Of a DNA stretch of 64,000 nt, positions 1 through 64,000 are shown piece after piece. The stretch lies in contig DAHUYM010000001.1 in NCBI GenBank assembly GCA_027315205.1, positions 186,001-250,000 of the forward strand, given 5' to 3'. The DNA is from Leptospirillum sp. GTDB lineage: Bacteria; Nitrospirota; Leptospirillia; Leptospirillales; Leptospirillaceae. A program made the position numbers and the translations under genes. Each line of letters opens with the position of its first letter. The stretch's first letter is position 1. Under the pieces are notes generated by a model. That model had not been told where the DNA came from. It searched no databases and worked only from the letters and a program-made list of their open reading frames with translations.

Positions 1-529
1 GGGAATCCCTTCTGTGGATAATCGTGACCGTCTTCCCGAACCGGGTCAGGAACATCGCTTCTTCGATAGCGGTATCCCCTCCCCCGATGACGACGATGTT
101 CCGGTCTTTAAAAAAGAACCCGTCGCATGTCGCGCACGCGGACACACCCTGACCCATCAAGGATTTTTCGGATGGAAGCCCCAGGTATTTCGCCGACGCC
201 CCGGAGGCGACGATCAGCGTTTGTGTCCTTACGGGATCGCCATCGTCGCAGTGGATGACGACCGTGTCCTCCTCTTTCTCCACCTTTTCGACCATCCGGC
301 TTTCAAAACGGGTCCCGAACCGGATGACCTGGGCTTTCATATGTTCGATCAGCTCAGGTCCGGTGACACCGGTCGGGAAACCCGGAAAATTGTCCACGTC
401 CGTCGTGGTCGTCAGTTGTCCTCCCGACTGGGGTCCTTCGATCACCACGGGTGAAAGAAACGCGCGAGCCGAATATAAAGCCGCCGTCAGTCCGGCGGGA
501 CCCGATCCCAAAATCACGACTTTTTCCAA
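1..529 (-). CDS. trxB: Thioredoxin reductase, N-terminal part (runs off window)
   Basis: The reverse strand reads continuously from a TTG at 529 to the window edge, giving about 176 residues. The start is set by GGAGG five bases upstream. The protein opens with a Rossmann FAD motif (GSGPAGLTAALY), then shows GGQLTTTTDVDNFPG, typical of low-molecular-weight thioredoxin reductases. The redox-active CATC pair is followed by the second, NADPH-binding dinucleotide motif (VIGGGDTAIEEA). The enzyme would pass electrons from NADPH to thioredoxin in the cytoplasm. The C-terminal FAD segment lies outside the window. It lies on the same strand downstream of the tolC gene with a 75-base gap, so co-transcription is possible but unproven. 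Confidence 0.93.
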   Translation of the reverse strand, partial: MEKVVILGSGPAGLTAALYSARAFLSPVVIEGPQSGGQLTTTTDVDNFPGFPTGVTGPELIEHMKAQVIRFGTRFESRMVEKVEKEEDTVVIHCDDGDPVRTQTLIVASGASAKYLGLPSEKSLMGQGVSACATCDGFFFKDRNIVVIGGGDTAIEEAMFLTRFGKTVTIIHRRDS

Positions 530-604
530 ACCTGCCTCCGATCCGGCCCGAACCTTATTATTTTTGCCGGGATTGATCGCTGTTCCCGTCTTAGGACTAA
601 CCTA

Positions 605-2089
605 TCAACCCCCCGGTGCCGGGTCAATCCCGGACGAACGCATCCTTGAAGGACGAACGACTCCCTGTTTCGTCACGAATTCGGGATAATCGAGACCACT
701 GGCAAATTTCAGTGCCGCCCGGTCAACGCCGAGATGGTACTGGGATATGGCCAGGCTCGCCTCGGTGTCGAGGAGATAAACCTCTGCAAGTGTCAATGCG
801 ACAATGGAAATCAGGTTTGCCTGGTATTTCTTGTTCGCAAGAACAAGACCCAACCTGGCTTCCTTGACGGCTTTCTCATAAGCCACAATATCCGCCGTAT
901 CGCTCCGGATTCGCTCGTAGGCCCTTATGACCTGGAACCGGACTCGGATTTTCCAGTCGCGGAGATGATACTTGTCTTCGAGGGACAATTCCCTGGCATT
1001 TGCGACTCTTCCGCGAATCAATCCTCCGGTATACAGTGGAACGGTCATCATTGCGCCTGCCGTCCACCACCCCGGCGCATAGCTCTGTCCGGACACCATA
1101 TTCCCAAGATATCCGTAGGATCCGAACGCCGAGATGTAAGGGTAATGGAGAGCTTTTTCGGACTTCGTTTTTTCCACGTGCCCCGCATACTGATTCTGCA
1201 CCGAAAGCAGTTCCGGCCGTCTCTTGATACCTCCCTGAATCAGCCCTTCCAAAGCTACGGGAGGGAGATACGAAGGATCCTGATTCAGGAGCTCGTAATC
1301 CTTCCGGCTTCTCTTTCCCAATCCCATCGTTTCGTTCAGGCGCGCCAACCGGGTCTTCAAGTCGCTTTCCTCATCCACAAGAAGAGCCTGGGCCTTCTCG
1401 TAGTCGACGACTGCCAGGTCGTAATCCAGTCGGGACTTATAGTCCGCCTTATAGAGTGCGTGGGTCAGTTCCTTCACCAAAGACCTCTGTTCCAGATTCT
1501 TCTGATAAACCTCGATGAGCTTCCGGTCGAGGATCACATGGTAATAGGCTTCACGGATCTGCAGAATGACCCAGGCGTCCCGCACCAGGAGCATGTTCGT
1601 CGCAGCCTTTTCCAAATCTTTCCGGAACGACGTCTGGTGCTCGTATTTTCCGAAGTCGTACAGGAGCTGGGTGACACCAAGGGTCGCATCAAATGTCTGG
1701 GAAGCGTTATTCAAACCGTTCTGCCCCAGTGGCCCCATCGCATCGAACGTCGACGGCATGACCGGAGAATATTGATAGGCATTGTTAAAAGGACGGTTGT
1801 TGACCCCGGGATTGCCGGTTCCAAAAAGACCCGCAGCCCCCACGTTCGGAAGAAAATGCGCCTGAGCTATCTGGACGTTCGATTGTGCACGGGCGACACT
1901 GTGCTTGTACCAGAACAGCTTCGGATGATGCGTCAGACCGAAGAATATGGCCTTTTCGAGAGTCAGCCTTTCGGGCGGCTGGGAAGCATCGGTGTCGGAA
2001 CCCTTCCCCCATGCCGGTACTGCCTCTAAACAGAACCCGAGGACGAGCGCGCCAAGAAGGACCCGGATCCCGGAATTTCTGAATTTCAT
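605..2089 (-). CDS. TolC-family outer membrane efflux protein
   Basis: A 494-residue outer membrane channel of the TolC/OEP family, the exit duct of a tripartite RND or ABC pump. A signal peptide (basic n-region MKFRNSGIR, hydrophobic core ending near AVPAWG) precedes two repeated helical-hairpin halves rich in Ala, Leu, Gln and charged residues. The ATG at 2089 is preferred over an in-frame start ten codons upstream, because GGAGG lies just before it and the signal peptide then starts at residue 1. It follows the adaptor gene at 2141-3349 by 51 bases, and they are very likely one operon with the response regulator. The substrate cannot be read from the sequence. Confidence 0.88.
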   Translation of the reverse strand: MKFRNSGIRVLLGALVLGFCLEAVPAWGKGSDTDASQPPERLTLEKAIFFGLTHHPKLFWYKHSVARAQSNVQIAQAHFLPNVGAAGLFGTGNPGVNNRPFNNAYQYSPVMPSTFDAMGPLGQNGLNNASQTFDATLGVTQLLYDFGKYEHQTSFRKDLEKAATNMLLVRDAWVILQIREAYYHVILDRKLIEVYQKNLEQRSLVKELTHALYKADYKSRLDYDLAVVDYEKAQALLVDEESDLKTRLARLNETMGLGKRSRKDYELLNQDPSYLPPVALEGLIQGGIKRRPELLSVQNQYAGHVEKTKSEKALHYPYISAFGSYGYLGNMVSGQSYAPGWWTAGAMMTVPLYTGGLIRGRVANARELSLEDKYHLRDWKIRVRFQVIRAYERIRSDTADIVAYEKAVKEARLGLVLANKKYQANLISIVALTLAEVYLLDTEASLAISQYHLGVDRAALKFASGLDYPEFVTKQGVVRPSRMRSSGIDPAPGG

Positions 2090-2140
2090 CTCTTCCTCCA
2101 CCCCGTCTTTGGATGACAATCGGGGGTTCTTCCGATCACT

Positions 2141-3349
2141 TTACAACTGCCGGGCAGGCCTAAACGGAATGACCCGGAACGGAAGCGCCCGGACGCGCTC
2201 GCCATCCCTGACATGCCATTTACCCATGACGATCACCCGATCTCCCGCAGAAACACCGCTCATCACCTGAATCCAGTTGGCATTGTCGATCCCGATCCTT
2301 ATTGGACGGATCCGTACAACTCCTCCCTCGACAACTGCCACCGTCAGGCCCTTTCCCTTTTCCGACCTTACCGCACCTCCCGGAACGAGGAGGGCTCGGG
2401 GAAATTCTTCCAAATAAAACGTGAATCGTCCGTACATGCCAGGATGGATCCGGAGATCCCGATTATCGAAATCGACCTCGGTCCGCATGGTCCTGGTTTT
2501 GAGATTTTCTTCGGCATCAAAACGGGTGACGCGGCCTTCGAACGTCTCCCCGGGAAGTCCCGCGAATCGGGCGATGACCTTCTGCCCTCGGCGGATATGG
2601 GGGGAAACATCGGCCGGGACCCATACGTACGCCCTCAACGTATCCACTTTCTCGAGAGTGACGATCGGCTGTACCGATGACGTCTGTTCGGTCCCCTGGG
2701 AAATGAGTTTCCCTTGATCCACGAAACGATGAGTGATCATCCCGTCATAGGGGGCGCGGATGGTCTTGTAGGCAACGAGAGCCTCATCGTGCCTCATGGC
2801 GGCAATTGCCGCCAGATAAGCCGCCAGCTTCTCCTGCACCCTCTGCTTTGAAATCAAGGTCGGGTGTCCCAACCAGACTTCCTTGATCCTACGATAGGTC
2901 AGATACCGGATTCGGACCGTTGCTATCTTCTCCGACAGGGCGTGGCGAAGCTCCGGGTCCTGGATGTATGCCAGAACCTGTCCCTTGTGCACTATGTCCC
3001 CTTTGTCCACGTTCAGGACTTTCAGATACCCTGGAACATGGGCGTAGATCACGGTCTTCCGGAAAGCCCTGATACCTGCCGGAATCGTCACCTTGTGATA
3101 CATGCTGCGATACCGGACCTTGATGTACTGGACGATCTGGAGCGATTCGGCTGGAGCCTTGAGAGGAAAGACCTTGCTATAGAGAAAAACCAGGATGGGC
3201 GCAAGGATCAGAATCCCGAGAATCAATCCCGAAAGTCGGGTCAGCTTCCGGGATTGTTCGACCTTCCCGAGATCGAACTCTTCTTTCCAATGCTTCGGAA
3301 GCCCTTCTTCTCCATCCGAGCGGGAGGATTCCGTTTTGTGTTCGTCCAT
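2141..3349 (-). CDS. RND efflux periplasmic adaptor subunit (first of two)
   Basis: A 402-residue membrane fusion protein. An acidic cytoplasmic tail of about 40 residues leads into one membrane helix (about residues 41-60), then a split biotinyl-lipoyl domain (GYLKVLNVDKGDIVHKGQVL), a short helical hairpin and beta-barrel domains. It should bridge an inner-membrane pump and TolC. Its ATG overlaps the stop of the upstream regulator as TGATG, so translational coupling is likely. The lipoyl region is nearly the same as in the adaptor at 9061-10170 (GYLKYLNVDKGDLVKRGQVL), showing that the two are paralogues. No RND pump gene lies next to this copy; the only one in the window is at 5841-9026. Confidence 0.86.
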   Translation of the reverse strand: MDEHKTESSRSDGEEGLPKHWKEEFDLGKVEQSRKLTRLSGLILGILILAPILVFLYSKVFPLKAPAESLQIVQYIKVRYRSMYHKVTIPAGIRAFRKTVIYAHVPGYLKVLNVDKGDIVHKGQVLAYIQDPELRHALSEKIATVRIRYLTYRRIKEVWLGHPTLISKQRVQEKLAAYLAAIAAMRHDEALVAYKTIRAPYDGMITHRFVDQGKLISQGTEQTSSVQPIVTLEKVDTLRAYVWVPADVSPHIRRGQKVIARFAGLPGETFEGRVTRFDAEENLKTRTMRTEVDFDNRDLRIHPGMYGRFTFYLEEFPRALLVPGGAVRSEKGKGLTVAVVEGGVVRIRPIRIGIDNANWIQVMSGVSAGDRVIVMGKWHVRDGERVRALPFRVIPFRPARQL

Positions 3350-4713
3350 CAGGCCCTCCTCCCTTTTCCCCCCGGACCCGGAAGGTGCAGTTTCTGGATC
3401 CGATATTGAAGTGACGTCCGCTTCATTCCGAGATATCGGGCCGCAAGGGACTGGTTGCCTCGGGCCCGTTCAAGGGCTTCCTGGATCCTTTTCCGTTCTT
3501 CGGACCGGAGTTCCTCGCGAAGACCGCCTTTCGGGTGTCCCTCATCCTCGAACCCGTTGCAGTAAATATTAAAAGGGAGGTCCTCGGTCAAAAGAACACC
3601 ATTTTCCGAAAGGACCGCCATCCGTTCGAGCACATTCCGAAGTTCCCTTGCATTTCCGGGCCAACTGTACCGGGCAAGTGCCGACAGGAGAGAAGGTTCC
3701 GCGACAAGCTTCCGGTGCAGTTCGTGTCCAAGCTTCTCGAGAATGTTGTTCATCAGGAAACCAAGGTCTTCCACCCTCTCGCGAAGGGGAGGCATCCGTA
3801 TTGCCAGGACGTTCAGGCGATAATAAAGATCTCTCCGGAACTGTCCGTTGGAAATCATGTGCTCCAGATCCCGATTCGTCGCGGAAATGATCCGGACATT
3901 GGCTGAGATGGATTTTTCCCCGCCGATCCGTTCAAATTTCGCTTCTTCGAGCACCCTGAGCAATTTCACCTGAAGAGGCAGGGGCAGTTCTCCGATTTCG
4001 TCGAGGAAGAGTGTTCCCCCGTCGGCGAGTTCAAATTTCCCTTTCTGAAGGACGTGCGCTCCCGTAAAAGCCCCTTTTTCGTGGCCAAAGAACATCGATT
4101 CCATGAGGGTTTCCGGGATCGCACCGCAATTGACCGTCACAAACGGACAGTCTCTTCGAAGAGATTTCTCGACGAGAATACGCGCCGCAACTTCCTTCCC
4201 GGAACCGGACTCTCCGGTGATCAAAATCGGCATATCCACCTGGGAAAACTTTTCGATCCTCTCTCGAATTTCGACCATCACCGAGCTGTTTCCTTCAAGA
4301 TCGCCCTGATGCCTGTCGATTTCTTCCCTCAAGAAACCATTGGCCCTCCTGAGGGAGATATGACGTTCAGCCTTTTCGATCCGGATGTCGAGAATGGACA
4401 GGGAAAAAGGCTTCTCCAGAAAATCGAATGCCCCATTCTGCAATGTTTCCACAGCCTGATCAATGCGACCGAAAGCCGTCATCATGATGACGAGGAGCTG
4501 GGGCCATTCCTCCCGGATCCTCCTAAGAAGCGCGATTCCATCGTCCTCACCCAAACGGATATCGAGCAAGACCAGATCAAACTCGCTTTCCCGGAGGGCG
4601 GCGAGTGCCGCCTTCATTCCGCCCGCACCGTCCGTATCGTGACCACGGCGGACAAGGGATGCGAGGAGCACTTCCCTGAGCGCGGCTTCATCGTCGACGA
4701 CTAAAATTTTCAA
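3349..4713 (-). CDS. Sigma-54-dependent response regulator (NtrC family)
   Basis: A 454-residue NtrC-type activator. The receiver domain covers residues 1-120 with acidic Asp7-Asp8 and phosphoacceptor Asp51 (LVLLDIRLG). The AAA+ domain has Walker A GESGSGKE, the sigma-54-contacting loop GAFTGA and Walker B GGTLFLDEIGE. The C-terminus is a Fis-type helix-turn-helix (NQSLAARYLGMKRTSLQYRI). I chose the TTG at 4713 because AAGGA lies nine bases upstream and the protein then begins MKILVVDDE, as is usual. A GTG at 4740 has no ribosome site. It is translationally coupled to the adaptor gene. No histidine kinase gene is adjacent, so its input is unknown. Confidence 0.88.
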   Translation of the reverse strand: MKILVVDDEAALREVLLASLVRRGHDTDGAGGMKAALAALRESEFDLVLLDIRLGEDDGIALLRRIREEWPQLLVIMMTAFGRIDQAVETLQNGAFDFLEKPFSLSILDIRIEKAERHISLRRANGFLREEIDRHQGDLEGNSSVMVEIRERIEKFSQVDMPILITGESGSGKEVAARILVEKSLRRDCPFVTVNCGAIPETLMESMFFGHEKGAFTGAHVLQKGKFELADGGTLFLDEIGELPLPLQVKLLRVLEEAKFERIGGEKSISANVRIISATNRDLEHMISNGQFRRDLYYRLNVLAIRMPPLRERVEDLGFLMNNILEKLGHELHRKLVAEPSLLSALARYSWPGNARELRNVLERMAVLSENGVLLTEDLPFNIYCNGFEDEGHPKGGLREELRSEERKRIQEALERARGNQSLAARYLGMKRTSLQYRIQKLHLPGPGGKGRRA

Positions 4714-4828
4714 CGTCCCGAGTCCTTTGAAGATTGACACCGATTGAACGGCATTCCTATGATTTGTGGATTACCTTTCATGCGATCGAACCTCTAGCCG
4801 AAGAAATTCTTCCCCGAGGAGAAACGTT

Positions 4829-5836
4829 ATGCCCCAAAGCATCAATACACACCCGGCCCACGATAAGGTCGGGCTGTATATCCCCGAGAACCCGTCTCCC
4901 GTCATTGCCGTCGGGGGTGAAGACCGGAAGTCTTTTCTCCAGGGGATCCTCAGTCAGGATATCGTCCGTCCCGAGGACGGATCCCTTTTATTTACGTTCT
5001 TCCTGAACCCGAAGGCCCGGATCCTGTTCGAGGCATGGGCGGCAATTTTCCCGACCGAGATCCTCCTGTTTCCTCCTCCGGGAACCCGTGAGGACTTCAT
5101 CGCCCACCTGAAGAAATACTTGTTCTTCCGGACAAAAGCGACGATCGAAGACCGATCCGGCCAGTTTCGAGAACTCCGCCTCATGGGGCCGGAAGCCGTT
5201 ACCACGCTCCTTCCCGTCCTCCTTCCATCCGAAACGCCCCACCCGGTCAGGTCTATCAGGGAGGGAGGCTTTGCGCTTCTCAGGCCTCCCGTTTTCCAGA
5301 TGGATGCTTACGTTGGTCCGGCCGTGGACATGTTCGTACCCGTGAACCATTTCGACAGCATCCGGGACACCGTTCGGGGACGTGTTCTCCAAACCGGCGG
5401 CATCGAACTCGACCGGCAGGCTTACGAGACCTACCAGACGGAGAAAGGGATCCCGGAATTCCCTTCGGAACTCAACGAAAACCATTTCCCCGCCGAGGTG
5501 GGTCTCGACACCCTGGGGGTGTCGTACAACAAGGGGTGCTACGTCGGCCAGGAACCCGTGACCCGCCTCAAATTTCAGGGTCACCTGAATCGCCGTCTTT
5601 CGGGATTCGTTCTCGATGGGGAGCCTGAATACGCCGGAACCGTCCCGCAACCTATACTGAATCCCGAGGATGGGAATGAAGCCGGACTCCTGACCCGTTA
5701 TTGCTATTCTCCGGCCATGGGCCGCACGATCGGAATCGGTTTTCTCCGAAAGGCCCACTGGGAGATCGATCCCGATCGGGAACTCGTACTGGCCGATGGC
5801 CGCAGGATTCGCGTCACCCCGCTTCCTTTCGTCTGA
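4829..5836 (+). CDS. ygfZ: YgfZ/GcvT-family folate-binding protein
   Basis: A 335-residue member of the YgfZ family, folate-dependent proteins structurally related to the glycine cleavage T protein and known to help maintain certain Fe-S enzymes. The diagnostic motif KGCYVGQE is present near residue 235, with its conserved cysteine. The ATG at 4829 has GAGGAGA at a proper distance, so an in-frame start at 4766 is unlikely. It is the only plus-strand gene between two halves of the efflux region. It is divergent from the response regulator and convergent with the RND pump gene, with only four bases between their ends. Confidence 0.85.
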   Translation: MPQSINTHPAHDKVGLYIPENPSPVIAVGGEDRKSFLQGILSQDIVRPEDGSLLFTFFLNPKARILFEAWAAIFPTEILLFPPPGTREDFIAHLKKYLFFRTKATIEDRSGQFRELRLMGPEAVTTLLPVLLPSETPHPVRSIREGGFALLRPPVFQMDAYVGPAVDMFVPVNHFDSIRDTVRGRVLQTGGIELDRQAYETYQTEKGIPEFPSELNENHFPAEVGLDTLGVSYNKGCYVGQEPVTRLKFQGHLNRRLSGFVLDGEPEYAGTVPQPILNPEDGNEAGLLTRYCYSPAMGRTIGIGFLRKAHWEIDPDRELVLADGRRIRVTPLPFV

Positions 5837-5840
5837 CCCT

Positions 5841-8800
5841 TTACGCCGCGGCACGCCGTGCTTTTCTTTCTTCCCATCTCACCTCGATCCGGTGGAAGAG
5901 CACAAAGAGAATAGGGACCTGAAAAAGGGTCAGCACGGTCATCACCGTTAGTCCACCGATTACGGCCCGGGCAAGAGGCTCTTCTGGCCCCGAACCGACA
6001 CCCATGCCGACAGCCGTCGGAATCATGGCCAGAATGGTACCGACGGCTGTCATCAATATCGGCCTCAGCCGGGTTGAACCTGCCTCCACCACCGAGCGGA
6101 CCAGAGGAACCCCTTTTTCCCGAAGCCGGATGGCAAATTCGACCAGAAGCACCGAATTCGACACCCCGATCCCGATGTCCATAATGATCCCGATCAGGGA
6201 TTCCACATTGATGCCGGATCCGGTGAGATAAAGCATGAGGAAAACCCCGATCAGACCAAAAGGAACTGAGAGCATGATGATGAAGGGATCGAGGAACGAC
6301 TGGAACTGGGCAACCAGCGCAAGATAGACGAGGGCCATCGCCAAAACCACCGCCAGTCCCATGGAACCGAAAGAACGGTGCATGCTGGCCAGCATCCCCG
6401 TTTCTCTCCACCTGTATCCTTCAGGGAACGTGTATCCGGCCATCAAACTGTCGATCTTTTCCCCCACCTGTCCCATGGAAACGCCCCGTTCATGCTTCAC
6501 GTTCACGAGGATGTCGACGGATCTTTCCACGTTGTAGTGGAAGATTGCGGGCGGGATCACGATCCTATTGATGTGAGCCACGTCCCTCAGGTAGATGGGC
6601 GGATTCCGGAGGCCGGGTTTAGTCGTGTCCTCGTTTTCGAGATGTCGGATGAAGATGTTATTCAGAGCATCCATGTCGTTGATCCGATCCTCGGGGTACT
6701 GGGCCGTCAAGAAATAAGGGTTGCCGGTCGTTGAGTCGATCCAGAAGTTCTCGGCAATCGCGCTGTTGGTGACGAGGCTTGTGATCACACTCTGTTCCAC
6801 ATCAAGCTCGCTCACATTCAGGAACGCAGCCTTGTCCCGGTCGACATCCACAAAAAGAGAGGGCAGGTGAAAATTCTGTTTTACACGAACGTCCGTCGTA
6901 CCTGGAATCCGGCGTATGCGATCCCGGATATCTTTGGATATCTCTCCCAGCTTTCCGTAGGACCCGCCCAGAATCTGTATATCGATCGGCGCTTCGCCCG
7001 AACCGGCAAGAACCTGGGTAACGATCGACGAAGACTCGAAATCGAATTCGATGTTCGGAAACTGGCGGGCGAGATAGGGACGCAACTTTCCTTCCCAGAA
7101 CCAGATAGAGTGCTTCCTCTTGTCCGATGGCACGAGCTGGATAAGCGCGAATGCCATGTGGGACCAAAGATTGGTCGAGTACATCGACGCCCACCCGGGC
7201 CGGACCCCCTCGTTGATCACGACGTGCACAATGTCCTTTTTGGGGATCACCCGGCGTATAGCCCCGTCCAAACGGGCTGAGTAGGCATCCGTCCGTTCGA
7301 TGCGGGACCCCACCGGGAGGCGCATCTGGATAATGAACGCACCCGTATCGTCCGAAGGAAAGTATTGCGATCCGATCTGGGAAAACAGAAAAAAAGAACT
7401 GACGAACGCCAGGGAGAGTAAAAGAGAAAACGCCATCATCCGGGAAAGGGCCATCAGCAAAAGTTGGCGATACCAGTCCTTGAACCGCTCGAACATTGCG
7501 TTGAATCGCCCGACGAAACGGCGAAAAAGAGTCTGTTGCCCTGCGTAGGAGGATTCCGATTTCAGGAACCAGTGCGAGAGGACCGGAACGAGGGTCATCG
7601 AAACGAAATAGGAAGCCATCATTGAATACGTCACGGCGGCCGCCAACGGCGTGAAAAGGTATTTTCCCTTCCCGACCAGGAACAGGACGGGCGAGAAAAC
7701 GATCATCGTGGCGATCGTCGACGCCAGAACCGGCATCGCGACTTCTCCGGCACCTTCCAAAGCGGCCATGGACGGGGTTTTACCCATTTCGAGATGCCGA
7801 TTCGTGTTTTCAAGGACGACGATCGAATCGTCCACGAGGCGGCCGATCGCCAGGGCCAGTCCGCCAAGAGTCATAATGTTGATGGTCTGTCCCGTAAAGT
7901 TCAATAGAATCACGCCAGTCAGGAGGGACAACGGGATGGAGGTCGCGATGATGAAGGTCGACCGCACGCTTCCCAAAAAGATCAGGATCATCAACGCCGT
8001 GAGAATGATCCCCAGGATCCCTTCACGCTCCAGGCTCGAGACCGACTCCTTGATATAGACCGACTGGTCAAAAATCAGGGATAGCTTCAAGCTCTTGGGC
8101 AAACCGTAGAAGGTGTGGAGAGCCGCACGTGTCGCGTCGACCACCTTGACCGTATTGGCACCTGACTGCTTGAGAAGGGGGATATAGACGGATTTCCGGC
8201 CATCGACGCGCACCGGGTTCGTCTGGATCCGGTAGGAGTCCTTGGCGATGCCGATGTCCTTTATGAATACCGGTTGACCGTTATGAACCTTGATGGGGAC
8301 CTTGTTGATGTCTTTTACGGGGCCCAGAAGAGCGTTCACGAAGACGTTGTAGCTCTGGTCTCCTATCTTGGCGAAGCCGGCGGGCCAGATCATGTTCTGT
8401 CTGTTGAGGGTCTGGACCACGTCCCAAATAGAGAGTCCCCTGGAAAGAAGGGCGGTATTGTTCGTATAGACCTGGATCTGTCTGGACAGCCCACCGAATA
8501 CGGGAGGGGCTGCGGCACCAGGGACCGTCCCGATCTGAGATCGGATGTTGTAGTACCCGATGTCGTAAAGCTGTAGCTGATTCAGTTCCTTGCTCTCCAG
8601 AACGATATCGCCGATCGGGATCGCCGAGATACCGAACGGGATGATGATCGGCGGAAAGATTCCGGGAGGCAAATACTTCATCGACGAATAAACCATTGAC
8701 ACGACCATCGATACTGCGGCGGGCAGAGGGTACGATGTCTTGAACCGGACGTTGATCATGCTGATCCCCACCAAGCTTTCCGACTTGATGCTCCGGATGA

Positions 8801-9026
8801 AGGGGGCCTGCAGGATAAAACGTTCCATCTGTTCGGTGATGTCCATCTCGACGTTGTAGACGTTCATTCCCGGAAAAACGGTCAGGACTTCGACGTCGGG
8901 CATGGGAATCCGGGGGAAAATGGAAACGTTCATTGAAGACAGGCTCTGGGCACCGAGAAGAAGGATCGAAAGGGCGATCGCAACAATAGTATAAGGGCTT
9001 TTCAGCGAAGCCTTGACCAGAAACAC
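5841..9026 (-). CDS. RND-family inner-membrane efflux transporter
   Basis: A 1061-residue proton-driven pump of the AcrB/HAE1-like RND superfamily. It shows the usual duplicated plan: a membrane helix at the N-terminus, a large periplasmic porter domain, six helices, a second periplasmic domain and a second helix block. The proton-relay acidic pair is in TM4 (GRLVDDSIVVLEN). The sequence is not clearly a metal (CzcA) type, so I assign no substrate. It lies 34 bases downstream of the second adaptor (9061-10170) and is presumably its partner, using the TolC protein at 605-2089 as outer channel. Its 3' end meets ygfZ convergently. Confidence 0.92.
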   Translation of the reverse strand: MFLVKASLKSPYTIVAIALSILLLGAQSLSSMNVSIFPRIPMPDVEVLTVFPGMNVYNVEMDITEQMERFILQAPFIRSIKSESLVGISMINVRFKTSYPLPAAVSMVVSMVYSSMKYLPPGIFPPIIIPFGISAIPIGDIVLESKELNQLQLYDIGYYNIRSQIGTVPGAAAPPVFGGLSRQIQVYTNNTALLSRGLSIWDVVQTLNRQNMIWPAGFAKIGDQSYNVFVNALLGPVKDINKVPIKVHNGQPVFIKDIGIAKDSYRIQTNPVRVDGRKSVYIPLLKQSGANTVKVVDATRAALHTFYGLPKSLKLSLIFDQSVYIKESVSSLEREGILGIILTALMILIFLGSVRSTFIIATSIPLSLLTGVILLNFTGQTINIMTLGGLALAIGRLVDDSIVVLENTNRHLEMGKTPSMAALEGAGEVAMPVLASTIATMIVFSPVLFLVGKGKYLFTPLAAAVTYSMMASYFVSMTLVPVLSHWFLKSESSYAGQQTLFRRFVGRFNAMFERFKDWYRQLLLMALSRMMAFSLLLSLAFVSSFFLFSQIGSQYFPSDDTGAFIIQMRLPVGSRIERTDAYSARLDGAIRRVIPKKDIVHVVINEGVRPGWASMYSTNLWSHMAFALIQLVPSDKRKHSIWFWEGKLRPYLARQFPNIEFDFESSSIVTQVLAGSGEAPIDIQILGGSYGKLGEISKDIRDRIRRIPGTTDVRVKQNFHLPSLFVDVDRDKAAFLNVSELDVEQSVITSLVTNSAIAENFWIDSTTGNPYFLTAQYPEDRINDMDALNNIFIRHLENEDTTKPGLRNPPIYLRDVAHINRIVIPPAIFHYNVERSVDILVNVKHERGVSMGQVGEKIDSLMAGYTFPEGYRWRETGMLASMHRSFGSMGLAVVLAMALVYLALVAQFQSFLDPFIIMLSVPFGLIGVFLMLYLTGSGINVESLIGIIMDIGIGVSNSVLLVEFAIRLREKGVPLVRSVVEAGSTRLRPILMTAVGTILAMIPTAVGMGVGSGPEEPLARAVIGGLTVMTVLTLFQVPILFVLFHRIEVRWEERKARRAAA

Positions 9027-9060
9027 TCTTCCCTCCGGTTCCGCGATCGAATTGCCGTAA

Positions 9061-10170
9061 TCAGAAAATCGTTTTGTATCTCTTCACCAAAACGGTGTCG
9101 TTTTTATTCAGGCCCTGGAGGATCTGGACGAAATCACCGTTCCGGATCCCGGTGACGATCGGAACCTTTTCCTTTTTCCCGTTCCGGATCAGATAGGCGA
9201 ACTCTCCGTGACGCTGTTCGACTACGGCCATGTGATGCATGGACAGGATCCCGGGATAAACCTTCAGCCGGAGATGGACCCATGCGAACATCCCCGGGAG
9301 CAGGGCATGATCGGGGTTCAGGATGTCAACTTCCGTCATCATTGTCCGAGTTTCCTTGTCCAGCGCGTAGTTGAAACGTGTCACCCGGCCCCAGAACTTT
9401 CTTCCCTCAAGACCCTGGGCCTCGATCCAGACCGGCAGCCCCCGCTTGACAAACCGTACATATTTTTCGGGAACACCCACATAGACACGGATCATGTCCA
9501 CAAAGGATTCTTTCAGGAGAGGCATCGCGTGATCGGTGGTACCTGTCCCGGTGGAAATGAGGTTCCAGGGATCCACGAAACGACGGGTGATGATTCCGTC
9601 GAAGGGTGCCACGATGGTCTTGTATCGAACGAAAGATCTTTCATAACGCGCCCGGGCTTGACGCTCTTTCCATATGGCCTCGGAACGCTGAACGTTCTCG
9701 AGCGAAATAACCCGGTGATCTTCCTTCCAGACGGCGAGTTTTCTGACAAAGGTGATATGGGCAATCTCGGCTTCCGCCAGATCTCTCTGATAACGCTGGT
9801 AAAGCTCGGGATCGAAGATATAGGCCAAAACCTGCCCGCGTTTGACCAAATCGCCTTTATCGACATTGAGGTACTTCAAATAGCCCGGAACATGCGAATA
9901 AATCACGGCCTCGCGGAATGCGTGCGCTACCCCGGGAATAGCGGTCCAAAGTTCGAAGTCCCTGGCCCTGACATGTCCGATCCGGTATCGCGTCGGGTCA
10001 TAAGGTCTCTTGGAATCAGGCAATGTTTTTGCGGACGGCTCTACCTTACTGAAACCACGGACAGTTTGCCAACCCACAAATGCTGCCAGAACGGCAAAAA
10101 TCAGCATCGATGGGGTCCGGAAACGTTTTATGATTCGAAGGACATCCAAATGGGGCTCCTGAGTCTGCAT
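9061..10170 (-). CDS. RND efflux periplasmic adaptor subunit (second of two)
   Basis: A 369-residue membrane fusion protein with an N-terminal membrane helix (about residues 20-38), a lipoyl domain split around a helical hairpin, and a C-terminal beta-barrel (GMFAWVHLRLKVYPG). It pairs with the pump gene that starts 34 bases downstream. The start is uncertain: ATG at 10170 gives a normal short cytoplasmic tail, while a TTG at 10212 would add 14 residues; neither has a strong ribosome site. It is paralogous to the adaptor at 2141-3349. The dyad-rich sequence at 10278-10318 just upstream is a candidate control site. Confidence 0.85.
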   Translation of the reverse strand: MQTQEPHLDVLRIIKRFRTPSMLIFAVLAAFVGWQTVRGFSKVEPSAKTLPDSKRPYDPTRYRIGHVRARDFELWTAIPGVAHAFREAVIYSHVPGYLKYLNVDKGDLVKRGQVLAYIFDPELYQRYQRDLAEAEIAHITFVRKLAVWKEDHRVISLENVQRSEAIWKERQARARYERSFVRYKTIVAPFDGIITRRFVDPWNLISTGTGTTDHAMPLLKESFVDMIRVYVGVPEKYVRFVKRGLPVWIEAQGLEGRKFWGRVTRFNYALDKETRTMMTEVDILNPDHALLPGMFAWVHLRLKVYPGILSMHHMAVVEQRHGEFAYLIRNGKKEKVPIVTGIRNGDFVQILQGLNKNDTVLVKRYKTIF

Positions 10171-10277
10171 ACGGTCCGTCTGAATCAAGCAAAACAGGTA
10201 CCATGAGAACAAATCGACAGTATTTTTACGGTAATTCTGGCTTTTGGAAGGGAGGAATATGGATTAAGATGACGGAA

Positions 10278-10318
10278 ATTTGGCAAATAGTCAATAATTT
10301 GACTCATGATTGCCAAAT
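10278..10318. promoter_or_regulatory. Nested inverted repeats upstream of the adaptor-pump genes
   Basis: ATTTGGCAAAT at 10278-10288 is itself a palindrome around a central G. A near copy, ATTGCCAAAT, lies at 10309-10318. Between them AGTCAA (10289-10294) and TTGACT (10299-10304) form an inner dyad with a four-base loop. The minus-strand TTGACT is a fair -35 element pointing at the adaptor gene, with a weak ATCTTA -10 about 18 bases on. The arrangement looks like paired operators over a promoter for the efflux genes. No regulator gene is adjacent. The operator function is inference. Confidence 0.45.
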
Positions 10319-10350
10319 ATCCGGCATACCCATCAAAATCACGCCCCGGA

Positions 10351-11937
10351 TCAGGAGCGAAAGTCGCGATAATCCAGATCCGGAAAGAGCGGACTTCGAT
10401 CTCTGATCGTTGCCAGGATCTCGGGCCGTATGGGTCCCTTGAAGAGCATTTCCCTCAGGATGCGAAAATGATAGAGGTGGTCCTTGATCCGTCTCACCGC
10501 ATAATCCGTTGCGGTTCCTGTCTTCATCAGGAACGGCCAGTCCGAACTTTGGGCCAGGAGCAGTTCACGCCCCATCTGATCGAGGATCTCCTTCCGGATG
10601 GCATCTCCCCCGGTTTCGTGTCCCGCGATCCGGACCATTTCCCTTCCGGCATCGTGGATGAGGGGCCAGATCCAGTCGTTCGAACCGTTCAGCCAGACCT
10701 CATAATACCCGTTGACTCCCCATGAAGAGGGTTCCGGCACGCCTTCGGCCATCCAGTGCGTTCCCTCGAAAATCATCGGCGGGGTGGCGAAGGATACAAA
10801 GCGGGAGCGGGCGGCTTCGCGAAACAGTCCGCCTAAAAATTCGACGCCTTCGAACCACCAGTGTCCGAACAGCTCAGCATCAAACGGACAGGTCACGACA
10901 GGAACCCAATCGGTGTCCCTTCCGAGTTCCCGGGCTTGATCTTCCTTGCGCCGGATGAAGTCCTTCGCGTGAAACCCGGCCTTTTCCATCGCCCTTCCGG
11001 GTTCGTAGCGAACTTTGTCATCGGTGGGCCCGGTGATTTTGTGGTACTTGAACCCGGTCATCCCCCGGGGGCCGTCGGTATGGAGATACGGCCGGACGTA
11101 TTCGTAGGGGAGGTCGTATCCGATATCCCGGTAGAAATCCCGGTAGTTCCAGTCTCCCGGGTACCCTTCCTCCTGACTCCAGATGAGTTTCGACGAGTCA
11201 GGGTCCCGAGCAAAGGCCATGAGCCCGGCAGGCGTCTTGAGCGGTGCGTAGACACCTGCGGGTGGGGAGGGATCCGCATACAGGAGCCCGTGGGATTCCA
11301 TGAAAAAAAACGAGATCCCGTGCCTGGCGAGGATGGCGTCCAAACCGTCGTAATAGGCACATTCCGGGACCCATATGCCTTTTGGGGAACGACCGAACAC
11401 GCGCTCGAAGGTCCGGACACCGATTTTCACCTGGGTCTCGACCGTATCCGGAACAACGGACAGGAGCGGAAGGAATCCATGCGTCGCAGCGCAGGTGATG
11501 GCTTCGAGCCTCCCGGATTCCATGTGGAGACGAAAGCGCCGGCAGAGATCCCCCGCGATCACTTCGATCCAATATGTCCGGAGCTTCCGGAAGCGGTCCC
11601 GATAGAAATAGGCGACTTCCGCCCATTCCGTATTCCAGTTCCGGTCACACTCCTTCTCGGCCAGCTCGCACAGAAGGTCCAGGCGACGGCCGAACCGTTC
11701 GTTGAGGAGGGGATCCGTCATCATGGAGACGAGGGTTGGAGAAAGGGTCATCGTGAGTGCCCAGGGGACCCTCTCTTCCGTCAGGCGGTCGAAGAGAATC
11801 GCCAGGGGCAGGTATGTTTCGAGGAGGCCTTCAAAAAACCAGTTCTCCTCAAGGAAAACGGGGTGTTCAGGATGCCGGACGTAGGGAAGATGGGCGTGCA
11901 GGACGAAGTTGAGCCGGGAAATCATCGGCCTGTCCAT
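10351..11937 (-). CDS. GH57 alpha-1,4-glucan branching enzyme
   Basis: A 528-residue glycoside hydrolase family 57 protein of the branching-enzyme subgroup (Thermus TT1467 type), which makes alpha-1,6 branches in glycogen. The first conserved region is HAHLPYVRHPE near the N-terminus. The presumed nucleophile Glu lies in GIWVPECAY, and the acid/base Asp in CPFDAELFGHWWFEG, a signature of this subgroup. It is the last gene of the minus-strand carbohydrate operon, ten bases after the aldolase gene. ATG at 11937 is used; ATG at 11925 is an alternative. No GH13 GlgB is seen in the window, so this is the likely branching enzyme. Confidence 0.87.
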   Translation of the reverse strand: MDRPMISRLNFVLHAHLPYVRHPEHPVFLEENWFFEGLLETYLPLAILFDRLTEERVPWALTMTLSPTLVSMMTDPLLNERFGRRLDLLCELAEKECDRNWNTEWAEVAYFYRDRFRKLRTYWIEVIAGDLCRRFRLHMESGRLEAITCAATHGFLPLLSVVPDTVETQVKIGVRTFERVFGRSPKGIWVPECAYYDGLDAILARHGISFFFMESHGLLYADPSPPAGVYAPLKTPAGLMAFARDPDSSKLIWSQEEGYPGDWNYRDFYRDIGYDLPYEYVRPYLHTDGPRGMTGFKYHKITGPTDDKVRYEPGRAMEKAGFHAKDFIRRKEDQARELGRDTDWVPVVTCPFDAELFGHWWFEGVEFLGGLFREAARSRFVSFATPPMIFEGTHWMAEGVPEPSSWGVNGYYEVWLNGSNDWIWPLIHDAGREMVRIAGHETGGDAIRKEILDQMGRELLLAQSSDWPFLMKTGTATDYAVRRIKDHLYHFRILREMLFKGPIRPEILATIRDRSPLFPDLDYRDFRS

Positions 11938-11947
11938 CCCTTGGATC

Positions 11948-13321
11948 CTATGGGAACCAACGTTCCATGACCTCGTGTGTACCTTCGAGTCCCAGCATTC
12001 GGAAGATCAGGACAAAGCGTTCTTCCAGGGTCTTCATGATCTCCTGCCTTACGTCACCGGGGAGGGCAAACAACTCTTTCTTGAATGGGCCGAAGAGGCG
12101 TTTCCGGTTCTTGTAGACGAACTGTTCTTCTGTTTCTTCTTTCTTCCATTCCTTGGCATGATGTTCCTTCAGGTAAGCGATGCCGGATTGGGTGAGATCC
12201 TTCGGAAACCGCGGGTGGTCCAGGATCATGTTCTGGAAACCTGTGGCCAGATGAATCTCAAGGGTCCCCACCCCCGGAAACCGGTCGAACAATTCTTCCG
12301 GAAGGGTCGAGGCTCCATGCTGTACCGCTCCCCCCATGCCGTATTTTTCTCTGGCGAGCTTCGACAATCGTGAAAGCGTATCGAAATCCAGAGCGACTTT
12401 CTGGATTGTTCCGTCCGGAAGCGGCACCCCCCCATGCGACGTCCCGGTCTGGACGCTGATTTTCGAGATACCTGTGTCCTGGGGACCCAAGGCGCCCAAA
12501 TGCTCCCGATAGACCGACATAAACGCCTCGAGCTCCTCGGGCGTCGAGTTTTCCTTCCCGACTTCCCCGATCTCACCACCCACCGAAATCGGAATCGACG
12601 TTCCTGTCCGGGACTCGTTCGAAATCTGGCGGATGAAGTGTGTCAACTGGGCCGTCACTTTTCCGTTGGCCCTCTGCTGCTCCCGGATATCGGTCGGCTC
12701 AAGGGTCACGAGAGTGGAGGCATCGATGTCGATGTTCCCGTATCCTGCGTCGACCGATTCCTGGATCAGGCTTTTCAGCTCCTCAATCTCTTTTTCCGGA
12801 GCCTCCTTGAACCGGGCGGCATTGACCTGGTAGTGATCTCCCTGGATGAATACCGGTCCCTTCACTCCTTCACTCAGAGCCGCAGCCAGGATGAGTCCCG
12901 CATATTCCATCGGCCTTTGTTCGGTATACCCGATTTCGGATTTCGCCAATTCGAAGATGTGCGGACCGGCGTTCAAGGACCGGATCGCACGGAAGACCGT
13001 GCGGGCCACTTCGAACGTCAGGCCGCGAATATTGATTGCGGGAACGGTAAATCCCTTCTCCCGTCCTTGGGCAATTGCCCGGTACAGGGGTTCGATGGAT
13101 ACGGAACGTATCCCGGCTTCGGCACAAGCCGCCCGGATCAGAAAGAACGCGGCTTTCCTCACCCCGTGGTCCGAATGGAACATCAGGTCCTTGACGACCC
13201 GTGCGAGAGACTGATTACGGAAACGGTCAGGATCAGTTACGCGCGGTTCCACCCCGGAAAAATCCGCGACGAGCCGAAATTCTTTTTGCCAGTCTTCCAG
13301 TGACGTCAAATGCCTTTCCAT
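11948..13321 (-). CDS. Class II (metal-dependent) aldolase, fructose-bisphosphate type
   Basis: A 457-residue class II aldolase-fold protein, longer than the usual 300-350. Zinc-ligand and catalytic motifs can be seen: GDHYQVN (Asp-His), NIDIDAST, a glycine-rich VGGEIGEVG, GTSHGG and VQHGAST. An N-terminal segment of about 75 residues and a C-terminal helical tail explain the extra length. It probably cleaves or forms fructose-1,6-bisphosphate in glycolysis/gluconeogenesis. Tagatose-bisphosphate or another ketose phosphate cannot be excluded from sequence. It sits between GH57 and galT genes, linking hexose phosphate supply to glycogen synthesis. GGAG precedes the ATG. Confidence 0.75.
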   Translation of the reverse strand: MERHLTSLEDWQKEFRLVADFSGVEPRVTDPDRFRNQSLARVVKDLMFHSDHGVRKAAFFLIRAACAEAGIRSVSIEPLYRAIAQGREKGFTVPAINIRGLTFEVARTVFRAIRSLNAGPHIFELAKSEIGYTEQRPMEYAGLILAAALSEGVKGPVFIQGDHYQVNAARFKEAPEKEIEELKSLIQESVDAGYGNIDIDASTLVTLEPTDIREQQRANGKVTAQLTHFIRQISNESRTGTSIPISVGGEIGEVGKENSTPEELEAFMSVYREHLGALGPQDTGISKISVQTGTSHGGVPLPDGTIQKVALDFDTLSRLSKLAREKYGMGGAVQHGASTLPEELFDRFPGVGTLEIHLATGFQNMILDHPRFPKDLTQSGIAYLKEHHAKEWKKEETEEQFVYKNRKRLFGPFKKELFALPGDVRQEIMKTLEERFVLIFRMLGLEGTHEVMERWFP

Positions 13322-13362
13322 CTTCCCATATCTCCTTCAAAAACGGTCCCGATTCGGGAACC

Positions 13363-14367
13363 TTATTCCGACAGGTCGAGTTCCCTTAAAAACTTGGCCG
13401 CTTCTTCCGGGGGCGTCGGGTTGATGTAAAATCCCGTTCCCCACTCGAAACCGGCAACCCGCGTCAATGTCGGCATGATTTCGAAATGCCAGTGAAAATA
13501 TTCTTCCGTTCTTTCCTGCAATGGCGATGTATGCAATATGTAGTTGTATGGGGGATTTTGCAAGGCCTTGTTCAGCCGGCGCAAAACGTCCAGGAAGAGA
13601 CGCGACAGTGCTTCGAATTGCGCCTTCTGTCCTTCTTCGAACTTTGCGGAATGTTTCTTGGGCAGGATCCAGACTTCAAACGGAAACTTGGGCGCAAAGG
13701 GCGTGATCGCAAGGAACTCCTGGTTTTCGGAGACGATCCTGGAACCGTCCGAAAGTTCCTGACGGATGATATCGCAAAATATGCACCTCTCCTTTTCTTC
13801 AAAATGGCTCCTGGCACCGATCAGTTCCTCGACGACGACGGTCGGGACGATGGGGAGGGCGATCAGCTGGCTGTGGCTGTGCTCGAGCGACGCCCCTGCC
13901 ACTTCGCCGTAATTTTTGAAAATCATGATGTACCGGAACCGGGTGTCTTTCCGGAGGTCCAGGATGCGATCCCTGTAGGCCCACATCACATCCTCGAATT
14001 CCTTTTCCGAAAACTGCGCGAGGATTTTTTTGTGTACCGGCGTTTCGATCACCACTTCGTGGGCTCCGATCCCGTTCATCCGGTCATAAAGACCGATCCC
14101 CTCACGATCGAGGGAGCCTTCAACCTGAAGAGCCGGAAATTTGTTGGGTACGGCGCGAAGATGCCATCCCGGCGTGTTCGGAAGCGTTCCGGCCGCCCGA
14201 TAGGAAAGAACCTCCGGGGGTGTCTTGTCCTCCTGTCCCGGACAGAGCGGGCAAACCTGATAGACGTATTCCATCTTTTCCACCGAATAATCCGACGGAC
14301 GCAATCCCCGTGAGGTGGCGATGATCACCCATCGTCCGATGACAGGATCTTTTCTCAACTCCGGCAT
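13363..14367 (-). CDS. galT: Galactose-1-phosphate uridylyltransferase-like nucleotidyltransferase
   Basis: A 334-residue HIT-superfamily nucleotidyltransferase. It has the GalT zinc-site motif CPLCPG, a second pair CIFC, and the catalytic HSHSQ, in which the central His forms the nucleotidyl intermediate. The ATG at 14367 has GGAGGG upstream; the start follows the preceding stop by one base, so the two genes are coupled. GalT transfers UMP between UDP-glucose and galactose-1-phosphate. In a glycogen operon without galK or galE, a related activity on glucose-1-phosphate and ADP- or UDP-glucose is equally possible. Confidence 0.82.
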   Translation of the reverse strand: MPELRKDPVIGRWVIIATSRGLRPSDYSVEKMEYVYQVCPLCPGQEDKTPPEVLSYRAAGTLPNTPGWHLRAVPNKFPALQVEGSLDREGIGLYDRMNGIGAHEVVIETPVHKKILAQFSEKEFEDVMWAYRDRILDLRKDTRFRYIMIFKNYGEVAGASLEHSHSQLIALPIVPTVVVEELIGARSHFEEKERCIFCDIIRQELSDGSRIVSENQEFLAITPFAPKFPFEVWILPKKHSAKFEEGQKAQFEALSRLFLDVLRRLNKALQNPPYNYILHTSPLQERTEEYFHWHFEIMPTLTRVAGFEWGTGFYINPTPPEEAAKFLRELDLSE

Positions 14368-14368
14368 T

Positions 14369-16525
14369 TCAGCTTCCCTCCGCATGGACACGGCCGATGT
14401 CGACGGTTATCCCTACGCCGTCTCCGGCCAGGGCCGACAATGGAAACAGGAGAAAGAACAGGGTTCCCTGGTAAATTTTCTCGATTCCTTTTTCCGAGAG
14501 AGAAACCGTGTGGATCGGTCGCGCAACCAGGCGAGCCGGCCTGGACATACGGACGGAGAAAGCCGTCTTCGACCAGTCGTCCCGCCCCCGAAAACCCGTG
14601 ACTTCGGACCGGTCCCAGGGATTGAGCCAGGAAGAAGAGTTCCAGCTTTCTCCCAAAACGTCCAGGAATCTGCCGGAATCTTCTCCTGCAAGAAGCGTCA
14701 GTGGCAATTCGGTGACCCAACTGTAGGACGCTTTCTTTTCGGGGTTCGCGGATCCTTCGGAAAAGGACATACGGTAGCGGACCTCGAACGAATGCCGTTC
14801 GCAAAGAATTTCCTTATGGAGCTTGAATGCGTTCCCCAGAAATCGCCCTTCGACTTCGAAAGCGATTTTTTCCGGGCCCCGTGAGACGACGGGCATATGA
14901 AGAGCCGAAAAGTCCATCTCGAGACCCTGTCCCCGGTCGAGTTCGAGCCCTCCGATGGACGAAACCGCGATCGCGTCGCTGAAGGCCCTTCTCGGGCGCG
15001 GATCGAAAACGACATCGTCGAGCGATTCCAGTCCCAAAGGCCTGTTGTGTATAGAAGCAATCCCGCCGCCGTCGGGTTTTTCGTCCCCATGGGGGGGGGC
15101 ATTCCCGACCCTGGCATGGTAGGCTTCGAACTGCCTCGTCATAGTGTTCGTCAAATGGAAAAGATGGACCCTGTCGTCGATTTCCATGACACTTCCACCC
15201 CGACCGGGCGTGATCCAGAGAGAATATTCCGGCCAGGTGACAAAAAGGTCGGGAAAGCCGTCCTGGTCGAAATCGCCTTCAAGGAGCTCCGGCTTTTTCG
15301 GGTCCTTCCCCGTGTCCATCGACTGTTCCGCCTTCAGGAGCTCCGAAAATGCGAAATGACGGAGGTTGGAAAGGTATATTCCCCCGAACAGACCATGCCA
15401 ATAGACATCGTTTCCCTGGGCCTTCAGAAGGGCCTCTTCGCACCGTTCCCATAGGCCCGGAGAGGCTTCGCTCCGCTCGGAGAGAACGCGATTCGTGAAC
15501 ATCATCCGGTTGTAAAGACGCGAGACGTCTGAGTACTTCGTCAAGAAATTCTCGAAGATGCCACCCCGGAAAAAGGGGCGTATCCGATCCTTCATGCCCG
15601 AACGTTCGAGTTCCTGTTCCATTTCCTTGTAGCGGACGCCGAGACGGGCGGGAAGGGCCCATTCCATCATTTCTTCGTACGAGGCGTTCGGAATAACCGC
15701 CGTTCCTGTCGGTTGGCGTTCCGACACGATCTCCCTCATAGAGGCCACCCGGAGCCAACGGGACTGTCTTGCGATGTGTTCGAACAGGGAATGGAGATAC
15801 CCTTCTTCCCAGACCCATTTGTACGTTTCAGGCCAGACGCCGAATTTTTCGGCGTCGTCCGCGTAGGTCAGAACCTTGCCTCCCCGGGCATTCCTGTCCA
15901 GATATTCGAGCAATTGTTCGGGGAGCTGGAATGGGATCAGATACCGCAAGCTTCGGGAGATCGGGAACAGGTTCAGTCCGTGCCCGCCCCATGGGGCCCG
16001 GTAGTACCCGTGCAGGTCTTCCGGTTCGAACCCGGCAAGAAGAAAGTGGTGATCGTCGACCGGAGCGTACTCGAGTCCAAGGGGTGCAATCCGGGCGGGA
16101 AGATCGGTCTGCCAGACGCGTTCGGCAAGCCAGAATCCCCGGGACGCCCGGCCAAAGTGTTCTTCGAGAACCCGATTCATTTTCTCGATCTGGGCTTTCA
16201 AGGTCCGGTCGGGAAGTGCCGCCAGGATCGGTTCGTAGAATCCTCCCCCGATGACTTCAACCTGGCCCCTTTCGGCAAGCTTCCTGAGGAGCGAGAGATA
16301 GTCGGGCGCATGGTCGGAAAACCAAATCCAGAGCGCTCCCGTCAGGTGGATCGAAACGTGGATGTCCGGATAGGAATCCAGAAGCTCCAACGTGGGACGA
16401 TAACAACGGTCGTATGTGTCTTGGAACACGTGTTCGAAGTTTCCCATCGGCTGGTGATGATGCAGAACCATCACCAATGTCGAACGACGATCGGGTTCGA
16501 CTCTCTCGGGCGTATCCTCGGGCAT
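14369..16525 (-). CDS. GH57 4-alpha-glucanotransferase / alpha-amylase-type enzyme
   Basis: A 718-residue GH57 protein like the Thermococcus 4-alpha-glucanotransferase. The catalytic barrel at residues 15-300 contains HHHQP, the nucleophile motif FWLAERVW and the acid/base Asp in TYADDAEKFGVWP. The C-terminal half matches the beta-rich domains normally attached to this subgroup. It would rearrange or trim alpha-1,4-glucans. ATG at 16525 is chosen because GGAGG lies upstream and it begins three bases after the previous gene's stop; in-frame starts further up would overlap that gene. Confidence 0.85.
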   Translation of the reverse strand: MPEDTPERVEPDRRSTLVMVLHHHQPMGNFEHVFQDTYDRCYRPTLELLDSYPDIHVSIHLTGALWIWFSDHAPDYLSLLRKLAERGQVEVIGGGFYEPILAALPDRTLKAQIEKMNRVLEEHFGRASRGFWLAERVWQTDLPARIAPLGLEYAPVDDHHFLLAGFEPEDLHGYYRAPWGGHGLNLFPISRSLRYLIPFQLPEQLLEYLDRNARGGKVLTYADDAEKFGVWPETYKWVWEEGYLHSLFEHIARQSRWLRVASMREIVSERQPTGTAVIPNASYEEMMEWALPARLGVRYKEMEQELERSGMKDRIRPFFRGGIFENFLTKYSDVSRLYNRMMFTNRVLSERSEASPGLWERCEEALLKAQGNDVYWHGLFGGIYLSNLRHFAFSELLKAEQSMDTGKDPKKPELLEGDFDQDGFPDLFVTWPEYSLWITPGRGGSVMEIDDRVHLFHLTNTMTRQFEAYHARVGNAPPHGDEKPDGGGIASIHNRPLGLESLDDVVFDPRPRRAFSDAIAVSSIGGLELDRGQGLEMDFSALHMPVVSRGPEKIAFEVEGRFLGNAFKLHKEILCERHSFEVRYRMSFSEGSANPEKKASYSWVTELPLTLLAGEDSGRFLDVLGESWNSSSWLNPWDRSEVTGFRGRDDWSKTAFSVRMSRPARLVARPIHTVSLSEKGIEKIYQGTLFFLLFPLSALAGDGVGITVDIGRVHAEGS

Positions 16526-16527
16526 CG

Positions 16528-18681
16528 TCAGACCCTCCAAATCGATTGGGCGAACCGGTCGTCCGGAGTATGGACCGGGATCGCTCTTCCCCTCGGACAC
16601 TGGTCAACCAGACTGGAACCGTCATAAAGCTCCACGGTCACATAGATCACTTCTCCGGGAGAAAGGCCCAATTCATGCATCACCACAGACATCTCCCCGA
16701 TTTTTCGGCAGGCCCACAGAGCCACCACCGGAGACTTGCCAACGGAGGACGGCACATCGAGTTCCCCTGAACTGAGAGGGAACCGCCACTCGAACTCCTG
16801 TCTGTTGGCGAGTCGAACCATCAGGCGGTATGATGAACGATCGTTCTCCACGAGTTCCGGATTCATGTCGATCCTCAGATAGAAACGTTCCTGGTCGAAT
16901 CCGAAAAAGAGCTTCTGGAGGAGCGGGTCGCTCAGGAACATCGCCCCCTGGGCTTTCCGGCTGTCAAACGTTCCGGCACCGCTCCACTCGTAATAATTGG
17001 TGACCTCTCCATCGATGACCGGATGAATGAAGTCCACCGGCATGACGATGACTTCCCCCGACCTTCCTTCCTGCACCGGCTCGTTCAGGGGCAAGGGCAC
17101 GTCCTTGCCGAGGATGCGATAGATGTTCTGCTGGTGGACCCGGAAGAGGCGGTCGAACTCGGAGGCCTGCAACGTCTGGAAATCGTCACCGAACCACCAG
17201 AACCAGTCGCTTCCTTCCGCAGCATACATTTCCGTCAGTGCCATATCGGCTTTTTCCCGGGAATGGAGCCCCGACCGGATCTCGTCATCAAGGAATGCAC
17301 GGGTCCTGGAAAGATGGTTCCATGCGGTATTGTCTTCCCGATGGCCTATCCAGATATTGAAATCATGGTTGATCCAGGATCCGGAAGCCAGGTTCGAAAG
17401 GACGCCCGGGGTCGATTCTCGGAGCGCTTCGGAAACCGTCAATCCTTGAAGCCTTGGGTGGTGTTCGAGACGCTCCATGAGGGAATGGAGAAAGAGGTAT
17501 CCTCCGTCCGGATATGTCTCCCAGGGATTTTCCCCGTCGAGAATGATCGGAATGAGCGGCGGTTCAGTCCCGGAACCCGAAAGGTTCTCGATGCGCTCCA
17601 GATTCGCGATCAGATCCAAGGCCGCTTCAGTCCCGTTGTAACGGGCATAGAGAAAGCCGATACGATCGGACAGTCCCCGGTCCCTGAAGATAAGACGGGG
17701 CCCTTCGGAAAAAGGGGCGAGGACATAGGACTGGTAGGGAGACAACTCTCTGCCGTCCGCATGAGGCGTTGAAAATCTCAGGATATCCTCGTCGGTGGCC
17801 ATCCACGCGATGCCGGCTTCCGAAGCCATGGAAACGAGTTCCGGACAAACGGACCCTTCGGACGGCCACATCCCCTCCGGCCGTTTTCCCCAAAGCGTCT
17901 CCTGGCGATCGAAGGCCTTCGTGATCTGGCTTCTGGCATCCTCCGGCCATGAAAATTCGTCCGGAAGATCCAGGTCCGGGCGCGGACGCCGGGCGATCCG
18001 GCTCGAAATCAGGAGAGGGAGAATCGGATGGTAATACGGGCTCGTCGATATTTCGATGCACTCCTCATCCTGAAGCGTGCGATAGCGGTCCATGAGACCC
18101 CGGACCACCTGGACCTGGAGCGACAGGATTTCTCGCTTATCCTCTTCGGAATACTGCGAGCCCTTCCGGATCCATTCCTCGATGATGGGGAAGGATTTCC
18201 GGGCACTGTATCCGAACCATGTGAGGTTGAACCAGACCTGGAGGTCCAGGTAGTCCCGGGACCCCAATGTCGTCGAAAGTCTCTCCCAGTCGGAATTCGT
18301 GTGAACTGTCCGCGAGTAAACACGGGACCACAGGGACACATAACGGGGATAGGGCTTGACCATCGATTCGAAGGGACAGGAAAAAAAGTTTCGAAGAAGG
18401 AAGACTTTTTCTTCGGGCGTGAGGTCGGCGGAAGGTTTCGCCGATATTCGGAAATAGGTGTCGGTGACGGACCCGGACGCGATCATTTCGATCTGGTCGA
18501 GCAAACTCGGAACAAGGTTGACGGTATGCCGGACCGAAGGATAGGATTCGATCATGAACGGAAGATCGTTATAACCCCGGATCCCATGGAGCCTGACCCA
18601 CGGGAGGGCCATCTCCTTCATCAGCGGATCGTAATAATACGGCTGGTGCATGTGCCATACGAAAAGAACCTTCGCTCTCAA
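16528..18681 (-). CDS. GH57 glycoside hydrolase (amylopullulanase-like subgroup)
   Basis: A 717-residue GH57 enzyme. The first conserved region is WHMHQPYYYD near residue 10; the presumed catalytic Glu lies in GMWPSEGS, and LDGENPWE is another recognisable GH57 segment. The C-terminal 200 residues are a beta-rich domain of unknown role. It probably hydrolyses or debranches alpha-glucan. The start is the TTG at 18681, with GAGGGG upstream and eleven bases after the glgC stop. An open frame continues back to 19065, but that part overlaps glgC and has arginine-rich, antisense-like composition. Confidence 0.8.
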   Translation of the reverse strand: MRAKVLFVWHMHQPYYYDPLMKEMALPWVRLHGIRGYNDLPFMIESYPSVRHTVNLVPSLLDQIEMIASGSVTDTYFRISAKPSADLTPEEKVFLLRNFFSCPFESMVKPYPRYVSLWSRVYSRTVHTNSDWERLSTTLGSRDYLDLQVWFNLTWFGYSARKSFPIIEEWIRKGSQYSEEDKREILSLQVQVVRGLMDRYRTLQDEECIEISTSPYYHPILPLLISSRIARRPRPDLDLPDEFSWPEDARSQITKAFDRQETLWGKRPEGMWPSEGSVCPELVSMASEAGIAWMATDEDILRFSTPHADGRELSPYQSYVLAPFSEGPRLIFRDRGLSDRIGFLYARYNGTEAALDLIANLERIENLSGSGTEPPLIPIILDGENPWETYPDGGYLFLHSLMERLEHHPRLQGLTVSEALRESTPGVLSNLASGSWINHDFNIWIGHREDNTAWNHLSRTRAFLDDEIRSGLHSREKADMALTEMYAAEGSDWFWWFGDDFQTLQASEFDRLFRVHQQNIYRILGKDVPLPLNEPVQEGRSGEVIVMPVDFIHPVIDGEVTNYYEWSGAGTFDSRKAQGAMFLSDPLLQKLFFGFDQERFYLRIDMNPELVENDRSSYRLMVRLANRQEFEWRFPLSSGELDVPSSVGKSPVVALWACRKIGEMSVVMHELGLSPGEVIYVTVELYDGSSLVDQCPRGRAIPVHTPDDRFAQSIWRV

Positions 18682-18692
18682 CTCAATCCCCT

Positions 18693-19931
18693 CTATCGGC
18701 CGAAGTCCGCACGGGTCACGACAACGACGCCCCCCGGCGAAACATGGAACCGCTTTTTGTCTTCTTCGGGCTCGTAGCCGATAACGGTATTCGCGGGGAT
18801 CTTCACTCCCTTTTCGATGATCGCCTTCCGGATCCGGGAATACCTGCCGATATCCACGTCGTCGAAGAGGATGGATTCGGACACTTTCGAATAACTGTTG
18901 ATCCGGACGCTGTGGGCAAGGATCGACCGGTCGATGTGTCCGCCGGAAATGATGCACCCGCCGCTCACGATCGAATCCGTGGCGATCCCAACCCGGCGGT
19001 TGGCTTCGTCGGCGAAGACGAATTTTGCCGGAGGCACCTGCGGCCGGTAGGTCCGGATGATCCACTGGGGGTTGTACAGGTTGAATGAGGGCGAAACCTC
19101 CACCAGATCCATGTTCGCCTGCCAGTATGCGTCAAGCTGTCCGATATCTCTCCAGTACCCTTTCTCCGTCTCGGACATCCCGGGAATCGTGTTCCGGCTG
19201 AAATCGTAAACCGAAACCCTGCCCTCGCGGGAAAGCTTCGGAAGGATGTCTTTCCCGAAATCGTGAGAAGAATTCGTGTCTTCGGCATCCTTCGTCAGGA
19301 TGTCGACAAGAAAGCGGGACTCGAAGATATAGTTTCCCATGCTGACCAAGGAGAGCCCCGGAGCGTCCGGCATCGTGTCCGGATTTTCCGGTTTTTCTAT
19401 GAACGAAAAGGCCTTCCACGCTTTATCGACTCCGATCACGCCGAAAGAAATCGCCTCTTCCCTGGGAACCGGGATCGCCGAAACCGATACAGGGCTTCCG
19501 GTTTCAAGATGCGCTTCCATCATCTGCAGGATATTCATCTTGAAGATGTGGTCTCCGCTGAACACGCAGACCAGATCGGGATTCTCGTCGAGGATCAGGT
19601 TCAGATTCTGGTAGACGGCGTCGCCGGTCCCCTGGAACCAATGCGGGCCGCGTCTCATCTGAGCCGGCACCGGATCGACATACTGGTTCATGAGGGGGGA
19701 AAGGCGCCACCCCCTTGAGAGGTGATTATTCAGGGAATGCGATTTGTACTGGGTCAGAACCTTGATCTTGAAAAATCCGGAATTGACAAAATTCGATAGG
19801 ACAAAGTCGATGATCCGGTAGGCACCTCCGAAGGGAACGGCGGACTTGACCCTGTCGAGGGTCAGCGGATACAGTCTTTTGCCTTCACCTCCCGCCAGTA
19901 TGAGGGCGAGAACATTCAGCCCTGTCGGCAT
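18693..19931 (-). CDS. glgC: Glucose-1-phosphate adenylyltransferase
   Basis: A 412-residue ADP-glucose pyrophosphorylase, the committed step of bacterial glycogen synthesis (ATP + glucose-1-P gives ADP-glucose + PPi). The nucleotide-binding signature ILAGGEGKRLYPLT is at residues 11-24, followed by the AVPFGG segment. A C-terminal left-handed beta-helix (VSGGCIISGGHIDRS) carries the expected repeats. Length is normal for the family. Start ATG 19931 is supported by GGAGG. It heads the GH57 genes and indicates that the operon makes as well as degrades glycogen. Glycogen synthase is not in this window. Confidence 0.93.
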   Translation of the reverse strand: MPTGLNVLALILAGGEGKRLYPLTLDRVKSAVPFGGAYRIIDFVLSNFVNSGFFKIKVLTQYKSHSLNNHLSRGWRLSPLMNQYVDPVPAQMRRGPHWFQGTGDAVYQNLNLILDENPDLVCVFSGDHIFKMNILQMMEAHLETGSPVSVSAIPVPREEAISFGVIGVDKAWKAFSFIEKPENPDTMPDAPGLSLVSMGNYIFESRFLVDILTKDAEDTNSSHDFGKDILPKLSREGRVSVYDFSRNTIPGMSETEKGYWRDIGQLDAYWQANMDLVEVSPSFNLYNPQWIIRTYRPQVPPAKFVFADEANRRVGIATDSIVSGGCIISGGHIDRSILAHSVRINSYSKVSESILFDDVDIGRYSRIRKAIIEKGVKIPANTVIGYEPEEDKKRFHVSPGGVVVVTRADFGR

Positions 19932-19952
19932 CTACCCCCCTCCTTTAATCTT

Positions 19953-20168
19953 TCAGGGGATCGCCGAGTCTCCGAAAACAACGCCGTGGAGCCATCGAAC
20001 CAACGCTGTGCGCAACGGGGACAAGGCGAGAGTTCCCCAAGCCAGAAGCATAGCGGACGAGAGAAGGTACGTGAGCCATTTTTCCCTTCTTTCCCCACGC
20101 GCAAGAAGGCGGAAGGAGTAAAGAGTCCCGAACGCACCTATCACGACGAACAAGAGTCCGTATACCAC
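19953..20168 (-). CDS. Small two-helix membrane protein
   Basis: A 71-residue protein starting at GTG 20168, with GAGGAGAGAG upstream. Two hydrophobic stretches (about residues 2-20 and 32-50) are separated by a basic loop, fitting a small inner-membrane protein. No family is recognised. It is the first gene of the carbohydrate operon, 21 bases before glgC. Two other reading frames are open here but lack this hydrophobic pattern. A link to glycogen metabolism is only positional. Confidence 0.6.
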   Translation of the reverse strand: MVYGLLFVVIGAFGTLYSFRLLARGERREKWLTYLLSSAMLLAWGTLALSPLRTALVRWLHGVVFGDSAIP

Positions 20169-20207
20169 TCTCTCTCCTCAATGAGTCATGATACAGGCTC
20201 TTTTGGC

Positions 20208-20241
20208 AAAAAAGAAAGAGCGCCCGTCACACTCGACGGGC
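20208..20241 (-). terminator. Rho-independent terminator after the Rieske gene
   Basis: GCCCGTC at 20222-20228 pairs with GACGGGC at 20235-20241 around a six-base loop. Read on the minus strand, the hairpin is followed by GCTCTTTCTTTTTT. This fits termination of the Rieske gene that ends at 20272 and separates it from the glycogen operon. Confidence 0.75.
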
Positions 20242-20271
20242 ACCGAACGGAGCGGGGAGATCGCCTTCAGG

Positions 20272-20580
20272 TCAGTCCGGAATCTCCACCCAGTGACGGC
20301 CTCCCTCTTGTAAAACCGCATACCGGGGGACACCGATTCCCGGTCGGCCGACGCACTCTCCCGTCTTCACGTCGAACGTCCACGAGTGAAAAGGGCAACG
20401 GACGACAGACCCTTCCAGATGACCTTCTCCGAGAGGTCCTCCACGGTGGGGGCAAACGTTATCGATGGCATGTATTTCTCCACCCACGGAAAACAGGGCC
20501 AATGTCTTGCTTCCGGCCGAAACAACGGCTCCCGCGGACTCCGAGAGACCGGCCGGTATGTCGAGGGGGAATCTGGGCAT
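20272..20580 (-). CDS. Rieske [2Fe-2S] ferredoxin-like protein
   Basis: A 102-residue single-domain Rieske protein. The cluster ligands are in CPHRGG and CPFHSW, spaced as in ferredoxin components of ring-hydroxylating dioxygenases and the small subunit of nitrite reductase (NirD). It lacks a signal peptide or membrane helix, so it should be a soluble cytoplasmic electron carrier. The ATG at 20580 has AAGGAG upstream; the frame stays open to 20862 but that extension has no family features. Its redox partner is not evident from neighbours. Confidence 0.85.
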   Translation of the reverse strand: MPRFPLDIPAGLSESAGAVVSAGSKTLALFSVGGEIHAIDNVCPHRGGPLGEGHLEGSVVRCPFHSWTFDVKTGECVGRPGIGVPRYAVLQEGGRHWVEIPD

Positions 20581-20651
20581 CAATATGCTCCTTATATGAA
20601 AAACAAGAAATGTGAAGACTTTCCATCCATGACGCCTTGAGGCACGGTCGT

Positions 20652-20681
20652 TAGACAGAGCACTCTGCCCATGATATTTTA
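20652..20681 (+). promoter_or_regulatory. Possible sigma-70 promoter for the methyltransferase operon
   Basis: TTAGAC at 20652-20657 and TATTTT at 20676-20681 are 18 bases apart, about 150 bases upstream of the plus-strand gene at 20831. The match is moderate, but no better candidate was seen in this divergent gap. Confidence 0.35.
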
Positions 20682-20830
20682 TTGGGATAGGTTTGCAAAT
20701 CGGCACGAGATCTTCAACTGGGACACGCATTCGCCGGCTCTGGCCGGGGCTCCGAATCCGGTTCCACAGGCCATCATGACCAAACGGGGCGGAGTTTATC
20801 ACCCCTCTCTTTCGGAGAGACAAGAACTCT

Positions 20831-21490
20831 ATGGACAATGAAAAAGACCCTAAGGCCTCCAATCCCCTTGATCTCTATCTTCAGGACCTGATCGTCGACA
20901 AGGATCCGCTCATTCGGGAAATCGAGTTTCTCACCAATCACCATGGACGCCCTTTCCTCGGTCCCCAGGGGGGGATGCTGCTTGCGATCCTGGCTCTCAT
21001 GAACAAATCGCGCCGGGTCTACGAGTGGACGGGAGCCTATGGGTATTCGACCCTCTGGCTCACCAAGGTCCTCCCCTCCGACAGCCAGTATTTCATCGGA
21101 ACCATCGCCGACGAGAACCTCCGCCTCATCTCGAACTACCTGAAGCGTGCCGGACTCCAAGCCCGGGCCAGGATCGAAATCACGGACGGACCGAACCATT
21201 TTGCCGGACTCGAAGGAACGTTCGATCTCGTGGTGCTCGATCTCCAGCAGGAACGGTCAAAAATCTCCTCGTGGCTAGATGTCCTTCCCAAAAAGCTCTC
21301 CCGGGGAGGACTTGTCGTATCCCTGGGAAACCTCCCTGCCGGTGTCGGCACCACCCAGAACAAGAACCTGTCCCTTTCGTCCGTCGAGATGTACAACCAC
21401 CGGATGTTCAATGATCCGAAATTCGTCTCGTCGATGCTGTCCATATCCGAAGGGGTCCTGGTATCCTACCGGACGGACGCGGAAACATGA
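20831..21490 (+). CDS. SAM-dependent O-methyltransferase-like protein
   Basis: A 219-residue class I methyltransferase-fold protein resembling the catechol/caffeoyl-CoA O-methyltransferase group. The AdoMet motif I region reads YEWTGAYGYSTLWL, where most relatives have an E-x-G start, so the first glycine is altered. A later LVVLDL fits the motif around the metal-binding Asp. Residues 50-190 cover the fold. It overlaps the following M24 peptidase gene by four bases, so the two are co-translated. The substrate is unknown. Confidence 0.7.
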   Translation: MDNEKDPKASNPLDLYLQDLIVDKDPLIREIEFLTNHHGRPFLGPQGGMLLAILALMNKSRRVYEWTGAYGYSTLWLTKVLPSDSQYFIGTIADENLRLISNYLKRAGLQARARIEITDGPNHFAGLEGTFDLVVLDLQQERSKISSWLDVLPKKLSRGGLVVSLGNLPAGVGTTQNKNLSLSSVEMYNHRMFNDPKFVSSMLSISEGVLVSYRTDAET

Positions 21491-22656
21491 TGGGAAAGCC
21501 AGAATCGGATGCCGGCACGGGCGATGCACCCTCGGCGAAGCTCATCATCGCAGCCGGTGAAACCAATCCCGACCTTTATTACCGGACCCGCTTCCTGACG
21601 CCGGATCCATATGTCTTTATCGAGATTGGCGGTCGCACGACCATCTTGGTCAACGACCTTGAAGTTGACCGTGCAAAAAAGCAGGCGCGGGTCGACGAGA
21701 TCCTCCCGACCCGGTCCTGGGAAGAAGCTCTCTCAAAATCAGGTCGGCCCGCCAGCACGGTGAACATCGTATCCTCCTTCCTGGAGGAGCGGCATATTTC
21801 CTCGGTTTCGGTCCCGTTCGATTTTCCGGTCGGATATGCGGATGGACTTTCGGCAAACGGGATCCGGCCCGTACCCCTGTCGGGACTTTTTTTCCCTGAC
21901 CGGGCATTGAAGACACGGGAAGAAGCACGCTGGATCCGCGAGGTCCAGGTGGGTGTCGAGGAAGCTCTCTGGGTCGTTGCGAGGATTCTCGCGGAATCGG
22001 AGGTCAGGGACGGATTCATCTATTCTGGAGGTATCCCTTTCACCTCGGAACGCGCCAAATCCATCCTCAAACGGGAGATGCTTGAGCGGAATCTCCTGGC
22101 CCAGCACACGATCGTCGCCGGAGGGGAGCAAGCCTGCGACCCACACATGGAAGGCTCCGGACCTCTTCCTGCGCATCTTCCCATCGTTTGCGACATCTTT
22201 CCGAAGCACGAAGAAAGTCGGTATTTTGCGGACATGACCCGAACCCTGTTCAAGGGACCGGTATCCGCTGCCCACAAGGCTCTCTACCATGCGGTCCTCG
22301 AAGCTCAGGAAAAGGCCATCGCCCTGGCACGGCCAGGCATCGAATCCAAAGAATTGCACCATGCCGTCGTGCGATCTTTCGAAGAGGCGGGACATCATAC
22401 CGGCCTTAAGAACGGGCGTATGGAAGGATTTTTTCATGGCACCGGGCACGGCGTCGGACTTGAAATCCACGAAGCCCCGCGGGTCGGACGGACGGGAGAA
22501 ATCCTGAAACCGGGACACGTCATCACCGTAGAACCGGGCCTGTATTATCCGGGCCAAGGTGGGGTGAGGATCGAAGACATGCTGTACATCACGGAGACAG
22601 GCGCGGAAAACCTGACCACATTCCCCAAGGACTGGGGAACCGTGGCCATTCCCTAG
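21487..22656 (+). CDS. M24-family metallopeptidase (Xaa-Pro aminopeptidase-like)
   Basis: A 389-residue pita-bread-fold peptidase. The N-terminal 150 residues match the creatinase-like domain of prolidases. The catalytic half contains the metal ligands in order: Asp in VCDIFP, Asp in FADMTRT, His in GTGHGVGLEIHE, and two Glu in TVEPGLYYP and VRIEDM. It should cleave N-terminal residues before proline, or Xaa-Pro dipeptides, in the cytoplasm. The start overlaps the methyltransferase stop; a second ATG follows one codon later. Confidence 0.87.
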   Translation: MMGKPESDAGTGDAPSAKLIIAAGETNPDLYYRTRFLTPDPYVFIEIGGRTTILVNDLEVDRAKKQARVDEILPTRSWEEALSKSGRPASTVNIVSSFLEERHISSVSVPFDFPVGYADGLSANGIRPVPLSGLFFPDRALKTREEARWIREVQVGVEEALWVVARILAESEVRDGFIYSGGIPFTSERAKSILKREMLERNLLAQHTIVAGGEQACDPHMEGSGPLPAHLPIVCDIFPKHEESRYFADMTRTLFKGPVSAAHKALYHAVLEAQEKAIALARPGIESKELHHAVVRSFEEAGHHTGLKNGRMEGFFHGTGHGVGLEIHEAPRVGRTGEILKPGHVITVEPGLYYPGQGGVRIEDMLYITETGAENLTTFPKDWGTVAIP

Positions 22657-22664
22657 GGCCGGCC

Positions 22665-23363
22665 TTGTCAACCGCTCATCTGATCGTGGGATCGGGAGGA
22701 CCGACTGGCCGCCATCTCCGGGATCTTCTCGAGGGTTCTGGAGACCGGGTGTTCAATACCCACTATCGTCCCAGACACCCGGAAAAAGACTCCGGCAGCA
22801 CCGTCTGGGTCCCTTTTGATCTCCTGGATCCGGATCGCCACCTTCCGTCTCTGGTCCGTGTCCTTTCCGGGGCATCCCTTTCGTGCCTCGTCTTCTTTGC
22901 GCATCCGACTATCGCGCGAAACACCGGCGAAATCCCGCAGGATCAAACCGTTGCCTCCATGAATGGACTCCTGGGGGTTCGCGCACTCCTCGACTCCTTT
23001 ATTCCACGTCTTCAGCCAGGAGGAAAGGTCCTTTTCGTCCTTCCGGATCTATCGGCCCTGAAGGTTTCGGGCTATCTCGCGGCCCGAATCTATTTCGGCG
23101 GTCTCAAGGGTCTGATCGAAGAATATGCCCGGACGACAATCCCTCCCAAAGCGACGATCGCCATCACGACCGTCCTCCATATCCCCGGTGAGACCGATCC
23201 CCATGTGTCCCGGGACTCCCTCGAACGCATGGAACGTCAAACGCTTTCGGGCCGCCTGCCGGACGGAAAAACGCTTTCTAACTGGATTTATGAGCTCATC
23301 CGTTCACCCCACGATTGGATACATGGGAAAATTGTTCGGTTTCAGGACGGGCCACTGTTCTGA
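22665..23363 (+). CDS. Short-chain dehydrogenase/reductase-like NAD(P)-binding protein
   Basis: A 232-residue Rossmann-fold protein. The N-terminus carries VGSGGPTGRHL, a variant of the glycine-rich dinucleotide motif, and FDLLDPDR resembles the SDR Asp loop. The expected YxxxK active site is not intact: the segment reads YFGGLK, with one residue too many. It starts at a TTG eight bases after the peptidase stop, with a weak ribosome site, so the start is uncertain. It is the third gene of the operon. Either a divergent reductase or a non-catalytic NAD-binding protein is possible. Confidence 0.6.
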   Translation: MSTAHLIVGSGGPTGRHLRDLLEGSGDRVFNTHYRPRHPEKDSGSTVWVPFDLLDPDRHLPSLVRVLSGASLSCLVFFAHPTIARNTGEIPQDQTVASMNGLLGVRALLDSFIPRLQPGGKVLFVLPDLSALKVSGYLAARIYFGGLKGLIEEYARTTIPPKATIAITTVLHIPGETDPHVSRDSLERMERQTLSGRLPDGKTLSNWIYELIRSPHDWIHGKIVRFQDGPLF

Positions 23364-23424
23364 CGACTTCCCGATCCTTCCAGGAACAGGTCGTTTCTTA
23401 CGGAACCGTTTCCCCCTTTTTCCG

Positions 23425-24195
23425 TTACTGGGTAAAGAATCCGTTGAGCAGATTGAGAAACGGATTCGAATGTGTCTTGCCATTCGGATGAAGCGGGATC
23501 GTCACGACTTTTTCCTCGGGGACGGGAGTTTTCTGGACCAGATGCAAGATAAGGTCGGCATTCTTGAAATCAAGCCTGTCTTTGGGAAGCCTGAAATACA
23601 AAAACCCTCCTTTCAGGGTCCCTTTGTAAAGCGTGAGATCCTTGGGAAGACTTTTGTATGTGAGATCCCTTCCAAACGGGGTATCGTCCGGTTTGGGTTG
23701 TTTGAACGGTGTGGGCAGGACCCAGATGACGGAACCCAGCCCCAGGGTCACGATCGTGAAGAGGACGAGCCCCGTGTAATAAAGGGTCTTTTTGACGGCA
23801 ATGTAGTTTCGGAAGGCTTGCCATGAAATGTCGAAGGCTTCGTCCGGAGAGACCGGAGGATAGAATTGACTTCCGAATGCGATATAGGCGGATCGTCCCT
23901 CAAGACGGTACACATGTTCGTCAATGGACTGGATCACGACCTTCACGGGAATCACGCTTTCACGCCACATGCCGTTCCTCTGAAACTGTGCGTGAATAAG
24001 CTGGGGCGTGTTGTATGGCCGGACGCCCACGACTATCCGAGTCCCCGGTATCGTCGTTTGATAGGACATCGACGGGGGGGGCTCCAGCTCCAGGGGTTTC
24101 GATATATAGGTCGACGCGCAGGATACGGCCGTAAAGATCAACATGATTTGCATTGCGACAAAACGAATGGAAGGGAACAACGTCTTCACATGCAT
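23425..24195 (-). CDS. Predicted lipoprotein with an internal membrane helix
   Basis: A protein of about 256 residues. The N-terminal hydrophobic segment ends in FTAVSC, a plausible lipobox with the lipidated Cys near residue 26. A second hydrophobic stretch (GLVLFTIVTLGLGSVIWVL) lies near residue 165. No domain is recognised. GGGAGGAGG precedes the ATG at 24195; an ATG at 24207 and a GTG at 24189 are alternatives. It converges with the SDR-like gene. Function unknown; it is probably anchored to a membrane facing the periplasm. Confidence 0.65.
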   Translation of the reverse strand: MHVKTLFPSIRFVAMQIMLIFTAVSCASTYISKPLELEPPPSMSYQTTIPGTRIVVGVRPYNTPQLIHAQFQRNGMWRESVIPVKVVIQSIDEHVYRLEGRSAYIAFGSQFYPPVSPDEAFDISWQAFRNYIAVKKTLYYTGLVLFTIVTLGLGSVIWVLPTPFKQPKPDDTPFGRDLTYKSLPKDLTLYKGTLKGGFLYFRLPKDRLDFKNADLILHLVQKTPVPEEKVVTIPLHPNGKTHSNPFLNLLNGFFTQ

Positions 24196-24505
24196 GCCTC
24201 CTCCCATGAGAACACGACTCTCCGTGGAGGGTCAGGAAGATGTAAGGTTAACCGGGTTTTCTCAAGAAAAAACGATGAATCTCAGGCTGAATGACTGATG
24301 TCGGAAGCGTGCATGGAAACTCTCGGAATGCATCCATGAAGGTCCGGATGGTGCCTTTTTTCACCTTAACACGACCCAAGACACATCTTCAATGCGATTT
24401 CCGTCAAATCTGTACGGAGCCGTAGTGAGCGTTCCGACTCGAATTGGTTGACACGACAATGATCGGAAGGATGTACGGGAGGATTTGAGAAAGATTCCAG
24501 GGGAG
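24196..24505. other. Intergenic stretch, no gene seen
   Basis: About 310 bases between the lipoprotein gene and tRNA-Val. Open frames here are short and unlike proteins. It presumably holds the promoter of the lipoprotein gene, but I see no convincing -35/-10 pair. Confidence 0.5.
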
Positions 24506-24580
24506 TGGTAGGCACGGGCGGTTTCGAACCGCCGACCTCTACCGTGTCAAGGTAGCGCTCCACCCCTGAGCTACGTGCCT
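24506..24580 (-). tRNA. tRNA-Val (anticodon GAC)
   Basis: The minus strand folds into a full cloverleaf of 75 bases including an encoded CCA. The acceptor stem is AGGCACG/CGTGCCT and the D stem GCTC/GAGC. The anticodon stem CTACC/GGTAG encloses loop TTGACAC with anticodon GAC. The T stem is GGCGG/CCGCC with loop TTCGAAA. All stems pair without mismatch. It lies just downstream of the HU gene's terminator. Confidence 0.95.
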
Positions 24581-24603
24581 GTTCCTGACATTCGAAAATG
24601 AAA

Positions 24604-24633
24604 GAGGGCCGGGGAAAACAAAACCCGGCCCTC
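24604..24633 (-). terminator. Rho-independent terminator of the HU gene
   Basis: GAGGGCCGGG (24604-24613) and CCCGGCCCTC (24624-24633) form a perfect ten-pair stem with a ten-base loop, 17 bases beyond the HU stop. The minus strand continues TTTCATTTT after the stem. Confidence 0.85.
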
Positions 24634-24650
24634 AAGAATAAAAAGAAATA

Positions 24651-24926
24651 TTACTTGATTGCGCCTTTAAAAGCCTTGCCCGGCGTAAATTTTGGCACGC
24701 GCATCGCCGGAATCCTGATTTCCTTGCCCGTCCGGGGATTACGACCGGTTCTCGCTTTGCGCTTCACGGTCGAAAACGTTCCGAACCCCACCAGCGTCAC
24801 CTTCTCCCCATCCTTTTTCAAGGCCTTCTTTATGGTGTCGAGTGCCGCGTTCAGGGCATCGTTGGCCTGGGACTTCGTGATCTTGGCGGAGGAAGAAATT
24901 TTGTCCACCAGTTCCGCTTTTTTCAC
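24651..24926 (-). CDS. hup: HU-family histone-like DNA-binding protein
   Basis: A 91-residue HU/IHF protein that bends and compacts DNA. It has the helical N-terminus (KKAELVDKIS) and the core GFGTFSTVKRKARTGRNP with the beta-arm NP proline that inserts into DNA. The start is GTG 24926, with AAGGAGG eight bases upstream; an ATG at 24944 sits before that ribosome site and is unlikely. The gene is monocistronic, with its own strong promoter and terminator. HU is favoured over IHF by its length and central sequence. Confidence 0.93.
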   Translation of the reverse strand: MKKAELVDKISSSAKITKSQANDALNAALDTIKKALKKDGEKVTLVGFGTFSTVKRKARTGRNPRTGKEIRIPAMRVPKFTPGKAFKGAIK

Positions 24927-24979
24927 AGCATCCACCTCCTTCATCCTTGAATATATTGAGGAATAAAACTACCAATCGG

Positions 24980-25008
24980 AAAATACACTTGATAAAAGTG
25001 TCTGTCAA
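24980..25008 (-). promoter_or_regulatory. Strong sigma-70 promoter of the HU gene with internal dyad
   Basis: On the minus strand TTGACA (25008-25003) and TATTTT (24985-24980) are 17 bases apart. ACACTT (24985-24990) and AAGTGT (24996-25001) form an inverted repeat lying exactly between the two boxes, which could be an operator or autoregulatory site. Confidence 0.75.
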
Positions 25009-25031
25009 GTGGGTCCCCCGATTTTTTCATC

Positions 25032-25595
25032 CTATTTTCGTGACTCTCGAGCCTCCTGCACTTCCGAGTCGGGTTCCTTGAGCCGGTTTCGAAGCGTGGT
25101 GCGGCTGATCCCGAGCAACCGTGCCGTTTTTTGCCTGTTCCCTCCCGTGATCCGGAGAGCCTCGGAAATCAGGACCTCCTCGACGATTCCCTGAAAGAAA
25201 GCGTATGCCCCCCCCGACCAGTGGCACCGACCCAGCGTTTCCCTCACCTTCTCCCGGAGAAACCCCTCGAGGCCGTCCGGGAACAAGACTTTCGGACGAT
25301 CTTCGAGGAATCCATTCCATGCGTTCAGAAGTCCATCACCCTTGCCGACGATCAGGATGGATCCATCGTTCAGGTCTTTCCGGTCCGGAAGAGGGAAGGA
25401 GTCCAAGTCGACCAAAACAACAAAATCCTTAAACCCCTCCAAAGGGATTCCCAGACCTTTGTTGTCCAGTACAAGATGGATGCCCGTACCGTCTGTTATC
25501 GCACCGATCGATTTGAACAGAATGCGGGATCTGGTCAATACCCGACCGCATTTGGGAGGCCCGGCTCCGACGTCGACACCGATTTCCCTCTTCAT
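25032..25595 (-). CDS. Fis-type helix-turn-helix regulator without an AAA+ domain
   Basis: A 187-residue protein. Residues 135-175 form a Fis-type helix-turn-helix ([20 protein letters not shown]), as found at the C-terminus of sigma-54 activators. The N-terminal 110 residues are a mixed alpha/beta segment that I do not recognise; there is no ATPase domain. The ATG overlaps the clpB stop as ATGA, so it is translated with ClpB. The position suggests a role in controlling chaperone genes or responding to stress, which is inference. Confidence 0.68.
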
Positions 25596-28183
25596 AAGAC
25601 CCGGAACCGGAAGCCGGAACCATCCCAATCTACGATCACTTTTTTGCCCTTTTCAAACTCTCCGGCGAGAATCTTCTGCGCGAGGGGATTCAGGATGAAC
25701 GTCTGGATTGCCCTCTTCAGGGGACGCGCTCCGAAAACCGGATCGTATCCCACCTGGGTCAATTCGTCTTCCGCATCCTGACTGAGCTCGAGGTCGAATC
25801 CCTGTTCCTTGAGCCTCCGGTTGACGTTCTTGAGCTGGATTTCCACGATCCGTGCGATTTCATGCCGGGTCAGCGGATGAAAGACGATGACATCGTCGAT
25901 CCGGTTCAAAAACTCGGGACGGAACGTTCGCGCCAAAACCTCCTGGACCCGCTTCTTCGTCTCTTCTTCGTCGAGTCCGGCACGTTCGCGAATGATATCC
26001 GACCCGACATTGGATGTCATGATGATCACGGTGTTCTTGAAATCGACGATCCGCCCCTGTCCGTCGGTCAAGCGACCGTCGTCGAGCACCTGCAGGAGAA
26101 TATTGAAAACGTCCGGATGGGCTTTCTCGATTTCGTCCAGAAGGATCACCGCGTACGGCCGTCTCCGGATGGCCTCCGTCAGCTGTCCTCCCTCCTCATA
26201 CCCCACATATCCGGGAGGTGCTCCGATCAACCGGGACACCGAGTGCTTTTCCATATACTCGGACATATCGATCCGGATCAGCGACTGTTCGCTGTCGAAC
26301 AAGAACAGCGCCAAGCTCTTCGCGAGCTCGGTTTTTCCGACTCCTGTGGGTCCCAGGAAAAAAAAGGATCCGAGGGGGCGATTGGGGTCCTGGATACCGG
26401 CGCGAGCTCTCCGGATGGCATTGGAAACCGCCTCAAGGGCTTCGGATTGCCCGACGACCCTTTCCCCCAGCGTTTCCTCCATGTGGAGAAGCTTCTGTAC
26501 CTCCCCTTCCAGCATCCTGGTCACCGGGATCCCGGTCCACCGGGAAATCACTTCGGCAATATCGTCCTCCCCCACTTCTTCCTTCAGGAGTCGCTTTCCA
26601 CGGCTCAGTCCTTCCAGTTCCAGCTGAGAGGAGGACAATTTTTTCTCGAGTGCCGGAATCCGGCTGTACTGAATTTCAGAGGCCTTGTCGAACTGTCCTT
26701 CCCGGACCGCGACCTCAGCGTTCTGCCGCGCTTCCTCGATCTGGACTTTGAGGGATCGGATCTCTTGTATATGGCTCTTTTCGTTGTCCCACTGGACCTT
26801 GAGTGTGGCGAATTTGGACTTCAGGGTTTCGAGTTCGTTCTCAACCTCCTGTTTCTTTTCAAGGGCTCCGGGATCCTCTTCTTTAGACAGAGCCATTTTC
26901 TCGATCTCGAGCTGGCGGACTTTTCGGTCGATTTCGTCGAGCTCCTTTGGAAGGCTGTCGATCGCCACCCTAAGCTGGCTCGCCGCTTCGTCGATCAGGT
27001 CGATTGCCTTGTCCGGCAGGAACCGTCCCATGATGTAGCGCTGGGAGAGAACTGCCGCAGCCACGATCGCGGAATCGCGAATGCGGACCCCATGATGGAT
27101 TTCGTATTTTTCCTTCAAGCCCCGAAGAATGGCGATGGTATCCTCTATGGAAGGTTCGCCGACATAAACCGGCTGGAACCGACGCTCTAGCGCGGCATCC
27201 TTTTCGATGTTCTCCCGGAATTCGTCCAGGGTCGTGGCGCCGATCGCCCTCAATTCTCCTCGGGCCAACGCCGGCTTCAGAAGGTTCGAGGCATCCATTG
27301 CCCCGCCCTCGACCGCTCCCGCACGGACGATCGTGTGCAGTTCGTCGATAAACAGGATGATCCGGCCCTCAGAACCCGTCACTTCTTTCAGGACCGCTTT
27401 CAAACGCTCCTCGAAATCCCCCCGATATTTGGCACCGGCGATCAGCGAGCCCAGATCCAGCTGAAAAACCGTCTTGTCCTTCAGCCCCTCGGGAACGTCG
27501 CCCGATACGATTCTCTGAGCCAGGCCCTCGACAATGGCCGTCTTTCCGACGCCGGGATCCCCGATCAGTACCGGGTTGTTTTTCGTCCGCCGGGAAAGCA
27601 CCTGAATGACACGCCGTATCTCCTCGTCACGTCCGATGACCGGATCTAGCTTGTTCGAACGGGCCATCTCGGTTAGATCCCGGCCGAACTTGGAAAGCGC
27701 CTGGTATTTGTCTTCCGGGTTCTGGTCGGTGACCCTCTGGGTCCCCCGAACCTCAGTCAGGGCTTTGAGGATCTTTTCCCTGTCGAGGCCGACGGACCGG
27801 AAGAGTTTCTCTTCGGTCCCCCCGAAATCCGAAAATGCGAGGAACAGGTGCTCCGTACTGACATAATCGTCCTTGAACGTTTTCGTTTCTTCCTGCGCTC
27901 TGTCCAACAGCTCCGAAAGGCGCTTCGACAGGTAAGGACCCGACTGGGCTCCCGGCCCGCTGACGGACGGATATAGGGCCATTTGTTCGTCAACGTTTCG
28001 GGCAAAGCGATCTCGGTCGATCCCGATCTTCTCCAGGATCGGAGAAACCACACCCCCCTCCTGGGCCAACAGAGCGGCGAGCAGGTGCAACGGCTCCACC
28101 TGGGTATTGCCTTTCCGGCGGGCCGTATCGATCGCCGCCTGAAGGGCTTCTTGTGATTTAATGGTCAGTTTTTCCGGATTCAC
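25592..28183 (-). CDS. clpB: ATP-dependent disaggregase ClpB
   Basis: An 863-residue Hsp100 chaperone of standard length. The N-domain (residues 1-145) precedes NBD1 with Walker [14 protein letters not shown], the long coiled-coil M-domain (about 400-530) that distinguishes ClpB from ClpA/C, and NBD2 with [12 protein letters not shown]. Pore-loop and sensor regions look normal. It solubilises aggregated proteins together with DnaK/DnaJ. It follows cbpA and cbpM and overlaps the Fis-type gene, forming a chaperone operon. Start GTG 28183. Confidence 0.96.
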
Positions 28184-28207
28184 TTCGCATCCCCCGCTAC
28201 CTTAGGG

Positions 28208-28567
28208 TCAGTCGATATCCCAACAGGCATAGCTCTCCCCCACCGGCTCACGGAATCTGTGTTCCCCTGAATGGAACCTTCCGGCATACCAATGGAGCTG
28301 GCTTTTCATGTTCAGAATGACTTCGATGCCCGCAAGATTGATTCCCATGTCCCGTTTCAGTACCAGGATGAATGCCAGCCGCCGGACGGTCAGGGGGTCG
28401 AACGCGAGTGCCGGACCCTCCTCGAGGGGACGCAACAGTCCCTCCCGGATCAGGACGTCCACGATACGTCGCGAGACACCCAGACGTTCGGTGACCCATT
28501 CCATCGTGACATTGTGTTCGGGCACCATGAATCCTTCGGGCACCCAGAAATCCATTTCGGCGTTCAC
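28208..28567 (-). CDS. cbpM: MerR-type chaperone modulator (CbpM/HspR-like)
   Basis: A 119-residue protein with a MerR-like winged helix-turn-helix (VTERLGVSRRIVDVLIREGLL) and the segment KRDMGINLAGIEVILNM, characteristic of CbpM and HspR. CbpM inhibits the J-protein CbpA; HspR represses heat-shock genes. The adjacent cbpA favours CbpM, but a repressor role is also plausible. Start GTG 28567 has GGAGG. It lies between cbpA and clpB. Confidence 0.72.
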   Translation of the reverse strand: MNAEMDFWVPEGFMVPEHNVTMEWVTERLGVSRRIVDVLIREGLLRPLEEGPALAFDPLTVRRLAFILVLKRDMGINLAGIEVILNMKSQLHWYAGRFHSGEHRFREPVGESYACWDID

Positions 28568-28580
28568 CGGTCCTCCTTCC

Positions 28581-29447
28581 CTATCGCTGGAAACCGGAAC
28601 TGTAAAGAGACCCGATCTCTTTCACGAGGGCCTCGAGCTTCGGAGAATCCTTCTCAGGCAAAACAGGGATGAGCCGCACGTAATGGTGTCCCTTGGTGCC
28701 GTCGAACGAAGAATGGATTCCCTTCTCTTTCAGGCGGAGCGTTTGGCCTCCCCGGGTCTTCGGCGGTATCCGTATTCGGGTTTCCCCGTCCAGGGTCGAC
28801 GCATTGACGTTTGCGCCGAAATACAGTTCGGGAATGGTCACCCTGAGGTCCGAATAGAGATCGTGGCCCCGGCGCTCGAAGCGGGGATCGGGAAGGACAT
28901 CGTCGATTACAATATGGATCGGTCCTTTTTTTTCCCCGAGATTGTCCGCACGGACTTCGAAACTCATTCCCGGCTCCGCCCCGGAGGGGATGCGAAGGGA
29001 AACGGTCTGGGGTTTTCCGGATTCGTCTTCAAGAATGATCGATTTTAGGCCTCCTCGGGCGGATTCGGCAAGGGTCAGGATCAAGTGAACTTCCGTGACC
29101 GGAGAGCGCCCGGCACCCATTCCCCCGAAAAGATCCCAGAAGAACGATTCCCCCTGCCCAAAACCTTCCCCCCCCGGACCCGTGCCACCACTCCAGCGGA
29201 AGGAACCTTCCCCGGGATGGGGAGGGCGGGGTCCTGAGGACCTGGCCTGATCGTACTGGGATTTCTTTTCCGGATCCGAGAGAACTTCATAGGCAAGATT
29301 GATTTCCTTGAATTTCTGCTCGGAGGTCTTGTTTCCCGGATTCAGGTCAGGGTGGTATTTCCGCGCAAGCTTTCGAAATGCCTTCTTTATGTCATCCGCC
29401 GAGGCATCCTTGGGGACGCCCAGCGTCTCATAATAATCCGCTTCCAT
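28581..29447 (-). CDS. cbpA: J-domain co-chaperone CbpA/DnaJ type II
   Basis: A 288-residue Hsp40. The J domain at residues 3-70 has the essential HPD (KYHPDLNPG). A glycine-rich linker follows, then two DnaJ C-terminal beta domains. The four CxxCxGxG zinc repeats of DnaJ are absent, placing it in the CbpA class. It stimulates DnaK and presents substrates. ATG 29447 is chosen so that the protein starts [11 protein letters not shown]; it overlaps the end of nadB by 20 bases. Confidence 0.88.
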
Positions 29448-30987
29448 CGTCTCTGGCCATGCCTTCCTGTTCCGTTCGAGAACCATAAGAGAGATAGTGA
29501 GCCCCCGCAATGGGAGCAGTCAGAATGTCCATCAGGATAAGGCGGGCCACCGACAATCCGTTCGCGTAGGCGAAAAGAGCCCCGTGCACCGGACGTTTCC
29601 GTCCGGAAGACAGTCTCTCGAGAACCCATTCCAGTCCCTTCCGGGCTCCATCGAGCGTCCGGACGATTCCGGCCTTTTCCCAGAGGACCGTCTTCACTTC
29701 GGTCCAGCTCTCTTCCCCCAGACAGTCCGGAAGAACCATCTCGGAGAGGGCGCGGGCTTCCTCAGGCCCGGAAGGACCGGAAGTCCGGAGTCCATCCGCG
29801 AGGATCGAAGGAACGATCCGCTTTCCCATGACGAGAGCTTCCAGCAGCGAGTTCGAAGCCAGCCTGTTGGCCCCATGAACTCGGGTACTGGCGACTTCCC
29901 CGATGGCCCATAAACCTTTGACACCCGTTTTTCCCTCCATGTCCGAACGTACCCCCCCCATCTGGAAATGAGCCGCCGGACGGACCGGAACGGGGGTCGT
30001 TTCGAGATCGATCCCCAGATCCTTCAAGTGTCCGTAAACCTGAGGGAACCGGTTCGAGACAAACCCTTTGGGAAGGTGCGTCACGGAGAGGCGGATTTCC
30101 TGACCGGGATCTTTCGCCAATTCCAGCCACAACGCGCGTGCCACGATATCCCTGGGTGCCAATTCCCCGTCGGGGTGGTACCGGAAGAGGAACCGATCCC
30201 CCTTTCGGTCGAGAAGGTGCCCCCCCTCTCCCCTCATGGCTTCCGTCAGGAGAAAAGGCGCAGAACCCGGGAGGTCGAGAACCGTCGGGTGAAACTGGTA
30301 ATAAGCCATCCGTTCGATTTCGCACCCCGCCCGATACGCGACGCTGACCCCATCCCCGCGCTGGAATCGGGGATTTGTGGTCCTGAGGAAAAGCGAACTT
30401 CCCCCGCCAGTCGAGAGGATCACCGCCCGAGCCCGGATTTCCATAAGATCGGAATCCCTCTCTCCGAGAAAATACGCCCCCCGTGCCACTCCGTCTTCGT
30501 CAAGGCGGATCCGGTAAAGCTGGTACGGAGACAGAAAACGGAAATGAGGCTGTCGAAAAACCTCGTCGGCCAGACTCTTCAGAATGAGCGCTCCGGTCCG
30601 GTCTCCCCCTGCATGAACGATCCTGGACCGGGAATGGGCAGCTTCCCGTGTCGTTCTCAATTGGCCACGGGGATCCCTGTCGAACGGGACCCCAAGTCGC
30701 AGGAGCCCTTCGAACGCATCCGACCCCCCCTCGATCAATGTCCGGACAGACTTATGGTCACACAAACCCGCACCGGCCCGAATCGTGTCCTGGACGTGGC
30801 TTTCGATCGCATCGGCGGAAAATCCCCAGGGAAGGGCCAGGCCACCCTGGGCGAAATAGGAACTTCCGGACGAAAGGGGTCCTTTCGAAACCAGCATCGC
30901 AGAACCGTGGGGGAGAAGGTTCAAGACCGCCTGGAAACCGGCAATCCCCCCCCCAACGACCAGATAGTCGACGGAAAGACTTTCCAT
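29428..30987 (-). CDS. nadB: L-aspartate oxidase
   Basis: A 519-residue flavoprotein that oxidises aspartate to iminoaspartate, the first step of NAD synthesis. The FAD motif ([11 protein letters not shown]) is at residues 6-16. Further signatures are [11 protein letters not shown], the active-site-region HPTVLD, and [14 protein letters not shown] near residue 345. Length is normal. The ATG at 30987 overlaps the lipoprotein gene's stop as TGATG. nadA and nadC are not in the window. Being inside a chaperone operon is unusual. Confidence 0.92.
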
Positions 30988-31514
30988 CACGTGGCTCCGG
31001 GATTCCCGTTCTTTTGACTCGGAAGGCTCATGAGAAAAAAATTGTCGCCTATGATTTTCTCGATGACCTGAGACGAGGCCGGTTCTCCCGTCCGGACCCA
31101 TATCCGGCATTCTCCGGTCTTGAACACCCTGGGACCTCCTTTTTTCAGGAACCCAGAAAATGTCCAATGGGCTTTATATTCGATCGTATGTTTTTGGGGG
31201 TTCCATATTCCCGAATCCATTTCCAGGTGTAGGGCTGTCTTTTCAAGTCCGAGAAACAGGGTTTCGAGTCGCTTCTTGATCGTAACCTTCCCCGGAAACC
31301 CGGGTGAAAGCAGAGCGAGAAGTTCGTCGCTCTTTTTCTCGCGAAAATCTTTTCGGATCTCCTGTGCGATGTCCCATGTCGCGAACAGGTTTTTTTGTTC
31401 CGGGGTCAGTTCCGCTTCATCGGAACACGCGGTGCCGATGATCAGGATGAACCCCAGGGACATGCCCAACCAGAAACGGGTCATTCGAAACATGCGATCG
31501 GGCATAAATCTCAC
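30987..31514 (-). CDS. Predicted lipoprotein, first gene of the nadB-clpB operon
   Basis: A 175-residue protein with a long signal peptide ending in IIGTACS, a good lipobox (Cys near residue 30). The mature part is alpha/beta with no recognised family, although its length and layout recall small periplasmic NTF2-like folds. GTG 31514 has GGAGG eight bases upstream. The strong promoter at 31559-31587 drives it. Probably anchored to a membrane facing the periplasm. Confidence 0.7.
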   Translation of the reverse strand: MRFMPDRMFRMTRFWLGMSLGFILIIGTACSDEAELTPEQKNLFATWDIAQEIRKDFREKKSDELLALLSPGFPGKVTIKKRLETLFLGLEKTALHLEMDSGIWNPQKHTIEYKAHWTFSGFLKKGGPRVFKTGECRIWVRTGEPASSQVIEKIIGDNFFLMSLPSQKNGNPGAT

Positions 31515-31558
31515 CTTGACTACCTCCCTGCCTGATTAATCCGTCAAAGAACCAGCGA

Positions 31559-31587
31559 ATTATAGTTCTCTATCCAAGGCAGGTCAA
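31559..31587 (-). promoter_or_regulatory. Sigma-70 promoter of the lipoprotein-nadB-clpB operon
   Basis: On the minus strand TTGACC (31587-31582), a 17-base spacer and a perfect TATAAT (31564-31559), about 45 bases before the GTG start at 31514. It is back-to-back with the gltX promoter. No CIRCE or HAIR element was noticed. Confidence 0.8.
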
Positions 31588-31600
31588 AATGCCCGTTTCA

Positions 31601-31629
31601 TTGAAAAATCGGCCTGTTTGAGCTATGGT
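31601..31629 (+). promoter_or_regulatory. Sigma-70 promoter of gltX
   Basis: TTGAAA (31601-31606) and TATGGT (31624-31629) separated by 17 bases, about 58 bases before the gltX start. Its -35 box is only 14 bases from that of the divergent promoter. Confidence 0.7.
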
Positions 31630-31686
31630 AATGGGGAAATTAGCCCACTTCTTCCCTCTGTTTGCAGGAATCCCGAGGTCCCTCGA

Positions 31687-33114
31687 TTGAAAGAATCCAA
31701 GATTCGTCTCCGTTTTGCCCCGAGTCCGACCGGGTATCTCCATCTCGGAGGGGCCAGAACAGCCCTTTTCAATTACCTGTTTGCCCGACATCACGGGGGT
31801 CTCTTCATTCTCAGGGTTGAAGACACGGACAGGGAACGTTCGACCAAGGAATCGATCGATGCGATCTTCGAGGGCCTGAAATGGTTGGATCTCGATTGGG
31901 ACGAAGGACCGTTCTTCCAGTCCGAACGCCTCGACCTCTACCGTTCGGTTTCCGACCGGCTTCTCTCTGCCGGTCATGCCTATCGCTGTTATTGTACACC
32001 CGACGAACTTGAAGAACGACGCAAAGCCGCCCTCGAAAAAGGATTGCCCCCCAAATATAACGGTCGATGCCGATCGAGATCGACAGAAGGCTCGGGCCCT
32101 CACGTCATACGGTTCCGGCATCCCGAAACATCTGAAATCGTCGTGAGGGATCTCATCCGGGGCGATCTCCGTTTCGACGGAAGCCTCTTCGACGATTGGA
32201 TCCTCGTTCGTTCGGACGGCTATCCCACATACAATTTTGCTGTCGTCGTCGACGATATCGATATGAGAATCACCCATGTTTTGAGGGGAGACGACCACAT
32301 CAACAACACTCCCCGACAGATCGCCCTTTTCGAAACCCTCGGAGAATCCCTCCCTTTCTTCGCCCATATCCCGATGATCCACGGGGCCGACCGCACGAAG
32401 CTTTCGAAACGCCATGGAGCCACTTCTGTCATGTCTTACAGGGATATGGGCTTTCTGCCCCAGGCGCTCGTCAACTATATTGCACGCCTGGGCTGGTCAC
32501 ACAAGGACCAGGAGATTTTCACGCGGCGGGAACTGGTCGATTATTTCGATCTCGACCACGTCGGCAGTTCCCCGGCCGTTTTCAACCCGGAAAAACTTCT
32601 CTGGCTGAACGCACAGTACATGAAGAACGCCGATCCGAACGAACTGGCGGAATGGGTACGCCCCTTACTCCACCCCGTAATGAACCCCGTCCGGTCCGAA
32701 GGAAACGAAACCCAGGGGTTCGACCTCACCAAGATCGTCGACGAGTGGAAAACACGTTCCAGGACACTTCTCGAACTCGCCGATTCGGTTCATCCGTTCA
32801 TCGACCGGGACTTTTCCTACGCCCAAGATGTTCTCGAAAAACATTTGAACCAGGCGAACCGTCCTTTGCTGTCCCTCTACCGGGAACGCTTTGCAGCCAT
32901 TCGCACATGGGACCGCGACCATCTCACGGATGTGCTCAAAACGATAGGGACGGAACGGAATCTGAAGCTGGGGCAACTTGCTCAGCCTCTCAGAGCGGCT
33001 TTGACGGGCCAGAATGTCAGTCCCGGTATCTATGAAGTCCTGATCCTTCTCGGCCGGCAAGAGGTGATCGACAGGCTCGATCGGGCTTTGCGCACGATAC
33101 CACCCGAAACCTAA
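31687..33114 (+). CDS. gltX: Glutamyl-tRNA synthetase
   Basis: A 475-residue class I aminoacyl-tRNA synthetase that charges tRNA-Glu (and perhaps tRNA-Gln). The HIGH-like motif is in APSPTGYLHLGGART near the N-terminus and the KMSKS-like motif is KLSKRHG. The zinc-type cysteines of some GluRS are represented by CYC near residue 100. TTG 31687 is the likely start, with GAGGT upstream; the frame remains open further back without a ribosome site. A strong promoter lies just ahead. Followed by psiE after 20 bases. Confidence 0.95.
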   Translation: MKESKIRLRFAPSPTGYLHLGGARTALFNYLFARHHGGLFILRVEDTDRERSTKESIDAIFEGLKWLDLDWDEGPFFQSERLDLYRSVSDRLLSAGHAYRCYCTPDELEERRKAALEKGLPPKYNGRCRSRSTEGSGPHVIRFRHPETSEIVVRDLIRGDLRFDGSLFDDWILVRSDGYPTYNFAVVVDDIDMRITHVLRGDDHINNTPRQIALFETLGESLPFFAHIPMIHGADRTKLSKRHGATSVMSYRDMGFLPQALVNYIARLGWSHKDQEIFTRRELVDYFDLDHVGSSPAVFNPEKLLWLNAQYMKNADPNELAEWVRPLLHPVMNPVRSEGNETQGFDLTKIVDEWKTRSRTLLELADSVHPFIDRDFSYAQDVLEKHLNQANRPLLSLYRERFAAIRTWDRDHLTDVLKTIGTERNLKLGQLAQPLRAALTGQNVSPGIYEVLILLGRQEVIDRLDRALRTIPPET

Positions 33115-33134
33115 CTCTTCGCAAGGAGCTTCCC

Positions 33135-33629
33135 GTGGACACGCCTCCCCTTCCAACCTCCGGTAACCATAAGGAATTCGTCGTCAGACTTCGCCGCGTG
33201 ATCTCCCAGATTGATGATTACATTCACCTGCTGGTCGCGATTTTACTGATGTCAGGTGCCGTTGTCGTCCTTTTTCACTCGGCACTCACGCTGACGGACC
33301 TTTCGATCCATTCGGTACTGGGGCTCATCAACGACATGCTTTTTGTGATCATCATCCTGGAGCTTGTCTGGATCATGCTCAGTTACCTCGGGAGAAGGCG
33401 ATTCCCGATCGCGTCCTTCATCCTGATCGGCATCATCTCGTCCATTCGCCGCATTCTCCTGATCGAAGCACAGGCATCCTTCGATTTCAAAACACGGGCG
33501 ACATTCTTTTCCCCTCAGACGATCGATCTTCTTTTCTATGTCGTTATCGTAGTCGCGCTTGTATTTGCCTATTACCTGATCGCCCGATTTCCTGACGATC
33601 ATGAAATCGAGATTCGTCCCAAGCAATAA
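33135..33629 (+). CDS. psiE: PsiE-family membrane protein
   Basis: A 164-residue protein with four hydrophobic helices (about residues 30-52, 62-84, 92-108 and 132-152), matching the phosphate-starvation-inducible PsiE family. The biochemical role of this family is not established. GTG 33135 has AAGGAG upstream. It probably shares the gltX transcript. Confidence 0.78.
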   Translation: MDTPPLPTSGNHKEFVVRLRRVISQIDDYIHLLVAILLMSGAVVVLFHSALTLTDLSIHSVLGLINDMLFVIIILELVWIMLSYLGRRRFPIASFILIGIISSIRRILLIEAQASFDFKTRATFFSPQTIDLLFYVVIVVALVFAYYLIARFPDDHEIEIRPKQ

Positions 33630-33641
33630 TTACCGAGTGTT

Positions 33642-33671
33642 TTGAAGATCGTTCGGATCGTGTGCTAGAGT
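33642..33671 (+). promoter_or_regulatory. Possible sigma-70 promoter
   Basis: TTGAAG (33642-33647) and TAGAGT (33666-33671), 18 bases apart, about 70 bases upstream of the gene at 33742. Confidence 0.4.
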
Positions 33672-33741
33672 GTTTAAACAACCTGCTGGTCGAGTCTTTT
33701 TCATATCCATCGGAATTAAAGACTGAGAAGAGGATTTCGGA

Positions 33742-34143
33742 ATGTACTATTGCGGAATGAAATTCAATGAACAACATATCGATCTGACCATCATCAACGA
33801 AGGCGAATCGATCATCCTCCAGACACAGATCGGTAAATCGCCGGAAGACATTCTTCGCATTTTTGAAAACCGCCCGCGCACCCGTGTACTCGTCGAGACC
33901 CATCCGGAAGCACGACTGGTCGAAACCATTCTGGACGACAGCCCCCACGAGTGGAAATCCCTTTCCTTCGACGAGATGAATGTCATCCGGGAAAAATTCG
34001 GCGAGAATTTGCCGCAAGTGGATTCCACCCATCACATTGCGCGCCTTGCCCTCTTTCATTGGAAAACGCTCGATCCCCCGGAAGAAACAGGGGGCGACTT
34101 TCTCCATGAATTGGCGATCGGACTGGATGAAAACGAAGAATAA
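33742..34143 (+). CDS. Small protein resembling the N-terminal half of IS110-type transposases
   Basis: A 133-residue protein with its own ribosome site (AGAGGATTTCGGA before ATG). I do not recognise a named family with confidence. Three blocks line up in order with the RuvC-like domain of IS110 transposases: CGMKFNEQHIDLTIINEG (compare GIDVSK...), RVLVETHPEARLVETIL (compare the conserved Glu strand), and VDSTHHIARLALF (compare the TDxxDAxxLA segment). Two of the four acidic residues are missing, so it should not be an active transposase. It ends cleanly before a terminator. It could be a domesticated remnant or an unrelated RNase H-like protein. Confidence 0.5.
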   Translation: MYYCGMKFNEQHIDLTIINEGESIILQTQIGKSPEDILRIFENRPRTRVLVETHPEARLVETILDDSPHEWKSLSFDEMNVIREKFGENLPQVDSTHHIARLALFHWKTLDPPEETGGDFLHELAIGLDENEE

Positions 34144-34177
34144 AGAGGATTTGAACTCGCTTAAGGACTTAAGAAGA

Positions 34178-34202
34178 CCGGTCCGGGAGAACCCCGGACC
34201 GG
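34178..34202. terminator. Bidirectional terminator between the 33742 gene and the oxidoreductase operon
   Basis: CCGGTCCGGG (34178-34187) pairs with CCCGGACCGG (34193-34202) across a five-base loop. It lies between two convergent transcripts. On the minus strand TCTTCTT follows; the tail on the plus strand is weaker. Confidence 0.7.
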
Positions 34203-34214
34203 AATGTATTTAGA

Positions 34215-34796
34215 TCAAAAACCCCTCGAATTTGTTTTCATTTTCTTCACGTATTCCGTAACCCTGTCGATCTTTTCCGGATTGATATCCCGAACCGTCA
34301 GGTTGGCGTCTTCGTGACCGGCATGGGCACAAAAGGCCATCGTGAAACATGCGGTCCCGCCCCGGATGATTTTGAGCGAAAGATTCGCATAATGGCAATG
34401 GACTCCGACGAACATGCAAACATCGATCTTGTTGTGCCAGATCGTCAGGTTGGGGTGATTGGGGTTGATCTCCGCTTCTGGGTCGATCTTTGGGTATTTC
34501 GGACGATAGTCCGGCATCGGGATGATGTTGATCCCACCTGCAACGGACAGACGTTCTACGGCTTCGGCGGTCCGGATCGATTTTTCATTCCATCCCCACA
34601 GCACGAGAGGTCCGGGAAAGATCGTCGGAACCTTTGCGGAGATAAACTTGCGGGCCGATTCTTCGATGGCCTGCTCTTCATCGACAAGAGCCCCTTCGAT
34701 ATGGCCCTGGCCAGGCTCCGGTAAAATATTTCCGGCCAGCGACGCCGCAGGCGGTAAAAAACCTTCTGGCCCCCTCATCACTTTGTACGGATTCAC
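34215..34796 (-). CDS. Epsilon-type subunit of a 2-oxoacid:ferredoxin oxidoreductase (CODH-beta-like family)
   Basis: A 193-residue protein at the end of the second oxidoreductase operon. It resembles proteins annotated as carbon monoxide dehydrogenase beta-subunit family, which accompany five-subunit pyruvate or 2-oxoglutarate ferredoxin oxidoreductases of reductive-TCA bacteria. Conserved-looking features are GPLVLWGWNEKS, CMFVGVHCHYANLSLKII and AFCAHAGHEDANL. No iron-sulfur ligand set is evident, and no CODH catalytic gene is nearby. GTG 34796 is favoured by AAGGA six bases upstream. Its exact role is unknown. Confidence 0.7.
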   Translation of the reverse strand: MNPYKVMRGPEGFLPPAASLAGNILPEPGQGHIEGALVDEEQAIEESARKFISAKVPTIFPGPLVLWGWNEKSIRTAEAVERLSVAGGINIIPMPDYRPKYPKIDPEAEINPNHPNLTIWHNKIDVCMFVGVHCHYANLSLKIIRGGTACFTMAFCAHAGHEDANLTVRDINPEKIDRVTEYVKKMKTNSRGF

Positions 34797-34892
34797 TCTC
34801 ACTCCTTTTGAAAATCAGTGTTCGTCAGACTGGAAACTGTAACGATCTGGATTGAACGATACCAAAAAAGAAAAAGCCCTTCCGGAGACATG

Positions 34893-35141
34893 CTATGAAA
34901 CGGGCCCTTCTTCCTCTTCTTCGAGTTCTTCTTTGTTAAACGCCTGGCTTATGTAATGATGCGCCCAGTCGAGGTAGATCTTGCCACTGTCCTTGATCGC
35001 AATATAACCAATCAGCTGAGGCTTCATCTTGTCTTCGGTCAACCCGGTTTTCTGGGCCGATTCGATTTCAGCGTTCAAAACGTCCATGAACCGGTCCATC
35101 GCCAAACGAACATCGTCCAGCGCTCTTCTCATATCTCCCAT
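34893..35141 (-). CDS. Small acidic protein of the oxidoreductase operon
   Basis: An 82-residue protein, mainly helical, with an acidic C-terminus (a run of eight Glu/Leu residues then EGPVS). It lies between the delta-subunit ferredoxin gene and the epsilon-type gene, 30 bases after the former. No family recognised. Its place inside the operon suggests an accessory or structural subunit, but this is only positional. Confidence 0.6.
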   Translation of the reverse strand: MGDMRRALDDVRLAMDRFMDVLNAEIESAQKTGLTEDKMKPQLIGYIAIKDSGKIYLDWAHHYISQAFNKEELEEEEEGPVS

Positions 35142-35171
35142 GGACCCGCCACCGCCGTATTCGGACTTTTT

Positions 35172-35384
35172 CTACCTGTTGACCATCTTGATTGCGTTAT
35201 GTTTCGCCGCATCGCACACAACAACACACAGTTCGCATCCCTTGCAACGGGACTCCACAACGTACGCCACTTTCTTTTCATCGTTCATCATAATGCAGTT
35301 CGCTTCCGGACAGTACATGATACAGAGCCGGCACCCCTTGTTCGCAACACACGATTCTTCGCTGATTTCCGCAATATAATACAT
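35172..35384 (-). CDS. 2-oxoacid:ferredoxin oxidoreductase delta subunit (2[4Fe-4S] ferredoxin)
   Basis: A 70-residue ferredoxin-type subunit. Two cluster motifs are seen: a variant first site (SCVANKGCRLCIMYCPEANC) and CKGCELCVVVCD. It passes electrons between ferredoxin and the catalytic core. Paralogous to the longer delta subunit at 39271-39603. Downstream of the gamma gene by 14 bases. Confidence 0.87.
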   Translation of the reverse strand: MYYIAEISEESCVANKGCRLCIMYCPEANCIMMNDEKKVAYVVESRCKGCELCVVVCDAAKHNAIKMVNR

Positions 35385-35398
35385 CTCTGCCGTATCTC

Positions 35399-36085
35399 CT
35401 ACATGTTTTCCGAAACAAAATGCCGGGTCTTGGCAAAATCGATGGCTTGATCGTATGCCACCTTTATCGTGTCCAGATTTTTCTGCAACAGCATTTCTTT
35501 CTTCGCGAACTTTTTCTTGATGGCTTCGTCCAGTGTTGCCGTACCCCCGGAAGCCACATACTTTTTGCCGAACCTGTCCTGAAGCGCCAGGTCGAGCGCT
35601 TCCATTCCGACAACCTGGGTCAGGCCAGCAACGCTTCCGATCATCGCCATATTCGTCGACAGTTCCGTACCCGCAATGTCATGGGCCATTTTCGTGGCCG
35701 GAACATAATAGACAAGCACGTTCAGTTTTTCGAGCTCTTCTTTCTCTGTATCGGAAAGCAGGTCGATATCGTCATTGATGATGACGATGCCATTTTGCTT
35801 GATACCGGAAAAAAACGGCATCGTATAGCTTTTCCCCATCGTGATCACCTGTGGGTGAAAAATCATCACGATATGCGGATAGACCAATTCACCGCGGTCG
35901 TAAATGCGCTCCGGGCCGATCCGAACATAGGATTCTGCCGGGGCCATTCTTTTTTCCGCACCGAAGAACGGATTGGAAATGGCGAACTTGTTTTCCTTGG
36001 AAGCCGCCATCGCCATGATATGCGCGGAGGTCACAACACCCTGACCCCCAAGTCCCGACATGCGGATATTCATTCTTGTTTTCAT
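35399..36085 (-). CDS. 2-oxoacid:ferredoxin oxidoreductase gamma subunit (second operon)
   Basis: A 228-residue gamma subunit with the family signature GLGGQGVVTSAHIMA near the N-terminus, and FFGAEKRMAPAESYVRI. ATG 36085 is used; an open frame reaches 36172 but would overlap the beta gene. It lies 22 bases after the beta gene. It belongs to a complex that reversibly converts acyl-CoA + CO2 + reduced ferredoxin to a 2-oxoacid. Homologous to 39627-40322. Confidence 0.88.
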   Translation of the reverse strand: MKTRMNIRMSGLGGQGVVTSAHIMAMAASKENKFAISNPFFGAEKRMAPAESYVRIGPERIYDRGELVYPHIVMIFHPQVITMGKSYTMPFFSGIKQNGIVIINDDIDLLSDTEKEELEKLNVLVYYVPATKMAHDIAGTELSTNMAMIGSVAGLTQVVGMEALDLALQDRFGKKYVASGGTATLDEAIKKKFAKKEMLLQKNLDTIKVAYDQAIDFAKTRHFVSENM

Positions 36086-36107
36086 AACACACCCCGCTCT
36101 TCGGTTA

Positions 36108-37007
36108 TCAGTTTGCGGATGGCGCGGTCGCGGCCAGTTTTTCGGCCTTCTTCTTCGCAGCCATGTCATCAATGAACGCTTGCGCTTCCGGCGTCACGAA
36201 TTCCCGGAACTTGAATCTTTCACCAGCCGCTTCGGCATCCCGCATTTCCTGAAGTCCTTCCATGGACTGCTTCCCGATTTCCAGAATGCACGGGGTGTAA
36301 ATCTGCAGATAGGTCGGCCCGATTTCCCGGGCGATCAAGACGGCCTGGCGCACGACTCTCTCGACAAGGCTGGGCTTCGAGGTCGTCAAAACAGCAACAT
36401 AGGCGCAACCCGATTCGCGGGCAATTTCCGGCAACCGGACTTTTTCGAACTTCTTTCCGACGGGAGCCATTTTCGCCACAAACCCTTTTTGCATCAGACC
36501 GGATTCCTGGCCACCTGTATTGGCATAAAGTTCATTATCAAAGCAGATTGTGGTGAACCGCTCGCCCCTGAACCAGGATTGAAGCGTCATGTCCAACCCG
36601 ATATCGACCGTCGCCCCGTCGCCGGCAAGAACGATCACATCTTTGTTCTTGTCCGGGAAACGGACGGCTAGCGCCCTTTTCAGACCGGTCGCGATCGCAT
36701 TCTGATTTCCAAAGAGAGAATGGATATTGTGGATAGCAACCATCGGAAACACAAGGCTCGTGCAGCCTGTCGAACCCACCATCACCGTGTCTTCGGGGGC
36801 AGGTATGGAGGCCAAGATGTGCCGAAAAGCGATTGACTCCGGACATCCTGCGCACAAGGAATGCTCCGCGATGAGTTCCGTGGAACTTCCAACGTCCTTC
36901 CACCCACGATCCGGTTTCCCGTATGTTGCATGGGTTACGAGATCCCTGTAATCCTCGGGCATGATGTCCCAGAATTCTTCATTGATTTGGATCTTCTCTT
37001 TACCCAT
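36108..37007 (-). CDS. 2-oxoacid:ferredoxin oxidoreductase beta subunit (TPP-binding, second operon)
   Basis: A 299-residue beta subunit. The thiamine-pyrophosphate motif runs from GDGATVDIGL to DNELYANTGGQ. Cysteines for the proximal [4Fe-4S] cluster are in CAGC, about 27 residues later GSTGC, and YTPC. This is the catalytic subunit. It overlaps the alpha gene by eight bases. The substrate, pyruvate or 2-oxoglutarate, cannot be decided by eye. Confidence 0.92.
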   Translation of the reverse strand: MGKEKIQINEEFWDIMPEDYRDLVTHATYGKPDRGWKDVGSSTELIAEHSLCAGCPESIAFRHILASIPAPEDTVMVGSTGCTSLVFPMVAIHNIHSLFGNQNAIATGLKRALAVRFPDKNKDVIVLAGDGATVDIGLDMTLQSWFRGERFTTICFDNELYANTGGQESGLMQKGFVAKMAPVGKKFEKVRLPEIARESGCAYVAVLTTSKPSLVERVVRQAVLIAREIGPTYLQIYTPCILEIGKQSMEGLQEMRDAEAAGERFKFREFVTPEAQAFIDDMAAKKKAEKLAATAPSAN

Positions 37008-38220
37008 GGATGACCTCCTTCTTGCCCCGGAGCGCTAGAGACTTTTCGATCTCTTCCACAATGACTTCCGGCGGCATGGTCATACCACCTGCCACATGGG
37101 GGCCGGCGATGACGCGTTCGTTTCGTTCGATCGTTGCCTTAATTTCCCGCGCCAGCCAACCGGCAATATTGAACTCGGGAACAAAGATATGCTGAGCGTT
37201 TTTCGTTGCCTGTTTGATTTCTTCGTAAGGGAATGGACGGATTGTCTTGATCTTTACAAGGCCGACCTTCATTCCCTGATCCCTGAAGAGGCGAATGGCC
37301 TCACGGCCTTGGGAAACGGCTGTTCCCGACCCGACAATCAAAATGTCGGCATCGGGATTCTCCACTTCGATCAGGCCGTCCAGAAGCTGGATTGTATGCT
37401 TCCTTGAACGCTCGATCGCGGCCCGGATTTCAAGCTGCCAGCTCGCGTGGGTCATATAGCTGATGTAGTTGGATTTCATCACGAACGGATCCCGCATCAA
37501 ACGGACCGGAGGAGATTCCATATCCATGCAGGTCACCGGAGAGGCATAGGGGTTGTAGTGCGGAAGGACTTTGTTCTCGGGGGTCAGCATCACCATATCC
37601 TTGGTGTGCGTCACGAAGAACCCATCGCAGATGACACCGATCGGAAGGTGAACTTCCGGCTTTTCAGCCACGATATATCCCTTGAGGATGTAATCGTAAA
37701 GATCCTGGGCTGTTTCCGCATGCCACAAAAGCATGCCGGTCTCCAGCATGAATGCGATTTCAAGGGTGTCCGGCTGGATCGAAAGGGGAGAGTTGACACC
37801 GCGGACCGTAAAAACGACCTGAATGGGAAGGCGGCTGCCTGCCCACATCGGGAAATTCTCGAACGCCCTGAGGGTTCCGGGACCTGCCGTCGTGGTAAAA
37901 ACACGAGCGCCTCCGAATGCCCCTCCGGCACACTGTCCCATAACGGCGAACTCCGACTCGCCCCTCATGTAGTCGCCGACATAGCCATCGGCATAGAGCT
38001 CTCCAACCAATGAGGACGCTTCGCTCTGGGGAGTGATCGGATAGGCGACGGAGAAATCGACGCTCGCCCTCTTGACCGCTTCCTTGATGACCTCGGAACC
38101 CGTAAGAAATGCCTGAGTCCTGGGCGACAGAAAGAAAAGTTCATTGGGATCGGTATAGACCTGACCCTTTTTATTGACTGAACCGATTGGCGGTATGCCG
38201 TTACCTTCATAATTTCCCAT
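37000..38220 (-). CDS. 2-oxoacid:ferredoxin oxidoreductase alpha subunit (second operon)
   Basis: A 406-residue alpha subunit. Family features include AYPITPQSEASSLVGELYADG, GECRE-like GESEFAVMGQCAGG, and TTAGPG. ATG 38220 has AAGGAG six bases upstream. First gene of the second operon, served by the promoter at 38411-38440. Paralogous to 41309-42565 (there SYPITPQSETMQQ). The duplicated set is consistent with one complex for pyruvate and one for 2-oxoglutarate. Confidence 0.92.
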   Translation of the reverse strand: MGNYEGNGIPPIGSVNKKGQVYTDPNELFFLSPRTQAFLTGSEVIKEAVKRASVDFSVAYPITPQSEASSLVGELYADGYVGDYMRGESEFAVMGQCAGGAFGGARVFTTTAGPGTLRAFENFPMWAGSRLPIQVVFTVRGVNSPLSIQPDTLEIAFMLETGMLLWHAETAQDLYDYILKGYIVAEKPEVHLPIGVICDGFFVTHTKDMVMLTPENKVLPHYNPYASPVTCMDMESPPVRLMRDPFVMKSNYISYMTHASWQLEIRAAIERSRKHTIQLLDGLIEVENPDADILIVGSGTAVSQGREAIRLFRDQGMKVGLVKIKTIRPFPYEEIKQATKNAQHIFVPEFNIAGWLAREIKATIERNERVIAGPHVAGGMTMPPEVIVEEIEKSLALRGKKEVIHG

Positions 38221-38400
38221 GGGAAACTCCTTCAACTCTCATGATTCACGGTTGAGCGGCACATGCATTTCATATCGTTCATAGACTTCCATGTGGTTTT
38301 TACAATCCGAATCCCAAGCGGCAGAAGCCGATCGTTCGGGGTTGGACACCTAATTTGTCGGGCGATCGGCCGAAGAATCGGATCACTTAACGATTAGGCC

Positions 38401-38446
38401 GGGTCTATGAAATATAAGACCCTCCTTCCACTCAAGTCAAGGAAGG
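38401..38446 (-). promoter_or_regulatory. Promoter of the second oxidoreductase operon with two dyads
   Basis: On the minus strand TTGACT (38440-38435) and TATATT (38416-38411) are 18 bases apart. CCTTCC (38424-38429) and GGAAGG (38441-38446) form a dyad around the -35 box. GGGTCT (38401-38406) and AGACCC (38417-38422) form another around the -10. Together they look like a controlled promoter about 190 bases before the alpha gene. The second dyad could instead be a weak terminator of the upstream genes. Confidence 0.6.
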
Positions 38447-38465
38447 CACGCCCCGGACACGACCT

Positions 38466-38885
38466 TCAGGCCGTCAGAAATCCGAGGGCGAGAGTGTATT
38501 CCGACTCGTCGAACGATTGACCTCTTCGGACGGCCCGGAAATACAGATCGGCATATAGGCCGATGATGCGGTGGAGCGCTTCGTGTTCTGTTTCCCCCTG
38601 CTCGACAAGGCGAAGAAAGGTTTTCTTGACATCCGGGGGGTACTCCCGGTCGATCTGGTTCTGAACGATCAGGTGAAGCGTCACATGCACGAAAGGGTTC
38701 ACAATCTGCCCATTAACTTCCTGAGGCGACGCCGAACCTTCCCCCATCACCCAAAATGGATCGAGTTCAGGGTGGGCATCCATGATTTCCGCGATGCGGG
38801 AATCTTCCCCTTCGAGCTTTTCCGTCTTGCGCTTCTCCGCAATCCGGGAAAATCTCCATTGATCGGAAGGATCAAATAATCTCAT
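38466..38885 (-). CDS. DUF1841-family protein
   Basis: A 139-residue protein matching the DUF1841 family: helical, with the characteristic NPFVHVTLHLIVQNQ followed by YPPDVKKTFLRL and a histidine in EHEALHRIIG. Function of the family is unknown. It begins six bases after the preceding small gene, so it is part of the first oxidoreductase transcript unless the 39225-39246 hairpin stops it. Confidence 0.75.
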   Translation of the reverse strand: MRLFDPSDQWRFSRIAEKRKTEKLEGEDSRIAEIMDAHPELDPFWVMGEGSASPQEVNGQIVNPFVHVTLHLIVQNQIDREYPPDVKKTFLRLVEQGETEHEALHRIIGLYADLYFRAVRRGQSFDESEYTLALGFLTA

Positions 38886-38891
38886 GGCGTA

Positions 38892-39176
38892 TCAGGGTGT
38901 CACAGCCGTATGGATGCGACGCCCTTTCGATCCCATCCCATACACCATGAACACTTTCTTCCCCTGCCGAAGGTGATATGTTTCCCAAGCCGGAGATTGC
39001 CCGTTGTAATATGCCATCGGATCTTCTCCCGAGGCCTTGAAAAAATCGGGATAAGTGAGCCCTGCCTCAAAAACATCGGCCAAAAGACAGTCCGTCGTAA
39101 AACCTGATCCAGTCAGGACAACCCCTTTCAGGATCTCCTGTATTTTGTCAGGATCATTTATTTCCAACGAATCCAC
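38892..39176 (-). CDS. Small hypothetical protein downstream of the first delta subunit
   Basis: A 94-residue protein of unknown family. It contains a single Cys (TTDCLLADVFEAG) and ends in a basic stretch. GTG 39176 has AGGAGG upstream. It sits where the second operon has its 82-residue gene, but the two do not look alike by eye. Separated from the delta gene by 94 bases that include a perfect palindrome. Confidence 0.6.
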   Translation of the reverse strand: MDSLEINDPDKIQEILKGVVLTGSGFTTDCLLADVFEAGLTYPDFFKASGEDPMAYYNGQSPAWETYHLRQGKKVFMVYGMGSKGRRIHTAVTP

Positions 39177-39224
39177 CCCTTAAAACTCCTCCTGGGATCG
39201 AAAAGCAACCACACAAGACAACAA

Positions 39225-39246
39225 GGGCGCAGTCATGACTGCGCCC
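39225..39246. terminator. Perfect 22-base palindrome after the first delta gene
   Basis: GGGCGCAGTCA followed by its exact reverse complement, with no loop bases beyond the centre. On the minus strand TTGTTGTCTTG follows, a poor U-run. It may act as an attenuator or mRNA-stabilising end between the core operon and the two small downstream genes. Confidence 0.55.
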
Positions 39247-39270
39247 CGATAGAACGTTCGCGTATGGGAG

Positions 39271-39603
39271 TCAGTCCTTGCCAGAACCAGTGGCCGCAAC
39301 CTCTGCCACGGCAACGGAAGGCTTTTCAATATGATCCCACTCGTTAGGACGGAAACCGAATTTGGACATTTCGAATGCATGGTCGATATCGGAGATCATC
39401 ACCATTTTGATGGCGTTATGTTTCGCCATATTGTCACAGACAGAGACGCAGATCTCGCAGGCCTTGCACCGATCGACCGCGATGAACGCCGTCTTCATGT
39501 CATTGTCGTACAAGATCGTGTTGGCTTCCGGACAATACTGGGTACACAGCTTACAGGCTGTTTCCGAACAAACTTTCGTATCAACGTGTGCCACAAGGTA
39601 CAT
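39271..39603 (-). CDS. 2-oxoacid:ferredoxin oxidoreductase delta subunit (first operon)
   Basis: A 110-residue 2[4Fe-4S] ferredoxin-type subunit. Cluster motifs are CSETACKLCTQYCPEAN and CKACEICVSVCD. It is 40 residues longer than the paralogue at 35172-35384; the extra C-terminal tail is Ala/Val-rich and may contact other subunits. It follows the gamma gene by 23 bases. Confidence 0.87.
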   Translation of the reverse strand: MYLVAHVDTKVCSETACKLCTQYCPEANTILYDNDMKTAFIAVDRCKACEICVSVCDNMAKHNAIKMVMISDIDHAFEMSKFGFRPNEWDHIEKPSVAVAEVAATGSGKD

Positions 39604-39626
39604 TCGGTTTCTCCTCTACCCTGGTC

Positions 39627-40322
39627 CTAGACCGCGGCTGCCTGACGGTTCTCGGCCCAACCGTGTTCGATCGCATAACTGTATGCCGCCGAAATCACTT
39701 CCATATTCTTTCGGAGGAGCTGTTCCTTCTTGGCGAACTTCCGCTCGATGACATTATCCAACGCGGCCGTTCCACCTGAAACCACAAACCCTTTTCCAAG
39801 GAACCGCTCTTTTACCGACGCCTCCAGGGAAGGAAGATCAGGTATGCCCATGATCGCACTGATGGCTCCCACCATTGCCATGTTCGTGGCAAGGTCGGTT
39901 TCCGCCTTGTCTCGGGCAATGGTCGTTGCCGGAATGTAATAGATCCGGGCATTTCGCTCCTTCAATTCCCGAACTTCGTCCGGTACAAGATTGATCGGAT
40001 GATCGGAATTGATCAGCACGACGCCATCCGGCTTCAAGCCCGAATAGAACGGCATCGTATAGGACTTCCCGTGGGTGATCACCTGAGGGTGAAAGATCAT
40101 GATCACGTTGGGGTAGATGATCTCCCCGATTTCATAGATTTTTCCATTGGCGATCCGGACATAGGACTCAACCGGCGCCAAGCGCTTTTCGGAGCCGAAA
40201 AAGGGGACCAGCGTACTTTCCCCTCCCATGATCACCATGCCGTTGCTCAAGATGTGCGAAGCCGTGACAACACCCTGCCCGCCGATACCGGCCATTCGGA
40301 TGTTATATCTCTTGTTGCTCAT
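39627..40322 (-). CDS. 2-oxoacid:ferredoxin oxidoreductase gamma subunit (first operon)
   Basis: A 231-residue gamma subunit beginning with the glycine motif MAGIGGQGVVTASHIL, followed by FFGSEKRLAPVESYVRI, nearly identical to the gamma subunit of the second operon in that region. It lies eleven bases after the beta gene. Confidence 0.88.
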   Translation of the reverse strand: MSNKRYNIRMAGIGGQGVVTASHILSNGMVIMGGESTLVPFFGSEKRLAPVESYVRIANGKIYEIGEIIYPNVIMIFHPQVITHGKSYTMPFYSGLKPDGVVLINSDHPINLVPDEVRELKERNARIYYIPATTIARDKAETDLATNMAMVGAISAIMGIPDLPSLEASVKERFLGKGFVVSGGTAALDNVIERKFAKKEQLLRKNMEVISAAYSYAIEHGWAENRQAAAV

Positions 40323-40333
40323 CGAGTCCCCCT

Positions 40334-41233
40334 TTAGCTGGCGGTTACGGTTTCTTCAGATTCGGATTTCTTGCCCTTGGCTTTCTTGGCCGGCTCGAGC
40401 GATTCGAGAAATTCCCGGGCTTCATCGGACATGATTTCCATGAATCCGTAACGCGACGTTTCGACTTCCTTCGCATCGTCCAGAACCTTGGGGGTCGGAA
40501 TGGCGTACTCGATATTGCAGGATGTATACGCCTGAATGAACGTAGGTCCGATCTCACGAGCGATCAGGACGGCTTTTCGAATGGTCGAAGCCACCCGCGT
40601 CGGATTCGTGGGAACGACACGTGCAATATAGGCAACGTTTGCAGTCTTTGCCAATCCGATCATGTCCATCTTTTCAAAGAGTTTTCCCTTGGGAGCCATC
40701 TTGAGGATCGATCCCTTTTCCGTCATCCCGGATTCCTGGCCGCCAGTATTTCCGTAAACCTCATTGTCGAGCATGATGGTCGTGAATTTTTCCTTGCGGA
40801 ACCAGGAGTGCATAACCGCGCTGAATCCGATATCCGCCAACCCACCATCGCCAGCCATCACGACGACGTCCTTGGGCTGATCCGGAAACCGCATTGCCAA
40901 TCCACGCTTGAGGCCGGAAGCGACCGCATTGGTGTCCCCATAGTTTCCGTAAATGAAGGGTATGGAAGACTGGGTCAATGCCAGCCGACCGCATCCAGCG
41001 GTTCCGACGAGAATCGTATGTTCGGGACTCGGAAGACCGATCATCGTGAGACGGATAAAAAGAGTCATGGCACATCCCGCACACATGGGATGCTCTTCGA
41101 GAATCTCCTTGAACGTCCCCATTTCAGAGACTTTTTTCTGCTTGCCGTAAGGCCCTCTTTCCACCAGGTCACGGTATTCCTTGGTCATATACTTTTCCAA
41201 AGCGGGAGACATTTTCAGGTTATCGAAACTCAT
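40334..41233 (-). CDS. 2-oxoacid:ferredoxin oxidoreductase beta subunit (first operon)
   Basis: A 299-residue TPP-binding catalytic subunit. The cofactor motif runs from GDGGLADIGF to DNEVYGNTGGQ. Cluster cysteines are in CAGC, VGTAGC and YTSC. ATG 41233 is selected by GGAGGAG seven bases upstream. The C-terminus has a Lys/Glu-rich tail absent from the other beta subunit. Confidence 0.92.
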   Translation of the reverse strand: MSFDNLKMSPALEKYMTKEYRDLVERGPYGKQKKVSEMGTFKEILEEHPMCAGCAMTLFIRLTMIGLPSPEHTILVGTAGCGRLALTQSSIPFIYGNYGDTNAVASGLKRGLAMRFPDQPKDVVVMAGDGGLADIGFSAVMHSWFRKEKFTTIMLDNEVYGNTGGQESGMTEKGSILKMAPKGKLFEKMDMIGLAKTANVAYIARVVPTNPTRVASTIRKAVLIAREIGPTFIQAYTSCNIEYAIPTPKVLDDAKEVETSRYGFMEIMSDEAREFLESLEPAKKAKGKKSESEETVTAS

Positions 41234-41308
41234 GGGCATTCTCCTCCGGAAAACAGGCTTCAACGAACTTCATTATGTGGACAAACCGTAAAAATCTCGT
41301 CATCAATT

Positions 41309-42565
41309 TTAAAATGCGAACTTCTTGTCGGGGAAAATGTACTGGAGGATCATCTCCGTCGGAAGGGAGATCCCTCCGAACACTCTCGGACCAGGAATGA
41401 TCTCCGCTTTCGAGTGGCCATAGAGAGCCGCACAGACATCGCGGTACAGCCATCCTACGCAATTGAATTCGGGAACGAGAATCCGCTTCGCATTTTTGCA
41501 GGCTTCCCTAAGTTCCCGGGTCGGGAATGGCCTGAGCGACCGAACCTTGACCAGTCCGATTCGCTCACCGAGGTCTTCCTCGGCCTGACGGACAGCCTCA
41601 CGGGACTGGGACACGGCACTTCCCGAGGCCACGACGATCGTATCGGCACCAGGATTCACGACTTCGACCAGACCCCCCATATACTTATCGATATATTTGC
41701 GGGATCGCTCCACAGCGGCCCAGACTTCCTGCTGCCAAGAAGCATGCACATGGTAGCTTATGAAATTGCTCTTCTGGATTGGCGCGTCCCGGGAGATGCG
41801 TGCCGGAGGATTTTCATTGTCCATCGCCGGGATGGCTTCATGATACGGATCCCTTGGAGGCAGTTTGATATCCTTCGGAGGCAACATGACATAGCCGCGG
41901 GCATGGGTGACGAAAAAGCCGTCAACGGCAACCGCAACGGGAAGGGTGACCTCCGGGCGCTCGGATATGACAAAAGCTTTCAGGGCGAAATCAAAGAAGT
42001 CCTGCTGGTTTTCGGCATGGAAAACAATATTTCCCGTATTAATGAGGTAAGCCAGTTCGGCGTTGTCCGGCTGAATGGAGAGGGGTGCATTGATCACACG
42101 GCACATGATAAGGAGCACAAGGGGCATCCGGCCTCCCGGCCACGACGCCACCACTTCCATCCCGCGCATGAGCCCCGGACCGGCCGTGGCGGTAAGAGAA
42201 CGGGCGCCGGATCGCGACGAACCGGCGATAGCCGACATAACGCCGAACTCTTCTTCACCTCGGTAATATTCCTTCACATATCCTTCCGCCCAAAGGGCCC
42301 CGACCTGCTGCATCGTCTCGCTCTGCGGGGTGATAGGGTAGGATATGGCCACATCGACATTCGCCCTCCGAATCGCTTCCTTGGCCGCTTCCGATCCCGT
42401 AATGAACGCACGTTCCCTTGGGGCCTCGAAGAACATGTATTCGGGGGAAACCACCCGCTGCCGAGAGGCCTCGGAACCCTGAGTTTCCTTCGGGGCGACC
42501 TGGGGTGCCCCTGCGGTCTCTGTGGTTGTACCTGGCTTTACCTCGACTCCAGCGCTATCTGCCAT
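41309..42565 (-). CDS. 2-oxoacid:ferredoxin oxidoreductase alpha subunit (first operon)
   Basis: A 418-residue alpha subunit. An N-terminal tail of about 40 Ala/Glu/Thr-rich residues is not present in its paralogue. The core has SYPITPQSETMQQVGALWAEG, GEEEFGVMSAIAG and TATAGPG. ATG 42565 has AAGGAGATTGAAA upstream. First gene of the operon, with about 415 bases of gene-free DNA ahead of it. Confidence 0.92.
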   Translation of the reverse strand: MADSAGVEVKPGTTTETAGAPQVAPKETQGSEASRQRVVSPEYMFFEAPRERAFITGSEAAKEAIRRANVDVAISYPITPQSETMQQVGALWAEGYVKEYYRGEEEFGVMSAIAGSSRSGARSLTATAGPGLMRGMEVVASWPGGRMPLVLLIMCRVINAPLSIQPDNAELAYLINTGNIVFHAENQQDFFDFALKAFVISERPEVTLPVAVAVDGFFVTHARGYVMLPPKDIKLPPRDPYHEAIPAMDNENPPARISRDAPIQKSNFISYHVHASWQQEVWAAVERSRKYIDKYMGGLVEVVNPGADTIVVASGSAVSQSREAVRQAEEDLGERIGLVKVRSLRPFPTRELREACKNAKRILVPEFNCVGWLYRDVCAALYGHSKAEIIPGPRVFGGISLPTEMILQYIFPDKKFAF

Positions 42566-42981
42566 TTTCAATCTCCTTAACAAACCGGAAAGAACGAAGA
42601 CTTTGTTGATTCACGACGGTAAGACCCATCAAAATCCAAAAAAAGGGCAACCTTTTCCGGGATCCCGCAGGACCCAACATTAGGTCAAAGGGGACAAGCC
42701 CGTTATCCTGACCCGATTGTATCCCGCGTACATTTTCGTTTTAATTTTTTACTTAACCCGGCAAGGATCCAAAACGTTTTCCGCACCGGTCCCGCAGCAA
42801 GCCCCAACACTTTATAAGGCATTCCCATTCTCAGGGCTGGTCTTCGAAAGATAGCACGCCCAAATTCTACAAGTCAATCCAAGACTCTGAAAAAACCCGT
42901 CTCTTCTGGTTAGAATTGGGATCAGCGGAGTGAAAAAGGACTCCCTACGCCACAGGTTCTAAGGATGACTTTCTGTCCCAG
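42566..42981. other. Gene-free upstream region of the first oxidoreductase operon
   Basis: No credible coding sequence. It contains an AT-rich patch around 42722-42755 and a minus-strand TACAAT at 42721-42716 that could be a -10 box, but with only a poor -35 (TTAAAA) 17 bases away. The palindrome CGGGATCCCG is at 42659-42668. The operon promoter probably lies here; I cannot place it firmly. Confidence 0.45.
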
Positions 42982-43347
42982 TCATTCAAGCTGTTTCACG
43001 TATTGCCGGATGGCGTGATCTTTCTGCCGATTCTCCAGAGAGACCGCTCCGAGTTCGGCATAAGGTTTCAGGTCGGAAAGAATTGTGATAACTGATGCAG
43101 AAGATCGAATGAGCGCCCGCCGCAATCGCCTTCTTGTGAGCTCGATGCCGCATGATCCGGCTGTATTGGGTCGACAGGGACGATTCGGTTTCCCGGAGCG
43201 CCAGAAGTCCGGCGTCCCTGCGTCAACGTCCCGAAGGCCTGGATCCCCTGGACCGTCTTCCTCCCTGGTCCGGAAAGGCGAACACAGACCGCTACCATAG
43301 TCCTTGTGCACGTCCGGCCCCTCACATTGCTCTACCGCCTGTTCCAT
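42982..43347 (-). pseudogene. Decayed IS110-family transposase (internally deleted, frameshifted)
   Basis: Minus-strand frames carry pieces of one IS110 transposase in order. Starting at ATG 43347, the first frame reads EQCEGPDVHKD, matching the N-terminal catalytic block. After a frameshift it continues VAVCVRLSGPGRKTVQ and FGTLTQ. A further shift gives GLLALRE, then jumps straight to C-terminal sequence STQYSRIMRHRAHKKAIAAG and AHSIFCISYHN. A last shift gives LKPYAELGAVSLENRQKDHAI and a stop at 42982. Over half of the normal protein is missing, so it is inactive. IS ends and target-site repeats were not found. Confidence 0.75.
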
Positions 43348-43583
43348 GGACTCCCCTACAGAATTTGTCACGACGCTTGGCCAAAGTTATCGTTCCCGGG
43401 GAGCCTCATCATCAGCGACTCTGGTTGGCAGACTCGAGACAACAATGCGGGGTTCCGGAAGTCTCCCTCGACAGACTAAAAACGGACTCCTGTTTCGGTA
43501 CCAAGATGAAGCGACGTTTGACGAGAACGACAGGAAAAAGATGCCCCATTTTCATCCTGCAGGCTGAGCCCTGCTCATGACGA
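43348..43583. other. Gene-free stretch beside the IS110 remnant
   Basis: Short open frames on both strands have no protein-like features. It may include former terminal sequence of the insertion element. Confidence 0.4.
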
Positions 43584-44156
43584 CTAAGGAGAATGCATCC
43601 TTTTGATGAGTTCGTACGCATCGATCACATGACGCATCTGCCCTTCGGCGCTCCGATCTCCCATTCGGACATCAGGGTGCAGTTCTTTCATCAACCGCCG
43701 AAAACGTCGACGAATTTCCGGGAACGGGGTGCCTTCGGCAACGCCCAAGACCTGATGGGCTTCAGCGATGGAAAGCGTGATCCCCGGTTCGCCGAGACGG
43801 CCGCCTCCGCTTGTTCCAGCCATTCGGAACATGCGGTCCCACGGTAGTCGGGTCCGGATTTTTTTCGGACGATTCCGAAGAACGCTGTCGACATCCTCAA
43901 ACTGGTCTTCGAGAAAGAAGACCCTCCGCTGAAGTCGTTCCAGGGAATTCCAGTCGGATGCCCGCTCCAATTCTTCCCGGAGGCAGGAAAAAAGACGGAT
44001 CAGCTCCGAGAAGCGCTCTTCGTAGCGAAGATACGTCTCCGGTTGAAGCGCGAACATCCGGTCCATCGCCAGATCCATCCCGGACCGACTTCTCCGCTCC
44101 AGTTCCTCGATCATCCGGCGAAGTTCCCCCCGAATCCGGAAAAAATTACTGGCCAT
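43584..44156 (-). CDS. J-domain protein with helical N-terminal region
   Basis: A 190-residue protein. Residues 1-95 are helical and Arg/Glu-rich, with coiled-coil character. The C-terminal 60 residues form a J domain (AHQVLGV..., HPD in LMKELHPDVRMGD, then DAYELIKRM). It should recruit and stimulate a DnaK-type chaperone for a special client. The gene follows a 70-residue helical protein by 42 bases. No other domain recognised. Confidence 0.78.
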   Translation of the reverse strand: MASNFFRIRGELRRMIEELERRSRSGMDLAMDRMFALQPETYLRYEERFSELIRLFSCLREELERASDWNSLERLQRRVFFLEDQFEDVDSVLRNRPKKIRTRLPWDRMFRMAGTSGGGRLGEPGITLSIAEAHQVLGVAEGTPFPEIRRRFRRLMKELHPDVRMGDRSAEGQMRHVIDAYELIKRMHSP

Positions 44157-44198
44157 CGTTCACCTTCACACGCTTTATGTCCGCACAAAGGTCGGAGA

Positions 44199-44411
44199 TC
44201 AAAAGTTCTCGAGGGCCTTCATTTCCCTCTCGAGCTCTGAAAGCCGATCGCGAAGATCTTCGGCACTTTGTTCACCGAGCCAACCCCTGAGCTCACCTTC
44301 GTCGATCGCCTCGACGACCGTTTCCCACATCCGGCTGTCGACCTCTTTTTCCTTTTCAAACATCCCCCTCAAAACCAGTATCCGGTCCCTGATTTCTTCG
44401 TAAGATTGCAT
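44199..44411 (-). CDS. Small helical hypothetical protein
   Basis: A 70-residue, charged, almost wholly helical protein; the last part (DLRDRLSELEREMKAL) has heptad spacing. ATG 44411 has GGAGG five bases upstream, whereas the open frame back to 44510 has no ribosome site. First gene of a two-gene unit with the J-domain protein, which may be its partner. Confidence 0.6.
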   Translation of the reverse strand: MQSYEEIRDRILVLRGMFEKEKEVDSRMWETVVEAIDEGELRGWLGEQSAEDLRDRLSELEREMKALENF

Positions 44412-44481
44412 GACTCCCTCCTGCGTTGTCGAGATGAACCCAACCAAGCTTGAGATCACGACGATCGATTTCCTCCTGCCT

Positions 44482-44510
44482 ATTTCAAACGAACGAACCT
44501 TAACCGTCAA
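44482..44510 (-). promoter_or_regulatory. Possible sigma-70 promoter of the J-domain unit
   Basis: On the minus strand TTGACG (44510-44505) and TGAAAT (44487-44482) are 17 bases apart, about 70 bases before the start at 44411. The spacer contains three GTTC repeats. Confidence 0.5.
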
Positions 44511-44564
44511 GGATCTATTCCTTCATGCCTTCCCCCAATTTTCGGCGAAAATCCGTGCTGTCCT

Positions 44565-44592
44565 TTGAACCCGGCCCAGAACTCTTTATAAT
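44565..44592 (+). promoter_or_regulatory. Sigma-70 promoter of the hemL-mfd-surA operon
   Basis: TTGAAC (44565-44570) and a perfect TATAAT (44587-44592) separated by 16 bases, about 95 bases upstream of the hemL start. Confidence 0.7.
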
Positions 44593-44686
44593 GGATCCGA
44601 TCTTCCGGTGATCGAACACATCTCTAGGGGTGATTTCTTTATTATCAATATCTTCCTCCGACATTCTTAACGATCAGGAGTTTCTT

Positions 44687-46003
44687 TTGTCGCGTTCCGA
44701 AGAGTTGTACAAAAAAGCCAAGCACATTTTTCCCGGTGGAGTCAGCAGTCCTGTTCGCGCTTTCGGTGCCGTCGGAGGAACTCCGCCCTTCATAGACAGG
44801 GGGGATGGGGCACGCATCTGGGATGTCGACCAGAATGACTATATCGATTTCGTCCTTTCTTACGGACCCCATATTTTAGGGCACAATGACCCCGACGTTC
44901 TTTCGCTGGCATGCGACGTTGCCCGAAAGGGACTTTCTTTCGGAGCCCCGACCGAAATCGAACTGCAACTGGGAGAAATGATCGTTTCCGCATTTCCCTG
45001 CATCGAACGACTTCGGTTCGTCAACTCGGGAACGGAAGCGACCATGTCGGCCATCCGTCTCGCACGCGCATTCACCGGACGCGTCAAAATCCTCAAATTC
45101 GAAGGAGCCTATCACGGACACGCCGATTCCCTACTTGTTAAGGCCGGATCCGGTGGTGCCACGTTTGGAGTTCCGGACAGCGAAGGGGTACCCGATGCGA
45201 TTGCGAGAGAAACCCTGACCCTTCCCTACAACGATGCCCAGGCGGTAAGGGACTTGTTCGACAGGGAAGGGGACTCCATCGCCTGCGCGATCGTCGAACC
45301 CGTTTCCGGGAATATGGGGGTTGTCGTTTCAGATGACGAGTTCCTGAGGGAAGTCCGAACTCAGACCGAACGTCACGGGGCTCTCCTGATCGCTGATGAA
45401 ATCATGACCGGATTCCGACAAACATATGGAGGGGTCCAGATTCTCCTTGGACTGGAGCCGGACCTCACGACCTTGGGGAAAATCATTGGTGGAGGACTTC
45501 CTGTCGGAGCCTATGGAGGAACGGGAGACATCATGAAAAAGATCGCTCCCGAAGGTCCCGTCTACCAGGCCGGAACCCTCTCCGGCAACCCGGTTGCAAT
45601 GGCATCCGGGGTAGCGACGCTCCGAAAATTGAAAACACCGGCCACTTATTCCATTCTCGAAGAAAAAAGCCGGAAATTGGCCGATGGCATATCGGGGGCG
45701 GGACGTGCCTATGGTCTTCCGCTCCGGATCAACCGGATGGGATCGATGATGACACTTTTCTTCTCCGAAAACCCGGTCACGGACTGGAGTTCCGCCCGAA
45801 AAGCGGACACGGCACTTTTCAGACATTTCTTTCAGGAAGCCCTGAAGGAAGGACTGTATCTTCCCCCGTCCCAGTTTGAAGCGTTCTTTCTGTCGACACG
45901 TCACGACGACGCCATCGTCAGCGAAGCCACTGAAAAATTTCAGCGCAGTCTTGCCCGAACCCGCGACTGGATCGACCGGGGGCGCCCCGAATCCCGGCCC
46001 TGA
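44687..46003 (+). CDS. hemL: Glutamate-1-semialdehyde 2,1-aminomutase
   Basis: A 438-residue PLP enzyme converting glutamate-1-semialdehyde to 5-aminolevulinate for haem. The N-terminus (SRSEELYKKAKHIFPGGVSSPVRAF) is typical. The PLP Lys is in TTLGKIIGGGLPVGAYGG, and FVNSGTEATMSAIRLARA is the phosphate-binding part. TTG 44687 is chosen for AGGAG six bases upstream. It opens a long plus-strand operon. A C5 haem pathway suits the tRNA-Glu synthetase nearby and the cytochrome-bearing cell. Confidence 0.95.
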   Translation: MSRSEELYKKAKHIFPGGVSSPVRAFGAVGGTPPFIDRGDGARIWDVDQNDYIDFVLSYGPHILGHNDPDVLSLACDVARKGLSFGAPTEIELQLGEMIVSAFPCIERLRFVNSGTEATMSAIRLARAFTGRVKILKFEGAYHGHADSLLVKAGSGGATFGVPDSEGVPDAIARETLTLPYNDAQAVRDLFDREGDSIACAIVEPVSGNMGVVVSDDEFLREVRTQTERHGALLIADEIMTGFRQTYGGVQILLGLEPDLTTLGKIIGGGLPVGAYGGTGDIMKKIAPEGPVYQAGTLSGNPVAMASGVATLRKLKTPATYSILEEKSRKLADGISGAGRAYGLPLRINRMGSMMTLFFSENPVTDWSSARKADTALFRHFFQEALKEGLYLPPSQFEAFFLSTRHDDAIVSEATEKFQRSLARTRDWIDRGRPESRP

Positions 46004-46040
46004 ACCTAGGATCCTGACTATTTATAAGGAAGGACTCACG

Positions 46041-46655
46041 ATGGAAAAATCTTCCGGTCTCTCCCATAAAACCACTGAAGACTGGTCCCTCCGAATCCGG
46101 AACCTTTTTGACGAAAGCATCTCCGCCAAGGAAGCGTTCGCAAAAGAAGCCCTTCCCCAGATCCTGAAAGCGACGGAATGGATGGTGGAAACGCTGCGGT
46201 CCGGAGGAAAGATCCTGATTTTCGGAAACGGGGGAAGCTCTTCCGACGCCATGCACATTGCCGGTGAACTGGTCAGCCGATTCTATAAAAACCGGGCCGG
46301 CCTTCCGGCAATAGCTCTCGGAACCAACATGGCATCGATGACGAGCATCGCGAACGATTACAGCTACGAGGACATCTTCGCACGGGAAGTGGAAGCCTTT
46401 GGCAGGCCTGGCGACCTCGCCATCGGAATCAGCACCAGCGGAAACTCTAAGAACGTCCTGAACGGGATCGCCAAGGCGCGGGAAAAATCCCTCAGGACAA
46501 TCGGCCTGACCGGGGGAACGGGAGGTCACTTGAAGGATAAGGTCGACCTGGCCCTCATCGTTCCCGCCAAGCTGACGCCCCGGATCCAGGAATGCCATAT
46601 CACGGTGGGACATATTCTTTGCGAACTTGTCGAGGATGAACTCTTTGCCACTTGA
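46041..46655 (+). CDS. gmhA: Sedoheptulose-7-phosphate isomerase
   Basis: A 204-residue SIS-domain isomerase, the first step of the ADP-heptose route for LPS inner core. The key motifs are ILIFGNGGSSSDAMHIAGEL, ISTSGNSKNVL and ECHITVGHILCELVE, with the metal/catalytic His and Glu. ATG 46041 has AAGGA upstream. The end overlaps rfaE2 by 20 bases. Also possible as the equivalent DiaA-type protein, but the rfaE2 neighbour supports heptose synthesis. Confidence 0.92.
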   Translation: MEKSSGLSHKTTEDWSLRIRNLFDESISAKEAFAKEALPQILKATEWMVETLRSGGKILIFGNGGSSSDAMHIAGELVSRFYKNRAGLPAIALGTNMASMTSIANDYSYEDIFAREVEAFGRPGDLAIGISTSGNSKNVLNGIAKAREKSLRTIGLTGGTGGHLKDKVDLALIVPAKLTPRIQECHITVGHILCELVEDELFAT

Positions 46656-47172
46656 ACCCACTCTTCCCTTTTCCGGAACGGCTTCAAAGATTGTTTCACG
46701 GATCGAACTTCTTGAAAAGGTACGTTCCCTCCGTGAATCAGGCCAGAAAATCGTGTTTACGAACGGATGTTTCGATCTTGTGCATGCCGGGCACATTGAG
46801 GTACTCGAAAATGCCAGGAACTTTGGGGATTTTCTGATCGTTGCACTGAATACGGATCGATCTGTCCGTGACATCAAGGGACCGTCCCGACCCCTCGTGC
46901 CCGAACACCGAAGAGCGAGAGTCATCGCGGCACTCTCTTCGGTTGGTGCCGTAACCCTGTTCGACGACCCCACTCCCTACAGCCTGATCGCCGACATACT
47001 CCCGGATATCCTGATCAAGGGCGGGGACTGGACCCCGGACCGCATCGTGGGTTCGGACATCGTTCTCGGCCATGGCGGGAAAGTCGAATCCATCCCTCTT
47101 TTGCCGGATTCCTCAACCACCCTCCTGATCGAACGAGTCCTCGAACGTTACCGCTCCGGCGGTACAACCTGA
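46636..47172 (+). CDS. rfaE2: Heptose-1-phosphate adenylyltransferase (HldE C-terminal type)
   Basis: A 178-residue cytidylyltransferase-like enzyme that adenylates D-beta-D-heptose 1-phosphate to ADP-heptose. It has TNGCFDLVHAGHIEVLENA, with the HxGH nucleotide motif, and a later KGGDW. The kinase half of HldE is not attached and not in the window, so this is the separate-domain form. ATG 46636 overlaps gmhA. Confidence 0.9.
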   Translation: MNSLPLEPTLPFSGTASKIVSRIELLEKVRSLRESGQKIVFTNGCFDLVHAGHIEVLENARNFGDFLIVALNTDRSVRDIKGPSRPLVPEHRRARVIAALSSVGAVTLFDDPTPYSLIADILPDILIKGGDWTPDRIVGSDIVLGHGGKVESIPLLPDSSTTLLIERVLERYRSGGTT

Positions 47173-47180
47173 AGCGACAC

Positions 47181-50100
47181 ATGACTAGGTTCTCACGATT
47201 CCGATCAGGCCTGAACGACGTCCTAGCCTCCCTTCCTGGCCTCGAAAAAGGGAAAAAGATACAGCTGAACGGTTACCATACCGACGCTCTTCCCCTCATT
47301 CCGTTTATCGCCCGACCTCTCCTCGAGGGGAAAACCCTCTGGATACTCTCCGAAACGATCGAAAAAGCCCAGCATCTCGTCCAGTCCCTTGAAACATTCG
47401 AAAGCCTGTTCGGAATCCCCCTTGCGACGATACTCCTTCCCGAGGAAGAGGTCCTGCCATACGAGGCCGAAAGCCCTCCCGATTTTCTTCGCGCCGAACG
47501 CGTCCACGCCCTTTCCCGTTTGGCGAAAGAACCGATCGATGTCGTCGTGACCACGTTTCCGGCCGTTGTCCGGAAGACCCTTACGCCGGAACTCATGAGG
47601 AAGATGTCCTGGAACATCACCATCGGAGGTATCCTGGACCGGGATGAACTTTCAGACGCGCTTGTCCGGATGGGCTTCTTCCGCGTACCCCAGGTATCGG
47701 CACCCGGGGAATTTTCGGTGCGTGGGGCTCTTCTCGACGTCTATTCCCCCGCACGTCCAGAACCGATCAGGCTCGAATGGGACGACGAGCGACTGGCTTC
47801 GATACGATGTTTTGACGTCAACACCCAGAAATCCATCGCTTCCCTGCAGTCCGTGGAAATATTGCCCGGATCGGAATGGATCCCCCCTTCCCTGGGGGAC
47901 ATTCCCCCGGGTCCCGCCAGAGACTGGCTTGAATCCCACCAGGTCACCCCCCTGTCTCCCGGCATCGAACGCTTCACCCCATTCTTCTATCCGGACGCCT
48001 GTTCCCCTCTCGCATATTCGACGAACCCCGTCCTCCTCATCGAGGATATTTCCGCGATGAGCCATAAAAAAGAGGATTGGGGACAGCGGGTCCGGGAAGG
48101 ATGGTCATCGATTGCGGAAGAAGAGCGTGCGTTCTTGCCTCCCCCGGAAGCCGCGTTCCTCTTCCATCCGGACCGCGGATTTTCAACATTCGAATTGTCG
48201 TTTCCGACTCTTCTCCTTTCCCCGTTTTCAAAGGACGGGGCGGGTTTTCTGACGCGGTCCCCGGAAGCGATCCTCCGCCATGACGATTCCTGGCTGTCCC
48301 AGATCCAGTCTCTTCAGGCCGACCATCATCTCCTGGCCGTTTTCCAGACCAAAGGACAAAGGGACCGCTTCCAGGAAATTCTGGTGAACCAGGACATCCC
48401 GTTTCGGTCGCTGGGAACTCTTCCCGACTGGGAGGATGATCCGGAAAGCGGACCTTATCCGGTTCGGACAACCCTCGGCGATGTCGGCGAGGGGTTCTAT
48501 CTTCCCCAAGACAACGTTCTCGTGGTATCCGACAGTTTCCTGTTCCGAAAGAAATCCGAACCCAGAATCCGCCGGACATTCTCGACCGCGTCATCGGTCT
48601 ACCGGAGGGAAAGGCCCCCTCTGAACGAAGCGGAGCCGGTCGTCCACCTGCAGCACGGGATCGGAATTTATCGGGGACTGAAAGAGATCGATGTCGGAAC
48701 GATTCCGGGGGAGTTTTTCGTCGTGGAATACCGGGATGGTGACAAACTCTACGTTCCGGTGGAACAGGCGGACCTTCTCCAGCCGTACCGGGGTCCGGAA
48801 GGATCTTCCCCCTCTCTCGACCGGTTGGGGGGACAGACCTGGAACCGGACGAAAGCCAGGGTTCGCAAGGAAATCGAAAAGATTTCCCAGGAGCTTGTCG
48901 AGCTCTACGCCAAGAGAAAGACCGTCCCAGGCTTCGCCTATTCCCAAGACTCCCTCATGGTGAGGGAATTCGAAAACGCGTTTCCCTACGACTTGACGCC
49001 CGACCAGGAAGAAGCCTGGTCGTCGGTATCGTCGGATATGGAAATGCCTATTCCGATGGACCGACTCGTTCTCGGAGACGTAGGCTTCGGGAAAACGGAA
49101 ATCGCGATGAGAGCGACATTCAAGGCGATCGCCGACGGAAAGCAGGTCGCCGTCCTCGTTCCGACGACGCTTCTCGCCATGCAGCATTTCGAGACGTTCC
49201 GCGAGCGATTTTCCGGATTTCCCGTCCGGCTGGCCCTCCTCTCACGTATGGTGTCCCCGGCCGAAGTCAAGAAAATCCGGAAGGAAGCCGCGCAAGGCTC
49301 GATCGACATCCTTATCGGAACAACGGCCCTGTTGAGCCGGGAAACTGAGTTCCACGACCTCGGACTCCTCGTCATCGACGAAGAACAGCGGTTCGGTGTG
49401 AGTCAAAAGGAACGGCTCAAAAAACGTTTTCCTGCCGTCGACGTCCTGACCCTTTCGGCCACCCCCATACCGCGGACCCTTCAAATGTCCATGTCGGGAC
49501 TTCGGGGCATCAGTTTCATCATGACGCCTCCTCCGGGCCGCAAACCCATAAAGACCGCAATCCTCCCGTTCGATCGCCCCCGAATTCGGGAAGCCATCGA
49601 TCGGGAACTCGCCAGAGATGGACAAATATTTTTTATTCACAACAGGGTCCAGTCCATCTCCCGGATCGTCCATTACCTTTCCCGTCTCTTCCCGGATGTT
49701 CCCATCGGAATGGCACACGGCCAGATGGATGATACAATGATGGAGCAGGTCATGGACCGGTTTATCCACCGGCACTACCGGATACTGGTTTCCACGGCGA
49801 TCGTGGAATCGGGTCTCGACATTCCGTCGGCCAATACGATACTTGTCAATCGTGCGGACAACTTCGGTCTCTCCGAGCTTCACCAGCTTCGGGGAAGGGT
49901 CGGTCGATCCGGCCAGCAGGCGTATTGCTACTTCCTGACCCCGGGCGAATCCGCACTGACCGATTTGGCACGCAAACGACTCCGGACGCTCCAGGACAAC
50001 ACAATTCTGGGCTCCGGCTACCAGATCGCCATGAGAGACCTGGAAATCCGGGGGGCGGGAAGCCTTCTGGGCCATCAACAAACCGGACATATTGCCCTGG

Positions 50101-50666
50101 TCGGCCTGGATCTTTACCTGGAGATGGTCGAAGAGGCCATACAAACCCGGATCGAGCCGGAATCCCTGCCTTCCACGACTGAGCCGGTCCGGATCGATCT
50201 CGGCCGCGAATCCCGATTTCCGGAAGACTATATCGAGCACCCCGCCCAGCGCATCGATTTCTATCGGCGCCTGGCCCATATCTCCGACATTTCGGACATT
50301 GCAAGTCTTGAAGAAGAAATCATTGACCGTTTCGGGCCTCTTCCCAGATCGGCAAGAGGTCTATTTCTGGGGACCCGCCTCAGGTTGCTGGCGACACGTC
50401 ATGGATTTTCAGAGGTTCGTATCCGGGATCGCGAAATGACTCTCAAGCCTACGTTCTTCGGACTCCTGACCCCCGAAAAAGTCTCGGTGCTTTCAGGGCT
50501 CTTCGAAGGACGCCTCTGGGCAAACCCGGACCTGTCCCTGAATGTACTGGGTACGACACTTTCATTTTGCGAGGATCTGGAACGGATCGGACAGGTCCTC
50601 GCAGGCGGCTCACCCCTCCATTCCGACGGGGGCCGAAAGGCGCAAGCGTTACAATCCCGTTCCTAA
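47181..50666 (+). CDS. mfd: Transcription-repair coupling factor
   Basis: A 1161-residue SF2 translocase of normal size. It removes stalled RNA polymerase at lesions and recruits UvrA. The N-terminal UvrB-like region (LPEEEVLPYEAE) is followed by the RNA polymerase-interacting domain (VHLQHGIGIYRGL), the RecG-like motor with Walker A GDVGFGKTEIAMRA and box DEEQRFGV, the TRG motif region, and the C-terminal autoinhibitory domain. Starts eight bases after rfaE2. Confidence 0.96.
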   Translation: MTRFSRFRSGLNDVLASLPGLEKGKKIQLNGYHTDALPLIPFIARPLLEGKTLWILSETIEKAQHLVQSLETFESLFGIPLATILLPEEEVLPYEAESPPDFLRAERVHALSRLAKEPIDVVVTTFPAVVRKTLTPELMRKMSWNITIGGILDRDELSDALVRMGFFRVPQVSAPGEFSVRGALLDVYSPARPEPIRLEWDDERLASIRCFDVNTQKSIASLQSVEILPGSEWIPPSLGDIPPGPARDWLESHQVTPLSPGIERFTPFFYPDACSPLAYSTNPVLLIEDISAMSHKKEDWGQRVREGWSSIAEEERAFLPPPEAAFLFHPDRGFSTFELSFPTLLLSPFSKDGAGFLTRSPEAILRHDDSWLSQIQSLQADHHLLAVFQTKGQRDRFQEILVNQDIPFRSLGTLPDWEDDPESGPYPVRTTLGDVGEGFYLPQDNVLVVSDSFLFRKKSEPRIRRTFSTASSVYRRERPPLNEAEPVVHLQHGIGIYRGLKEIDVGTIPGEFFVVEYRDGDKLYVPVEQADLLQPYRGPEGSSPSLDRLGGQTWNRTKARVRKEIEKISQELVELYAKRKTVPGFAYSQDSLMVREFENAFPYDLTPDQEEAWSSVSSDMEMPIPMDRLVLGDVGFGKTEIAMRATFKAIADGKQVAVLVPTTLLAMQHFETFRERFSGFPVRLALLSRMVSPAEVKKIRKEAAQGSIDILIGTTALLSRETEFHDLGLLVIDEEQRFGVSQKERLKKRFPAVDVLTLSATPIPRTLQMSMSGLRGISFIMTPPPGRKPIKTAILPFDRPRIREAIDRELARDGQIFFIHNRVQSISRIVHYLSRLFPDVPIGMAHGQMDDTMMEQVMDRFIHRHYRILVSTAIVESGLDIPSANTILVNRADNFGLSELHQLRGRVGRSGQQAYCYFLTPGESALTDLARKRLRTLQDNTILGSGYQIAMRDLEIRGAGSLLGHQQTGHIALVGLDLYLEMVEEAIQTRIEPESLPSTTEPVRIDLGRESRFPEDYIEHPAQRIDFYRRLAHISDISDIASLEEEIIDRFGPLPRSARGLFLGTRLRLLATRHGFSEVRIRDREMTLKPTFFGLLTPEKVSVLSGLFEGRLWANPDLSLNVLGTTLSFCEDLERIGQVLAGGSPLHSDGGRKAQALQSRS

Positions 50667-50689
50667 TTCCATCCGAGAGGAGACCTCCT

Positions 50690-51568
50690 TTGAATCGTCA
50701 ATCCACAATCCTTCCCGCGGCCTTTTTGCTTCTGTTGCCCCTGTTCCTTGGGTCCTGCCACAAAGACCTTCAACCCAACGAGCTCGCCCGGGTCGGCGAT
50801 CATTCGATCACCCGCGAAGACCTGCAGAAAAGGCTCTCGGATATCGGAGTATCACCTTCCAAGGACCCAAACATGACGTCGGAGGTCTTGAACCGGATGG
50901 TCGACGACCTGCTTATCGCGTCGAAAGCCAGGAAAGAAGATCTGGACAACTCCGACGACATACGGAAGAAGGTTTCCGAATACCAGAACCACCTTCTCAA
51001 GAAAGCTCTCCTGAAGAAGGAAGTTGACGACAAGATCAAGATCACCGATGCCGATATCGCCGCTTATTACGCCAAACATCAGAAGGAAATCCGCCAGCCC
51101 GGCTACGTTGAACTCCGCCAGGTGGTCTTTCCGAATGACTCGGTCGCACGACGGGAAGTGTCGAGACTTAAACAAAAAGGCGGGTTCCGGAAAGCCATCA
51201 CCAAGTTCAAGGGCGGCCCGGTCGGAAAGCTTTACGAAGGAACGGTGCCACAGAAATTCGTGAGTTATTTCTTCGGTCTTCCCGAAGGTTCGGTATCCGG
51301 CCCCCTTTCCCTGAAAGACGGAGTCCATTATTTCCGGATCGACAAGGTCGTTTCCGGGCAATCCCTCTCTCTTGAACAAGCCCGTGAGGGCATACGGAAC
51401 TACATAACATCGCAGAAAAAAAAGTCCCTTTACCAAGCCCTCGTGAACCATCTGAGGTCCGAAACGACCGTGACCATCAACGATAAGGCGCTGGCATCCC
51501 TGATCGCCTCAGGGGCGAAAACTCCGGTTCTGGCCAACCCACCCGCCCAGGCATTGCCTAACAAGTAG
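50690..51568 (+). CDS. Parvulin-like lipoprotein (SurA/PrsA family, divergent)
   Basis: A 292-residue protein. The signal peptide ends in LFLGSC, a good lipobox. A SurA-type N-terminal helical domain (GDHSITREDLQKRL) is followed by a reduced PpiC-like region (VELRQVVFPND... GSVSGPLSLKDGVHYFRIDKV), in which typical active-site residues are hard to see. TTG 50690 has GAGG/GGAG upstream. First of three related genes; probably a periplasmic chaperone for outer membrane proteins. Confidence 0.78.
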   Translation: MNRQSTILPAAFLLLLPLFLGSCHKDLQPNELARVGDHSITREDLQKRLSDIGVSPSKDPNMTSEVLNRMVDDLLIASKARKEDLDNSDDIRKKVSEYQNHLLKKALLKKEVDDKIKITDADIAAYYAKHQKEIRQPGYVELRQVVFPNDSVARREVSRLKQKGGFRKAITKFKGGPVGKLYEGTVPQKFVSYFFGLPEGSVSGPLSLKDGVHYFRIDKVVSGQSLSLEQAREGIRNYITSQKKKSLYQALVNHLRSETTVTINDKALASLIASGAKTPVLANPPAQALPNK

Positions 51569-51581
51569 GGGTGCCGGAAAG

Positions 51582-52622
51582 ATGCCGGGAATCTCCGGTC
51601 CGAACCACAACGCATTTCTCGCATTCGCCAGGGGGAGAACGATCGCTTGGGCCGTCCTTCCGTTCCTCGCCCTCGGCGGATGTTTTCACCGGACTCCCGG
51701 AGACAGGATCGTCGGACACCTGGGTCGTCAACCCATTACGATCAGGGATCTGCAGTACACAGCCGAATTCATGGGGCTGACCGATTTCACGAACGGAGAA
51801 CCCTCGAAATGGCCCGAAGTGGAGCGGAACCTGGTCCTCCGGGAAACGGTCCAGGACCTTCTTCTGGAAAGGGAAGCCCGCAAACGCCACATCGCAGTCG
51901 ATCCACGGGATGTCGAATCGTTTTCATCCCTCAATTTTCCGGAACTCTCCGACGTGAACCCCATCCCCGACAAGCCGGGGGGGCCGGACCTCAAAACCCT
52001 CATCCGGAAAAGGCTTCTCATTGAAAAAACCGTCAAGGCCCTTTTTCCGGTTCGCAAGATTTCCCAATCGGAAATCCGGAATTACTACCTAAGCCATCCC
52101 AAGCGTTTTCAGAAAAAGGAAGAAGCCATTGTCGACCATATCGTCGTCGCCCGGGAAAACGAAGCGAACACGATTCACGATGCCCTTACGAAAGGGGCAT
52201 CGTTCAAGACTGTCGCCCGTCTGCAATCCCTCGGAACCGAAGCGCGGGACGGTGGAAGAATGAAACCCTATGCGCGGGGAACGTTTCCTCCCCCGTTCGA
52301 TTCGGTGTTCTCGCTAAAACCCGGTCAGATAAGTGACGTTCTTTCTTCCCCTTACGGTTACCATGTATTCCGGCTTGAGCAGATCCTTCCCGGGGGTTCT
52401 GTGCCACTCGAGGATGCCCGAAAAAACATTCTTCGCACTCTCCGCCACAAACAGGAGCAAAAATCCCTCGACAATTGGCTCTCGGCCAAGCTTCGCATTC
52501 ATGTTTTCCGACCGGAAAAAAAATATGAGGGGATTTTTCACCTTCCGATCGGATACAATGGGAAAAATCCGTCTCCACAGACTTCCGATCCGAACATGGA
52601 GAAACCCCAGAACACCCGATGA
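51582..52622 (+). CDS. Parvulin-type peptidyl-prolyl isomerase lipoprotein
   Basis: A 346-residue protein with an N-terminal lipobox (FLALGGC). The SurA-like helical region (GRQPITIRDLQ) precedes a PpiC domain at about residues 185-275 (VDHIVVARE..., GGRMKPYARGTFPPPFDSVFSLKPGQISDVL...YGYHVFRL). It should act in the periplasm. It starts 13 bases after the previous gene and overlaps surA by four. Confidence 0.8.
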   Translation: MPGISGPNHNAFLAFARGRTIAWAVLPFLALGGCFHRTPGDRIVGHLGRQPITIRDLQYTAEFMGLTDFTNGEPSKWPEVERNLVLRETVQDLLLEREARKRHIAVDPRDVESFSSLNFPELSDVNPIPDKPGGPDLKTLIRKRLLIEKTVKALFPVRKISQSEIRNYYLSHPKRFQKKEEAIVDHIVVARENEANTIHDALTKGASFKTVARLQSLGTEARDGGRMKPYARGTFPPPFDSVFSLKPGQISDVLSSPYGYHVFRLEQILPGGSVPLEDARKNILRTLRHKQEQKSLDNWLSAKLRIHVFRPEKKYEGIFHLPIGYNGKNPSPQTSDPNMEKPQNTR

Positions 52623-53656
52623 ATCGTTCAACCCTCGTCACCCCCCGGATTCTCTGGACTTTTTTTACCCTTTCGGCCGGCCTTTTCCTGTTCGTCCTGC
52701 CGGCGGAACCCTCATGGGCCGAGAAAGTCCTGGTCGACGAGGTCCTGGCCGTCGTGAATCATCATATGATCACCAAGAGCGAGATCGACCGATCCCTCGC
52801 CCCTACCCTCCACAAGCTCCATCAACAGTTCCGTGGCAAAGCCTACCAGGAGCTCGTGGAGTCCCTCGAATACCGGCTCCTGATGAAAAAAATCAACGAG
52901 CGCCTCGAACTCGAGGAAGCCGATCGGGTGGGATTGACCCTCACCGACGACGAGCTCGACCGAACGGTCCAAACGGTCATGCAGAAAAACAATTTCACCT
53001 CGAAGTGGCAGTTCAAGGAAGCCTTGGCCGAGCAGGGAATGAATTACCACCAGTATCGCCAGCAGCTCCGAAAGCAGGTGACGATCCTGAAACTTATCAA
53101 CGAAGAAGTTCGCTCCACGGTCGTGGTCAGCCAGGACGAAGTGCACCAATATTATCTGGCCCACCGAAAGGCGTACATGTTGCCTCCCCACGTGACGCTC
53201 TCCGACATATTCCTGAAGATCCCTGCCGGTTCCACACCCGAACAAGTGGAAAAGATCCGGCTCCGCGGCGAGCATATCCTGAGGCAGCTCAAGCGGGGTG
53301 ATGATTTCGTGATCCTCGCCGGATCGGAGTCCGAAGGGCCGAATGCGGAAAACGGAGGATTTCTTGGGGATCTCACAAAGGACCAGCTGCTCCCCGAACT
53401 GGTCGATCCCGCTTTTTCTCTCCCCGTCGGACACGTCAGCAATATGATCCGGACGGACAAAGGTTTCTACATCATCAAGATCGACAAACGGGAAGACCAG
53501 CCCTACCGGAAGTTCAAGGATCTCAAAAACCAGATTTTAAACGATCTCACAAAAAAATTGACCGAAAAGCGTATCCGGATCTGGCTCGAAAAACTCAGAG
53601 CCCGTTCCTATGTCGTGATCTACGCCAAGCCTCCCATGGACATCACCAAGGGCTAG
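52619..53656 (+). CDS. surA: Periplasmic chaperone SurA-type peptidyl-prolyl isomerase
   Basis: A 345-residue protein with a cleavable signal peptide ending near PSWAEK. The SurA N-terminal chaperone domain (VDEVLAVVNHHMITKSEID) is followed by one parvulin domain (VTLSDIFLKIPAG... NGGFLGDLTKDQLLPEL...KGFYIIKID). E. coli SurA has two parvulin domains. It helps fold outer membrane proteins. Starts in an ATGA overlap with the previous gene; its TAG stop shares CTAG with the convergent engB stop. Confidence 0.87.
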   Translation: MNRSTLVTPRILWTFFTLSAGLFLFVLPAEPSWAEKVLVDEVLAVVNHHMITKSEIDRSLAPTLHKLHQQFRGKAYQELVESLEYRLLMKKINERLELEEADRVGLTLTDDELDRTVQTVMQKNNFTSKWQFKEALAEQGMNYHQYRQQLRKQVTILKLINEEVRSTVVVSQDEVHQYYLAHRKAYMLPPHVTLSDIFLKIPAGSTPEQVEKIRLRGEHILRQLKRGDDFVILAGSESEGPNAENGGFLGDLTKDQLLPELVDPAFSLPVGHVSNMIRTDKGFYIIKIDKREDQPYRKFKDLKNQILNDLTKKLTEKRIRIWLEKLRARSYVVIYAKPPMDITKG

Positions 53657-54291
53657 GAATTCGGGAATCCATAGAGGTCCTGGGCGACGAGGCGGGAAAG
53701 CGTGTCGATCCCTTCGCCGGTCCGGCTTGAAATGGCAACTGTCAGAGGACCGGGCGATTGCTGCTGTGTTTCGGAAACCAGGCGTTCCCATTCGGCTTGG
53801 ATCTCCCGGACGGTCCGGCGCGGTTCAAGATCGATTTTCGATACCAGGATCGTGACCGGTGAACCGATACCTCTCAACCAGTCCAGCGCATCCCGGTCGG
53901 AGTCGAGGACCCCCCTGCGGACATCCACCATAAGCAGGATCCGCTTGAGTCCGGGGAAGTGCTCCACGAATGCGGTGGCCAGTCGTCGGGCCTGAGCCGC
54001 CGTTGCTTTGTCCCGTTTCATATAACCGTAGCCTGGAAGGTCAAGGAAATACCCGCCCTTGTCCAGACGGTAGAGATTGGCGAGGGTCGTCTTTCCGGGA
54101 GTCCGTCCGACCCTTGCCAGGTGGTTCCGGCGGGCCAGCCGGTTGATGAGAGAAGACTTTCCCACATTGGACCTTCCGGCAAATCCGATGACTCCCTCTG
54201 GACCGATGGCCGGAAGATCCCCCCAATCCGCGAGAGAACAGATGAACGTCGCCGGAAAATCAAGGGAAGGACTCATATTTGCTGGTTTCAT
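53653..54291 (-). CDS. engB: Ribosome-biogenesis GTPase EngB/YsxC
   Basis: A 212-residue GTPase. G1 is GRSNVGKSSLINRL, G2/G3 are GKTTLANL and DLPGYGYM, and G4 is SKID. EngB is needed for assembly of the large ribosomal subunit. ATG 54291 has GAGG upstream; ATG 54276 is an alternative. Its 5' end overlaps the start of the divergent anmK gene, and its 3' end overlaps surA by four bases. Confidence 0.92.
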   Translation of the reverse strand: MKPANMSPSLDFPATFICSLADWGDLPAIGPEGVIGFAGRSNVGKSSLINRLARRNHLARVGRTPGKTTLANLYRLDKGGYFLDLPGYGYMKRDKATAAQARRLATAFVEHFPGLKRILLMVDVRRGVLDSDRDALDWLRGIGSPVTILVSKIDLEPRRTVREIQAEWERLVSETQQQSPGPLTVAISSRTGEGIDTLSRLVAQDLYGFPNS

Positions 54292-55531
54292 GTGCGGAAC
54301 CTCTCTTGATGGCGTCGACGGGAGCCTTATCGGAATCCGAGACGGCCGGATTACCCTCCTGGCCTTCGAACAAAGGCCTTTCTCACCTGGTGTCACAAAA
54401 TGGCTTCGCCGGTTTCTCGGACCGGATCCCGATGTCCCGGTCGCCCGATATTGGGGGGACGTCGAGAACCTTCTCGCACGCGTGGAATTGGATCTTCTGT
54501 CCGGTCTCCTCGCCACATCCGGCGTGCTTCCGAGCGAACTCCACGGAGCCGGGAGCCATGGCCTGACGGCATATCACCGTCCCCATCCTCATCCTCCCCC
54601 CTGGGAGGAAGGATCCACGACCGGAAATCCTCTTCCCGGACAGACCGTCCAGATCGCAAATCCCTATCTCTTGGCCCGAAGCTACTGTATTCCCGTGGTG
54701 TTCGATTTTCGACGGTCGGATCTTTATGGAGGAGGAGAGGGAGCCCCCCTGACACCCCTGTTTCATCGCGCCGCTTTTTCGGACCCCCATGAATCCTTGG
54801 CTTTCCTGAATCTCGGAGGGATCGCGAACCTGACGAGCCTGCCCCCCCTCGTACGCTCGACAGATCCCGTCACGGCATTCGACACCGGTCCGGGAAACAT
54901 GCTCATGGATCTCGCCGTTTCACTTTTGACCCACGGAGAGCTGACCCATGACAAAGACGGCGAACGCGCCGGAAAAGGAACCGTCCGGCCCAGAATCGTC
55001 TCGCACATCATGAACGACCCATGGTTTTCAAAACCCCCGCCGAAATCCACGGGACGGGAAGAATGGGGTCCCGACCGTCTCTCCTCCATCATCGAATTCG
55101 CCCGCCGTGAAGGCGAGCTTTCCGAAAACGACCTTCTTGCCAGCCTTTCCGAAGCCACGGCCCTGGGAATTCGTCTGGGAATCGAATGGATCTCTCCTGT
55201 ACCGGTCCGCATTATCGCAGGCGGTGGAGGGACACGAAACCCGGACCTGATGGGCAGGATCCGGCGAATCACCGGATTGCCGGTCGGGACCACGGACGAT
55301 TCCGGATGGCCGGCCCAGGCGATCGAATCGATGGCGTTCGCCTATCTCGCCGCTCTCACACTTTCGGGTCGGCCCGGATCTCTTCCTTCGACGACGGGGT
55401 GCCGCTCCCCGGTTCTTCTGGGTGGTCTCGCTCCCCCTCCCGACGGATCGTTCGCGGACAGGCTTCGAGAAATTCGCGATGCTGCCGGTATCCATCTTCC
55501 GTCCCCAGATCGAGCCACCTTTCCGACGTGA
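54242..55531 (+). CDS. anmK: Anhydro-N-acetylmuramic acid kinase
   Basis: A kinase of up to 429 residues that hydrolyses and phosphorylates 1,6-anhydro-MurNAc to MurNAc-6-phosphate in wall recycling. It has the AnmK signatures FAGFMCGTSLDGVDGSL near the N-terminus, FLNLGGIANLT, FDTGPGNMLMD, and GGGTRNPDLM. The family core ends near VLLGGL (about 55425); a further 30 residues extend over the convergent murU gene. ATG 54242 is used; ATG 54290 would cut into the first strand. Confidence 0.88.
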   Translation: MNVAGKSREGLIFAGFMCGTSLDGVDGSLIGIRDGRITLLAFEQRPFSPGVTKWLRRFLGPDPDVPVARYWGDVENLLARVELDLLSGLLATSGVLPSELHGAGSHGLTAYHRPHPHPPPWEEGSTTGNPLPGQTVQIANPYLLARSYCIPVVFDFRRSDLYGGGEGAPLTPLFHRAAFSDPHESLAFLNLGGIANLTSLPPLVRSTDPVTAFDTGPGNMLMDLAVSLLTHGELTHDKDGERAGKGTVRPRIVSHIMNDPWFSKPPPKSTGREEWGPDRLSSIIEFARREGELSENDLLASLSEATALGIRLGIEWISPVPVRIIAGGGGTRNPDLMGRIRRITGLPVGTTDDSGWPAQAIESMAFAYLAALTLSGRPGSLPSTTGCRSPVLLGGLAPPPDGSFADRLREIRDAAGIHLPSPDRATFPT

Positions 55532-56171
55532 CCTCTCCCCGGATCCGCACGCCTTTTTTCTTGAGTTCCCGGTAGACGTCCACGATCGAATACGGTTCGC
55601 ACAAGGGCGCCGCACCCGGTTTCAATACATCCGGTTCGACGATGTGGATCCCCGTGAACCAGACGGGGCGACTTGCCTTTTCATCGGACTCTCCCGGAAA
55701 AACGATCGTTCCCTCCGGAGAGAGATGAATTTTCCCTTTCTCGGCCGGTGGACCCGATTCGGAAACGACCATCGTGATCCTGTCTCCGGACTCCAGATGG
55801 TCCTGCACGCCGCGGGACACCTCGTAGGGCGTGAGGATATCGCAGGTCCGGATCACGAGAAGGGGAGAACCCCGGTAGAGGTCCCATGCCTTCCGGATGC
55901 CGCCGCCGGTGCCCAGGACCGTCTCCTCGAAGGAATACACGACTTCGACGCCCGGCGGGAGAAAGGGGGCAAGACCTTCCCGGATCTGTTCAGCCCGATC
56001 CCGAAGATTGATGACCACTTTTCGGACTCCGGATTCATATAGGGCTTCCAACACATGGATTCCGAGCGGACGGCCTTCGACGGGGATCAAAGGTTTCGGA
56101 AGGTCCGGAAAAACCGGCCGGATCCGGGTTCCAGAACCCGCCATCAGAACGAATCCCGTAAAATGGCTCAC
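55356..56171 (-). CDS. murU: N-acetylmuramate alpha-1-phosphate uridylyltransferase
   Basis: A 271-residue sugar-phosphate nucleotidyltransferase. The pyrophosphorylase signature is GSGTRIRPVFPDLPKPLIPV, and ETVLGTGGGIRKA and WLDLGTEDGY are also seen. Its position directly behind the amgK-type kinase identifies it as MurU, which makes UDP-MurNAc. GTG 56171 overlaps the kinase stop as GTGA. Another NDP-sugar product is possible if context is ignored. Confidence 0.8.
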   Translation of the reverse strand: MSHFTGFVLMAGSGTRIRPVFPDLPKPLIPVEGRPLGIHVLEALYESGVRKVVINLRDRAEQIREGLAPFLPPGVEVVYSFEETVLGTGGGIRKAWDLYRGSPLLVIRTCDILTPYEVSRGVQDHLESGDRITMVVSESGPPAEKGKIHLSPEGTIVFPGESDEKASRPVWFTGIHIVEPDVLKPGAAPLCEPYSIVDVYRELKKKGVRIRGEVTSERWLDLGTEDGYRQHREFLEACPRTIRREGERDHPEEPGSGTPSSKEEIRADPKV

Positions 56172-57241
56172 TGGAATGCCGGCGCCTTCAAAAGGGGCCG
56201 AACCGCTTTCCAAAGCAGGGCGATGGAGGGTTCCCAGTTCCCGAGAAAGTCCATGTTCCGGTGGGTCTGCGGGACGCATTCAAGATAGGCCGGGTTCTTC
56301 TTGACGACGTCGATATAAAAAAACCGCCCGCACGCTTTCAAGTTCCGCTGGAACCCATGGCGGGCGAGAAGGTTCCTGTACCGGGCCGGTGTCAGGGATT
56401 CAGGAAGGATGCCGGCTTTCCGGGCTCTTTCGTAATAATCGTCGACCAGTTCTTCAAGGAGAGGAAGCGGCACGGGACGATACGCGTCGAATAGGAAGGA
56501 AGCCAGATCGTACAGGGGTGAACCGATTCTCATGTCCTGAAAATCGATCATGACGAGACGGCCCTTCCCGTCCTTCATGAGGTTTCTCGAATGGTAATCC
56601 CGATGAAGGAGAACCTCGGGAAGGTCTTTTGCGAGGCCGGCTGACTCCTCCTTGAACAGTCTGAGGACGCGATCGAACTCCGCCCCGGAAGCCTCCCGGG
56701 AACCGAATTCGAGAAAGTGCTCGAACTCCCAAAGGTAAAGTTCCGCCGAAAAACGCCTGTCTTTGAGCCAGGCGGCATCCGGTTCGGGGTCCTGTCGCTG
56801 GAACGCCAGGAGAAGATCGATCGCCGTCTGCCGGAGCCGGTGTTCCCCGGACGGTTCCCGGCCCAGGGCTTCGGCCAGTGTTTCGTCTCCCAGATCTTCG
56901 AGGAGTAGCAGGGACCCGTCCCCGTTCCAATGATGCACGTCGGGTACGGGGAGACCCCTTCCGTGCAGGAAATTCCCGATCACGAGAAACGGATCTCCCG
57001 GCGACGCCGATTCGAAAGGGGCGGTTTTCTCCTCGGAAGCCTTGAACCCTTCAGGGGCCCTTCGTTCCATCAGGACGACGGAAGAGGATCCCGCTTCCCA
57101 TGGTCCTTCGAAACGGATCCGAAAATATCGCCGGTTCGATGCGTCCCCTGTCATGGGTACAACATGGAAGTTCCGACCCTTGGCCCATGTTGTCAGAAAC
57201 GATTCCGCCGGGCCGGAAAGGCGATGACCGTCAACCCCCAT
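56168..57241 (-). CDS. amgK: N-acetylmuramate/N-acetylglucosamine kinase (AmgK-like, APH fold)
   Basis: A 357-residue aminoglycoside-phosphotransferase-fold kinase. The catalytic loop LHRDYHSRN is at about residues 211-219 and the metal-binding IDFQD follows. The N-lobe begins TGDASNRRYFRI, as in AmgK. It would phosphorylate MurNAc at the anomeric carbon, feeding MurU. ATG 57241 has a GGGGG ribosome site; open sequence upstream to 57589 lacks family features. Confidence 0.82.
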   Translation of the reverse strand: MGVDGHRLSGPAESFLTTWAKGRNFHVVPMTGDASNRRYFRIRFEGPWEAGSSSVVLMERRAPEGFKASEEKTAPFESASPGDPFLVIGNFLHGRGLPVPDVHHWNGDGSLLLLEDLGDETLAEALGREPSGEHRLRQTAIDLLLAFQRQDPEPDAAWLKDRRFSAELYLWEFEHFLEFGSREASGAEFDRVLRLFKEESAGLAKDLPEVLLHRDYHSRNLMKDGKGRLVMIDFQDMRIGSPLYDLASFLFDAYRPVPLPLLEELVDDYYERARKAGILPESLTPARYRNLLARHGFQRNLKACGRFFYIDVVKKNPAYLECVPQTHRNMDFLGNWEPSIALLWKAVRPLLKAPAFQ

Positions 57242-57485
57242 GAATCCCCCTTTTCGTTTTCCAGCAGATTTTCTTATGGAGACGAGAATGAATTCCCATT
57301 TCACATCCGTCCGGAGTCTTCTTACAATAAGCCCAACACTTCGGGGGGCGAGGTTCCGGTCTCGTAAACCGAGCCTTCCCGATTCTACCAGAACACATGA
57401 AACATTGGGGTCACCGGGACAGGAACGGTAAAAGCGGATGCCTGGGTCCACTGAGAACGCGAACCTCTGACAAGGAGAAGTACCC

Positions 57486-57731
57486 GTGGACACATCGATG
57501 AATGACATCAAAAAGATTGAAGAAAAAATCCTGAACCTCGTTCCGGCCGGTTTTCCCGAATGGGATCCGATCCTGGACCTGATCCACACTGCCGAAGAAA
57601 CGGGGGCCTACCGCTCTCTCGGTCATCAGACCCTCTCGGACTGGCTCAGGAAAATCCGGACTCTCTCGCATCTCAGGGGCGGGTCCTTCCGGTACGAAAT
57701 CCGGTCGACCCAAGAACCCATCGGGTTGTAG
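57486..57731 (+). CDS. Small hypothetical protein
   Basis: An 81-residue protein starting at GTG 57486, with AAGGAG upstream. Mostly helical, with one conserved-looking core (FPEWDPILDLIHTAEETG). No family recognised. It lies 46 bases before the cytochrome gene and may be co-transcribed. Confidence 0.5.
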   Translation: MDTSMNDIKKIEEKILNLVPAGFPEWDPILDLIHTAEETGAYRSLGHQTLSDWLRKIRTLSHLRGGSFRYEIRSTQEPIGL

Positions 57732-57777
57732 TGTGAAAACGCCTTTTTCGGGCGTCCTTGTACGAGGGGGAACCTTC

Positions 57778-59346
57778 ATGAAGAAGCATATCCCGGGTCG
57801 AAAAACCCTTTTCGGACTCACCATGGCTTCCCTTCTGGGACTTTTTCCCGGCCAGTTTTCTTCGGAAGCGTTCGCCGCCACGGATCGTCCGACTGTCGTA
57901 ACCAATTATGCGACCAACTGGTACAAGCCCAGGGAAAACGGAAGTCCCCCGGTCACCCGGCTTTTCTATCCGGTTCTCGTGACCGCTGACGAAATGAGCC
58001 GTATCGTGGGAGTCTTCGACGCCATGACAGGGGAAACGCTGGCCGTCATTCCCGTCGAAGGAACGCCCCATCACCCCTACCTTTCCAGGAACAGGCGATG
58101 GATCTTCGTGACCCAACGGAGCGGAAACGGCATCAGCGTGATCGACACCCGGACCTGGACCCGAAAGGAAATTCCCTTTCCCTGCCCACCCGAACAGCCC
58201 TGTCCATCGTTCCATATAGGCCAGAGCCGGGATGGACGGTATGCCGTCGCCACGATTCACGGAATGGGCGGGGCCATCGCGATTCTCGATGCCAGGCACG
58301 GAACCCTGGTCCGGATCGTAAAACACCTCGGGAATCGTCCCCGGGATGCCGTCTTTTCCAAAGACGGAAGGAAGATTTATGTCAGCCTGCAGGGCGAGGG
58401 GTATCTCGCGATCTACCATATCCGGTCCGGACGGATCCGGAAAGTGTTCCGGGGGGGGAGCCCCTACCGGTCTCCCGCGGGGTCGGGGATGGACATCTCC
58501 GAAGACGGACGATACGTGGCCCTCTCGAATACGAAGGACGACGAAGTGGTCCTCCTCGATACGCGTCTCGACCGTATCGTCGCCCGGGCCGGAAACGTCC
58601 CGGGACCGGTCAATGTTTCATTCCAGGGCCGGGACGGTCGTCTCCTCGTCACCGGGAACCGAAAATCCGGAACGGTCTCGGTTCTCCGTTTCGACGGAAA
58701 ACACCTCCGCCTCCTCAGGACCGAGAAAACCGAGCCCGGAGCCAATATCGTCACTCTCGGACCCGACGGTTTTCTCTGGGCTTCTTCCAACGGAGGCCGG
58801 GCGATACGGATCCTCTCCCCCCGCTCATACCGGGTCCTATACACCGTCCCCGTCGTCAGGGGACCCCACTGGATTTATTTTTCATCCGATGGAAAACGGG
58901 CTTATGTAACGAACTGGGGATCTTCGTACGTCACGGTCATTTCCGTCGCGAAAAAAACTGTGCTCACAACCTTCCCCGTCGGGCGAAGCCCGAACGGTAT
59001 GGTTCTCGTCTATCTGAACCGCCCGCCGGGGTTTTCCGTCCAAGAAAAGACCGATGCGAAAACCCGGAGGATCCTGGCCTCCCGTCTCGTGATCCCCCAG
59101 CCGCGCTCGCCGTCGGAGAAGATTTTCCTTGGGAGTTGCCTGAGATGCCATGGTCTTCAGCGCATCCAGATGGCGCATTACCGCGGAACGGAATGGGAAG
59201 GCGTCGTCCGACGCATGAAAAACAACGGAGCCGAAATCCGTGACCAGGACATGTCCACAATCGTTCAATACCTTCAATCCAGAGCCCAGAACACACTGAC
59301 GGTCAAGACAGAGCTTGAAATGAAAACGGGACCGGGAACACCTTGA
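57778..59346 (+). CDS. Secreted beta-propeller protein with C-terminal mono-haem cytochrome c domain
   Basis: A 522-residue exported protein. The Sec signal ends near EAFAATD. Residues 60-430 are YVTN/NHL-like beta-propeller repeats (for example DGRKIYVSLQGEGYLAIYH and DGKRAYVTNWGSSYVTVI). A single cytochrome c motif CLRCH lies near residue 459, and Met residues further on (VVRRMKNNG or QDM) could be the distal ligand. It probably acts in periplasmic electron transfer or binds a redox partner. It does not match a known Leptospirillum cytochrome by eye. ATG 57778 has GAGGGGG upstream. Confidence 0.75.
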   Translation: MKKHIPGRKTLFGLTMASLLGLFPGQFSSEAFAATDRPTVVTNYATNWYKPRENGSPPVTRLFYPVLVTADEMSRIVGVFDAMTGETLAVIPVEGTPHHPYLSRNRRWIFVTQRSGNGISVIDTRTWTRKEIPFPCPPEQPCPSFHIGQSRDGRYAVATIHGMGGAIAILDARHGTLVRIVKHLGNRPRDAVFSKDGRKIYVSLQGEGYLAIYHIRSGRIRKVFRGGSPYRSPAGSGMDISEDGRYVALSNTKDDEVVLLDTRLDRIVARAGNVPGPVNVSFQGRDGRLLVTGNRKSGTVSVLRFDGKHLRLLRTEKTEPGANIVTLGPDGFLWASSNGGRAIRILSPRSYRVLYTVPVVRGPHWIYFSSDGKRAYVTNWGSSYVTVISVAKKTVLTTFPVGRSPNGMVLVYLNRPPGFSVQEKTDAKTRRILASRLVIPQPRSPSEKIFLGSCLRCHGLQRIQMAHYRGTEWEGVVRRMKNNGAEIRDQDMSTIVQYLQSRAQNTLTVKTELEMKTGPGTP

Positions 59347-59412
59347 TCGGACCAACGGACTCCCCAATAATGGGAAGACGTGTTTTCCACATTCGAAGGA
59401 GCGCCGTTCGAC

Positions 59413-60399
59413 ATGCCCGAACTTCCTGAAGCGGAAACCCTCCGCCGACCCCTCCTGTCCCGGTTCCGGGGGTCGGTCCTCGACCGGACCCGATACGGAC
59501 CGCACACTGAACTTCTGATCCACAGTGAAACCGATACCGATGGGCTTCGGCTCGAAGACATCGAACGGATCGGAAAGATCCTCGTTTTCATCTGGTCACG
59601 ACCCGGAACGTCTTTCTCCCTTCGCCTCATCAGCCGACTGGGGATGTCCGGGACATGGATGATCCTCACGACCGATGCGCCGGACCCGGACCATGTTCAT
59701 ATGGAACTTGTCTTCCGGGGACATTCCGAAAGGCTCGTCTATCGAGACCCCCGAAGGTTCGGTCGTCTCGAATGGAGAACATCGGGGGATCCGTCGGTTA
59801 TCCTTCAAGGGCAAGGGCCCGATATTTGCGGGATTTCGCCCCACGACTGGCATCAGGGCGTGACGCGGTCCAGAAGGCCGATCCGGTCTATTCTCATGGA
59901 TCAGGGCGTTGCGTCGGGAATCGGAAACATCTACGCCTCTGAGATCCTTTTCCTGGCGGGGGTTTCCCCGTTCCGGAGAGGAACGGGGATCCGCCCGGAA
60001 GAATCGCACCGGATTCTGGAGACGGCCCGCTTCGTCATGGACGAAGCTATCCGTTCGGGCGGGTCGACGATTCACAGTTTCCGGGACAGCGATGGGGGAG
60101 AGGGGGAATATCAGGAGCGTCACAGGGTCTATGGCCGGGAGAACCAGCCTTGCCCCGAATGCGGGGTAATGATCCGGAAGGTCACCCGCCAGAACCGGAG
60201 CCTTTTTTATTGTCCCGGCTGTCAGACAGGGCGAACGTCAGGTCGAAAACCGTCTCTCCGGGAATCCTCTGGACCATCTCTCCGAACGGATACCGGAAAA
60301 ACATCCCCAGATCCTTCACCTGGATTTTCTGCCCGATCTTTTGTATCTGGTCCCGGATCGTCCGTGGATGCCGCTTCATCAGTTCCGCCACCTGATTGA
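59413..60399 (+). CDS. mutM: Formamidopyrimidine-DNA glycosylase with C-terminal extension
   Basis: A 328-residue Fpg/Nei-family base-excision enzyme that removes 8-oxoguanine. The N-terminus is MPELPEAE with catalytic Pro2 and Glu3; Lys55 is in RIGKILVF. The H2TH segment DQGVASGIGNIYASEILF and a CxxC...CxxC zinc finger (about residues 246-270) are intact. The family normally ends here; 58 extra residues rich in Ser, Pro and Arg continue to 60399, antisense to the next gene. ATG 59413 is fixed by the catalytic N-terminus. Confidence 0.92.
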   Translation: MPELPEAETLRRPLLSRFRGSVLDRTRYGPHTELLIHSETDTDGLRLEDIERIGKILVFIWSRPGTSFSLRLISRLGMSGTWMILTTDAPDPDHVHMELVFRGHSERLVYRDPRRFGRLEWRTSGDPSVILQGQGPDICGISPHDWHQGVTRSRRPIRSILMDQGVASGIGNIYASEILFLAGVSPFRRGTGIRPEESHRILETARFVMDEAIRSGGSTIHSFRDSDGGEGEYQERHRVYGRENQPCPECGVMIRKVTRQNRSLFYCPGCQTGRTSGRKPSLRESSGPSLRTDTGKTSPDPSPGFSARSFVSGPGSSVDAASSVPPPD

Positions 60400-60901
60400 T
60401 CTCCCCAGTTTTCCCATACGCCACGAGAATGTTCCACTGGTGATCGGTCAGTTGATGTCGGGTGAATTTCAGCCGTTGAAAAAAGCGGATGAGTTCCTTC
60501 ATTCCCTCGGGAATCGGAAACCGCGTGTGGGGCTGGATCCATGTCGTATAGGCGGGAACCTGGACCCAATGCTGGAAATTCTTCTGAAATTCCGGCCTTT
60601 CCAGGGCAAAATCAAGGAACGGAAGGTACCGGAGCCAGAGGGAAAAACGGAAATGGCTCAACTTTTCGAAGATAAGAACAACGGGAGGAATGTGAAGTTT
60701 TTTCAGGGATTCTCCCGGCATCTGGAACTTGCCTTTCAGGAAGATCCTGACGGGATGGGTGACCTTTAGAAGATGCTCGATCTCCTTCCAGTTGCGCACA
60801 AAAATCCATGTCTGGTCTATCGGGCGCTTTGCAGGCAATAGAGGTTCAAGCGCGATATCGAAAACATATTCGCCCTTAACCACGTGGTGGATTCCTTTCA
60901 T
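60182..60901 (-). CDS. LuxR-like helix-turn-helix protein with divergent N-terminal domain
   Basis: A 239-residue protein. Residues 160-205 (LTDHQWNILVAYGKTGEINQ..., HPRTIRDQIQKIGQKI) fit a GerE/LuxR-type DNA-binding domain. The N-terminal 130 residues are alpha/beta and might be a degenerate receiver, but no phosphoacceptor is clear. The last 72 residues overlap the convergent glycosylase gene. The start could be ATG 60901 or GTG 60883, which has AAAGGA upstream. The promoter region is very AT-rich. Confidence 0.6.
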   Translation of the reverse strand: MKGIHHVVKGEYVFDIALEPLLPAKRPIDQTWIFVRNWKEIEHLLKVTHPVRIFLKGKFQMPGESLKKLHIPPVVLIFEKLSHFRFSLWLRYLPFLDFALERPEFQKNFQHWVQVPAYTTWIQPHTRFPIPEGMKELIRFFQRLKFTRHQLTDHQWNILVAYGKTGEINQVAELMKRHPRTIRDQIQKIGQKIQVKDLGMFFRYPFGEMVQRIPGETVFDLTFALSDSRDNKKGSGSGG

Positions 60902-60962
60902 ATTTTAACGATTAGATTTAGTAAAAAATATTTTTATGATAAAAAAATTAATTACGTTAGTT

Positions 60963-60995
60963 TTCAAGTCGAGCATCCTATCAGCTTCAAGTCGA
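60963..60995. repeat. Two direct repeats TTCAAGTCGA in an AT-rich promoter region
   Basis: Exact 10-base copies at 60963-60972 and 60986-60995, 23 bases apart (about two helical turns), upstream of the HTH gene. Minus-strand TTGAAA within the first copy could be a -35 box with TTTTAT 17 bases on. Likely operator half-sites for that gene or a neighbour; this is inference. Confidence 0.5.
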
Positions 60996-61125
60996 TTTTT
61001 CAACGAATGAGAAGGGATGCGGATTTGAATCGTCGAACACAAAAATTTAGAGGAGAGGAAGAGGATTTCCAAGGCAGTCTTGCGGGTGATTTCAAAGGGG
61101 CGTTTCGGAGAATTGCAGGCGGCGG

Positions 61126-62778
61126 CTAGCCCGAGGATGGGAAGACCCGGTTCCGTCCTTCATTTTTTGCCCGGCACAATGCCATGTCGGCAGTATCGAT
61201 CAGGCTCCCATAGGTTGCCCCCGGTAAAAAGGCGCTTACACCGGCACTGAAGGTGACCTGAAATTCAATTTTGGAGGAGTCGTGGTGGCGGACCCTTTGA
61301 AAATCCTTCCTAATCCCGTCCAGACGAAACAGGCAATCGTCTTCCTTCGATCGCGGGAAAAGGACCAGGAAGGTTTCCCCCCCGTACCGTCCGATCGATT
61401 CCCCCGGACCCAGGCGGCTCATGAGAAACCGGGACAGGTTCCGAAGGACGAGATCCCCCACGAGATGGCCGAATCGGCCATTGAGATCCCTGAACCGGTC
61501 TATGTCGATCAATGCGAAGGAAAGGGGTTCACCCGTGCGTTTTGCCGCTTCGACGGCCTCGTGGGCCGCGGCGAGAATCGATGAATGAGTGAGGAGTCCG
61601 GTCAGGCTGTCCCGATTCCTCATCGACTCCAGGAATCGCGATTTTTTCACGCGGAACCGTATGGATTCGATCAGATGGCCGGGCAGGATCGGCTTCACAA
61701 GAAAACCGTCCCCTCCGGGATTCATCGCTTCAAGCTGCAGGGACAGGTCGGTCTCGGTGGACAGAAAAACGATCGGAACGCCGTGGTATTTCTCGGTCTG
61801 ACGGATGAGCGAGGTCAGTTCCTGTCCGGTGCATTCCGGCATGTACAGATCCATAAGAACGATATCCGGCCGGAACGCGTCCATCGTTTCGAGAACCCGG
61901 AACGGTTCCTTGAGGGTTTCGACAATCATTCCGGCTTCGACCAGGATCGTCCGGTGGTACACGAGAAGGGGGGACGTATCGTCCACGATGAGGACACGGA
62001 TCGTATCTTCCGTCCATTCCGGCAAGAGACGGTCGAGCGTCAAGACGACGGACCCGACATCAAGGGGTTTCTGGAAGTAGGCTTTCGCTCCCGCCCTCAC
62101 CGCGAAAAGCCGGGACCGCAAATCTCCCTTGTCTGAAATCGCGATGACGGGAGGAATCTCCGGAATCGACTTCAGAAGGGCGGAAACCGGATAGGGGGAG
62201 TCTCCCTCTTCCATGCGCAGGTCAAGAATGATAGCGTCCGGCGGATCGGACATCGCTTTGCACAGTGCGTTCAGATCGGGAAAAACCCGGACTGAAAAAC
62301 CGAAACAGTCGAGCCAACCCCAAATATCCTGCCCGAGCCGGACGTCCGAGATGACAAGGTCGATTTTCCGAGAAGGATTTTCCCTGCCGACGGAAACGGG
62401 AACGGACGATTTCCGAATCTGGGGAAAGAAGATAGGCCCCGAAGGCCCCAAACTCGCCGCTTTCCCCATCTTTCGGATCACGTCCCGGATTTCGTTTCGC
62501 TGGGCGAAGGGAAACAAGACGCCATCCGGAAGGTGGTGAAATCGCTCGAGTAGATTCTGGGCGCCTTCGCCGACTTTTGAAAAACCGAACGTCCTCGCGT
62601 TACCCGCAAGATCGTGCAGCATTCTCCGGGCTTTTTTCAAAGTCTCCGGTTCCATCGGTTCCGGATCCGGAAACAATGCCTCTTCGATTTCCCGGATCCA
62701 CCCCGGAAGGTTGGACACGTATTGCTTCTGGAGTTCCTCGAGCTGCCTCTGAACCTCTTCCTCGGGGGTCGGATCCAT
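61126..62778 (-). CDS. Hpt-REC-REC-GGDEF signalling protein
   Basis: A 550-residue cytoplasmic protein. An N-terminal histidine phosphotransfer-like domain has HDLAGNARTFGF near residue 54. Two receiver domains follow: the first with DAIILDLRM but an incomplete acidic pair, the second complete (VLIVDDTS, DIVLMDLYMPE). The C-terminal diguanylate cyclase domain begins RDSLTGLLTHSS; its signature loop is GRYGGETF, where GGDEF has become GGETF. No RxxD inhibitory site precedes it. Cyclic-di-GMP synthesis is therefore doubtful. GAGGAATAAGG precedes the ATG. It stands alone. Confidence 0.86.
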   Translation of the reverse strand: MDPTPEEEVQRQLEELQKQYVSNLPGWIREIEEALFPDPEPMEPETLKKARRMLHDLAGNARTFGFSKVGEGAQNLLERFHHLPDGVLFPFAQRNEIRDVIRKMGKAASLGPSGPIFFPQIRKSSVPVSVGRENPSRKIDLVISDVRLGQDIWGWLDCFGFSVRVFPDLNALCKAMSDPPDAIILDLRMEEGDSPYPVSALLKSIPEIPPVIAISDKGDLRSRLFAVRAGAKAYFQKPLDVGSVVLTLDRLLPEWTEDTIRVLIVDDTSPLLVYHRTILVEAGMIVETLKEPFRVLETMDAFRPDIVLMDLYMPECTGQELTSLIRQTEKYHGVPIVFLSTETDLSLQLEAMNPGGDGFLVKPILPGHLIESIRFRVKKSRFLESMRNRDSLTGLLTHSSILAAAHEAVEAAKRTGEPLSFALIDIDRFRDLNGRFGHLVGDLVLRNLSRFLMSRLGPGESIGRYGGETFLVLFPRSKEDDCLFRLDGIRKDFQRVRHHDSSKIEFQVTFSAGVSAFLPGATYGSLIDTADMALCRAKNEGRNRVFPSSG

Positions 62779-63053
62779 CCTTATTCCTCACGGAAGCCGG
62801 AGCGCGGAACACACATTTGTCCACCAAGGATCGCAAGCCGCGCTGTATCTCCCTCCGGGCGGGTTCCCCAACGGGGTCGTGACGCGCGTCATGCACTCCT
62901 GTCCCTGAACTTTCCGGTACTTTACCGGATCGTCCCTCTAAAATCATCACGCAATGAGCCCGTTTCTCAAGATCTGAACGATTCCTTTACATATCCGTTA
63001 CAGGGTGGGGTTAGTGTGGCCTGCGGATAACGAACCGTCAGGAGGAGGGTCCT

Positions 63054-63866
63054 ATGCAGACCGTCACCGATCGTCCGAAATCTCCGAAATCGCACAGGTT
63101 GCATGTCGGATTCGCACGATACAAGGAAGAAATCGCCGAGGCGCAACGGCTGAGAAAAGACGTGTTTTCAAGCGAAACAGGCGCAGCGTTTCCCGAAGGG
63201 GAATTGGATATCGATCCGTTCGACAAATATTGCGAACATCTTTTGGTCAGGGATACTCGAAGTGGAAAGGTCGTCGGAACCTATCGCCTCCTGACCCCCG
63301 ACGGCGCCAAAAATGCCGGCCGGTTCTACTCCCAGACGGAATTCGACCTGTCCCTCATTTCCAACAGGCTCGACCGAACCGTGGAAGTCGGACGATCCTG
63401 CGTCGATCCGGGATATCGGAGCGGGGCCGTCATTTCTCTTCTCTGGAGCGCTTTGGCACGGTTCATGAGCGAACGCTCGTACTCCTTCCTTATGGGATGC
63501 GCCAGCGTCCCTCTCTCCGAAGGCTCCGCGCACATCAGTGAGATTCGGCACTTCCTCCGCAAAACGGCGTGGGGAAGAGACGACATGCGGGTCCGGCCTC
63601 TCATTCCCTTCCCGGTTTCCGATGAAGAACCCACCTGCCTCTGGCCTCCCATGCCCCCCCTTCTGAAAGGCTACCTGAGACTCGGCGCGCGAGTCCTGGG
63701 AGACCCGGCCCTCGACGCCGAATTCGGGACTGCCGATTTCCTCGTTTTCCTCTCCTTCAGCGGGATCAATCCACGATATGCCCGTCATTTCCTGAGGGAG
63801 TCGACCGGGGGGGAAGCGTCCATATCCCGTGCAGTCAATCCTGATTGGGTCGGGAATCTTGCCTGA
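63054..63866 (+). CDS. olsB: L-ornithine N(alpha)-acyltransferase
   Basis: A 270-residue GNAT-related acyltransferase of the OlsB/hemolysin-like family, which adds a 3-hydroxyacyl chain from ACP to ornithine, giving lyso-ornithine lipid. Features are RLRKDVFSSE, GTYRLL, VEVGRSCVDPGYRSG and FLMGCASV. ATG 63054 has GGAGGAGGG upstream. An olsA-like gene overlaps its end, supporting the assignment. Confidence 0.85.
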   Translation: MQTVTDRPKSPKSHRLHVGFARYKEEIAEAQRLRKDVFSSETGAAFPEGELDIDPFDKYCEHLLVRDTRSGKVVGTYRLLTPDGAKNAGRFYSQTEFDLSLISNRLDRTVEVGRSCVDPGYRSGAVISLLWSALARFMSERSYSFLMGCASVPLSEGSAHISEIRHFLRKTAWGRDDMRVRPLIPFPVSDEEPTCLWPPMPPLLKGYLRLGARVLGDPALDAEFGTADFLVFLSFSGINPRYARHFLRESTGGEASISRAVNPDWVGNLA

Positions 63867-64000
63867 GGAGAGCGTCCTGCTACCGACACGGATCCTCCGG
63901 ACCGTTTTCCTGGGAATGCACGTCCTGCAAGGCTTGGGACGCGTGCGACCCTATCATCCGAAATCCGGATATATCCGGAAATGGTGCTGGGGGTTTTTCC
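63859..64000 (+). CDS. olsA: Acyltransferase, N-terminal part (probable OlsA), runs off window
   Basis: A frame open from TTG 63859 to the window edge encodes PEESVLLPTRILRTVFLGM followed by hydrophobic and basic residues (GYIRKWCWGFF), like the N-terminal anchor of 1-acyl-glycerol-phosphate acyltransferases. OlsA adds the second acyl chain to lyso-ornithine lipid. The catalytic HxxxxD lies outside the window. The exact start is uncertain; the frame overlaps the olsB stop. Confidence 0.5.
   Translation, partial: MPEESVLLPTRILRTVFLGMHVLQGLGRVRPYHPKSGYIRKWCWGFF

Follow-up and report, generated by a model that had tools for sequence, protein, structure and literature searches.

The window, by which we mean the whole 64,000-nucleotide stretch of Leptospirillum sp. 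DNA analyzed here, carries two sets of 2-oxoacid:ferredoxin oxidoreductase genes at positions 34215-42565, raising the question of which enzymes these sets encode, whether they would serve CO2 fixation and how they came to lie side by side. As delineated by ORFs, Pfam matches and synteny, the locus reads forABGE, two small ORFs, porABGE, one small ORF and porD, all on the minus strand, with short gaps within the operons, the largest of which (230 nt) precedes porA. Position 42565, where the initial annotation had ended the feature, is the ATG of forA (41309..42565; PF01855), assigned to the alpha subunit of a 2-oxoglutarate:ferredoxin oxidoreductase (OGOR), and coincides with the beginning of the matching region in the relative G003. 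It is followed by forB (40334..41233), encoding the TPP-binding beta subunit with the motifs CAGC and AGDGGLADIG and recognized also by its identity to the A. aeolicus chain, and by forG (39627..40322; gamma subunit; PF01558), likewise identified by A. aeolicus identity. The set ends with forE (39271..39603), whose ferredoxin-like epsilon product bears Fer4 domains with eight cysteines in two cluster motifs (2x[4Fe-4S]).

Two ORFs (38466-39176) separate the For and Por sets. The first encodes a conserved 94-aa protein (orf94; 38892..39176) and corresponds in position to orf2 of Levican et al.; the second encodes a 139-aa DUF1841 protein (38466..38885; PF08897, 2e-18) at the position of their orf3. 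Within the 230-nt gap 5' of porA, a consensus scan points to a possible por promoter on the same strand (TTGACT-18-TATATT; 38411..38440). The genes assigned to pyruvate:ferredoxin oxidoreductase (POR, or PFOR in A. aeolicus) then follow as porA (alpha; 37000..38220; PF01855 and PF17147), porB (TPP-binding beta; 36108..37007; PF02775), porG (gamma; 35399..36085; PF01558 and the gamma tree) and porE (2x[4Fe-4S] ferredoxin-like epsilon; 35172..35384; PF14697). A further ORF inside the por operon (34893-35141) encodes an 82-aa two-helix protein, s82, and is followed by porD (34215..34802), the product of which is a delta subunit resembling CODH/ACS epsilon (PF02552, 1.6e-38) and belonging to a POR-type delta clade. 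A terminator-like hairpin with an 11-bp G+C-rich stem, recognized by consensus, lies 3' of porD (34178..34202, minus strand). The locus had initially been read as two full alpha-beta-gamma-delta sets; the head-to-tail pair of alpha-beta-gamma-ferredoxin operons stands, but the supposed delta subunit of both sets is the 2x[4Fe-4S] epsilon subunit. Since a PF02552 delta gene occurs once at the locus, behind Por, the Por set alone, with alpha, beta, gamma, epsilon and delta genes all together, is a complete five-subunit set.

This cluster was reported in 2008 from L. ferriphilum DSM 17947 as RTCA cluster 2, forABGE-orf2-orf3-porABGE-D, with co-transcription documented by RT-PCR (Levican et al., PMC2607301), and is therefore already known. 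In that strain, a cluster 1 (ccsAB-acn-ccl-orf1-frd-suc) is found elsewhere in the genome and ATP-citrate lyase is absent (PMC2607301). The gene order in the window is identical to that of cluster 2, and a second ccsAB-acn-ccl-orf1-frd-suc cluster likewise lies elsewhere, so that the locus is largely an ordinary carbon-fixation cluster of the published kind, in another genome. What differs is that the L. ferriphilum paper does not name the 82-aa ORF between porE and porD. New here are the tie of orf94 to POR/OGOR across the Nitrospirota and the accompaniment of POR by s82 in Leptospirillaceae and Nitrospira.

We consider it very probable that forABGE and porABGE-D belong to a Leptospirillaceae chemolithoautotroph and encode an ancient-paralogue pair of OGOR and POR that runs the reductive TCA cycle together with CcsAB/Ccl. 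The For enzyme would carboxylate succinyl-CoA and the Por enzyme acetyl-CoA; combined with citrate cleavage by CcsAB/Ccl, fumarate reductase and succinyl-CoA synthetase, they would drive the cycle. The source genome (2.0 Mb, 99.9% complete) encodes ForA and PorA as its sole POR_N proteins by Pfam search. All further cycle genes covered by the search (ccsAB, ccl, acn, frdAB and sucCD) lie on a different contig from For/Por, where one strand (G000:C39:136000-155500; locus L043) bears genes for putative CcsA, CcsB, aconitase, Ccl, a membrane ORF (orf1), FrdB, FrdA, SucC, SucD and a peroxiredoxin, named from sequence reading, two Pfam searches and gene order. A search for citrate-cleaving genes thus uncovered the citryl-CoA synthetase/lyase route. 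ATP-citrate lyase (aclAB) was not found in the genome, in which the two ATP-grasp_2 proteins are SucC and the CcsA-like protein; this speaks against the ATP-citrate-lyase form of the cycle. No citrate synthase was found in the genome either, the sole protein of that family being the short, 270-aa Ccl. Likewise, genome searches for PDH E1 and OGDH E1 returned a single weak E1_dh match, in a 689-aa frame read as transketolase.

The genome therefore encodes citryl-CoA synthetase and lyase, fumarate reductase, POR and OGOR and lacks citrate synthase, as in the H. thermophilus-type cycle, and autotrophy by this route, as the initial annotation had suggested, is a well-supported prediction from gene content and For/Por orthology. 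Indeed, reductive-TCA gene products have been detected in L. ferriphilum (PMC5772234), and the orthologous A. aeolicus enzymes have been assigned to CO2 fixation in Aquificaceae (PMC10052474). As POR and OGOR reactions are reversible, and as POR would also serve any oxidative need when PDH is not found, the enzymes might instead mainly oxidize their substrates, supplying acetyl-CoA or serving catabolism; we regard this as very unlikely in view of the missing citrate synthase and OGDH, the complete gene cluster for citryl-CoA cleavage and fumarate reductase, and the assignment of the Aquificaceae orthologues. Two observations count against the reductive-cycle reading, namely the missing OGOR-type delta (see below) and the presence of RuBisCO-family genes. 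The latter, of the RuBisCO-large family, are located at two places (G000:C11:299773-300594 and G000:C17:4087-4911), and a role in the Calvin cycle is not expected; L. ferriphilum has one RuBisCO large-chain gene, the role of which was left open (PMC5772234).

The substrates were assigned by orthology to the A. aeolicus enzymes, for which in-gel activity combined with mass spectrometry had shown what each operon produces (PMC10052474). The For chains share 63% (alpha), 64% (beta) and 64% (gamma) identity with A. aeolicus OGOR, vs. 52.5%, 43% and 51% with PFOR, while the Por chains share 56%, 61% and 59% identity with PFOR, vs. 50%, 45% and 57% with OGOR. In the alpha and gamma trees, For grouped with A. 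aeolicus OGOR and Por with PFOR; the portion of the beta tree that was displayed is consistent with this, and a larger alpha tree gave the same grouping. The masses listed for A. aeolicus OGOR are 42.7 (alpha), 32.6 (beta), 25.5 (gamma) and 9.0 kDa (epsilon), those for PFOR 45.1, 32.2, 26.7, 9.1 and 21.3 kDa (delta), along with a 20.9-kDa Uma2 protein (PMC10052474). Except for the OGOR delta, masses computed for both Aquificota sets that served as our reference matched these values within 0.1 kDa. The Aquificota gene orders (delta-alpha-beta-gamma-epsilon for OGOR; epsilon-delta-alpha-beta-gamma for PFOR) also agree with the assignment.

Both sets are thus orthologous to activity-assigned alpha, beta and gamma chains of the five-subunit type, and the expectation of one pyruvate and one 2-oxoglutarate enzyme of this type held up, each probably acting on the substrate of its A. 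aeolicus counterpart. Both alpha chains are matched by NCBIfam equivalog models for several 2-oxoacids, but no match exceeds the cut-off of its model, and NCBIfam names were therefore left out of the alpha specificity call. While these sub-threshold matches would accommodate a set acting mainly on another 2-oxoacid, such as 2-oxoisovalerate or oxalate, each set is nearer to either the OGOR or the PFOR of A. aeolicus, both with assigned activities, making such a specificity extremely improbable. The OGOR/POR pair has in common with the five-subunit enzymes of A. aeolicus and H. thermophilus the orthologous alpha, beta and gamma subunits, a matching epsilon, a delta for POR and one dedicated enzyme per substrate. 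The Aquificaceae differ in having a delta gene in each operon, other gene orders, and no relatives of orf94, DUF1841 or s82 nearby.

The initial annotation had further proposed that the two sets arose by tandem duplication and then diverged into pyruvate and 2-oxoglutarate enzymes. The For and Por alpha chains are 48-49% identical, and in the trees built for alpha, beta and gamma, each set grouped with the matching A. aeolicus operon, the two Leptospirillaceae copies falling into separate clades, both of which also include counterparts from Nitrospira, Nitrospinota, Aquificota and Campylobacterota (Sulfurovum). Forcing the Leptospirillaceae copies into one clade cost 283 (alpha), 280 (beta) and 144 (gamma) log-likelihood units, and a single Leptospirillaceae clade was rejected by AU tests in all three cases (p = 3e-6, 8e-53 and 2e-5, respectively; all <= 2.2e-5). 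Moreover, the tandem order is kept in genera g1, g2 and g4 but broken in g3, in which about 37-38 kb of a single contig separate the For and Por alpha genes (G002, G008). A local duplication in the Leptospirillaceae lineage with subsequent divergence into two specificities, which the homology and head-to-tail order of the sets would fit, can hardly be credited given these clades, the AU tests and the distant sets in g3.

As judged from the trees, For and Por are ancient paralogues that split before the Leptospirillaceae and were either inherited or transferred. Because two Sulfurovum loci (L112, L116) also carry a head-to-tail For-Por pair, the pairing itself may be old or may have been transferred as such, and an ancestral tandem duplication may predate the split of the phyla. 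Trees, gene order and whole-genome searches together confirm CcsAB/Ccl-type reductive TCA genes in a member of the Leptospirillaceae and correct the earlier notion that the sets were duplicated locally.

The For operon lacks a PF02552 gene. The genome contains two such genes, porD and an unlinked copy (G000:C11:307486-307935; L044:7397-7978) that is 74% identical to porD, is followed by a 159-aa ORF and lies near nadA-, asd- and leuB-like genes; both are of the POR type. A PDB sequence search returned no match for delta. In the delta tree, which has several long branches and an arbitrary root and thus provides good rather than final evidence, all Leptospirillaceae copies formed one group within the POR-type clade, and none fell into the OGOR-linked clade of Nitrospira, Troglogloeales and Aquificota. 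Because of this placement, the OGOR-type delta seems to have been lost in Leptospirillaceae, and a POR-type delta may serve both OGOR and POR. The unlinked PF02552 genes of L. ferriphilum were named forD1/forD2 (PMC2607301); in contrast to that label, the unlinked delta of our genome belongs to the POR-type clade, and by the delta tree forD1 and forD2 would be POR-type paralogues as well. The Nitrospira OGOR operon retains its own delta, whereas the OGOR operon of Nitrospinaceae (Nitrospina) lacks one, like that of the window. The complete relative G003 has two pairs of delta genes, four in all, outside the por operon (C1:2229398-2230599 and 2530082-2531541; L046, L047), one pair being strongly diverged. 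In G004 (genus g5 of the same family, 89% complete), a delta is present and ForA/PorA and orf94 were not found, reflecting an assembly gap or a real loss.

The sets had also been described as the O2-tolerant five-subunit type. The five-subunit type is borne out by orthology, but tolerance does not follow from it: the H. thermophilus five-subunit enzymes have been described as O2-tolerant (PMC8115632), whereas in air the A. aeolicus five-subunit OGOR lost 95% and PFOR 100% of its activity (PMC10052474). Owing to this sensitivity of the A. aeolicus enzymes, the five-subunit type alone is no proof of O2 tolerance in the source organism. For the question of how oxygen-labile POR/OGOR can work in aerobes, the useful addition of this analysis is a handful of conserved proteins linked to these enzymes, which supply candidates for testing.

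Foremost among these is orf94, which had no match in Pfam and NCBIfam searches. The window protein is 59-65% identical to its Nitrospinaceae relatives, and the gene adjoins For or Por in both Leptospirillaceae and Nitrospinaceae. Among 118 Nitrospirota genomes, 45 have the enzymes, and 44 of these also contain orf94, the exception being G073 (77% complete), in which ForA is present; orf94 never occurs on its own, being absent from all 73 genomes that lack the enzymes. As the pattern clusters in few families, the number of independent events behind it is far below 45. Among 30 genomes reached via named loci, 16 contain orf94; it is missing from those of Aquificota, Campylobacterota and Bacillota, and G021 (a 2.5-Mb Nitrospinaceae chromosome) and G034 have ForA but no orf94. 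In N. defluvii, orf94 adjoins neither For nor Por. In a Troglogloeales stretch (L154:7611-8205), two orf94 copies lie in tandem, with For/Por not adjoining in the stretch examined. The orf94 fold model is confident (pLDDT 89) and had no fold match in the PDB (best E 1.6). A DUF1841 gene adjoins orf94 in Leptospirillaceae and Nitrospinaceae; our literature search found no paper on DUF1841. Near the Aquificota and Campylobacterota loci, searches for relatives of orf94, DUF1841 and s82 gave nothing better than E 0.098.

The closest counterparts outside the family are the five-subunit POR/OGOR of Nitrospira and Nitrospinota, with orf94 in nearly all genomes examined and s82 linked to POR in Nitrospira. 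We tentatively suggest, while holding it on balance doubtful, that orf94 (with DUF1841 in some lineages) and s82 are unrecognized accessory proteins of these Nitrospirota/Nitrospinota enzymes, acting as assembly, protection or regulatory subunits, and that the Leptospirillaceae OGOR, having lost its own delta, relies instead on a delta of the POR type or on an accessory protein. Iterated profile searches place s82 relatives after porE in both Leptospirillaceae and Nitrospira, and in Nitrospira also after forA, on the opposite strand; the predicted s82 structure is a helical hairpin (pLDDT 81).
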